Source: Oscillospiraceae bacterium
Lineage (GTDB): Bacteria; Bacillota; Clostridia; Oscillospirales; Oscillospiraceae
DNA length: 36,897 nt
Assembly: GCA_009783555.1 (NCBI GenBank)
Contig: WRDH01000030.1
Coordinates: 1-36,897 of the forward strand
Direction of reading: 5' to 3'
Both the position numbers and the translations under genes were made by a program. Position 1 is the stretch's first letter. The number at the start of each line of letters is the position of its first letter. The notes under the pieces are model-generated. The model saw nothing but the letters and a program-made list of their open reading frames with translations. It made no database searches and was not told the DNA's origin. Positions 1 to 36,897 of this stretch are shown here, piece by piece.

Positions 1-1236
1 CATATATAGGAATTTATCTGTTTCATCTTTGAAAAATAGCTTCATCCAATCCGCAGTGAAAAACTCCATCGCCATAGAATGTATTTCCGCTACGTCTGAT
101 GTATAATCTTGATACTCAACAATTTCGATATTTCTTGCCATATATGCACATAACGCATGCCCGCATTCATGTGTCATTACATCCACATCTTCACTGGTAC
201 CATTGAAGTTTGCGAAAATAAACGGGGAGCCGTAGTTAGGAAGGAAGGTACAATATCCGCCACCTGACTTCCCTTCCTTAGCGAGCACGTCAAAAAGTTC
301 TTTATCCAGCATGAAATCAAAAAACTCCTTAGTTTCCGCAGAAAGCTCGTCATACATCGTCTTCCCTGCCGCAAACATTTCTTCGGGTGTGCCTTTTGGA
401 GTGGGATTTCCTTCTGCATAAAAAATATCTTCATCGTAGAATTTTAAGCTTTCAACTTCGAGGTCTTTACGTCTTCGCTCATGCATATCTCTGAGAAACG
501 GCACAAGTACTTTCTTTACCTGATCGCGAAAGCGTTTAACAGCGACGGCATCGTAACTGTTGCGATGCATTAAAATATAACCAAGCTCAACAAAGTTTTC
601 ATAACCCAGCTTTTGTGCCATTGTATGGCGAAGCTTTACCAATTCGCTGAAAATCTCATCAAGCTCTGCTTCGTTCTCAACGAAAAACTCTGTCCGCTTG
701 GCATATGCTGCTTTTCGCACTTCCCTGTCTGCTGACAACTGGTATGCCCTGAGTTGGGAAAGATTTTGCTTTTTACCGTCAAAGTCAAGACTTGCAGACG
801 CCATTAGTTTATTATACTTGCTGCAGAGAGCATTTTCTTTCTGCATTTCCTCAATTATTTTCTCATCAAAACCCTTGAGTTTCAGCTCTGCATCCGAGAA
901 CCATTTTTCACCGAGTTCCTTTTCCAGTTCCGCTCTTTGCGATGAGTTCACCATTGCACGGTAATAGTCCATACCGATTTTCTCAATTAGCGGGTCAACT
1001 TCGTCAAAAAAGTCTTTTTCCTTATCGTAGAACTCATCTTTTGTATCGACGGTATGTCGGATATACACCAAAGAATTAAGAGTGTGCACATCCTTGAACA
1101 TCCTTTTAAATTTCTCGTACAGCTTCATTATCTCTGCCGCACTGCTTGCAGCCCGGACAGCCGCGACAACGGCTTCCCCATCAGCAGTCATTTGTGCTAT
1201 ATCAGGTCTTTCGTATGGCATTTGTGAAAACTTCAT
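1..1236 (-). CDS. M3-family oligoendopeptidase (C-terminus cut by window edge)
   Basis: The frame is open from an ATG at 1236 to the window edge, giving 412 residues. Family members usually have roughly 560-600, so the C-terminal third is missing. The start is supported by an AGGAGG Shine-Dalgarno site just upstream. The zinc-binding helix motif THECGHAL (HExxH) lies near residues 350-358; the third zinc ligand is expected soon after it (an E is seen in the IHSMAMEFF stretch). There is no signal peptide, so it is a cytoplasmic metallopeptidase that should hydrolyse short peptides. The gene follows tRNA-Thr and its terminator on the same strand and is probably a separate transcription unit. 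The family call is firm; PepF-like versus another M3B subgroup cannot be settled without the C-terminus. Confidence 0.93.
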   Translation of the reverse strand, partial: MKFSQMPYERPDIAQMTADGEAVVAAVRAASSAAEIMKLYEKFKRMFKDVHTLNSLVYIRHTVDTKDEFYDKEKDFFDEVDPLIEKIGMDYYRAMVNSSQRAELEKELGEKWFSDAELKLKGFDEKIIEEMQKENALCSKYNKLMASASLDFDGKKQNLSQLRAYQLSADREVRKAAYAKRTEFFVENEAELDEIFSELVKLRHTMAQKLGYENFVELGYILMHRNSYDAVAVKRFRDQVKKVLVPFLRDMHERRRKDLEVESLKFYDEDIFYAEGNPTPKGTPEEMFAAGKTMYDELSAETKEFFDFMLDKELFDVLAKEGKSGGGYCTFLPNYGSPFIFANFNGTSEDVDVMTHECGHALCAYMARNIEIVEYQDYTSDVAEIHSMAMEFFTADWMKLFFKDETDKFLYM

Positions 1237-1284
1237 TTGCTTCCTCCTGTTAGTAAATTTTGTCAAGCTTTTTCAGTATAACAG

Positions 1285-1322
1285 AAAAAGAAAAAAAAGC
1301 CATGTTTAATATACCGGCTTTT
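1285..1322 (-). terminator. Rho-independent terminator of the tRNA-Thr unit
   Basis: On the minus strand AAAAGCC (1322-1316) pairs with GGCTTTT (1301-1295) around a 14-nt loop, and a run of T's follows (positions 1298-1291, then further T's). It lies 10 bp past the tRNA 3' end and ahead of the peptidase gene. Confidence 0.7.
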
Positions 1323-1331
1323 GAGAACATA

Positions 1332-1407
1332 TGGAGCTTCCGGTCGGATTCGAACCGACTACCTGTTCATTACGAATGAACTGCTCTACCGAGTGAGCTA
1401 CGGAAGC
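1332..1407 (-). tRNA. tRNA-Thr (anticodon CGT)
   Basis: The reverse complement folds as a 76-nt cloverleaf. The acceptor stem is GCTTCCG paired with CGGAAGC, followed by discriminator T and an encoded CCA. The D arm begins TAGCTCACTCGGTAGAGCA. The anticodon stem GTTCA/TGAAC encloses the loop TTCGTAA, giving anticodon CGT, which reads ACG (Thr). The T arm contains GGTTCGAATCC. All invariant T-loop bases are present. Confidence 0.97.
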
Positions 1408-1416
1408 ACGGACAAG

Positions 1417-1445
1417 ATTATATCTACTCATTTTTGTTTTGTCAA
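1417..1445 (-). promoter_or_regulatory. Consensus sigma-A promoter for tRNA-Thr
   Basis: On the minus strand TTGACA (1445-1440), a 17-bp spacer and TATAAT (1422-1417) match the consensus exactly. The -10 ends 9 bp before the first base of the mature tRNA. Confidence 0.9.
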
Positions 1446-1503
1446 ATTATCGATCCGGTATGACCGGTAACGGTTTCCCACAACGATTTGTTGCGATTTT
1501 CTC

Positions 1504-3969
1504 TTATAGTAACAGCTCTTTTAGCTTGTCTGTCAGCTTTACGATATCAACGGGTTTGCCCATATGGGCGTCCATGCCGGCTTCCATGCAGGCGTCTATG
1601 TCGTCTTGGAAGACGTTGGCTGTCATAGCTACGATCACCAGCTTCTTGTCTCTTTGGACAGATGCTCCGTGTTCTTCATAAAAAGTCCGTATGCGTCTTG
1701 TTGCTTCCAAGCCGTCCATTTGCGGCATTTGCAAATCCATCAGTATGATGTCGTATCTTTCAGGATTATCGGATACTATTATAAGAGCCTCTTTGCCGTT
1801 TTCAACACAGTCGATAGTAAAACCACTGTCTCCCAAAAGCGCAAGCAATATCTCGCGGTTAATTTCGACGTCTTCTGCAACCAGCATATGTTTACCCGTG
1901 AATATGCCGGAGCTTGAAGCAGTGTCGCTGTCGTTTCCCGGTTCAACGTGGTCTTCCAGCGTAGAACTAAACACATGTGCGTCTTCCAACATCGCTGTAA
2001 CAATGAACTTTGCTCCCTTGCCAAGCTCTGATTCAACCTGAATACTTCCGCCCATCAGTTCTATAATACGCTTTACAATTGCCAGACCCAATCCCATTCC
2101 GCCATATTCACGGTTTGTTTTGCTGTCAGCTTGTTCAAAAATCCCAAACAGATTCTCCTGCTGCTCGGGTGATATACCGATCCCATCATCAGATACCTCT
2201 ATTTTTAGCTTGTAGGTGCTATCGGTTTTCCCGGTTATAGAAATAACAAGACGGACATTACCACTCTCTTGAGTAAACTTTACAGCATTGCTGAGAATAT
2301 TTATTAGAACCTGCGACAATCGTTGTTCGTCACCAATAACCTGATCAGGTATTTTCTCGTCAATTTTGACTGTCAGTGTCTGCTTCTTTTCATCCGCACG
2401 GTACTTAACAACAGAAAGTACCTTTTCAATCATGTGTTTAAAGTTGAATTCTGCAGGAACTAACTCAAGGTTGTTTGCTTCAATTTTCGCCATGTCAAGT
2501 ATATCATTTACTATTCCCAGTAAATGTGAAGAGGCATCCCCGATTTTATTGAAAGCATCTGTTTTCTTTTCAGTGTCGTCTGTTTTGTTCCCGATGGTCG
2601 ACATGCCGATGATTGCATTAAGCGGTGTCCGCATTTCGTGACTCATATTTGACAAAAATTCTGATTTCGCTTTACTTTCCAACTCCGCCGTTGCCAGTGC
2701 CATGCGTTCGGTAATATCACGCGATATACCTAAGACCCCGATGGTTTTGCCATCGATATAAAGCGGGGCTTTTATTGTTTCAAAAAGAGCCCTTTTTCCA
2801 TCGGCAGACATGACAAGCTCTTCGGTAATAACTGTATTTCGACTTTCCATAACCACGAGATCGGTTTTATTAAACTGTTCAACAATATCCGGAGGCGCAC
2901 CAAGGCCGTCGACGTCATTTTTCCCGATTATATACTCTTTGGCGCGGTCATGATAATCAGCAAGGCTCTTATTACAGATTAGATAATTAAGATTCAAATC
3001 CTTAACGAAAATATGATCGGGAATAGAATCTATCAGTACGCTGAGTGTGGTTGTCTGAAACGCCAGTTCCTGCGTCTTTTCATCGAGGCCTTTGCTTATA
3101 TGCGCTTGCATTAAATTCAAGGCCTTTTCCAGTACTTCGATTTCATTTCCTGCAAACTGTATCCGTTCTTCCTTAAGCTCCGGCAGTGCACCTGATTGCA
3201 CCATAAACTCCTGATAATCCGCTACGTTTTTTGCGAGACCGCTGACCGGATTCAAAACCCATCTTTGCAAAACAAATATGTTTATAAGAATTGTAACTGC
3301 CAAAAACAGCAATACAAATAAAATCATGGTTGTTACAATGGTTTGCCGTTCATGCATAATTTCTTCCATAGAAATATCAACACCAACAAACGCAGTAATA
3401 CTTCCGTCAGAGCGGTAAATTGGTTGATAGACCGTCAGCAACCATCCCCATCGGGAATGCGTTATCTTCTGTTCGGGCCACTCTCCGTTCATTAACATTG
3501 TCAATACTTCGCGGCTGATGTAATCGGTATCTTCATCCCAGTCATGAAAATACCCTAAATCCCATGCTGTCTCTTCATTCTCGTCGGAATCATACAGATA
3601 ATATGCGCCTCCATTAATAAATCTCGCAACTGAAATGTACACAACTCCGGGTTTTCGGGTCATTATTCTAATCAGATTCTTAATACGTTCAAATTCGTCG
3701 TCCTTTTCCAAAGTATCAAGATAACGATCTACAGAATCTCCGTCAATTGAATCCGCTAGAATAGTCGCTACCATCCTCGCTCTGTTTGCGTTTTCATTAA
3801 TAATCCTGTTGTTAAAAAACCAAAACGCAACAAGTATCATTGCAATCGAAATTACCAGCGGCATGAGAACAAAACCCAATGACAGCTTCAGTCTGAAAGA
3901 TTTTCTCAATCGCCCCAAAGATTTAACAAAGCGTTTAAATTTGCTTATATCATCCACGTTGTTAGTCAT
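1504..3969 (-). CDS. Membrane hybrid sensor histidine kinase/response regulator
   Basis: 821 residues in a classic hybrid two-component layout. TM1 is at about 30-52, an extracytoplasmic sensor region at 53-208, TM2 at 209-235, a HAMP-like linker after it, and PAS at about 305-422. HisKA carries the phospho-acceptor H444 (NMSHEMRTP). HATPase_c has an N-box around N557-N561, G1 DDGIGIS at 594-600 and G2 GGMGLGLA at 623-630. A C-terminal receiver domain carries acidic residues E699/D700, phospho-acceptor D745, T783 and K805. All catalytic residues are intact. No separate response regulator or output gene adjoins it, so the phosphate probably passes from the receiver to a phosphotransfer protein elsewhere. 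The ligand is unknown. The gene has its own promoter at 4054-4082. Confidence 0.95.
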   Translation of the reverse strand: MTNNVDDISKFKRFVKSLGRLRKSFRLKLSLGFVLMPLVISIAMILVAFWFFNNRIINENANRARMVATILADSIDGDSVDRYLDTLEKDDEFERIKNLIRIMTRKPGVVYISVARFINGGAYYLYDSDENEETAWDLGYFHDWDEDTDYISREVLTMLMNGEWPEQKITHSRWGWLLTVYQPIYRSDGSITAFVGVDISMEEIMHERQTIVTTMILFVLLFLAVTILINIFVLQRWVLNPVSGLAKNVADYQEFMVQSGALPELKEERIQFAGNEIEVLEKALNLMQAHISKGLDEKTQELAFQTTTLSVLIDSIPDHIFVKDLNLNYLICNKSLADYHDRAKEYIIGKNDVDGLGAPPDIVEQFNKTDLVVMESRNTVITEELVMSADGKRALFETIKAPLYIDGKTIGVLGISRDITERMALATAELESKAKSEFLSNMSHEMRTPLNAIIGMSTIGNKTDDTEKKTDAFNKIGDASSHLLGIVNDILDMAKIEANNLELVPAEFNFKHMIEKVLSVVKYRADEKKQTLTVKIDEKIPDQVIGDEQRLSQVLINILSNAVKFTQESGNVRLVISITGKTDSTYKLKIEVSDDGIGISPEQQENLFGIFEQADSKTNREYGGMGLGLAIVKRIIELMGGSIQVESELGKGAKFIVTAMLEDAHVFSSTLEDHVEPGNDSDTASSSGIFTGKHMLVAEDVEINREILLALLGDSGFTIDCVENGKEALIIVSDNPERYDIILMDLQMPQMDGLEATRRIRTFYEEHGASVQRDKKLVIVAMTANVFQDDIDACMEAGMDAHMGKPVDIVKLTDKLKELLL

Positions 3970-3983
3970 AATTTCGCTCTTTC

Positions 3984-4004
3984 AAATCACTTTTTTTGTG
4001 ATTT
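3984..4004 (-). promoter_or_regulatory. Leader hairpin before the histidine kinase
   Basis: AAATCAC and GTGATTT form a perfect 7-bp stem around a 7-nt homopolymer loop. It lies about 15 bp upstream of the kinase ATG, next to a GAAAGAG Shine-Dalgarno-like site. It could be a protein operator or an RNA hairpin affecting initiation. The role is inferred only. Confidence 0.35.
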
Positions 4005-4053
4005 TCCCGGTTCTTTAAGCACCATATTTTGTTTTATTTTCTCCCGTTAGGTG

Positions 4054-4082
4054 AATATATAATGTTTAGAGCATATTGTCAA
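4054..4082 (-). promoter_or_regulatory. Promoter of the histidine kinase gene
   Basis: On the minus strand TTGACA (4082-4077), a 17-bp spacer and TATATT (4059-4054). It implies a 5' leader of about 80 nt that contains the hairpin at 3984-4004. Confidence 0.75.
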
Positions 4083-4149
4083 ATAATATTGTTTTTATTT
4101 TTGTTCTCTTTTCAATTTGCCGGATGTTGTGGTATTATGTGAATCTAGG

Positions 4150-4190
4150 AGTTAAGGTTCAGGATTTAGGATATAGCCCCTAAATCCTAA
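4150..4190 (+). repeat. 7-bp-period repeat folding into a 10-bp hairpin
   Basis: Units of the form TTCAGGA/TTTAGGA repeat every 7 bp. The last copies face their reverse complement, so AGGATTTAGG (4161-4170) pairs perfectly with CCTAAATCCT (4179-4188) around an 8-nt loop. The hairpin ends a few bases before the AGAGGAG ribosome-binding site of the gene at 4209. It could be a repeat remnant or a leader structure. Confidence 0.6.
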
Positions 4191-4208
4191 AAAAGAGGAG
4201 ATATTTTT

Positions 4209-4895
4209 GTGAGTAAATGCATTATTAATACAGACACAATGCGTGTTTCCGGGTTATTTAGTCCGGGGCATACGCTTGTTTGGGAGCAGCTTATTAAGCT
4301 GGAGTGGCCTTGGGAAGCGATTGCTTTGATTTCTTCATATGTCAAAGAAATCGGCGCAATGCTTGATTCGTACGAATATGATAAATATGACAGCAACGTT
4401 TGGATTCATAAAACAGCAAAAATCGCACCGTCTGCATTTCTCGGAGAGAATATTATTATCGGTGCAGACACGGAAATCAGGCATTGTGCATTTATAAGAA
4501 AAGATGCGATTGTCGGCAAGGGAGCTGTCGTAGGCAACTCAACCGAGCTAAAAAACGTCATATTGTTCGATAGCGTTCAAGTCCCTCATTATAATTATGT
4601 CGGTGATTCGGTTTTAGGATACAAATCTCATTTGGGCGCAGGAGCAATAACATCCAATGTAAAGAGCGACAGTTCTCTAATTTCAGTCGCTTGCGGTGAT
4701 AAACGGATTGAAACAGGCCTTAAAAAGTTCGGCGCAATACTCGGAGATTTTGTCGAAGTCGGCTGTAACTCCGTACTCAACCCCGGCACCGTAGTCGGAA
4801 CGAAATCGAATATTTATCCATTATCAATGGTGCGCGGCTTTGTACCGGCAAACAGTATATACAAAAAGCAAGGCGAGATTACAGAAAAGCGTTGA
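4209..4895 (+). CDS. Left-handed beta-helix (hexapeptide-repeat) acyltransferase-like protein
   Basis: 228 residues from a GTG start placed 8 bp after AGAGGAG. From about residue 67 the protein has hexapeptide-type repeats (VWIHKTAKIAPSAFLGE, then I-G-A-D, V-G-K-G-A-V-V-G-N). These resemble the C-terminal acetyltransferase half of bifunctional GlmU and sugar-nucleotide transferases, including the 'VGDSVLGYKSHLGAGAITSN' region. The N-terminal nucleotidyltransferase domain of GlmU is absent; only about 65 residues of helical N-terminus precede the helix. The likely role is acyl transfer to an amino or hydroxyl sugar, possibly for envelope precursors, but the substrate is not visible. It precedes holB on the same strand with a 94-bp gap. 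Confidence 0.8.
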   Translation: MSKCIINTDTMRVSGLFSPGHTLVWEQLIKLEWPWEAIALISSYVKEIGAMLDSYEYDKYDSNVWIHKTAKIAPSAFLGENIIIGADTEIRHCAFIRKDAIVGKGAVVGNSTELKNVILFDSVQVPHYNYVGDSVLGYKSHLGAGAITSNVKSDSSLISVACGDKRIETGLKKFGAILGDFVEVGCNSVLNPGTVVGTKSNIYPLSMVRGFVPANSIYKKQGEITEKR

Positions 4896-4989
4896 CGTAC
4901 AGTTCCCACAGAATGTAAAATGGGGTTTAGCGATAATTAAGTGAAAATGGAATGCCAATAATTATAAAGGTACGTTAAGGGTTAATAAT

Positions 4990-5793
4990 TTGAGTTTCAG
5001 TTCTGATAGGTTGTCACATTCATATATAATAGACGATACTTTTGCCGATACCCTCGCAATGGCGGTAGTTTGCGGAAACCGTAGCGGTGAAAGACCGTGC
5101 ATGAAGTGTTCGCATTGCGATAAGGCTTCACGGCATATCCACCCTGATATAACGGAAGTTAAAAAACAAGACGGCAAACACATCATCGGTGTTGATCAAA
5201 TCAGGGCATTAAAGCAGGATGTTTATATTGTACCGAATGAAGCAGAGCAAAAAGCATATATAGTGAGAGAATCGGATTCAATGAACGACAATGCGCAAAA
5301 CGCTTTTTTGCAAATCCTGGAGGAACCCCCCGCACACGCGGTATTCATACTATGCACGGAAAACACACCCGCTCTTCTATCAACCGTACGCTCACGCTGC
5401 GTTGAACTAAAATATGGACTCTCCCCTTTGCAGGAAGCAAATTCGCAATCCCCCGCCGGCAGCATTGACGACTCCGGCGATGCCGGCCATGACGAACTCG
5501 AAGAACTGTCAAATGAGTTTGTTAATGCGTTAAAAGGCGACCATGTAAAGCTTATGGAGTGTATGTTCCGCATAGATAAACTCGATCGCTATACCCTGCA
5601 TAACTTTCTGGAAATAGCAAGAGAGAAACTGGTATTATCTCTCAAGGAAATCATTAACCAAGGTAACGGCAATAGTGATTTTAGAAAAAAATTATTCCTC
5701 GCTGAGGACGCTATATTAAAATCAAGAGAAATGCTGGACCTAAACGTAAGCACCGGAAACATAGCGGGTTACATATGTGCAAGTATGTTATAA
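4990..5793 (+). CDS. holB: DNA polymerase III delta' subunit (clamp loader), P-loop lost
   Basis: 267 residues, short for delta' (about 310-330). The zinc-finger cysteines C28, C37, C40 and C43 keep the 9-3-3 spacing of the family. It also has the 'AYIVRESDSMNDNAQNAFLQILEEPP' region equivalent to the Walker B/AAA+ core and the SRC motif (TVRSRC). The N-terminus reads SHSYIIDDTFADTLAMAV where relatives have a Walker A loop, so the ATP-binding loop is gone. The start is TTG at 4990, about 7 bp after TAAGGG; a stop at 4942 and no other start codon limit upstream choices. RicT follows, the order known from Bacillota (holB-yaaT). It should act in sliding-clamp loading as a non-hydrolysing subunit. 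Confidence 0.9.
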   Translation: MSFSSDRLSHSYIIDDTFADTLAMAVVCGNRSGERPCMKCSHCDKASRHIHPDITEVKKQDGKHIIGVDQIRALKQDVYIVPNEAEQKAYIVRESDSMNDNAQNAFLQILEEPPAHAVFILCTENTPALLSTVRSRCVELKYGLSPLQEANSQSPAGSIDDSGDAGHDELEELSNEFVNALKGDHVKLMECMFRIDKLDRYTLHNFLEIAREKLVLSLKEIINQGNGNSDFRKKLFLAEDAILKSREMLDLNVSTGNIAGYICASML

Positions 5794-5806
5794 TAATATA
5801 GTTGTG

Positions 5807-5935
5807 CAAGCGTGGATGGGGGTATGTTTTGTACTTCTTACCGCCAGAGTAAACATCCTTGTTTACACTGTCGGACGCTCCACCGTCCATGGCTCCGCTT
5901 GACGGAAGTAAAAAACATACCCCCATCCACGCTTG
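5807..5935. repeat. Inverted-repeat element between holB and ricT
   Basis: A perfect 24-bp inverted repeat (5807-5830 and 5912-5935) flanks an 81-bp centre. After one mismatch the arms continue with 6 more pairs (5832-5837 with 5905-5910). The centre holds a second small hairpin, GTAAAC/GTTTAC at about 5849-5866. A degenerate further copy of the right arm follows at 5947-5966 (AAACATACCTCCATTCGTGC). This has the shape of a small palindromic or MITE-like repeat. No ORF or clear target-site duplication is visible. Confidence 0.8.
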
Positions 5936-5995
5936 TGATTTTATTTAAACATACCTCCATTCGTGCCCGCAACAAATATGAAATGAGGATATATT

Positions 5996-7213
5996 TTGAC
6001 ACAGATTGTTAGTATTCGTTTTAACGAAAGAGGCAAAGCATACTTTTTTGACCCTTCCGGATTTACTATAGAAAAAGGTGAAAAAGTTGTTGTTGAAACA
6101 TCTAAAGGACTTGAGTACGGAGAATGTGTTCGCGGCAATCATCAGGTTGAAGATGACGCCGTTGTTCTACCATTACGCCCCGTAGTCAGGATTGCCACCG
6201 AAGCCGATAACAGAAGCGCGCAAGCGAGCAAGGAAAAAGAAAAGGAAGCCTTTGATTACTGCAAGCAGAAGATTGTCGAGTTCGGACTTGAGATGAAGCT
6301 TGTTAGCGTTGAATATGGGTTTGAAGGAAATAAGGTTTTGTTCTTCTTCACATCCGACGGACGTGTAGATTTCAGAGAGCTTGTTAAAGACCTTGCAGGC
6401 AGATTCAGAGCACGAATAGAGTTGCGGCAAATCGGGGTGCGTGATGAAGCTAAAATGCTTGGCGGGCTTGGTGTTTGCGGAAAACCGTTTTGTTGTTCGC
6501 AATTTCTTAATGAGTTTCATCCCGTATCTATCAAAATGGCGAAAACACAAGGGTTGTCATTAAATCCGACAAAGATATCCGGCACATGCGGACGATTGAT
6601 GTGTTGCTTAAAGTATGAAGAAGCAGCATATGAAGATTTGGTAAAAAAAGCACCAAAAGTCGGCGCATTTGTTGAAACACCGTCCGGCAAAGGCTCGGTA
6701 ACAAATGTAAATCTGCTTCGCGGTAATGCTAAAGTCCGGCTCGAAGACGGGTTTGACACAACTCTTAAAACATTTACTTTTGATGAGCTTGATATTCTCG
6801 GCGGAAAAGGGCGCAGGGCAGAGTATATTTCGGCAAGAGATGAAGGAAGGCTTGAAGAAGCAGGGTTTACACCTTCACCTCCACCCAATATCAGCCGTAC
6901 ATTAGATAATTTGAATATTGCAACTACGGAAAGCATCTCTGTGGTATCATCCGAAAAACTTGACGAGCAGCACGACCGCAGTAATAACGATAAATCGCAT
7001 CAACGGCGAAAACAAAAAGGATTTCAAACGCAAAAAGACAAATCCCATAAAGGAAAATTTATCAAGGACAAACCACATAGAGAAAAACCGAACGTAGAAG
7101 ATTCAGATTCATCCGAAACTGTTGCCGGCTCCGCTCCTCATCCGGAACCCATGGAAGGCGCAAAAAAGAAGAAGCATCACTTCAAAAAACGAAGAGGAAA
7201 CAACAAAAAGTAA
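5996..7213 (+). CDS. ricT: RicT/YaaT, PSP1-domain regulatory iron-sulfur protein
   Basis: 405 residues with a TTG start 7 bp after GAGG. The first 265 residues are a full PSP1-domain protein with the two diagnostic cysteine clusters, C161/C166/C167 (VCGKPFCC) and C198/C203/C204 (TCGRLMCC). In Bacillus subtilis these help bind [4Fe-4S] clusters in the RicA-RicF-RicT complex, which acts with RNase Y in mRNA processing and developmental control. The last 110 or so residues are a low-complexity, strongly basic tail rich in K, R, H and S and ending in KKKKHHFKKRRGNNKK, likely disordered and RNA-binding. Position after holB matches the conserved order. RicA and RicF partners are not in the window. 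Confidence 0.92.
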   Translation: MTQIVSIRFNERGKAYFFDPSGFTIEKGEKVVVETSKGLEYGECVRGNHQVEDDAVVLPLRPVVRIATEADNRSAQASKEKEKEAFDYCKQKIVEFGLEMKLVSVEYGFEGNKVLFFFTSDGRVDFRELVKDLAGRFRARIELRQIGVRDEAKMLGGLGVCGKPFCCSQFLNEFHPVSIKMAKTQGLSLNPTKISGTCGRLMCCLKYEEAAYEDLVKKAPKVGAFVETPSGKGSVTNVNLLRGNAKVRLEDGFDTTLKTFTFDELDILGGKGRRAEYISARDEGRLEEAGFTPSPPPNISRTLDNLNIATTESISVVSSEKLDEQHDRSNNDKSHQRRKQKGFQTQKDKSHKGKFIKDKPHREKPNVEDSDSSETVAGSAPHPEPMEGAKKKKHHFKKRRGNNKK

Positions 7214-7244
7214 TCAGTGGTCAATGATTATGGGTTAATGCTCT

Positions 7245-7276
7245 ATTTGTCATTTGTAATTTGTAATTTGTAATTT
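7245..7276. repeat. 7-bp tandem repeat (ATTTGTA)
   Basis: ATTTGTC followed by three ATTTGTA units and a partial ATTT, directly upstream of the AGGTGA ribosome-binding region of the next gene. Similar 7-bp-period arrays are at 19664-19698, 28315-28349 and 4150-4190. Confidence 0.85.
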
Positions 7277-7293
7277 AAGAAGTAGGTGATTTT

Positions 7294-8667
7294 ATGTTTG
7301 CAGGGCGGCAAAGTGAACTTATGAAGCTTGATGGTATATATGCAAGCGGTAAGTTCGAGTGTGTTATATTGCATGGGCGGCTTCGGACGGGCAAAACCGC
7401 ATTGCTGCGTGAGTTTATGAAAGGCAAAAACTGCATCTACTTTGCTGCGCAGGAAACAAGTGATCGCGAAAACCTTGAGGCTTTAACAAGCACCGTTAAT
7501 TCATTTCCAAAAGATATTGGAGAACCTGAGATTAAAAACTACTATGAAGAAGTCTTTGACAGGCTTCATAAGCTGGCGAAGTTGGAGCGTCTTGTTTTGA
7601 TAGTCGATAATTACCAGTTTCTTGTCGCATCAAATAAAAGCATTTCCGAAATGATTTGCAGGTGTATCGATCAAAAGCTTTTTGGCGGTCAGCTTATGTT
7701 GATACTATGCGGCTCATCAGAGGCTGTCATGGAAGAAGAAGCTTTGGGCTATGCATCACCGTTTCACGGAAAGAGGACGGCTCAAGTCAAGCTGCAGCCT
7801 CTGACTTTCTTTGAAGCAAAAAGGCATTATAGCGATTTTTCACCGTTTGACATAGCTGTGATATATGGCATTACAGGCGGGATACCCAAGTATTTGAACA
7901 TGATGGATTCGGAGTTATCCATTGAAGAGAATATCAAGAATACTTTCTTTGACCCTTCGTCGGAGTTATTTGAGGAGCCTGCTAATTTTCTGCGGCGTGA
8001 AGTCCGTGACCCTGCGTATTATAATGCGGTCCTTAAGGCAATTGCTTCAGGGCATATACAAAACTCAGAAATTGCAAAACAAGTCGGACTGGAAACGAGC
8101 GCATGTACCGCATACCTGAGAAATCTCATGTCTTTCGGACTTGTAAGCAAGCACACCCCAGTAACCGAAAAGGCCGGCAAAAAAACCATCTATGAGATTG
8201 ATGACAGTATGTTCCGGTTTTGGTACCGTTTTGTACCTGATAATTATTCACTAATTCAAAACCGGATGGCAGATAAAATATGGCGAAGCGTTGCGCAGGG
8301 TATTTCTTCATTTATGAGCAAGGTATTTGAAGACATTTGCCGTCAATGGGTCGACCAGCGCAATCAGGCAGGCAAAATGCCTGTCAGGTTCGTCGAGGTC
8401 GGTCGCTGGTGGGGTTATGATGTTGTGGGTAAAAACAACACATACATCCCGATTGTAGCATATTCAGACGATAACCATGTCTTTTTCGGTGACGCGTTTT
8501 GGTCAGATGAGCCAACAGACGAAGGTGCGCTACGCTCACTGGAAGAAAGAAGCAGACTTTTCAGATACCCGAACAGACACTTCTACCTCTTCTCCCGCTC
8601 AGGTTTTACAGATGACTGCGCGGAGCTGGCAAGGCAATATAATGCAAATTTAGTTGTTTTTGAGTGA
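7294..8667 (+). CDS. Archaeal-type ATPase with DUF234 domain
   Basis: 457 residues. Walker A is GRLRTGKT at 28-35. Walker B reads LVLIVDNYQFL with D105 followed by N106, where relatives usually have DE, so the hydrolytic glutamate is replaced. A winged-helix region is near 245-300 (NSEIAKQVGLETSACTAYLR). The DUF234 signature MFRFWYRFV follows at about 308-316, then GRWWGYDV at about 370. The PD-(D/E)XK-like active residues expected after that (E-I-D, then E-x-K) read IPIVAYS and GDAFWSDE, so the nuclease site looks degenerate. These proteins are common, poorly characterised, and usually taken as DNA-linked regulators or defence ATPases. It starts the accessory block after ricT. Confidence 0.85.
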   Translation: MFAGRQSELMKLDGIYASGKFECVILHGRLRTGKTALLREFMKGKNCIYFAAQETSDRENLEALTSTVNSFPKDIGEPEIKNYYEEVFDRLHKLAKLERLVLIVDNYQFLVASNKSISEMICRCIDQKLFGGQLMLILCGSSEAVMEEEALGYASPFHGKRTAQVKLQPLTFFEAKRHYSDFSPFDIAVIYGITGGIPKYLNMMDSELSIEENIKNTFFDPSSELFEEPANFLRREVRDPAYYNAVLKAIASGHIQNSEIAKQVGLETSACTAYLRNLMSFGLVSKHTPVTEKAGKKTIYEIDDSMFRFWYRFVPDNYSLIQNRMADKIWRSVAQGISSFMSKVFEDICRQWVDQRNQAGKMPVRFVEVGRWWGYDVVGKNNTYIPIVAYSDDNHVFFGDAFWSDEPTDEGALRSLEERSRLFRYPNRHFYLFSRSGFTDDCAELARQYNANLVVFE

Positions 8668-8781
8668 GAACATGCACCATAGTATGTGGCACACTATATT
8701 TATTCGGATTCGCTGTGTACACTGCAATATTATTATGTATTATTATGTTACTATGCGAAAAAAAAGAGGAGGTTCGATGAA

Positions 8782-10071
8782 GTGGATGTAAAATCAAAAA
8801 TCAGAAAACTAAATGAGCACATGGACAGGTTTTGGAAACTCAAAGATGAAAACAGGCCGAACAACTGGCGAATTGTTGAGTATGGAAATGATAGTTATGA
8901 GATTCGTTATTCCAAATATCTCAGATGGCTATTAGACCCCGGTGAAACTCATAATATAGGGGATTTTTTCGTTAGTGAGTTGTGGGCAGCGTTGGAAAAA
9001 AAAGCCGGCATTCAATCAAGCGATAAAAAAACGCAGTGGTCGGATAAAACAGAATCCGATTGTGAGGTATTCTACGAAGAGCCTCCGGATGAAAAAGAAA
9101 AAAAGCCTCGAAGGCGATTTATTGATGTTTTAGTCTATGACAAATCTTTTAACCGTTATCTTTGCATTGAGCTGAAGGTAACTTCCGACATTCATACCAA
9201 TCAACTGGAAAGTTATTCGGAATTTCTGAAAACAGAGGATCCATACGCAAAAGCAAGCGGATTGCTCGCATTCATTACACCCGACGGCTATAAACCGGAT
9301 AGAGGATGTTGGGATTCAAACTGGGTCTGTTTTTCATACTATGAGTTGTATGAAATATTAAGTTTTGTAGCAGATAAAATCGACAAAGAAAATAAGGATT
9401 TCCGACCTGATAGAAAAAAGCTGGTTTTGGACTTTAGGGATGACTTGTTTTATGTCTACGGAAAATTTTGCTGTCCTAAATTAGCGAAAGATATATGTCG
9501 TGTGCTAACCGATGAACAGCAGGTACGTGATGAAGTATCAGGTCTAAATCTGATTAATGGTGACACTGAGCGCCTCATTAAATATATTGAAGATAATCGA
9601 CAGGGTAATGATACGACACCAAGCATAGTCGGGCAGAAACTTATCAGGAAGATTTTTAATGACCTTGCTGCCGATAAGAGCATTGACTTAGAAGATCCCG
9701 ACAGCTTTATTAACCATAGTGAAGCTGAACGAACAAGCGATAAGGTTAGACAGGATGTATTTAAAAATGGTACTCTTGTTAAAGTACGCATTACCAATAA
9801 AAATAGAGGAAAAGCAGGTCAAGGCTTGAATCTTTTCTTTGAAAACTGTGAAGTTTACCTATCTGTCGGAAATGCCGCAGGGCTGGTTCTGTTTCCGAAC
9901 GACGGGATACAGTTCAGGCGTAAGAAAGGTGATAAGGGCGAGAAAGTACCCCTCAAAAGCAAAGAAGTACAAAAAGTTTATGATAACTATGAAGAGGAAA
10001 AAAAGAAGCTTTTCAAAAGTATCGATGATTTTCTCCCGGTTTTTTTATCAAATCAGAGCAATAAGGATTAG
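8782..10071 (+). CDS. PD-(D/E)XK nuclease superfamily protein
   Basis: 429 residues from GTG at 8782, chosen because AGGAGG (8767-8772) is spaced 9 bp from it; the frame extends upstream to 8686 without a better site. The N-terminal third has the pattern YEIRYSKYLRWLLDPGETHN. D115 (RRFIDVLVYD) and E130-x-K132 (LCIELKVT) then form the D...ExK metal site, followed by Q141 (TNQLESYSEF). This matches the PDDEXK_4-like group, whose members occur near restriction and defence genes. The remaining 280 residues are charged and have no domain I recognise. The gene ends inside the 3' end of the oppositely oriented RyR-like gene, overlapping by 59 bp. Nuclease activity is predicted from motif only. Confidence 0.82.
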   Translation: MDVKSKIRKLNEHMDRFWKLKDENRPNNWRIVEYGNDSYEIRYSKYLRWLLDPGETHNIGDFFVSELWAALEKKAGIQSSDKKTQWSDKTESDCEVFYEEPPDEKEKKPRRRFIDVLVYDKSFNRYLCIELKVTSDIHTNQLESYSEFLKTEDPYAKASGLLAFITPDGYKPDRGCWDSNWVCFSYYELYEILSFVADKIDKENKDFRPDRKKLVLDFRDDLFYVYGKFCCPKLAKDICRVLTDEQQVRDEVSGLNLINGDTERLIKYIEDNRQGNDTTPSIVGQKLIRKIFNDLAADKSIDLEDPDSFINHSEAERTSDKVRQDVFKNGTLVKVRITNKNRGKAGQGLNLFFENCEVYLSVGNAAGLVLFPNDGIQFRRKKGDKGEKVPLKSKEVQKVYDNYEEEKKKLFKSIDDFLPVFLSNQSNKD

Positions 10072-12187
10072 TGCAATAATTCTCTTTTGCGGATTTAAGT
10101 ATCCTTGGGATGTTTACGACAATATCCTTATCGCTTTTTTTGAAGTCTCTTTCCAAATCCGTTTTATACTTAGCCTTAAGGTCTTCGTCATCGCCGCAAA
10201 AAACTCCGGCGAGTGTTTTGTATGCATTGCTTACATTGTCGAGCTCATCCCATGTGGCAAGGCAAACGTGCTGCTTGCCTTTTGTATCGTGACGGGCATA
10301 CTCGAGCCGGCTCTTTAAGTTCTTTTCATTTTTCTGCTCCGGCTCGTTAAAGCGCGATATCATATCTTCTATGCTCATTTGCTTATATCCCATCGCAACA
10401 TGAAACGCATTCCATCGCAGATGCTCGGTTTTTCCAAGAGCCTCAATCAGATTCTCATCAACTGTTAAGCTGTTCATTTTTTCCGCCTGCTCTATTGAGA
10501 GATTTGAAAGCACCAGCATTGAGTTGATGAAATCCGCGGACGCGCGGCTGCTTTCCTGATGAAACCGCGAAATTTCATGCCAGCTTCTTTTCTTTGCTTC
10601 TTTATCCTTAGGGTCAATTCCTCTATAGGTACCATTGACGGTTATCGCCATATTATCTATTTCTTCGTTTACAATTATTTTCTCCGTGTAAATCTCCTCA
10701 ATGCAGCCAAAGCTGAAAATTTTCTCATCCTTGTTAAACATATGCGGCATTCCGTTTTCTTCATAAACAGCGATATACGGCATTGGATTCCCTTTACTAT
10801 TCCCCATTTCATAGCTGTGTTTTATGTATCTTGCCACTTCCCAGTCCTTTTCATCACTTGACAGAGCCACAACAACATAATCTATGTCTTTTCCCCAATT
10901 CTTCATGCAATCCGAAAACTTCTCGCATGGTACTTTCATATCCTCCGCCGGTATAACCTCACAGCAATTATCAAGCTCCGGGAGATCATTTTTGAAGCAG
11001 TGGAGTTTATCATTTGCTTCCTCATCAACAATAAAAACTCTAATAGGAACGGAGTTTGCCGGGTCCTTCATAAGAAACTGAGAATTCATCATAAAACGTA
11101 ATAGGGCACGACGTCCGATTGAGCCAAATCCAACCAGTAACAAAGTAAAAGGTCGCTCCGCTTTACCTGATACATCATAGTTCTCACAAATAAAACCCGG
11201 ACCCGGACAGTTAACAGGCGGATGTTCATTAATTACATTTCTTATCCGCAAATCATGCTCACTGATAATATGGAATGTATATATATACTTTCGCTTCGCG
11301 CTGCCTTCCTCTTTTATTGCTTGAGCGATTTCTATGATTTCTTCCCTGAACCACTCATGCTCGGTTATAGTATAGATATTGACGTTTTCGCGCCATTTTC
11401 GATTTACACGGCACTCACCCCGCTTATTTGGTTTGTCCGGTAAATCAACAATCTTCTTTACATTTTCCGGCATAGCGTTATCCCCGGGCATCAGGAAAAT
11501 ATTATACTCTGTCTTTTTTCGTAAAAAAGACGGAATCCACATTAATTTTCTGCGTATAATCTTTTTTAAATGATACTCAAGAATATGATTTCTGTCTATT
11601 ACCCTCACTATGCCGTTGAAATGAGCAGCTTTTTTACGAATGCTGTATTCATCGTCATCTTCATCAATCAGGAAAACTACAAGTCTGTCCTTCTTCGGCT
11701 TTTTCGTCGGATTATCTCCGGTCGCTATATTTTCCCCTAACACGAACGAGCGCTTGTCACAACCTTTAACTATATATACGTTTTTATATCTGCCAAAACG
11801 AATCCGAAAGCCATCGAGCAGCTTTCGTCCGAAAACAGATAATATGGCAATTTGTGCCAGCACCAGTGCAGCCAGGTGACATGCCCAAAACAGAATATGC
11901 AGCCATTCGTTATTTGTCGTCCATTGCAAAACCTCGTCACTATGAATTGCGATTAACATAGTAGCAAGACTGAAAAGCCCAAGCATTGCCGCATTTAATA
12001 CATCGGCACCATTCTCGCTCAAGAAGAGATAAAATACGGTATACAGAATAATTCCTGTCACTAAAAAAACTGCGCATATAGCAATAAGAATTCTTTTCAT
12101 CCGCTTGTGATTCATACAGTACATCACAGCGAAGAAAAAGATCGTGAAAATAGATACAAACAATAACGCAAATAGAAGGTTTGTCAT
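10013..12187 (-). CDS. 4-TM protein with Rossmann (TrkA-N-like) domains and RyR-like C-terminus
   Basis: 724 residues. Four hydrophobic helices are at about 2-22, 33-54, 62-82 and 96-118. A Rossmann-like segment follows at about 137-240 (KNVYIVKGCDKRSFVLGENIA, then VVFLIDED). A second, clearer one starts at 347 with a glycine-rich loop (LLVGFGSIGRRALL) and VFIVDEE. Near the C-terminus, ALGKTEHLRWNAFHVAMGY (584-602) and HVCLATWDEL (640-649) resemble the two halves of RyR domains found fused to TrkA-N modules in bacteria. The layout suggests a membrane effector or channel gated by a bound nucleotide. The start is supported by AAAGGAAG 8 bp upstream. The TIR gene lies 45 bp upstream on the same strand, implying one operon. 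RyR assignment is moderate; function is inferred. Confidence 0.75.
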   Translation of the reverse strand: MTNLLFALLFVSIFTIFFFAVMYCMNHKRMKRILIAICAVFLVTGIILYTVFYLFLSENGADVLNAAMLGLFSLATMLIAIHSDEVLQWTTNNEWLHILFWACHLAALVLAQIAILSVFGRKLLDGFRIRFGRYKNVYIVKGCDKRSFVLGENIATGDNPTKKPKKDRLVVFLIDEDDDEYSIRKKAAHFNGIVRVIDRNHILEYHLKKIIRRKLMWIPSFLRKKTEYNIFLMPGDNAMPENVKKIVDLPDKPNKRGECRVNRKWRENVNIYTITEHEWFREEIIEIAQAIKEEGSAKRKYIYTFHIISEHDLRIRNVINEHPPVNCPGPGFICENYDVSGKAERPFTLLLVGFGSIGRRALLRFMMNSQFLMKDPANSVPIRVFIVDEEANDKLHCFKNDLPELDNCCEVIPAEDMKVPCEKFSDCMKNWGKDIDYVVVALSSDEKDWEVARYIKHSYEMGNSKGNPMPYIAVYEENGMPHMFNKDEKIFSFGCIEEIYTEKIIVNEEIDNMAITVNGTYRGIDPKDKEAKKRSWHEISRFHQESSRASADFINSMLVLSNLSIEQAEKMNSLTVDENLIEALGKTEHLRWNAFHVAMGYKQMSIEDMISRFNEPEQKNEKNLKSRLEYARHDTKGKQHVCLATWDELDNVSNAYKTLAGVFCGDDEDLKAKYKTDLERDFKKSDKDIVVNIPRILKSAKENYCTNPYCSDLIKKPGENHRYF

Positions 12188-12232
12188 AACCGATAACTTC
12201 CTTTCATATGTTTTCGTTTCCTCCGGGTATTT

Positions 12233-13426
12233 CTATCCAAACAGCTTTGTGTCCAGCTCTTTAAATATATCCAGCATTTTTAAGAAATCTTCTTTTGTGA
12301 TTGCTTCCACGTTTTTTCCCTCGACCAGCTTTTGGGAAAACCATACATTAAAAAATCCCGGATTCGGCAAAGGTCTGTTTATTCGTGCAAATGCAGCCTC
12401 AAGCTCTTTCCTTATGAAGCTTTTTTCGTCATCGCTTGCATCCTGTGAGTTGCAGGATATTTCTACTTTGACCTTGTTTTTTGCGCCGACCTTGTATACC
12501 ACGCTGATATTCGGCGTATCCGGAGGATTGCTTGACATGCCTCCTACAAGCTTAAATGCTCTTTCCAAGTTTACGGTGGTAAACGCAACATAGTTTCCAT
12601 ATCCCTTAGATGGAGGCTTATAATCAGGAACATTTCGAATAATGTCCTTACCATCGCCATTTTCGGCATATTCCCAAAACCAATCGTTAACCCTCTTTCT
12701 GCCCTCTTCAATATCTGCGGAAACTTTTGATCTCTTGCACCCCGTTAAAGCACTTGTATCTTCGCGTTTTTCGGAATACAAAGCAGAAGTCTCATTATCT
12801 TTTTCCCTTTCAAAAACCCGGTGCTCCGGTACCGTTACCGATTCCGGCTTCAGTTCCAAAGGAATCTTAGCATCACCGCCAACATCGTCACGAATTATTA
12901 CTCCGCTAAGATCCTCTTTGTTTTTTATTACGCCCAACACAAGATTGTAAAAGTTAGGGTCCTTACGTGAATAGAAGGTGCGGTCCTTTACAAGCAAGTC
13001 GTCAAGGTAGTCGATTGCTTGACGCATATTATATATATCTCCTATATTGTCAACTATATCGTCATCCCTAAGTGCCTGTTTCAGAAAATCCTCAAAGTGT
13101 TTATCAATAAAGTTAACAATAAGAATTTCCACTCCCATTTGTTTTGCTTCCGCTATCTCGGCCTGCACATTTTTACTTGCCAGTGCTTTTGCCGAAGCAT
13201 AAAGCAGCAATAGCTTGCACCGTGCCTTTTGTATTGCTTTCAAAGCTTCATCCTGCCATCTTTCGCTGCCGACATGCTCCAGCTCCTTGTCACACCAAAT
13301 ATTCACGCCGTATTTGTGTTGAAATATTGCTATATCACTTTTGACAAGCTCCGCATCTTCCCTTTTATAGCTTATAAAAACATAAGGCTTGCTTTTGTCG
13401 CAGGGTATATACTCCATCGTTTCCAT
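12233..13426 (-). CDS. TIR-domain protein with unidentified C-terminal domain
   Basis: 397 residues. The N-terminus is a TIR_2-type domain (about 13-145): PYVFISYKREDAELV, then VNIWCDKELEHVGSERWQDEA, KLLLLYASAKAL and KNVQAEIAEAKQMGVEILIV. E90 is a candidate catalytic glutamate of an NAD-cleaving TIR. Residues 150-225 are a charged linker. Residues 226-397 form a compact, probably alpha/beta domain (NDWFWEYAENGDG; NYVAFTTVNLERAFKLVGG; KVKVEISCNSQD) that I do not recognise. AAAGGAAG lies 9 bp before the ATG, nearly the same site as in the next gene. Pairing with a membrane RyR-like protein suggests that TIR makes an NAD-derived signal sensed by the partner, or that both sense the same ligand. 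This is inference. Confidence 0.85.
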   Translation of the reverse strand: METMEYIPCDKSKPYVFISYKREDAELVKSDIAIFQHKYGVNIWCDKELEHVGSERWQDEALKAIQKARCKLLLLYASAKALASKNVQAEIAEAKQMGVEILIVNFIDKHFEDFLKQALRDDDIVDNIGDIYNMRQAIDYLDDLLVKDRTFYSRKDPNFYNLVLGVIKNKEDLSGVIIRDDVGGDAKIPLELKPESVTVPEHRVFEREKDNETSALYSEKREDTSALTGCKRSKVSADIEEGRKRVNDWFWEYAENGDGKDIIRNVPDYKPPSKGYGNYVAFTTVNLERAFKLVGGMSSNPPDTPNISVVYKVGAKNKVKVEISCNSQDASDDEKSFIRKELEAAFARINRPLPNPGFFNVWFSQKLVEGKNVEAITKEDFLKMLDIFKELDTKLFG

Positions 13427-13511
13427 CGCTTTAGCTTCCTTTCTTTTTTCTGTTATATAATGCTTGATACTACATAATTAATTTGGTAAAGCCAATGAAA
13501 ATACAGTGCTT

Positions 13512-13621
13512 CTAGTACAATGTTCTCAAAATAACTTTGCTAATTAGATATGGATCGCCACACCATTTGCGAATGGTTCGCGAAGACGATATGGAAAGTT
13601 ATTTAGAAAACGGTACACTAG
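13512..13621. repeat. Imperfect 110-bp palindrome upstream of the TIR gene
   Basis: The outer arms are 13512-13538 and 13595-13621, sharing AAATAACTTT/AAAGTTATTT without mismatch plus CTAG at the ends and partial pairing between. At the centre ACCATT (13562-13567) pairs with AATGGT (13572-13577) around TGCG. It fills most of the gap between the TIR gene (start 13426) and the sugar isomerase gene (stop 13632). It could be a small mobile-element remnant, a structured RNA or a regulatory region for the TIR operon. Confidence 0.65.
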
Positions 13622-13631
13622 TATATTAATT

Positions 13632-14372
13632 TTACAAACTTTTGATATATCTTATTGCATTCTCAACACTTGTCATTGATGATGTTTCATATTCTTCTTG
13701 TTCCAAAACAAAGTGCTTTACACCCATTGCTTTAGCTTTTTTTATCACATCCCCAAAATCTATGAAACCTTTGTTTAGCTCTACGTTCTTTTTGTTTTCG
13801 CCGATCTGCTTAACATGTAGGATTTCAAGGCGATTTTTGTGTTTTTCCATATATGCGAGTGAATCTACATCTGCGTATTCTGACCAAAATATGTCGAGTT
13901 CCATAACGGTTCCGGCAGGCAGATTGTCAAAGAGGATGTCGAGCAGATACTCTCCTTCATCTTTAACAAATTCGTGAGCGTGATTGTGATAACCGAACTT
14001 CAGACCTGCGGCTTTGATTTTCCCGGCTACGGGTGTAAGCTTCTTTGCCAAAGCCAGTACATCAGCTTTGGTTTTTATTTCTTCATAGGGGCAGATGATA
14101 TATTCTGCTCCGATTGCTTTGTGGTAGGCGATTTCTTCATCAAGGTTTTCCAGCAATCTGTCCGTCATTGTATGGCTTCCTATCGCTTTTAACCCATTGT
14201 CTGCCAGTGTTTTTTTCATTTCATCGGATGAAATACCGCCAAATCCGGCAAACTCAACCCCGGTATATCCCAAACCGTTTTTACCCAGCTTTTCCAAAGT
14301 CCCGATAAAATCCTTTTCTGTTTCATCCCGAACAGAATATAATTGAATCGCAAATTCATTAAGTAAACTCAT
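13632..14372 (-). CDS. Sugar phosphate isomerase/epimerase (AP-endonuclease-2-like TIM barrel)
   Basis: 246 residues. The family pattern is visible: an N-terminal 'FAIQLYSVRDE' strand, YTGVEFAGFG, a metal-site HNHAHEF near the middle, then MELDIFW and LHVKQIG, and FVLEQEE at the end. The conserved His and acidic residues of the divalent-metal site are present. It is the last gene of a three-gene run with a GH3 glycosidase and a Gfo/Idh/MocA oxidoreductase; such isomerase-oxidoreductase pairs commonly process keto- or inositol-type sugars. The ATG is preceded by AAAGAAAGGA. The exact substrate is not determinable. Confidence 0.9.
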   Translation of the reverse strand: MSLLNEFAIQLYSVRDETEKDFIGTLEKLGKNGLGYTGVEFAGFGGISSDEMKKTLADNGLKAIGSHTMTDRLLENLDEEIAYHKAIGAEYIICPYEEIKTKADVLALAKKLTPVAGKIKAAGLKFGYHNHAHEFVKDEGEYLLDILFDNLPAGTVMELDIFWSEYADVDSLAYMEKHKNRLEILHVKQIGENKKNVELNKGFIDFGDVIKKAKAMGVKHFVLEQEEYETSSMTSVENAIRYIKSL

Positions 14373-14396
14373 ATGTTGTAGATCCTTTCTTTATCC

Positions 14397-15479
14397 CTAA
14401 AATACCACCGGTTTGCCGGTTCTGCCTGATTCATATATTGCTTCAAGGATTTGTGTTACGACCAAGGCTTGCTCCGGTTTTACGCGCAGCTCTGTACCGT
14501 AGAGGATTGCGTCATAAAAATTACGTGATTCTATTTCTTCCGGCGATAACACCTTCATGCCCGGTACATATGCTACAAAACCTTCAGAAAAGTCCGGTTT
14601 CAATTCTGTAAATTTCCCGTTTTTATCCGAAGCTATACGCAGACCGTCTTTCATATCTGCTCCGGCTTTTGTTCCGCAAAGTGTACACATCGCTTCGCCT
14701 TCATCAAGGGTGTTGAGTGCCCAACTGGATTCCAGTACAATTGTTGCACCGTTTTCCATGATAATAAATCCGAATGCGGAATCCTCAACTGTATATTCTT
14801 CGGTTTTCCACGGTCCGAAAATATTGCCGCAATCAGGATGGTCGCTTAGTTCTTTATATACCGTGCCGATAACGGTTTTTGGTTTGTAATTATCCATCAT
14901 CCATAGGGTCATATCAAGAGCGTGGGTGCCTATGTCGATGAGCGGGCCACCGCCTTGCTCCTCGGCTTTTAGGAATACTCCCCATGTCGGGACACCGCGG
15001 CGGCGTAATGCATGAGCTTTTGCGTAGTATATGTTTCCAAGCTCATCGTTTTCGCACATTTGTTTAAGAAATAACGGGGCAGGCATACAGCGGTACTGGT
15101 AGCCTATTGTAAGTATCTTCCCTGTTTCTACTGACGTGTCATACATCAATTTTGCATCCGCATAAGTTGTCGCCATGGGCTTTTCACACATGACATGCTT
15201 GCCTGCTTTCAGTGCTTCCACGGTGATGGGTGCATGAGAAATATTCGGTGTACAGATATGAACTACATCAATTGAGCTGTCTTTTAGTAATTCACTGTAG
15301 TCACTATATGTTTTTGCATCTAGTGTTCCGTATTCCTCTTTTCGTTTCTCCGCCTGTTCAATAATTGTGTCGCAAAATGCGACGGCTTCCGCTTCCGGGA
15401 TCGTCGCCAGTGCCTTAAGATGCTTGTCACGCGCAATAGCACCGCACCCGATAATACCAACCCTAAGTTTCTTTCCCAT
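14397..15479 (-). CDS. Gfo/Idh/MocA-family NAD(P)-dependent oxidoreductase
   Basis: 360 residues from ATG at 15479, which sits 8 bp after AAGGAG; a GTG six bases upstream is too close to that site. The N-terminal Rossmann fold has GIIGCGAIARDKHLKAL. The catalytic lysine motif CEKPMATT and the substrate-domain motif GPLIDIGTHALD are present, as expected for the family. It should oxidise or reduce a sugar or cyclitol hydroxyl using NAD(P). It is 24 bp upstream of the isomerase gene and 69 bp downstream of the glycosidase, so the three are probably co-transcribed. Confidence 0.93.
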   Translation of the reverse strand: MGKKLRVGIIGCGAIARDKHLKALATIPEAEAVAFCDTIIEQAEKRKEEYGTLDAKTYSDYSELLKDSSIDVVHICTPNISHAPITVEALKAGKHVMCEKPMATTYADAKLMYDTSVETGKILTIGYQYRCMPAPLFLKQMCENDELGNIYYAKAHALRRRGVPTWGVFLKAEEQGGGPLIDIGTHALDMTLWMMDNYKPKTVIGTVYKELSDHPDCGNIFGPWKTEEYTVEDSAFGFIIMENGATIVLESSWALNTLDEGEAMCTLCGTKAGADMKDGLRIASDKNGKFTELKPDFSEGFVAYVPGMKVLSPEEIESRNFYDAILYGTELRVKPEQALVVTQILEAIYESGRTGKPVVF

Positions 15480-15548
15480 GCTCACTTCTCCTTATATAAT
15501 TTGTGTTTATTTATTTTGCCCATTTACTATACTAAAGTTGAAATTCCC

Positions 15549-17801
15549 CTAACAAACCAAAAACTCTTTCTCCAAATATACCCCGTCACCGACATATACA
15601 ACAAATGCTCCTTTTTCTATTACCCGTTGTAAGTTGTGGTTGACAAGTGCCAGTTCGTTCATCGGGATCTTCAATTTGACGGTTTTTGTTTCTCCCGCTT
15701 TTAACAGCACTCGTTTAAAGTCTTTAAACTGCTTAACAGGTGTGCTCAGAGATGATATAACATCACGGAAGTAGAGTTGCACAACCGATGTGCCGTCTAT
15801 CTTGCTGCGATTGGTCACATCAACGCTGACTATTATATCTTCATTACTGTCAGCACTCACCTTTTCAGGTAGATTCAGATTGGCAAACTCAAAGTCCGAG
15901 TAGCTTAAACCGTAGCCGAATGTATAAAGCGGTTCTTTTGGTAAATCTATATACTTCTCTCCGTGCCAGCCGGGAAGTTGATTGTAATAAACGGGCACTT
16001 GACCGACGTGCTGCGGGAACGATATCGGCAGTCTTGCCGATGGGTTAATGTCACCTGACAGAACACCTGCAACCGCACTTCCGCCAAACATTCCGGGACA
16101 GAATGTCCAGAGCATTGCGTCAGCGTTATCTTTTGCCCACTTTATTGTCAGCGGTTTACCGGTCACGCCCACAATAATAAGCTTATGTCCGGCTTCTTTC
16201 AGTGTTTCAAGCATTTTTTGCTGCGAATACGGTAAATCAAGGTTTGCACGGTCTCTTTCTTCACCATTAAATGTCGGGTCATCACCTATGACTGCTATAA
16301 CAACATCGGCACCTTCGCAGGTTTGCAGCATTTTTGCATAATCCGGTAAATCAGATTGTTTTTTCATATCCTTTTTATTAACTGCTTTATTATCCTCTGC
16401 GGCCCTATGAAGACTTTGAGTATCTTGAGGGTTTGGATCATCCCCCCTTCTGTAAACCGATACGGGTCCATCCCATTCGGACAATACAACTTCGGCTCCA
16501 TATCGTCCGGCAAGCTCGCGAATACCATCCCATATTGTGATACACACAGATTCAGGTTTTTTCGTGAAATCCGGCAGCGGGTGTGTGAAAAATGTCCAAT
16601 CACCGTATTGTGAGGGTATACTATTCGCATTCGGTCCGACTACGGCAATTTTTTTGATATTGCGTTGCAAAGGCAACGTATTGTCTTTATTTTCCAGCAT
16701 TACAACGGTTTGGTCCGTGAAATCGGAATTTAATTTCAAGTGCTCCTCACATGCCATAATGGATTTGGTTATATTATGGAATCCGGATCTTCTCTCACCG
16801 AAAAGACCCATTTCAAGCTTAACCTTAAGCACTCTTAAAACGGCTTCATCAACAAAAGATACGCCCAAATCACCACTTTCAACCATCGAGATTGCGCCTT
16901 CGTAGAAGCCCGGTGTACTCATTATCATGTCATTGCCGGCGATGATTGCGGCTTTTGCGGCATGGCGCATATCGGGCGAATAGAACTGCTGCCACATCAA
17001 ACGTCCGGTGTTATCCCAATCGGTTATGACAAAACCTTCAAAACCCATATCATCTCTGAGCAAGTCTCTGAGCAGCCACTTATTTGCCGTGCATGGCAAA
17101 CCGTCGAGTGTGTGATAGGCAGTCATTATTGACTTGCACCCTGCATCAACAACTTTTTTAAATGGCGGAGCAAATATTTCCATTACTTTACGCTTGGTTA
17201 TCGGCACATCGTATGAATCGCGGCCTCCGATGCTCTCACCGTGAGCGAGATAATGTTTGGGACATGCTATCACACCATCGGCTTTGCGCATTTCTCCGTC
17301 ACCCTGGTATCCTCTGACCATAGCCGCAGCCAACTCTCCCGATAGATACGGGTCTTCACCGAAAGTTTCGTCCACCCTCCCCCACCGGGTATCACGCCCG
17401 AGACATAACACCGGCGAAAAAACCATATGCAATGCATCCTCCGTAACTTCACGAGCAGCTATTTCGCAGGCTTTTTCCACCATTTCGGGATTAAATGATG
17501 TCGCCATTCCAAGCCCGCACGGGAAAATTGTAGCTTTGGGGTTTAATGCATGACCTCTGACGCAGTCAATTCCGTAGATAAGCGGGATTTTATGTTTGGT
17601 CTTAAGCGTCATATCCTGAAACCTTTGCGCATCACTACCCATAATATGAAGCGCAGAGCCTAATCCGCGCTCGATCCACATGCGCTTTTCTTCCTCACCC
17701 ATATGAGCAAAAGATAGTTGCATGATTTGAGCAACCTTTTCCGGTAATGACATTTGCGAGAGAAGTTCATTGGCTTTGTCGTTTATTTGTTGTTGGTTCA
17801 T
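15549..17801 (-). CDS. Glycoside hydrolase family 3, cytoplasmic beta-glycosidase
   Basis: 750 residues. It has the GH3 N-terminal barrel with RWGRVDETFGEDPYL, the KHYLAHGES substrate-binding region (H183) and nucleophile D261 in GFVITDWDNTG. The second alpha/beta domain follows (VVGPNANS, then VIAVIGDDPTFNGEERDR). A fibronectin III-like C-terminal domain (LYTFGYGLSYSDFEF to the end) completes the usual three-domain architecture. No signal peptide is seen, so it acts inside the cell on imported oligosaccharides or glycosides. No transporter gene is in the window. No strong Shine-Dalgarno site precedes the ATG; the N-terminus is otherwise typical. It leads the three-gene sugar operon. Confidence 0.93.
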   Translation of the reverse strand: MNQQQINDKANELLSQMSLPEKVAQIMQLSFAHMGEEEKRMWIERGLGSALHIMGSDAQRFQDMTLKTKHKIPLIYGIDCVRGHALNPKATIFPCGLGMATSFNPEMVEKACEIAAREVTEDALHMVFSPVLCLGRDTRWGRVDETFGEDPYLSGELAAAMVRGYQGDGEMRKADGVIACPKHYLAHGESIGGRDSYDVPITKRKVMEIFAPPFKKVVDAGCKSIMTAYHTLDGLPCTANKWLLRDLLRDDMGFEGFVITDWDNTGRLMWQQFYSPDMRHAAKAAIIAGNDMIMSTPGFYEGAISMVESGDLGVSFVDEAVLRVLKVKLEMGLFGERRSGFHNITKSIMACEEHLKLNSDFTDQTVVMLENKDNTLPLQRNIKKIAVVGPNANSIPSQYGDWTFFTHPLPDFTKKPESVCITIWDGIRELAGRYGAEVVLSEWDGPVSVYRRGDDPNPQDTQSLHRAAEDNKAVNKKDMKKQSDLPDYAKMLQTCEGADVVIAVIGDDPTFNGEERDRANLDLPYSQQKMLETLKEAGHKLIIVGVTGKPLTIKWAKDNADAMLWTFCPGMFGGSAVAGVLSGDINPSARLPISFPQHVGQVPVYYNQLPGWHGEKYIDLPKEPLYTFGYGLSYSDFEFANLNLPEKVSADSNEDIIVSVDVTNRSKIDGTSVVQLYFRDVISSLSTPVKQFKDFKRVLLKAGETKTVKLKIPMNELALVNHNLQRVIEKGAFVVYVGDGVYLEKEFLVC

Positions 17802-17860
17802 TGTGTTGACTCGCTTTCTTACAGACCTATTGTTTATCCTTGTTCCATCTGCTTACTATG

Positions 17861-17895
17861 CCCCCTTCTTCGGAAGGGGGTGCCGTCGTAGACGG
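17861..17895. repeat. Double-hairpin GC-rich intergenic element
   Basis: CCCCCTTC and GAAGGGGG form a perfect 8-bp stem with a TTCG loop on the plus strand (17861-17880). A 5-bp stem CCGTC/GACGG follows (17883-17895). It lies between argS and the GH3 gene and is far more GC-rich than its surroundings. It could stop minus-strand transcription from argS, but there is no T tract; a repeated intergenic element fits at least as well. Confidence 0.6.
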
Positions 17896-17909
17896 TGGGG
17901 GTTGTTCAC

Positions 17910-19619
17910 CTACATCTTCTCAGGAGCAGTTACTTTTAATATATCCAGACAGTTTTTTATTACAATCCTTGTCGAATCTGCAAGCTTTAAGCGAGCCTTC
18001 AGCAGATCCTTATCTTCACCTTTTATTCGACAGGCATTGTAGAATTTATGGAATCTTGCAGCAAGCTCTATAACATATTTATTGATTCGCGAAGGGTCGT
18101 AATCTCTTGCTGCAAGCTTTATTTCTTCAGGCAACAGAGCCAGTTGTTTAATAAGCTCCAACTCTGTTTCCGAACTCAACAACCCCGGGGTTATTTCATC
18201 AACTTTTGGTACTTCAAACCCTTCTGCTGCCAGCAATGCAATGAGACTGCAAATACGTGCGTGTGCATATTGTACGTAATAGACCGGATTTTCACTGTCC
18301 TGCCTAACTGCAAGCCCTATATCAAAATCCAGTTGACTGTCCGCGCGTACGTTGAAAAAGAATCTGCAAGCATCAACTGAGATTTCATCGAGTAAATCAT
18401 CCAGTGTCAGTGCTTTGCCGGTGCGTTTTGAAACCTTAATAGTTTCACCGTCACGCATTATTCGCACCATTTGCATGATAAGAAAATGAAGTTTGGTACA
18501 ATCAACACCAAGAGCTTTGCCCAGCGCCGGAGCCGACAGTGTAGTCATCAAACGCTTGGCATGCCCGTGATGGTCTGCGCCCCATATTTCTATGGCTTTT
18601 TCAAAGCCGCGTTCCAGTTTATTCCTGTGATATGCTATATCCATTGCATAATATGTGCTAAATCCGTTACTCTTGCGCAGCACTTCGTCTTTTTCTCCGC
18701 CTAAATCAGTATTACGCAGCCAGAGTGCTCCGTCTTTCTCATACAGCAACCCGCTTTTATTGAGTAGTTCAATTGTTTCCGCAACATACCCGCTCTCATG
18801 CAAGCTTTTTTCGCTAAACCATTCGTCAAAGCGTATTCTATACCGCTCAAGATGTTTTTTAATTAAAGCTACATTATGCGGTATGCCGAAGTTAATAAAC
18901 TTTGCTATGCGTTCATTTTCAGGTAGTGTTTGCAGCTTGTTGCCTTCTGTCTCATACATTTTTTCCGCCAGCTCTTTGATATCGTCGCCATGATAGCCGT
19001 CTTCGGGGAACTGATAGTTTTCCTCACCAAGACAAAGCTGCATATACCGTGCATCAATAGATTTTCCGAACAAGTCAACTTGATTACCCGCATCATTGAG
19101 CAAAAATTCACGCCATACATTATATCCTGCTTTTTCCAGTACCGATGCAAGAATATCCCCCAGCGCACCACCGCGTGCATTGCCTATTGTCATAGGTCCT
19201 GTAGGGTTTGCCGAAACAAACTCAACCATAACACGCTTACCCTCGCCAATATTAACAGTACCGTAATCGCCGCCGGCAGCTTCGACCGCATCTAATACAT
19301 CTGTAAACCATTTTTCCGCAGCAACAAAGTTTATAAAGCCCGATCCTGCTATTGAAATAGACTTAAAATAACTCCCTTCAAGCGAGGTATGCTTCATGAT
19401 TGTCTCCGCGATTTTACGGGGAGCAAGCTTCAACTCCTTAGCGGCAGCCATTGCATGAGTTGCGGCATAATCACCATGCGCTGTTTCACGAGGAATCCCG
19501 ACAGTCCCCAAAAGCACTGCACCCTCGGGTAAAACCCCCGCAGCTCTCGCGCTTACACAGGCCGCATTGATAATTTCATCAATCTGCTCCTTTGCGCTTT
19601 CAACCAAATTGGCATGCAT
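17910..19619 (-). CDS. argS: Arginyl-tRNA synthetase with altered HIGH motif
   Basis: 569 residues from ATG at 19619, chosen because GGGAG is 9 bp upstream; an in-frame ATG at 19652 lacks a comparable site. It has the N-terminal ArgRS additional domain, a class I catalytic domain with VEFVSANPTGPM, KVSKRTG at about residue 394 as the KMSKS motif, and a C-terminal DALR-type anticodon-binding domain. The HIGH signature reads T144-I-G-N147. Clostridial enzymes commonly carry HMGN or HIGN, so the loss of the first His is the odd point. It charges tRNA-Arg. It ends the murI-DUF1934-argS run; DUF1934 next to argS is also known from Bacillus (ywiB-argS). Confidence 0.95.
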   Translation of the reverse strand: MHANLVESAKEQIDEIINAACVSARAAGVLPEGAVLLGTVGIPRETAHGDYAATHAMAAAKELKLAPRKIAETIMKHTSLEGSYFKSISIAGSGFINFVAAEKWFTDVLDAVEAAGGDYGTVNIGEGKRVMVEFVSANPTGPMTIGNARGGALGDILASVLEKAGYNVWREFLLNDAGNQVDLFGKSIDARYMQLCLGEENYQFPEDGYHGDDIKELAEKMYETEGNKLQTLPENERIAKFINFGIPHNVALIKKHLERYRIRFDEWFSEKSLHESGYVAETIELLNKSGLLYEKDGALWLRNTDLGGEKDEVLRKSNGFSTYYAMDIAYHRNKLERGFEKAIEIWGADHHGHAKRLMTTLSAPALGKALGVDCTKLHFLIMQMVRIMRDGETIKVSKRTGKALTLDDLLDEISVDACRFFFNVRADSQLDFDIGLAVRQDSENPVYYVQYAHARICSLIALLAAEGFEVPKVDEITPGLLSSETELELIKQLALLPEEIKLAARDYDPSRINKYVIELAARFHKFYNACRIKGEDKDLLKARLKLADSTRIVIKNCLDILKVTAPEKM

Positions 19620-19663
19620 AACCATAATCTCCCGGCTTATATCGTTTCTCATGTGGTTTTTAT

Positions 19664-19698
19664 CATTTGCTATTTACCATTTGTCATTTGTCATTTTT
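19664..19698. repeat. 7-bp tandem repeat (CATTTGT) in the argS leader
   Basis: CATTTGC, TATTTAC, CATTTGT, CATTTGT, CATTTTT in exact 7-bp phase between the DUF1934 stop and argS. It shares the core ATTTGT with the array at 7245-7276. Confidence 0.8.
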
Positions 19699-19701
19699 TA
19701 T

Positions 19702-20136
19702 TTACTGCGGCAGCGACTTCACGTTTATCTTAAACAGGTTCTGACTTACCGCAACATTGTCAACTTCTATATCATAGCGGATTTCGAGGTTTCCGCCGTC
19801 GTCACTCATGTTATTCTTAATACTGTGTGTATCGATTCCCAGCATAACGGAGCCGACGGGTGTATCATACAGGAAATGATGTTTTTGATTTTCCGAAAAA
19901 ATCATATCGCCGCTCATTCCATCATTGCGTTTTAGTACTACCCTATCCTTCTCAACGTTAAATGTAGTAAGCTGACCATCTTGTCCGGTCAGTGTACTCT
20001 CAATATAGCTAAATGTGGAAATCCCGTTGTGCCGCAAATATTCGCCATCTGTCAGCAACTCAAATGCATCATCTTCGTCTGCCGAATATACAGGCAAACC
20101 CTTAATCGAAATAAAAACCTTCTTCATGTCATCCAT
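19702..20136 (-). CDS. DUF1934 (YwiB-like) beta-barrel protein
   Basis: 144 residues, the normal family size. The sequence is mostly short beta strands (VFISIKGLPVY, FSYIESTLTGQDGQLTTFNVEKDRVVLKR, SVMLGIDTHSIKNNM, GNLEIRYDIEVDNVAVSQNLFKINV). This is the calycin/lipocalin-like pattern of DUF1934. There is no signal peptide. The family has no established biochemical role. Its conserved place just before argS, seen here as in other Bacillota, hints at a link with translation or the envelope but proves nothing. It is 38 bp after murI. Confidence 0.85.
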   Translation of the reverse strand: MDDMKKVFISIKGLPVYSADEDDAFELLTDGEYLRHNGISTFSYIESTLTGQDGQLTTFNVEKDRVVLKRNDGMSGDMIFSENQKHHFLYDTPVGSVMLGIDTHSIKNNMSDDGGNLEIRYDIEVDNVAVSQNLFKINVKSLPQ

Positions 20137-20174
20137 ACTTTAAACATAACCTCACTTAAAATCCTAGATACTGA

Positions 20175-20987
20175 TTACTCCAACGTCACTTGCTCAACCA
20201 AACCTTCAACGTCCGATTCAAGATATTTCGATGCAACGTTTGAAAAACCTTCTATACTATCCGTAACAAAATACCTCGTGTTCCCACCTGTTTCTTCACC
20301 ACAGAGCATGTTTCGATTACTAAGGTCTTTCGCCACGTACTCTGCCGTTTCCGCTCCGGAATCAACCAGTATAACTTCCGGTCCCATTATTTTTGCAATC
20401 ACCTCATGCAGCAGCGGATAATGTGTGCATCCTAAAATGAGTGTGTCAACCCCGGATTTCAGCAGACAATCGAGGTAACGCTTTGCTACTTTGAGAGCTG
20501 CTTCATCTGCAGCATCAATCCAGCCTTCTTCCACCAGCGGTACAAACAATGCACATGCCACAGAGTGTATATCAAAATCTCTATTTATTTTTCTTAAAGC
20601 CGTTTCGTACGCTCTGCTTCGTATTGTAGCTGCTGTTCCGATAACACCGATTACACCGTTTTTTGTCTGCTCTGAAGCTTTTATTGCAGGCGCGCCAACG
20701 ACTTCATAAACCGGTATCCCATAGTTTTTTACAAGGTCGTTATATGCAACCGAACAAACAGTATTACAAGCAATCACCATGGCTTTTATATCATATCCGG
20801 CAAGAAACGCCGCATCCTGGTTCGCATACTTGATAATTGTATCCCTTGATCGGGAACCGTACGGAACCCTGCCTGTATCACCAAGGTATACTATATTTTC
20901 TCCCGGCAACAGTGTGGTAAGCTTTTTTACCATCGTAAGCCCGCCAAGCCCCGAATCGAAAACACCAATAGGTCTCTTATCTGCCAT
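20175..20987 (-). CDS. murI: Glutamate racemase
   Basis: 270 residues. It shows IGVFDSGLGGLTM (D11, S12), the first catalytic cysteine C74 in VIACNT and the second C187 in LGCTHYPLL, with VPLVEEGW between them. It converts L-glutamate to D-glutamate for peptidoglycan in the cytoplasm. AAGGA is 6-7 bp before the ATG. It opens the murI-DUF1934-argS run and is divergent from ppk1 across a 183-bp gap. Confidence 0.97.
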   Translation of the reverse strand: MADKRPIGVFDSGLGGLTMVKKLTTLLPGENIVYLGDTGRVPYGSRSRDTIIKYANQDAAFLAGYDIKAMVIACNTVCSVAYNDLVKNYGIPVYEVVGAPAIKASEQTKNGVIGVIGTAATIRSRAYETALRKINRDFDIHSVACALFVPLVEEGWIDAADEAALKVAKRYLDCLLKSGVDTLILGCTHYPLLHEVIAKIMGPEVILVDSGAETAEYVAKDLSNRNMLCGEETGGNTRYFVTDSIEGFSNVASKYLESDVEGLVEQVTLE

Positions 20988-21108
20988 AAAAAATCCTTAT
21001 CCCGGTCGATATCTGCATACCAAACATAAATCAGAATCTACATCATAATACGCACCAATACATATTACGTCATTATAACGAAATTTTCAAGTAAATAGTT
21101 GAATACTC

Positions 21109-21137
21109 TTGCCTATCGGTTATAGTTTATATAGAAT
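21109..21137 (+). promoter_or_regulatory. Putative ppk1 promoter
   Basis: TTGCCT (21109-21114), a 17-bp spacer and TAGAAT (21132-21137), followed by the AAGGAG ribosome-binding site of ppk1. The region is AT-rich, so alternative -10 sites exist. Confidence 0.5.
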
Positions 21138-21170
21138 GTATATATATTTCCGAAAGGAGTTATAATAGTT

Positions 21171-23360
21171 ATGCTCGAGGGATTATTTGAGACTCCTGCT
21201 TACATGCAAAACAGGGAGCTTTCCTGGCTAAAATTTAATGAGCGTGTTCTTATGGAGGCAAACAGAACAGAAGTACCTCTGCTGGAAAGGCTTAAGTTTA
21301 TTTCGATTTTCTCAAGCAATCTTGATGAATTCGTCATGATCCGTGTCGGTTCACTTTCTGACTCCGTACTTTTAGGCAGTGAGCTTTCCGATACTAAAAC
21401 AGGTATGTCCGTCAAAGAACAATTGGATGAAGTCTATAGAGTCATTGCGCCTATGTATAATCTTGCAGGGCATGCGTTTTCATCTGTAATGCAAGGTCTG
21501 CTAAAGCATGGTGTCGAGTTCGTTAAAATGCAGGACTTAAGCGGAAGTGAACTCAAAACGTTAAAAAGCCATTTTATTCATAATGTAATGCCGCTTCTAT
21601 CCCCGTCAATCATTGACACCAAGCATCCTTTCCCGCACATTCAAAATAAGCAACTGCACATTGCTGTTACCCTTGAAAAAAAGAAAGGCACCACATTCGG
21701 ACTTATCGCCGTTCCTGCAGAGTTCGACAGATTGATTCCTTTAGATGGAAAAGGCACACGTTTTGTATTACTTGAAGATCTCATTTTGCACTTCGCCGAT
21801 TTGGTGTTCGGTTCATACGGAGTTTTGGAAAAAAGCATAATAGCAGTTACAAGAAATGCAGATGTCGGAACCGATGAGGAATTATTAGACGAAGGTATTG
21901 ATTTCAGGCAACATATGAAAGCTCTTCTTAAGAAACGTCAGCGTCTATCCCCCGTGCGCCTTGAAGTTGGGAATAAAATCAGCATCGAATTGTTTGATTT
22001 CTTACGCGCAAAACTTTTCCTGGAACCGGCACAGGTATTTTACTCTACTGCTCCGCTGGATTTATCGTTTTGTTTATCCTTCGGGCGTTATCTCGACAAA
22101 GAAACTTATGAGCGTTTAATTTGGCAGCCTCATGTTCCTGTTAATCCTATACCACCGGCTCAACGAAATGATATGTTATCTCTGTCATCAGGTAAAGATA
22201 TGCTGTTCTCATTACCGTTTGAAAGCATAGCACCTTTTCTGTCACTTATCCGGCAAGCAGCCGGAGATCCATCGGTTTTATCAATAAAAATAACCTTGTA
22301 TCGCTTGGATGCTCAATCAAAGCTTGCGGAATCTCTAATTCTTGCGGCGGAAAACGGAAAAGAAGTGGTAGTCTTGATGGAATTGCGTGCACGTTTTGAT
22401 GAGAGCAATAACATCGAATGGGCAAGCCGTTTTGAAGAAGCCGGATGCCGTGTAATATACGGACTTGTCGGCTATAAATGTCATTCCAAATTGTGTCTAA
22501 TTACACGTAAGATTTCAGGCAGAATTAGCTATATTACGCAGGTCGGTACAGGTAATTATAACGAAAAAACCGCAAAGTTATATACGGACCTATCCCTGAT
22601 TACCGCTAACCAGGACATCGGCAGAGATGCAGCGTCCTTTTTTAAAAATATGCTCATTGGTAACCTTGAAGGTGAGTACACACATCTTTGGGTTGCGCCT
22701 AGCGGGTTTAAGACGAATATACTAAATTCCATTGAAAAAGAAAAACAAAAAGCTCTAAGCGGTGGAACCGGAAGAATAACTATTAAATGCAACTCATTAA
22801 CCGATAGAGATATCATCGAAAAACTCGTAGAGGCAGGAGACAGCGGTGTTGAAATCTTAATGAATATACGTGGAATCTGTTGTCTGGTTCCGGGACTTCC
22901 GAATGTAACAGATAATATTCATGTCCTAAGCATAGTAGGACAATTTCTGGAGCATGCCAGAATCTTCTGCTTCGGCAGCGGTTTGAGTGCTGACATCTAC
23001 ATATCGTCAGGCGACTTCATGACACGCAATACTGTACGACGTATCGAGGTCGCCTGCCCCATATTAGATCAAGATATTAAAACCAGAATTCTTTGGATGC
23101 TCGATGTAATGTTCAACGATGACACAAATGCATGGGATTTACTCTCCGATGGTAACTATATCCTTCGCAAGCCGGTAGACCACGAAAACCCAAGGAGCTC
23201 GCAATCAATATTCACCCTCGAAGCACGGAACAGAGCAACACTAATGCCTGATGATGCTGACTTGAGCAGAAGCGGCTCTGCCGGCTTATCGCTCTTTAAG
23301 AGCTTAAAGAAGTCTATAAGGTCAATCCTTAGATTGAAAGTAGAAACTCGCGGGCATTAA
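21171..23360 (+). CDS. ppk1: Polyphosphate kinase 1
   Basis: 729 residues, full length for PPK1. It opens with the N-domain pattern NRELSWLKFNERVL and FISIFSSNLDEF. The catalytic core keeps both histidines: H438 in VGYKCHSKLCLI (autophosphorylated in the family) and H595 in FLEHARIF. TGNYNEKTAKLYTDL and the ARFDE region for nucleotide/polyphosphate binding are present. It makes inorganic polyphosphate from ATP reversibly. AAGGAG precedes the ATG at good spacing. It appears to be a single-gene unit with its own promoter and a strong hairpin after the stop; no ppx or phosphate-transport gene adjoins it. Confidence 0.97.
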   Translation: MLEGLFETPAYMQNRELSWLKFNERVLMEANRTEVPLLERLKFISIFSSNLDEFVMIRVGSLSDSVLLGSELSDTKTGMSVKEQLDEVYRVIAPMYNLAGHAFSSVMQGLLKHGVEFVKMQDLSGSELKTLKSHFIHNVMPLLSPSIIDTKHPFPHIQNKQLHIAVTLEKKKGTTFGLIAVPAEFDRLIPLDGKGTRFVLLEDLILHFADLVFGSYGVLEKSIIAVTRNADVGTDEELLDEGIDFRQHMKALLKKRQRLSPVRLEVGNKISIELFDFLRAKLFLEPAQVFYSTAPLDLSFCLSFGRYLDKETYERLIWQPHVPVNPIPPAQRNDMLSLSSGKDMLFSLPFESIAPFLSLIRQAAGDPSVLSIKITLYRLDAQSKLAESLILAAENGKEVVVLMELRARFDESNNIEWASRFEEAGCRVIYGLVGYKCHSKLCLITRKISGRISYITQVGTGNYNEKTAKLYTDLSLITANQDIGRDAASFFKNMLIGNLEGEYTHLWVAPSGFKTNILNSIEKEKQKALSGGTGRITIKCNSLTDRDIIEKLVEAGDSGVEILMNIRGICCLVPGLPNVTDNIHVLSIVGQFLEHARIFCFGSGLSADIYISSGDFMTRNTVRRIEVACPILDQDIKTRILWMLDVMFNDDTNAWDLLSDGNYILRKPVDHENPRSSQSIFTLEARNRATLMPDDADLSRSGSAGLSLFKSLKKSIRSILRLKVETRGH

Positions 23361-23363
23361 TTT

Positions 23364-23405
23364 GTAATGATAGGTCAACAGTACAGTGGGTTGCCCTATC
23401 ATTAC
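23364..23405 (+). terminator. Terminator hairpin between ppk1 and the radical SAM gene
   Basis: GTAATGATAGG (23364-23374) pairs perfectly with CCTATCATTAC (23395-23405). An inner CAAC/GTTG extends the stem after one mismatch, and TTTCCTT follows on the plus strand. It sits between two convergent genes. Confidence 0.75.
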
Positions 23406-23429
23406 TTTCCTTGTTCTCCTTACTTGCTC

Positions 23430-24293
23430 TCAAAAATTCCCAATATATACATTTTCCAAGTGTTTTCCGGCGATATCACGTAGTCTATACATTGTCTCCG
23501 GGGGTGTTGGCTCACTTCCGGAATATTTATATCTTGGAAAAAATCTTGATAAGTGATAAGGGATGGTTTTATCGATTGAGGATATCCACATTGCTATATC
23601 CTCCACACTGTTTTCATTTTCATTTGGGATAACAAGAGTTGTTACTTCAACATGGCAGAGTTTTGCGGCTATTTCAATCGTATTTTTCACCACCTTTTGT
23701 GTTCCACCGACCATGTTATATGTGCTCACATCATTCCCTTTAATATCAACGTTTAGTGCGTCAATAAATGGAAGCAACTCCTCCAGTGGTTCTTTGTTTA
23801 TGAAGCCGTTAGTAACTAATACGTTCGCAAGACCCTCTTTTCTAATCTCATGCGAGCAATCTTTAATGAACTCATATCCTATAAGAGGTTCATTGTAAGT
23901 GTATGCAATTCCAACGTTTTTGTCCTCTACTGCCATTACAGCCACTTCAGCGACAAGTTCAGGCGTAAATCTGTCGATTTTTACTCCCGAATACTCCATT
24001 GAAATATTGTAGTTCTGACAAAAGGGACAGTGGAAGTTACAGCCATAACTTCCTAAAGATACAATCTTCATACCGGGATGAAATTTATATAGCGGCTTCT
24101 TCTCAATAGGATCTAAAGCAATAGAAGTAACGCACCCATAACTCTCAGCAATGAGAGTACCGTTTCGATTGGCTCTAACCCCGCATTTACCGGTCTGATT
24201 CTCTCTAATTGTACAAAAATGTGGGCAAAGTAGGCATTTTATACTATAAGGGTCAATATTAACCCAGAATTCGGCTATTCTCGAGCCTTCCAT
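23430..24293 (-). CDS. amrS: AmmeMemoRadiSam system radical SAM enzyme
   Basis: 287 residues from ATG at 24293, preceded by GGGGAGG at 8 bp; an in-frame ATG at 24314 has no comparable site. The radical SAM motif CNFHCPFC places cysteines at 85, 89 and 92. An N-terminal four-cysteine pattern, C20-x2-C23-x3-C27 and C37 (GKCGVR), is typical of this PflA-like subgroup. The gene follows a MEMO1-AMMECR1 fusion on the same strand with an 84-bp gap, the combination known as AmmeMemoRadiSam. The substrate of the system is unknown. A second [4Fe-4S] or zinc site at the N-terminus is possible but unproven. Confidence 0.92.
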   Translation of the reverse strand: MEGSRIAEFWVNIDPYSIKCLLCPHFCTIRENQTGKCGVRANRNGTLIAESYGCVTSIALDPIEKKPLYKFHPGMKIVSLGSYGCNFHCPFCQNYNISMEYSGVKIDRFTPELVAEVAVMAVEDKNVGIAYTYNEPLIGYEFIKDCSHEIRKEGLANVLVTNGFINKEPLEELLPFIDALNVDIKGNDVSTYNMVGGTQKVVKNTIEIAAKLCHVEVTTLVIPNENENSVEDIAMWISSIDKTIPYHLSRFFPRYKYSGSEPTPPETMYRLRDIAGKHLENVYIGNF

Positions 24294-24377
24294 TAAATAT
24301 TCCTCCCCTTCCACCTACGTTCAGCTCGGATTGGAGTCAGTATATTTTTTTCCATTCGAGTTGCACAGACCAATTTC

Positions 24378-25769
24378 TCACGATTCATGTCTTATAACTT
24401 CAAAGCGTTCCAGCTTAACTTCTTCATTATCACCAATTCCTGCTTTTTGCATTGCAATTCTTATCTGCTCCTCTACTGTATCTATTCCATCCAGATTCGG
24501 TAGTAACAAACCTCTCTTATAACCGCTTGTCACTATTACGCCATATCGGTTCACGTCCAATTTAGATGCGTTTGTTATCGGCTCCGGGGCGGATAATACG
24601 TCTACCTTGTAGTCTATGTACGGCAGTTCGGACTCTGTGACAGGGTCAAAACGGGTATCAGACAACCCTGCGGATATTGCATTTTGGATAATCTCCTGTG
24701 CGATGTTATCTGTAGTAGGTGATATTGTGCCGATACACCCTCGTAATCTGCCGCTTTTATGCAACGATACAAAGACCCCTGCTCGACGCTTTAACATCTC
24801 GTTCGGCAACCCACTGGGAGCACTGAGTTTCTCACCCGTCTCTATTATGTGCTCTAATGACCTTCTCGCAAGGTTTTGATATTCATCTTCAGCGTTCTTC
24901 CTCTTGTCTGACTCGTTTACAGCAAACTCTACGTACTGCTCCAGTAAGTTTCTTTGAGCATTTTCCCCTATTGGCGTAAAGGATGCTACTGCATAACCGA
25001 CACCAAATGGTGCCTCATATGACAGTAACTTTGTCTCGATGTTTTGCCTGTCAAAGCACCCTGCCAAAACCATCAGAGAGTTATATCCGCACTCTCCTGC
25101 CCGCTCTCTTATCTTTTCGGGTATCTTTAGAATTGATAGAAAGTCGCCTTTTTCAATCGCGTCTGTTATTAGTTTGTCGAACTGCGGGCCTTCAGGAGCA
25201 AATCCATATGGTCCGTTATCTTGCAATTTATGGGATAAATCGGAAGATGCTATCAAAACAGTCTTTCTTCCGGTCATTTCTGCTGCTTTTGCTATAACTT
25301 GACCCATCATATAGTGTTCCGATGGAGCCATACCTGATTGAGACAAGCGAATCGCGGCATAATTTGTATACTTTTGGTCAATAAACCACATTGGTACTGT
25401 AACACCGTGGTCGAGATTTGAGTCTCTCTCACCTTTTGTTCCTGCGTGTATGTCATTTTGCTCCGCTATGTGTGTAATTTCCTCTATAAGCTCTTCATCA
25501 TACCGGGCTTCAAACCTTACCTGCGGTGCGCCGAATCTTCCCATATCACCGGTTGCCGAGCTTCCGGGTGAAATATGAAAGTAATCAAAATAAACTGTAC
25601 CGTGGGGTGTTACATATATTATTGTTTCCGGTGCAATTGCAGCGATTTCCTCTGCAACAGCGTCTAATGCAACCAACGTATCCTTTATTTCCTTACTTTC
25701 CTTCCCTTTTCCGACCTCAGGAATTGCAAGCGGGGGATGAGGCAGAGTATAAGCTTTGACCATAGACAT
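24378..25769 (-). CDS. MEMO1-AMMECR1 fusion protein (AmmeMemoRadiSam system)
   Basis: 463 residues. The first 275 are a MEMO1/LigB-like class III dioxygenase fold with H11 (LPHPPL), H56 (TPHGTVYF), H121 (NLDHGVTVP) and H180 (SSDLSH) as candidate metal ligands. The last 165 are an AMMECR1 domain with the signature RLRGCIGTI (341-349) and DTRFDPVTESELPY. In many organisms these domains are separate genes; here they are fused and adjoin the radical SAM partner. All three are conserved together from bacteria to humans, but the reaction is not known. AAAGGAG precedes the ATG. The start faces the divergent AbrB-type gene across a 155-bp region with two similar palindromic sites. Confidence 0.93.
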   Translation of the reverse strand: MSMVKAYTLPHPPLAIPEVGKGKESKEIKDTLVALDAVAEEIAAIAPETIIYVTPHGTVYFDYFHISPGSSATGDMGRFGAPQVRFEARYDEELIEEITHIAEQNDIHAGTKGERDSNLDHGVTVPMWFIDQKYTNYAAIRLSQSGMAPSEHYMMGQVIAKAAEMTGRKTVLIASSDLSHKLQDNGPYGFAPEGPQFDKLITDAIEKGDFLSILKIPEKIRERAGECGYNSLMVLAGCFDRQNIETKLLSYEAPFGVGYAVASFTPIGENAQRNLLEQYVEFAVNESDKRKNAEDEYQNLARRSLEHIIETGEKLSAPSGLPNEMLKRRAGVFVSLHKSGRLRGCIGTISPTTDNIAQEIIQNAISAGLSDTRFDPVTESELPYIDYKVDVLSAPEPITNASKLDVNRYGVIVTSGYKRGLLLPNLDGIDTVEEQIRIAMQKAGIGDNEEVKLERFEVIRHES

Positions 25770-25806
25770 AGTGATTCACTCCTTTCGATATTCCTTTAAC
25801 AATAAT

Positions 25807-25820
25807 TTTACTGTAAACTA
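25807..25820. promoter_or_regulatory. Candidate operator 1
   Basis: TTTACTGTAAACTA contains the 11-bp palindrome TTTACTGTAAA. A 13-of-14 copy is at 25875-25888 in the same orientation, in the gap between the MEMO1 fusion and the AbrB-type gene. Confidence 0.45.
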
Positions 25821-25853
25821 TCATATTTATCAAGATATAGCGTGAATATTTAC

Positions 25854-25882
25854 TTGACATTGGTTAAGTGTTTGTTTACTAT
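25854..25882 (+). promoter_or_regulatory. Promoter of the AbrB-type gene
   Basis: TTGACA (25854-25859), a 17-bp spacer and TACTAT (25877-25882). The -10 lies inside the second candidate operator. Confidence 0.7.
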
Positions 25883-25888
25883 AAACTA
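25875..25888. promoter_or_regulatory. Candidate operator 2 over the -10
   Basis: TTTACTATAAACTA, differing in one base from 25807-25820 and covering the -10 of the AbrB-type promoter. The position fits autorepression by the encoded regulator. Confidence 0.45.
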
Positions 25889-25924
25889 AAAAGCAGCAGA
25901 CATATTTGGTGGGAGGATATTACT

Positions 25925-26374
25925 GTGGAAGTTGCAAAGGTTACAAGCAAGGGGCAAATCACCATTCCGATTTCAATTCGCCGCAAGCTCGAGATTAATG
26001 AGGGCGATAAAGTCTTATTTGTCTATAAGCCGGAAGGTGTCCTTATGGTCAACCCCAATATCTATCAAGCCGGAGCAGCGGACTTTGCAGAAACAGCAAA
26101 GGCTGAATCACTTGAAAAATCTGTTACTCCAGCCAAAGAGAAATCCGCAGCAAGGGCTCCACAAAAGACCGTAATCCAACCTGAAAAGGAAATTGATGAT
26201 AAAGATATTTATGTTGAAGATGAAATAATCTATGCAGAATCCAAAGAAGAGGTAATGCCGGAACCAAAAGTGTCACCGGCAAGAACAACTGCAACCGAAA
26301 GCGGCAAACAAGTAGGCGGTCTTGATTTAAGCACTTTGCTTGACGATATCCGCTCAATAGGTTCAAAAATATAA
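25925..26374 (+). CDS. AbrB/MazE/SpoVT-family transcription regulator
   Basis: 149 residues from GTG at 25925, 8 bp after GGGAGG; the longer frame from 25868 overlaps the promoter and is rejected. Residues 1-45 are a swapped-hairpin AbrB domain: VAKVTSKGQITIPISIRRKL, then EGDKVLFVYKPEGVLMV. The remaining 100 residues are an acidic, alanine- and glutamate-rich tail, probably disordered, ending in a hydrophobic segment (GGLDLSTLLDDIRSIGSKI). No toxin gene adjoins it, so an antitoxin role is unlikely; a DNA-binding regulator, perhaps of itself and the divergent AmmeMemoRadiSam genes, fits better. Confidence 0.88.
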   Translation: MEVAKVTSKGQITIPISIRRKLEINEGDKVLFVYKPEGVLMVNPNIYQAGAADFAETAKAESLEKSVTPAKEKSAARAPQKTVIQPEKEIDDKDIYVEDEIIYAESKEEVMPEPKVSPARTTATESGKQVGGLDLSTLLDDIRSIGSKI

Positions 26375-26392
26375 TTTTCTGATTCGTTTACT

Positions 26393-26428
26393 AAAGGCTG
26401 TTGCGTTATATTGCAGCAGCCTTTTTTT
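26393..26428 (+). terminator. Rho-independent terminator of the AbrB-type gene
   Basis: AAAGGCTG (26393-26400) pairs with CAGCCTTT (26417-26424). The stem extends inward by wobble and Watson-Crick pairs, and seven T's follow. Confidence 0.88.
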
Positions 26429-26473
26429 GTTGCACCGTGTAGCTAACTATTTATTCCTTCAAACCTGCAAGAG

Positions 26474-28321
26474 TCATGCCGCAGGTGCCAATGTTACGTG
26501 GTTAAACAGGTGATTTCTCATTCGTTCATGGAGTATCGGAAAAGGTGCAGGACCGAAGTCGAGAACGAATTTATGAAAATCCAATAAATTAAAGTCATTT
26601 CCGAGAGTTGCTTCAGCTTCGTCATGAAGTTCTGTCATCTCAATATACCCTATTGTATAATTCAGTGACATCAGCGGAACTCCGACTACTCTATTAAAGA
26701 CATTTCTTACAACTGTGTCGTCCGTTATTCCATACTCAGAAAGAAAGTCTGCGACATCACCGTAACTCCAACCGTTAACATTTACTCCCAAATCAGCAAC
26801 GGAAGATAATAACATGTCGAAAAAGCGCAAGTACCACAACAGAGCTGCTTCCTCATAATCCAAACCTGCAAAGAAATAACTTGCCATTTCCGCATATGTC
26901 GCCCACCCTTCCGTGTATCCTGTATTTGATAGTGCAGCCCTGATAGGATGCGGTGATTGTTGCAGGAAATAAACTGTTTGGTACATATGTCCGGGATAAC
27001 TTTCATGAGCAAGAACGGTGAACAGAAACAAATCATCCCCGATAGATGAAGGATTTATATACACAACATTCTCATTAAAGCGGTCAATTGCGGGAGCCAG
27101 ATAAAATGCGGGACTCATATGCTCTTGAAGACTTTCATGTACTTCGAGAATTGTAAGCTGCGTTTCCTTGATTTGCGGAAAATCACGAGCAATGTGTTCC
27201 TGTAACTTTGCTATATAGGATTCCGGTGTACCGGCTTCAATGATACCTGTATCGCCGGCAACAAATTTATGAATCAATTGATGCTCCCCATGTAAAAGAT
27301 CAATTATCGTGAACCAGACTGTTTCTATCCAATTGTCAAGAAGTCTTTCGAGTTCCCTTGCCGATTTGTCAGTCCCTATTCTGAGGCGTACAAGTGCGTG
27401 TGCATACTCCCTGCCGTCGGGCAATGCCGCCAGCCCGCCCGGATTGATACCGACTCCCCGCAACTCAATCATTGCAGCAAGAAGGTCATCATATGCCTGC
27501 AAGACACTACTTAAAACCGCTTCTCTGTTCCTGGATTTATACTGTTCTCTTTGCTCGTTGCTTAAACCGCTAAAACTGTCGATTTTATAGTCAAATACCG
27601 CTATGAGCAGGTTATCTTCCCTATTTTCTATAAAGCTCTCTATTTGCTCTATTACACTGTCGGTATTATCCTCGTTGAGAAAGAATCCGCGCCGCGACCG
27701 CTCACGCTCAAACTCGATGATTTCGGTAAAGTAGCGGTGTGTATCCTCCAGCAGATTAATATAACGTTCAATATCGTCTGCGGTATAGAAGTTAAACTCC
27801 GCCAGCAGCACGGGCAACTGAACTTGAAAGCCGTTCAGCGGTCTTATATATCCCGTGTAGTATGGGAAATCATCCTCAAGCTCGAGAATCCTTGATAAAT
27901 CTATTAGCCGTCTCAATATTTCATAGACCAGTTTTTGATCATCACGCAAAGAAGTATACTCAAAACGGTCAAGGCGATCTGATAAATCTTGCGTTTCCTG
28001 TCTTGCTTTTTCTAACGATCCCTCGGACAATACTTCACCAAAGGTTGATTCCGGTCTTTCTATACCCATTGCGTAAGGATCTGCAAGGAAATAATTCATC
28101 GTCAGAGCATCGTTTGATACCCAATCCGCAAACATTTCATCCATTAGAAGGTCAAAATTGTCTTCGCCAATAATCAGGCTATCGTCTGCATCAGAATCGG
28201 ACGCACCGCCATTTTCAAAAAGTTCGCGTATGCTTCTGCAGCCACCTAAAAGACCTGTTACAAGAGAACAAATCAGTATCAACGCAACGATTTTTAACAA
28301 TAAATGTTTATTGATTTTCAA
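26474..28321 (-). CDS. DUF885-family lipoprotein, putative zinc peptidase
   Basis: 615 residues. The N-terminus is a lipoprotein signal (KHLLLKIVALILICSLVTG, then lipobox LGGC with C28), so the protein should be anchored outside the membrane. The central and C-terminal part has the DUF885 pattern with a metallopeptidase-like motif AHESYPGHMYQ (HExxxxGH) and GYTEGWATYAE downstream, which could give the third metal ligand. The start is TTG at 28321, because TGA lies two codons upstream. That TTG is part of a 7-bp repeat array and has no convincing Shine-Dalgarno site, so translation may depend on coupling to hpf, 30 bp upstream. Substrates are unknown. Confidence 0.85.
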   Translation of the reverse strand: MKINKHLLLKIVALILICSLVTGLLGGCRSIRELFENGGASDSDADDSLIIGEDNFDLLMDEMFADWVSNDALTMNYFLADPYAMGIERPESTFGEVLSEGSLEKARQETQDLSDRLDRFEYTSLRDDQKLVYEILRRLIDLSRILELEDDFPYYTGYIRPLNGFQVQLPVLLAEFNFYTADDIERYINLLEDTHRYFTEIIEFERERSRRGFFLNEDNTDSVIEQIESFIENREDNLLIAVFDYKIDSFSGLSNEQREQYKSRNREAVLSSVLQAYDDLLAAMIELRGVGINPGGLAALPDGREYAHALVRLRIGTDKSARELERLLDNWIETVWFTIIDLLHGEHQLIHKFVAGDTGIIEAGTPESYIAKLQEHIARDFPQIKETQLTILEVHESLQEHMSPAFYLAPAIDRFNENVVYINPSSIGDDLFLFTVLAHESYPGHMYQTVYFLQQSPHPIRAALSNTGYTEGWATYAEMASYFFAGLDYEEAALLWYLRFFDMLLSSVADLGVNVNGWSYGDVADFLSEYGITDDTVVRNVFNRVVGVPLMSLNYTIGYIEMTELHDEAEATLGNDFNLLDFHKFVLDFGPAPFPILHERMRNHLFNHVTLAPAA

Positions 28322-28349
28322 CTTTCAATTTTCAACTTTCAATTTTCTA
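28315..28349. repeat. 7-bp tandem repeat (TTTTCAA/CTTTCAA) spanning a start codon
   Basis: Five units in 7-bp phase: TTTTCAA, CTTTCAA, TTTTCAA, CTTTCAA, TTTTCTA. The array fills the gap between hpf and the DUF885 gene and includes the TTG start of the latter (28321-28319). Confidence 0.85.
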
Positions 28350-28351
28350 AA

Positions 28352-28894
28352 TTACGTCGTTTCAATAAGTCCGTAATCGCCTTGTTTACGCTTGTACACA
28401 ATTGAGAACGCATCATCTCTGCTTTGGTTTTTAAATACAAAAAATTCGTGTTCAAGCAAGTTCATTTGCAATACAGCTTCCTCAGGTGTCATTGGCTTAA
28501 CGGGGAACATTTTTGTACGGACGATTTTGAATTCTTGATGTTCTTCTTCATCAATATCATCGTGAAACGACAATGGTTCGTTTTCACGGTCAAACGAGCC
28601 TGCACGAAGACGTTTGCCGAGCCGTGTTTTGTTTTTCCTGATTTTCCTTTCAATTGCCGCAACAGCGGAATCTATTGATGCATACATATCGTTTGTCGTA
28701 TCTGTGACACGATGGAATAATCCATTATCATTTATTGTTACTTCAGCCGTATAGCGTCCTCTTTCGGTCGAAAATGTGATAAATGCTTCAGCTTCTGTCT
28801 TAAAATACCGCTCCAGCTTTCCGACTTTTTTCTCAGCATACTCACGCAGCTCATTTGAGAATTGGATTTTCTTGTCTGTGAAATTGAATTTCAT
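28352..28894 (-). CDS. hpf: Ribosome hibernation promoting factor, long form
   Basis: 180 residues, the size of long HPF. The N-terminal S30AE domain (about 1-100) begins MKFNFTDKKIQFSNELREYAEKKVGKL. The C-terminal dimerisation domain (about 122-180) contains FPVKPMTPEEAVLQMNLLEHEFFVF and VVYKRKQGDYGLIE-like features (IVYKRKQGDYGLIETT). Long HPF pairs 70S ribosomes into inactive 100S dimers in stationary phase. AAAGGAG lies 8 bp before the ATG and overlaps the end of the upstream DivIVA-like gene. Confidence 0.96.
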   Translation of the reverse strand: MKFNFTDKKIQFSNELREYAEKKVGKLERYFKTEAEAFITFSTERGRYTAEVTINDNGLFHRVTDTTNDMYASIDSAVAAIERKIRKNKTRLGKRLRAGSFDRENEPLSFHDDIDEEEHQEFKIVRTKMFPVKPMTPEEAVLQMNLLEHEFFVFKNQSRDDAFSIVYKRKQGDYGLIETT

Positions 28895-28907
28895 TGTTTT
28901 AGCTCCT

Positions 28908-29495
28908 TTAATTATTTCGCTTAATTTTCTTTATTACCTTTACCCGGGTATGCTCTTTTTCTTCAATATAACCGATTTCTCTTATTTTAGCTATATCCTC
29001 ATCGATGTCGGCTAATCCTTTTGATTTTACAGAATCCTCGATTTTTGTTTCTTCCGCAGAGCCGGATTCCGTCGGAGCTTCAATCACGGTTTCTTCTACA
29101 TATCCAAAATCTACCGGTTGAACTAACTCTGTATCTTCCAATTCTGCCGTTTCTTCTACAGTTCCATAATCTGCCTCGTCAATTACAGGTTCAGGATTTG
29201 GCGTTGGTTCAGATTCCGGCATCGGTTCAAGCTCCGGCATCGATTCAAGCTCCGGTGTTGTTTCTGATTCCTGCGATGTTTCCGATTCTGTTACCGCAGT
29301 CACTTCCGGATCCGGCATTTCCCCTCGCATAATTTGAAGTTCACGTGTAAGCTTGCTCACTTCTTTTTCAGCTTTTTCTTTTGCTGTAATTGCTTCATTA
29401 CGCTCTTCTGCAATCTTGGCTATGTATACTACTACATCCTCACGATTAAACCCGCCAAATAATTTTTTTCTAAAGAATACTTTTTCGCCTTTCAT
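28908..29495 (-). CDS. Small DivIVA-like coiled-coil protein with acidic repeat tail
   Basis: 195 residues. Residues 7-25 (FFRKKLFGGFNREDVVVYI) resemble the conserved N-terminal element of DivIVA/GpsB-type proteins (F-x-G-F/Y-x-x-x-x-V-x-x-Y/F), followed by a coiled coil (about 26-58, EERNEAITAKEKAEKEVSKL). Residues 60-170 are a low-complexity acidic, proline-rich region built partly from six-residue repeats (PELEPM, PESEPT), encoded by an 18-bp DNA repeat. A basic end (VKVIKKIKRNN) follows. A polar or division-site scaffold is plausible. A GGAGG site is 11 bp before the ATG, within the end of the preceding gene. Confidence 0.65.
   Translation of the reverse strand: MKGEKVFFRKKLFGGFNREDVVVYIAKIAEERNEAITAKEKAEKEVSKLTRELQIMRGEMPDPEVTAVTESETSQESETTPELESMPELEPMPESEPTPNPEPVIDEADYGTVEETAELEDTELVQPVDFGYVEETVIEAPTESGSAEETKIEDSVKSKGLADIDEDIAKIREIGYIEEKEHTRVKVIKKIKRNN
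29188..29295. repeat. 18-bp coding minisatellite, six units
   Basis: Six 18-bp units, including GGTTCAGATTCCGGCATC, GGTTCAAGCTCCGGCATC and GATTCAAGCTCCGGTGTT, lie in exact tandem inside the DivIVA-like gene. They encode hexapeptide repeats rich in E, P, S and M. Unit number is likely to vary between strains without frameshift. Confidence 0.75.
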
Positions 29496-29498
29496 TGG

Positions 29499-30806
29499 TT
29501 AACTTTCCTCCCCGTTATCAGATTCATCTGTTTGATTTTCGTCATCATCCGTTTGATCTGTTTCATCTGTTTCGTCAGTTTCAAAGAGACTTTGTATATC
29601 GTCCCATGTGAGTGTGCCTTCACATCTTACTGTATTTACCCTGTCCCAAGTGTATAACATTTCATCAAAATCGTCATCTGTTTTGAGAAATACATTTTCT
29701 AATCCATTCAGTTCGCTCATCGAAATATCTATATGATAATAGTCGCCGTCAATGTTTACTATATTCCATGCGTGTATTAAACCATCGAGGTGTCCTAAAA
29801 CTATCCGGTTTTCAAGCCCTAATTCATCTGTCAGTGCCTTGAAAGCCATGGCAAACCCTTCGCCTACCGCGCGGTCTCTTACAAACGCACCATATGCTGT
29901 TGCCGATAAATTCTGTGCTCCGTGTGCATGAATCGTTAATGCCGCACTATCATCAAATGTGATAGATTCAACCAGATTCATTACAATCGAGAGCATAACC
30001 TCCAAATCCGTGTTTCCTGCCGCTCTTTCCGCAAATCTTTCCACATACGATTTGAGTACTTCACCAAACTGCAGTAACATACGCCGGGGTTCAGAATAAC
30101 CGAACTGAACTACATAAATCCTGTCAGTACCTGTTTCGGGATAGATTTCGACCACTATTATCGGAAGCATTACAATCTGCCGGGGGTTTTGATAATATGT
30201 TTCTCTTACAAAATCTGCAATTCGTTCCTCAGTAAGATCAAGAGTTGTACGAAAAACTGCTTCATCATTATATTGATTCATCACATTGAGAAGATTTGTT
30301 CTCATACTTCTTTCAGTTGCTACGTTAATGATTGAGTCCATCTGCTCCTTGGTCCGCTTGTACTCTATTTCAATATCTATTTCATAACGCATTACAATTC
30401 TCGTAGCGTTTGCACTGATTTCTTCAACCGCAAAAGCACCCAACGGGTGCAGAGTCAGAATTTCCTCACGCGCGCGCTCTATCTCTGTTTGGATATCCCC
30501 TCCCTCATGGAAATAATAGAGCAGTTGACCTTCTGTTTCATGTCCGATAATTAAGTCCAGAATCGCCGCGATAAATTCCTCATGGTCGGATACTGTTGTT
30601 TGTTCAACCGGCGGTCTGATAAAAGGAGCTGCCTGATGTTCGGAAACCACCAACACGGAGCGTTCAAGCAGGGTTGCACAGCCGGTCAGCATAAAAACAG
30701 CTAAAACAACTGATATTGCAATCTTCATTATTAAAGCAGTTCTTTTATTCCGTGCGTCTTCGGAGGACATGATTACTTTAGCATTCTTTGTATCAGGCTT
30801 CATCAT
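29499..30806 (-). CDS. Transglutaminase-like lipoprotein, catalytic Cys replaced by Gly
   Basis: 435 residues. A lipobox MLTGC (C43) after a hydrophobic stretch marks it as a lipoprotein; the true start may be M27 (MKIAISVVLAVFMLTGC), since no clear Shine-Dalgarno site fixes M1. The C-terminal part has the bacterial transglutaminase-like core. AYGAFVRDRAVGEGFAMAF aligns with the usual VCEGYA nucleophile site, but position 315 is glycine (codon GGC, one base from TGC). The His (H345, HAWN) and Asp (D360, YYHIDIS) are kept. The last 20 residues are D/E/T/Q repeats. It is likely a non-catalytic binding or structural envelope protein. The gene lies 17 bp after the topoisomerase A subunit gene. 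Confidence 0.75.
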   Translation of the reverse strand: MMKPDTKNAKVIMSSEDARNKRTALIMKIAISVVLAVFMLTGCATLLERSVLVVSEHQAAPFIRPPVEQTTVSDHEEFIAAILDLIIGHETEGQLLYYFHEGGDIQTEIERAREEILTLHPLGAFAVEEISANATRIVMRYEIDIEIEYKRTKEQMDSIINVATERSMRTNLLNVMNQYNDEAVFRTTLDLTEERIADFVRETYYQNPRQIVMLPIIVVEIYPETGTDRIYVVQFGYSEPRRMLLQFGEVLKSYVERFAERAAGNTDLEVMLSIVMNLVESITFDDSAALTIHAHGAQNLSATAYGAFVRDRAVGEGFAMAFKALTDELGLENRIVLGHLDGLIHAWNIVNIDGDYYHIDISMSELNGLENVFLKTDDDFDEMLYTWDRVNTVRCEGTLTWDDIQSLFETDETDETDQTDDDENQTDESDNGEES

Positions 30807-30823
30807 ATCATCATAATACCATT

Positions 30824-33064
30824 TTACAGTAAAATTGCAAGTTGTTCCTCACCCTTATCCTCGGGCTTTAAAATTGCACCCGCCCCGGGAATTGTTCTGA
30901 CTCTGTAGCGCGACGGTTCCTTAATGTATGTGTTTTCAAGGAACTCTGCACGTTCCATAACTCTGTTCTTCTTAATTGTCATTACTTGTACACCTTGTGT
31001 ATTTCGTGTTGTTTTCGGAGCCATAAGAGATGAGCTGAATATACAGGCACGGCCGTCACTCGAAAATACTACAAGCTCTTTGTCCTCATACAACGGTATA
31101 ACTGTACAAACCGGGCTCTTATCCGAATATGCGCCTGTAAGCTTCTTCCGGTTTAATTTTGTCGCATAACCTGACAACTCCACCCGTGCAGCCTTTCCGT
31201 TTTCAAAGAAGAAAATAATGTGCCCTGAATAATTGCCCGGATCGAGCAAATATATTACGTTTTCGCCTTCATCCATTTCAAGAGCCGTCGGCAGGTATGT
31301 GCCCAAATTTGAAGCTTTTGTATCTTCAAAGTCGCGAATTCGCGCTTTATAGACTTGCTGCTTGTCTGTAAAAATGAGGAGTTCATTTTTATTCTGGGAT
31401 TCAAAGCTGATAAACTCACCGTCTGATTCTTTGTATTTCTGCTCTCCGCCCATTCTTAGTGAAAGCGGTGTTATTTTCTTAAAATATCCTTCACGTGACA
31501 TGAAGATGTTTACTGCATAATCCTCTACATGTTCTTCTGTGTCAAAGGTTTCAATTTCGTCCTCAAAGACTATTTGCGTGCAGCGTTCCTGACCGTATTT
31601 TTTACTGACTTCCTTGAGTTCCTTGACGATTATTGTATTGATGCGGCGGTTGGATTTAAGCGTTTCTTCGAGTTCTGCTATATCCTTTTCAAGTTCATCT
31701 GTTTCTTCAGTTCGTTTTAAAATATACTCGCGGTTTATATTTCGAAGTTTAATCTCCGCGACATACTCCGCTTGCCGCTCGTCTATACCGAATCCTATCA
31801 TCAGATTGGGTATAACTTCAACTTCTTCTTCCGTTGCGCGGATTATTGCTATTGCTTTATCAATATCAAGCAATATCTTTTGAAGTCCCCGCAGAAGGTG
31901 CAGTTTTTCTTTCTTCTTTTGCATTTCGCTGAAGACACGCCTCTTAACGCAATCTGCACGCCAAGCTGTCCATTCTTCCAGTATCTCACGCACTCCCATG
32001 ACGCGCGGCACGCCGCCTATAAGAATGTTGAAGTTACATGAGAAGCTGTCCATTAAAGGAGTTTTCTGGAAGAGCTTAGCCATTAACTTATCCGGCTCTG
32101 TCCCCCGCTTTAGTTCTATTGTCAGCTTTAACCCCGAGAGGTCTGTTTCATCCCTCATGTCCGAGATTTCTTTGAGTTTATTTGTTTTCACCAGCTCCGC
32201 AACTTTATCGATTATTGCCTCGGCTGTTGTAGAATAGGGTATCTCGGTGATTTCAATAAGGTTTCCGCTTTTGACGTAACGCCATTTTGCGCGGACCTTT
32301 ACACTCCCGCGTCCTGTGTTATATATGGATTCAAGCTCTGCGGCATTGTATATCAGCTCGCCGCCTGTCGGGAAATCCGGTGCTTTGAGTGTTTGCGTTA
32401 AATCACACTCATTGTCTCCGATGTACTCTATTGTTGTACGGCATACTTCGTCAAGGTTAAAACCGCAAATATTGCTCGCCATACCGACGGCTATCCCCGT
32501 GTTTGCGCTTACAAGGATGTTTGGAAATGCTGTCGGTAAAAGCGTCGGCTCCTGCATTGTGCTGTCGTAGTTGTCTGTGAAATCAACTGTGTCTTTGTCG
32601 ATATCTCTGAACATTTCACCGCAGATAGCCGATAGCTTTGCTTCCGTGTATCTTGATGCGGCGTATGCCATATCTCTTGAGTAAACTTTGCCGAAGTTTC
32701 CCTTTGAATCTATAAACGGTGTCAGGAGTGCTCCGTATCCCTTGGACAAGCGTACAAGTGTGTCGTAGATGGCGGAGTCACCGTGAGGGTTAAGTCGCAT
32801 GGTTTGCCCTACAATGTTGGCGGATTTGGTGCGTCCGCCTGTCATAAGTCCCATTTTGTACATCGTGTAAAGAAGCTTCCTGTGCGAAGGCTTAAACCCG
32901 TCAATTTCCGGGATGGCACGAGATACAATAACACTCATGGCATAAGGCATATAGTTAAGCTCAAGTGTATCGACGATAGGCTGCTCCAGCACCTCCGCCT
33001 TAAGCCCCTTGACGTTAGGATCTATAGGAATTTTCTTTTTTTCTTCCTGTTTTTTCTTTGCCAT
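30824..33064 (-). CDS. Type II DNA topoisomerase subunit A (ParC/GyrA-like)
   Basis: 746 residues from ATG at 33064, with GGAG 9-10 bp upstream; TTG at 33070 is too close to it. The breakage-reunion domain has the QRDR-like PHGDSAIYDTL and the catalytic tyrosine Y139 in AASRYTEAKLS. A coiled-coil tower follows at about 420-500 and a beta-pinwheel C-terminus without an obvious GyrA box (QRRGGKG). The sequence is divergent from standard GyrA and ParC and resembles the extra topoisomerase pair found in many Clostridia. It follows the B-subunit gene by 78 bp, in a gap holding a hairpin at 33079-33099. It cuts and passes duplex DNA with its partner; decatenation versus supercoiling is open. Confidence 0.92.
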   Translation of the reverse strand: MAKKKQEEKKKIPIDPNVKGLKAEVLEQPIVDTLELNYMPYAMSVIVSRAIPEIDGFKPSHRKLLYTMYKMGLMTGGRTKSANIVGQTMRLNPHGDSAIYDTLVRLSKGYGALLTPFIDSKGNFGKVYSRDMAYAASRYTEAKLSAICGEMFRDIDKDTVDFTDNYDSTMQEPTLLPTAFPNILVSANTGIAVGMASNICGFNLDEVCRTTIEYIGDNECDLTQTLKAPDFPTGGELIYNAAELESIYNTGRGSVKVRAKWRYVKSGNLIEITEIPYSTTAEAIIDKVAELVKTNKLKEISDMRDETDLSGLKLTIELKRGTEPDKLMAKLFQKTPLMDSFSCNFNILIGGVPRVMGVREILEEWTAWRADCVKRRVFSEMQKKKEKLHLLRGLQKILLDIDKAIAIIRATEEEVEVIPNLMIGFGIDERQAEYVAEIKLRNINREYILKRTEETDELEKDIAELEETLKSNRRINTIIVKELKEVSKKYGQERCTQIVFEDEIETFDTEEHVEDYAVNIFMSREGYFKKITPLSLRMGGEQKYKESDGEFISFESQNKNELLIFTDKQQVYKARIRDFEDTKASNLGTYLPTALEMDEGENVIYLLDPGNYSGHIIFFFENGKAARVELSGYATKLNRKKLTGAYSDKSPVCTVIPLYEDKELVVFSSDGRACIFSSSLMAPKTTRNTQGVQVMTIKKNRVMERAEFLENTYIKEPSRYRVRTIPGAGAILKPEDKGEEQLAILL

Positions 33065-33078
33065 AACCAATCTCCGTC

Positions 33079-33099
33079 ATTGCGGGCTCGACCCGCAAT
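33079..33099 (-). promoter_or_regulatory. Hairpin just upstream of the topoisomerase A ribosome-binding site
   Basis: ATTGCGGG and CCCGCAAT form a perfect 8-bp stem around a 5-nt loop, ending 3-4 bp before the GGAG of the topoisomerase A gene. Its sequence (CGTCATTGCGGG...) resembles short palindromic repeats that are scattered in many genomes. Confidence 0.6.
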
Positions 33100-33142
33100 C
33101 CCCTGAGTTTATCTCCAACCAATGACGAGCAATTATAGTAAC

Positions 33143-35131
33143 TTACGAAATATCTGCGAAATCAAGGTATTTATGTCCGTTTTCCGAAATGAATTCTTTT
33201 CTTCCATTTAGGTTATTTCCCAGAAATAGTTCAAATGTTTCTGCTGTCTGTTCTGTTTCTGAGGGGATTACTTTTATCAGTCTTCTTGTATCGGGGTTCA
33301 TTGTTGTCAGCCACATCATTTCGGGGTCGTTTTCGCCCAGCCCTTTTGAGCGGTTTATTGTGTGTTTTGCCCCGTTTAATTTTCCTATTATCTCGCTTTT
33401 TTCTTTTTCCGTGTACGCAAAGTATGATTTCCCTTTACTTTCTATCTCGAATAACGGTGATTCAGCTATATATACATAGCCGCCTTCTATTAGTGACGGC
33501 ACCAGCCTGTAGAGCATGGTTAATATCAGCGTGCGGATTTGGAAGCCGTCGTAGTCGGCGTCTGTGCAGATTATTACTTTATTCCATCGCAATCCGCTTA
33601 AATCGAATTCGCTCAGTTCCTTTGAGTGTTTGTTTTGAATCTCTACGCCGCATCCGAGGACTTTTATTATATCGGTGATGATTTCGTTTGCGAATATCTT
33701 CCCGTAATCTGCTTTCAGGCAGTTGAGAATCTTTCCGCGCACGGGTATAACTCCTTGAAACTCTGCGTCTCTGCTTAGTTTGCATGCTCCTAGTGCAGAA
33801 TCGCCCTCGACGATGTATATCTCCCGTCTATCAATGTCTTTTGTGCGGCAGTCGACGAACTTTTGAATACGGCTTGATATATCAAGACCCCCTGATAGCT
33901 TTTTCTTTAAATTGAGCCTTGTTTTTTCTGCTGTTTCACGGCTCCTTTTGTTAATCAGCACCTGTTCCGCGACGATTGAAGCATCGTTTTTATTCTCTAT
34001 GAAATATACTTCCAGTTGGCTTCGTAAAAACTCTGTTGTTGCTTCTTGAATGAACTTATTTGTGATTGATTTTTTTGTCTGGTTTTCAAACGATGTTTCC
34101 GTTGAGAAGCAGTTAGTTACCAGAACAAGGCAATCCTGCACATCAGTAAAGGTTATCTTACTTTCGTTGCCTTTGTATTTGTTTGTCTTTCGTAAATAAG
34201 CGTCTATTTCAGCGACAAATGCACTGCGCACCGCTTTTTCGGGCGAACCTCCGTGTTCGAGCCATGATGAATTATGGTAATATTCCAGCAGGTTTATCTT
34301 GCTTGAAAAACAAAATGCCGCTGATAGCTTGACTTTATAGTCCGGCATATCCTCGCGGTCGCGGCCTTTTCTTTCGGTTTCAATAAAAACCGGCTGTGTC
34401 AGCGCATCCTCGCCGACGATTTCTATTATGTAGTCTAAAATCCCGTTTTCATAGTAAAATTCGGTTGTTTCAAATCTGCCGCCTACTTGATTTTTGAACT
34501 TAAATGTTATACCTGCGTTGACAACCGCCTGACGTTTCATTATATCCGCAAAGTATGATGCCGGTACTGCTATATCTGTGAATACTTCAATATCGGGCTT
34601 CCATCTTATTACCGTACCTGTGCGTTTGCCTGTGAATTCTTCTTGCTCGAGTTCACCTACGATTTCACCTTTTTTGAAGTGCAGAGAGTACTTTTTACCG
34701 TCGCGGTAGATGGTTACGTCCATAAACTCCGATGAATATTGGGTTGCGCATGAACCGAGTCCGTTTAGCCCCAATGAAAATTCGTAGTTGAAGCCTTCGT
34801 TATTGCGGTATTTGGCGCCTGCATAAAGCTCACAGAATACAAGCTCCCAGTTATACATATTTTCTGTCGGATTCCAGTCCACAGGGCAGCCGCGTCCGAA
34901 GTCTTCGACTTCAAACGTGTTGTCTTCGAAGCGTGTAACTGTTATAAGCTTTCCGTATCCTTCGCGTGCTTCATCGATTGCGTTTGACAGTATTTCAAAC
35001 ACAGCATGCTGACACCCCTCGATTCCGTCCGAACCAAAGATAACCCCCGGGCGCTTCCGGACTCTGTCAGCACCCTTTAGAGCACTGATACTATCGTTGC
35101 CGTAATCTCCATTCTGAAGCTTTTGTTTCAT
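33143..35131 (-). CDS. Type II DNA topoisomerase subunit B (ParE/GyrB-like)
   Basis: 662 residues from ATG at 35131, with GAAAGG 7 bp upstream; a GTG at 35152 is weaker. The GHKL ATPase region has the catalytic-site FEILSNAIDEA, DFGRGCPV and GLNGLGSCATQ. The TOPRIM part has VEGDSALGACKLSRDAEFQ, PVRGKILN and DADYDGFQIRTL, so the acidic metal ligands are kept. Several motif positions differ from standard GyrB/ParE (DNGRGIPV and GLHGVG in those), in line with the divergent A subunit downstream. It supplies ATP hydrolysis and gate control to that subunit. Two promoters precede it. Confidence 0.92.
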   Translation of the reverse strand: MKQKLQNGDYGNDSISALKGADRVRKRPGVIFGSDGIEGCQHAVFEILSNAIDEAREGYGKLITVTRFEDNTFEVEDFGRGCPVDWNPTENMYNWELVFCELYAGAKYRNNEGFNYEFSLGLNGLGSCATQYSSEFMDVTIYRDGKKYSLHFKKGEIVGELEQEEFTGKRTGTVIRWKPDIEVFTDIAVPASYFADIMKRQAVVNAGITFKFKNQVGGRFETTEFYYENGILDYIIEIVGEDALTQPVFIETERKGRDREDMPDYKVKLSAAFCFSSKINLLEYYHNSSWLEHGGSPEKAVRSAFVAEIDAYLRKTNKYKGNESKITFTDVQDCLVLVTNCFSTETSFENQTKKSITNKFIQEATTEFLRSQLEVYFIENKNDASIVAEQVLINKRSRETAEKTRLNLKKKLSGGLDISSRIQKFVDCRTKDIDRREIYIVEGDSALGACKLSRDAEFQGVIPVRGKILNCLKADYGKIFANEIITDIIKVLGCGVEIQNKHSKELSEFDLSGLRWNKVIICTDADYDGFQIRTLILTMLYRLVPSLIEGGYVYIAESPLFEIESKGKSYFAYTEKEKSEIIGKLNGAKHTINRSKGLGENDPEMMWLTTMNPDTRRLIKVIPSETEQTAETFELFLGNNLNGRKEFISENGHKYLDFADIS

Positions 35132-35186
35132 TGCTGTACCTTTCTGCTTCACTACTATATCATGACCTCAATGCCTTGGAAAACAC

Positions 35187-35215
35187 ATTATATAGTACAT
35201 GTCTTAATAAATCAA
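35187..35215 (-). promoter_or_regulatory. Promoter P1 of the topoisomerase operon
   Basis: On the minus strand TTGATT (35215-35210), a 17-bp spacer and TATAAT (35192-35187), about 55 bp before the B-subunit ATG. Confidence 0.75.
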
Positions 35216-35240
35216 CACTTTCGGGAATAAAAGAGGCTCT

Positions 35241-35260
35241 GATTAATTATGATTAATTAT
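35241..35260. repeat. 10-bp tandem direct repeat
   Basis: GATTAATTAT occurs twice with no gap, at 35241-35250 and 35251-35260. It overlaps the -10 and start region of promoter P2 and is in phase with one helical turn. Confidence 0.8.
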
Positions 35261-35284
35261 ACATTATATAACCTTGTATGACAA
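35256..35284 (-). promoter_or_regulatory. Promoter P2 of the topoisomerase operon
   Basis: On the minus strand TTGTCA (35284-35279), a 17-bp spacer and TATAAT (35261-35256), upstream of P1. Confidence 0.65.
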
Positions 35285-35446
35285 ATCACTTTCCGGATAT
35301 TTTATCCCTTCAAAAAAAAGATGGGGGAATAAAAAAACATGAAAATTTATGAAGTGTGTCGATTTTTCTACATTTGGTTATCTGAAATGATGAAAAATTC
35401 ATCAGAGTTGTCTGCGATATGGTGAAAATCTTGAATAATGCACGGT

Positions 35447-35475
35447 TTGCAAGGTGGTGCGGGTTTGTGTATAGT
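35447..35475 (+). promoter_or_regulatory. Promoter of the ORF6N gene
   Basis: TTGCAA (35447-35452), a 17-bp spacer and TATAGT (35470-35475), about 50 bp before the ATG. Confidence 0.6.
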
Positions 35476-35524
35476 GCAGATATGAAGCAATATTAAGCAT
35501 TTTATAGAAACGGAGATAATAAAA

Positions 35525-36100
35525 ATGAGAGAAATGATAAGGTTTAAGGAAGTGGAAAAAAGGGTTTTGACATTGCGAGGTCAGCAGGTCTTACTAGACA
35601 GAGATGTAGCAGAATTATATGGGGTGGAAGTGAAGAGAGTTAATGAAGCAGTGAAAAGAAATCCCGATAAGTTCCCGGAAGGCTATATCATTATGCTCTG
35701 TGATGATGAAAAGTTAGAACTGGTCGCAAATTGCGACCGGTTCGATATGCTTAAACATTCAACAGTCTTACCTGCAGCCTTTTCAGAAAAAGGCTTGTAC
35801 ATGCTCGCAACTATTCTCAAAAGCCCATCCGCCACACAAACAACACTTGCGATTGTGGAAACATTTACTAAAATACGTGAGTTTGCAAGGGTAGTAGCGG
35901 ATCTTCCTGATATTAAAGAGGAAACAGATATGAACACATTAGTGCAAAGAGGCGGTGATATATTTATAGACATATTAGAGAATAGCATCATGGAAGTGAC
36001 CGGTGATGAGATTTCGATTGAGTTAGATTTACCTATTGTAAAGTTAAAACGAATAATTAAGCGAGAAAAGAGAAAACAAGATGGTTCAGAGTCTCAATAA
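35525..36100 (+). CDS. ORF6N-domain protein
   Basis: 191 residues. Residues 5-95 match the ORF6N pattern known from phage and accessory genes: VLTLRGQQVLLDRDVAELYGVEVKRVNEAVKRNPDKFPEGYIIML, then FSEKGLYMLATILKSPSATQTTLAIVETF. ORF6N is a putative DNA-binding domain often fused to other modules. The remainder here has no second domain I recognise; its end is strongly basic (KLKRIIKREKRKQDG). CGGAG precedes the ATG. No phage structural genes are nearby, so it is either a lone mobile remnant or a resident regulator. Confidence 0.88.
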   Translation: MREMIRFKEVEKRVLTLRGQQVLLDRDVAELYGVEVKRVNEAVKRNPDKFPEGYIIMLCDDEKLELVANCDRFDMLKHSTVLPAAFSEKGLYMLATILKSPSATQTTLAIVETFTKIREFARVVADLPDIKEETDMNTLVQRGGDIFIDILENSIMEVTGDEISIELDLPIVKLKRIIKREKRKQDGSESQ

Positions 36101-36148
36101 TATCACGGATTTTAATGACTTACCTTGATAATCTATTGAAAACTTAAG

Positions 36149-36187
36149 GCAAAGTGACTGTCGTAAAATTTGCGACAGTCACTTTGC
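36149..36187. terminator. Perfect 15-bp hairpin between convergent genes
   Basis: GCAAAGTGACTGTCG (36149-36163) pairs without mismatch with CGACAGTCACTTTGC (36173-36187) around a 9-nt loop. It lies between the ORF6N and TipAS stop codons and probably ends transcription from both sides, though T tracts are short on each side (AGATTTT on plus). Confidence 0.6.
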
Positions 36188-36198
36188 AGATTTTCTGC

Positions 36199-36798
36199 TT
36201 ATTTACTTTGGCAATAAATCTTGATTGCATCTCGCAGGAATTCTGTGCAACCGGGAGCGAGTTTGTCATAGTTTGCTTTAAAGCGGTCGTCAGCAACGTA
36301 CATTTCAGCTAAACCGATGTGATACTCTTTGCTGTAGTCGGGGTAAAAAACAGTCAGCCATTGCCGGTGAATATCACAAGCTTTTTGTGCCTGCTCTCCT
36401 GCCGGGTCGTCTGTATTAAATGCTAACTTAAGCGTTTCTTCCAGCGTAAGACGCAGGTGTTCACTCTTATCGTATTGCTCTTTTGTCAACCCCTTTAAGG
36501 TTGCATTTGAATCCTCAATGGTTTGATTACCATACTTTTCACGAATTTCCGCTCCGTAATTTTCTTCATTTTCATCAATAAGTGATTGCTTGAATCCCTC
36601 AAACTTTTCAATATCAGTCATTGAAATCTCTCCTTTCATTGCGGATATAGACTTTGTTACATTTTGAATCAACGTGTCCAGCCGCTTTCTTTTTGATTTT
36701 AGCTCAATGAGATGGCTTAAGAACGCCTTTTCCCTTTCGAATCCGGATGCAGACAATAGTTTAACTATACTTCCAATGCCAATATAACGAGGGAGCAA
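36199..36798 (-). pseudogene. TipAS-domain regulator lacking its MerR HTH (5'-truncated)
   Basis: The frame encodes 199 residues. From about residue 9 it matches the second half of TipA-like MerR regulators: the dimerisation helix (SGFEREKAFLSHLIELKSKRKRLDTLI) and then a complete TipAS domain (MTDIEKFEGFKQSLIDENEENYGAEI through the C-terminal EFLRDAIKIYC), which binds thiopeptide-like ligands in known cases. The N-terminal winged-helix DNA-binding domain is missing. The first 8 or so residues come from sequence whose other strand encodes an SLH repeat, and no Shine-Dalgarno site precedes the ATG. Either the 5' part was removed by a rearrangement or the join is an assembly artefact. A natural stand-alone TipAS protein starting at an internal Met (for example MKGEISMTD) is possible. 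Confidence 0.75.
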
Positions 36799-36897
36799 AT
36801 AGCGGCAATGCTATACAGATATGTAGGCGGCGGGATACCTGCTCCGGAAGATAGACTGGGTGGCTATACTGATGAGAATAGGATTTCAACATGGGCA
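36775..36897 (+). CDS. Fragment of an S-layer homology (SLH) domain protein
   Basis: The plus strand reads NANITREQIAAMLYRYV, then GGGIPAPEDRLGGYTDENRISTWA to the window end. This is the typical SLH repeat pattern (ITREQxAAMLYRY ... F/YTDxxxISxWA). SLH domains bind cell-wall polymers and anchor surface proteins. A stop at 36757-36759 and no start codon lie upstream in frame, so the gene has no 5' end here; it meets the truncated TipAS gene head-on. Confidence 0.8.

Follow-up and report, generated by a model that had tools for sequence, protein, structure and literature searches.

A TIR-domain gene beside a RyR-ended relative of RCK-type K+ channels: a candidate two-gene immune module in an Oscillospiraceae bacterium

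TIR signalling systems are distinguished by the protein that reads their messenger. In Thoeris, the TIR protein ThsB is combined with the effector ThsA, which is built on SIR2-SLOG or macro domains and, once activated by the TIR product, blocks the phage. RCK and TrkA-N segments are classical nucleotide or ion sensors. RyR domains, for their part, have been tied to TIR signals, in the literature searched, only by a preprint on the phage protein RyDEP; the available portions of this 2026 preprint give H75, W78, H100 and D117 as the ligand-binding or catalytic residues of RyDEP, with H75 and D117 as the catalytic pair (PMC13232231). According to the same portions, phage RyR-domain proteins bind cyclic ADP-ribose (cADPR) signals of the TIR type, six of the eight homologues tested did bind such signals, and those other than the founding RyDEP did not hydrolyse them despite high conservation; cADPR appears there as an implicated modulator of animal ryanodine receptors (PMC13232231).

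The locus described here lies in a stretch of 36,897 nucleotides, analysed as a whole and hereafter called the window (contig WRDH01000030.1 of assembly GCA_009783555.1, from an Oscillospiraceae bacterium). It consists of two genes and their translation signals:

12233..13426, minus strand: TIR-domain gene (ORF of 397 aa), with an N-terminal TIR domain (TIR_2, E=1.1e-9) and a C-terminal region
13435..13443, minus strand: ribosome-binding-site core GAAAGGAAG of the TIR gene
10013..12187, minus strand: membrane gene (724 aa), its N-terminus K+-channel-like with a diverged pore, followed by two Rossmann (RCK/TrkA-like) segments and, at the C-terminus, a RyR domain
12197..12205, minus strand: ribosome-binding-site core GAAAGGAAG of the membrane gene

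On balance, we favour the view that this pair is a Thoeris-like immune module of two genes, in which an ADP-ribose messenger made by the TIR protein would be read by the RyR domain of a membrane effector. The initial annotation had described two same-strand genes 45 bp apart with near-identical ribosome-binding sites, and it was exact in coordinates, strand and gap (12188-12232, the membrane gene lying downstream); the GAAAGGAAG core is common to both genes, 8 and 9 nt ahead of the ATG. Since relatives of the membrane gene adjoin TIR genes in other phyla, the pairing is not a matter of chance.

As in Thoeris, a TIR gene adjoins an effector-like gene with an accessory domain suited to an ADPR-type signal. 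The window TIR domain scores weakly against ThsB models (16.1 bits for ThsB_TIR, under its cut-off of 21.2, and E=6e-6 for the PADLOC ThsB model). By contrast, the partner in the window is an RCK/RyR channel-like protein, known here from sequence alone, and no ThsA-type effector (SIR2-SLOG or macro) turned up when eight window proteins were scanned with Pfam and four with PADLOC and NCBIfam. As none was found in the neighbouring genes, we file the locus as a variant of TIR signalling rather than as a member of Thoeris. The TIR domain proposed for the first gene was recovered by Pfam at 39.3 bits, above the curated TIR_2 cut-off of 28, and encloses a candidate catalytic residue:

13103..13381, minus strand: TIR domain, aa 16-108 (Pfam TIR_2)
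13157..13159, minus strand: codon of E90, candidate catalytic glutamate (SKNVQAEI), from the TIR domain alignment

E90 occupies what we take to be the glutamate position of known NADase TIRs, where it presumably has a catalytic role, and its retention makes catalysis by the window protein possible. A glutamate is found in this column in 41 of 54 TIR domains; among the 13 domains without it, 12 belong to TIRs of 280-330 aa, 11 of which adjoin an intact TIR of 676-687 aa, an arrangement that fits an enzyme accompanied by an inactive partner in those loci. The TIR partners of the membrane family do not represent one orthologous gene, as they differ in length and in their added domains, which include Sel1, FHA, TPR and weak beta-propeller matches. 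Outside its own genome, the window TIR protein was matched through its TIR domain alone, in eight other genomes of 150, and the plasmid search returned no relatives of it.

The membrane protein taken alone matched no Pfam family of its own in the Pfam scan, no PADLOC-DB 2.0 model at E<=1 and, in NCBIfam 20, a single model at chance level (E=0.53); one of its relatives (L064:7116-8984) matched no PADLOC or NCBIfam model at E<=0.001. This agrees with the original remark that the pair could not be matched to a named defence system, neither PADLOC nor NCBIfam holding a model that covers the membrane protein. Since none of the three databases assigns the gene to a family, its nature was taken from its relatives. 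A single-sequence search of genome_contigs yielded none; one other of 60 related genomes (own included), G027, has a clear relative at 42% identity, two more have weak ones, and one relative is carried on a Butyrivibrio plasmid. A six-sequence alignment (A1) recovered 174 relatives in named genomes, of which the best 80 were kept. Searched with A1, the order gave matches in 48 of 394 genomes, and a later search across the phylum gave them in nine of 299, own genome included in both cases. The best 80 of the 174 correspond to 79 loci once L068, in which no membrane ORF was recognised by profile, is left out, and L017 is the same contig as that of the clear relative (G027/L009). The 63-row alignment used below (A5) comprises 62 of 75 long ORFs and the window protein. 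Viral carriage of the membrane gene was considered and rejected, no relative having been found in viral_contigs or phages; stand-alone RyR domains match 259 phage records.

Many of the window-type relatives are adjoined by a shorter paralogue of about 517 aa, which is, as judged from its sequence, a true K+ channel. TVGYGD is present in 32 of the 36 family ORFs shorter than 560 aa and in one of the 76 longer ones, and the four scanned paralogues matched both Pfam Ion_trans_2 (E 1e-16 to 5e-10) and RyR (PF02026, E 7e-8 to 3e-3, three of the four above cut-off). When the long and short groups were compared as profiles (hhalign), the alignment began at the filter and extended to the RyR end (P=100, E=4e-52). 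Within the loci drawn from the best 80 of 174 relatives, both kinds are found, by length split, in 29, or in 30 with L053; 35 loci hold two ORFs, and 29 of them plus L053 combine a filter-bearing paralogue with a long one. In the window genome, the K+ channel paralogue was not found by profile (three of four candidates scored; assembly 92% complete). From the profile alignment and the divergent filter, we read the window protein as sister, with a diverged pore, to a RyR-ended RCK-type K+ channel, and its membrane and Rossmann parts as follows:

12122..12178, minus strand: hydrophobic helix 1, aa 4-22 (hydropathy)
12035..12091, minus strand: hydrophobic helix 2, aa 33-51 (hydropathy), likely the outer pore helix
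11945..12001, minus strand: start of the equivalent of the pore helix and filter, aa 63-81, without TVGYGD (ATM-LIAIHSDEV in the window)
11840..11896, minus strand: hydrophobic helix, aa 98-116, likely the inner pore helix that connects to the first Rossmann segment
11408..11782, minus strand: first Rossmann/RCK-like segment, about aa 136-260, limits approximate (MthK match, K+ channel profile alignment)
10748..11155, minus strand: second Rossmann/TrkA-N-like segment, about aa 345-480, limits approximate (GxGxxG at aa 353-358)

Four transmembrane helices had been counted at first. Four hydropathy peaks are indeed present, a number shared, by the same measure, by 12 of the 63 aligned proteins, 41 others having three; as the protein from aa 72 onward aligns over the filter of true K+ channels, three transmembrane helices plus a pore-type segment would be the likelier arrangement. 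The K+ selectivity filter TxGYG is absent from the window protein and from all 63 rows of A5; in the filter column most of the long proteins shown resemble RMFVGINELS, and the window protein reads ATMLIAIHSDEV. The two Rossmann segments of the initial annotation fared unequally. The second has a GxGxxG motif, with G353 invariant and G355 and G358 kept in at least 90% of the 63 proteins, and TrkA_N was above its cut-off in one homologue (L010:3220-5199, E=1e-5), whereas the first is drawn from the K+ channel alignment and from a weak match of the full family profile to MthK (3rbz, E=0.006, profile positions 40-208, among 177,635 PDB sequences). In the profile comparison, homology to true K+ channels covers a pore segment and the tandem RCK/Rossmann segments after it. 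The family thus approaches the RCK-gated K+ channels of the MthK/Kch type through the paralogue, which has TVGYGD and Ion_trans_2 and with which the window family aligns. It departs from them in that the window protein is without the filter and bears both an additional hydrophobic helix at its N-terminus and a RyR domain, and in that none of the four scanned paralogues has a Pfam TrkA_N match, their Rossmann part being read from profile comparison.

The RyR-like C-terminus, also part of the first description, was recovered from the family profile. Its C-terminal portion matched ryanodine-receptor chains among 177,635 PDB sequences (RyR1 chimera 6uhi, E=2e-8; RyR3, 3e-4) as well as a bacterial RyR domain (2e-3), and the membrane family aligned with five stand-alone bacterial RyR proteins (hhalign 95.7%, E=9e-9). 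The window protein alone gave no PF02026 match at E<=1, nor did its genome at E<=0.001. The domain is placed as follows:

10088..10450, minus strand: RyR (R12)-like domain, about aa 580-700, with H589, W592, H640 and D686

In the hhalign comparison with stand-alone bacterial RyR proteins, these four residues lie over the canonical RyR positions, D686 being retained after an insertion. All four are kept in 57 of the 63 A5 proteins, H589 in every row and D686 in 62 of the 63, and the invariant columns include EH-RW--F close to the C-terminus. With animal ryanodine receptors the window protein shares a RyR (R12) repeat within a channel-related protein; pore and architecture are otherwise different, the R12 repeat alone being common to both. 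Phage RyDEP belongs by profile to the same domain family (PF02026, RyR/R12), with H, W, H and D at the conserved positions, and we infer that H589, W592, H640 and D686 are of the RyDEP residue types, the numbers being matched through the shared motif and not by alignment with the RyDEP sequence itself (PMC13232231, available portions). RyDEP differs in being a phage anti-defence enzyme, whereas here the RyR domain ends a bacterial membrane protein beside a TIR gene (PMC13232231, same portions).

Because H589 and D686 align with the RyR positions corresponding to the catalytic H75 and D117 of RyDEP, as given in the portions of the preprint cited (PMC13232231), the domain could cleave its ligand rather than sense it. 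It would then be an eraser that hydrolyses cyclic ADPR like phage RyDEP, and the membrane protein would end or limit the TIR signal instead of executing its outcome. We regard this as highly improbable. The conserved residues do not prove catalysis, given that the phage homologues other than the founding RyDEP reportedly do not hydrolyse the signals (PMC13232231, same portions), and an eraser would not explain why the domain is joined to Rossmann segments and a pore of channel type.

Homologues of the membrane gene do co-occur with TIR genes, a check named in the initial annotation. Among the 79 loci (from the best 80 of 174 relatives), a TIR gene is present on the same stretch in at least 38, at most three genes away in at least 37, in the same operon chain in at least 31 and directly adjacent in at least 24; these counts are lower bounds, since the TIR profile missed a TIR of another subfamily (Pfam PF10137), which L013 adds. 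The fetched DNA, in some cases cut by contig ends, holds no TIR gene by profile in 41 of these 79 loci, or in 40 after L013. The genes are ordered membrane gene, TIR gene, RyR gene in G027, and TIR then membrane gene on the Butyrivibrio plasmid. In genomes selected because they contain the family, eight of 12 full-length stand-alone RyR genes have a family or TIR gene within 1 kb. On the tree of 63 proteins, a TIR gene is at most three genes away in 30, from Bacillota, Spirochaetota and Bacteroidota, and the TIR label changes 14 times, 10 of these changes being forced; five of the eight members of the window's own clade have a TIR, and in a clade of seven rows, most of them Clostridiaceae, no TIR lies within three genes.

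The TIR-less loci and the TIR-less clade indicate that the family can work where no TIR gene is nearby. Combined with the abundance of TIR genes, present in at least 41 of the 48 family-holding genomes and at least six times in the window genome, they lend some weight to a reading in which the family consists of general stress or ion-homeostasis channels, TIR genes being frequent accidental neighbours in variable regions and no immune unit existing. This we hold to be quite unlikely. When the 48 family-holding genomes were tested with the window genome left out, two below-cut-off TIR rows omitted and tandem membrane copies within 12 kb merged, a TIR gene among the TIR_2 matches listed was found within 3 kb of seven of 32 strong loci, against 0.42 expected from TIR density, an enrichment of about seventeen-fold. 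For loci of any strength, again counting the TIR_2 matches listed, the figures were nine of 50 against 0.57 within 3 kb and 14 of 50 against 1.26 within 8 kb. Ordinary K+ channel pores of the same genomes served as a small control: none of the 12 listed (at most three scored candidates per genome) has a listed TIR gene within 8 kb and one has a family member within that distance, distances being taken to TIR and membrane rows picked from the lists for the genomes concerned. The shared operon chains, the recurrence of the TIR pairing in three phyla and the other operon neighbours (97 of the 128 listed, set A4), among which no Pfam family occurs in more than four, likewise argue against accidental neighbourhood.

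Adjoining the pair, the window has a nuclease gene:

8686..10071, plus strand: PDDEXK_4 nuclease gene (Pfam E=2e-17), convergent with the membrane gene and overlapping it by 59 bp

A second TIR gene of the same genome, on contig 17, stands beside a homologous PDDEXK_4 gene, and among 200 genomes drawn from the taxonomic family this nuclease was found in the window genome only; it may have arrived with the pair. A C-terminal domain common to the TIR and PDDEXK_4 proteins, suggested by eye, found no support (BLASTP E=0.13, hhalign 0.2%). The membrane protein had no match in the 18 congeners searched, several of which are incomplete assemblies. PSP1 is present in 17 congeners besides the window's own genome, and in ten congener stretches around it the ATPase gene follows in six and the next genes vary. 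The lack of a congener match, together with the variable site after PSP1 and the ATPase gene, gives the stretch from about 8686 to 13426 the look of a lineage-specific insertion. The ATPase gene itself (7294-8667) was rejected as a part of the system, as it follows PSP1 in six of these ten stretches at 63.8-78.6% identity; it matches the PADLOC candidate PDC-S27.

In the mechanism that we propose, phage infection would trigger the TIR protein, perhaps through sensing by its C-terminal part, and the TIR protein would use NAD+ to make a messenger of the ADP-ribose type, probably one of the cyclic ADPR isomers. In the membrane protein, the RyR domain at the C-terminus would bind this messenger, and the two Rossmann/RCK segments would relay the ensuing change to the membrane part. 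By opening or disrupting the membrane, this part would halt the cell before the phage matures. Computed support for this module is provided by the domains, the K+ channel and RyR homologies, the recurrent TIR pairing, the retention of ligand residues and the absence from congeners. The channel component is strengthened by the presence in the family of genuine K+ channels that likewise end in a RyR domain; as such a channel adjoins many relatives, those loci may have as their effector a channel that is K+-conducting or mixed. The ligand component is strengthened by the binding of TIR-type cADPR signals reported for phage RyR-domain proteins (PMC13232231, available portions). Two observations sit uneasily with a simple module, namely that about half of the loci (from the best 80 of 174 relatives) are TIR-less and that the window pore is without the K+ filter.

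The roles of the two proteins could also be exchanged, with the membrane protein sensing a phage-induced disturbance of the membrane or of nucleotides and triggering a TIR NADase that kills the cell by depleting NAD+. The RCK/TrkA-N segments, of a classical sensor type, would suit this order of events, and so would the wide variation of the TIR partners in length and added domains, which recalls a set of effectors. Varied added domains suit sensors at least as well, however, and the RyR domain retains the messenger-binding residue set, whereas the K+ channel paralogue resembles an output device; we therefore consider the exchanged roles unlikely. Returning to the TIR protein as the source of the signal and the membrane protein as its reader, we would put forward, more tentatively than the module itself, a specific version that spans the family: TIR-made cyclic ADP-ribose may directly gate an RCK-type channel, K+-selective or pore-divergent, via the RyR domain, with stand-alone RyR proteins buffering or erasing the signal.

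A system of a TIR protein and a RyR-bearing channel is undescribed in the literature searched, which consisted mostly of sources other than subscription papers and preprints, and an earlier prediction may exist. Burroughs and colleagues, in their 2015 treatment of nucleotide-centric systems, may have predicted links between RyR and TIR. If the proposed reading is true, a channel with a RyR receptor would give TIR systems both a receptor and an output, ion flux, that are new to them, and the recurrent pairing with genuine K+ channels predicts K+ loss upon TIR activation. Phage RyDEP proteins could then be captured pieces of this pathway, which would point to a possible host-side origin of the phage RyR anti-defence proteins. 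The module would, moreover, be a prokaryotic counterpart of the debated link between cADPR and the ryanodine receptor in animals, and would offer a small bacterial model for the long-debated matter of whether cADPR, by binding RyR domains, controls a channel.

The window's own genome (G000) carries a second TIR gene, encoding a protein of 360 aa with 30% identity to the window TIR protein, immediately 3' of a gene for a PDDEXK_4 nuclease:

L008:8195-10684, G000 contig 17, minus strand: second TIR gene and PDDEXK_4 nuclease gene

This nuclease is 42% identical to the product of window positions 8686-10071, and no RyR channel gene was seen beside the second TIR gene in L008. The TIR/PDDEXK_4 pairing may constitute a separate variant. 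The window gene at 7294-8667, an ATPase_2/DUF234 gene, matches the PADLOC candidate PDC-S27; given that this gene comes after PSP1 in six of the 10 fetched congener stretches, the label may not be a sign of defence here.

Among the relatives, 11 loci (L030, L039, L044, L053, L057, L062, L064, L065, L072, L085 and L089) hold tandem TIR genes, in which a TIR protein of 280-330 aa lacking the candidate catalytic glutamate accompanies one of 676-687 aa that retains it, a sequence pattern suggestive of an enzyme paired with an inactive partner. In addition, a family of 795-1077-aa proteins, neither of the two scanned members of which had Pfam matches above cut-off, adjoins K+ channel/RyR genes, and often TIR genes too, at 10 loci (L035, L039, L044, L053, L062, L064, L065, L072, L076 and L085).

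On an Arcobacter plasmid (CP146529.1; L173), a split version comprises genes for a NAD-binding protein, a RyR-domain protein and a DUF4062 protein, flanked by an integrase gene on one side and a recombinase gene on the other, with a type I restriction gene nearby. The large array of L010 (G056 contig 62) includes a ClpA/FtsH-like AAA gene, labelled by eye, between two RyR channel-like genes, together with a RyR gene and two TIR genes, one short and the other of TIR-FHA type.

Small genes encoding a stand-alone RyR domain (about 90-100 aa) adjoin membrane or TIR genes at five loci:

L009:13015-13320, stand-alone RyR-domain gene
L010:2919-3203, stand-alone RyR-domain gene
L020:10024-10314, stand-alone RyR-domain gene
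L080:9130-9408, stand-alone RyR-domain gene
L086:7260-7523, stand-alone RyR-domain gene

In a search of a phage collection, the L009 protein matched 259 phage records, two of which, from human fecal phages, showed about 60% identity across 88% of its length. By analogy with the phage anti-defence protein RyDEP, the small RyR proteins of the five loci could act as signal buffers or erasers.
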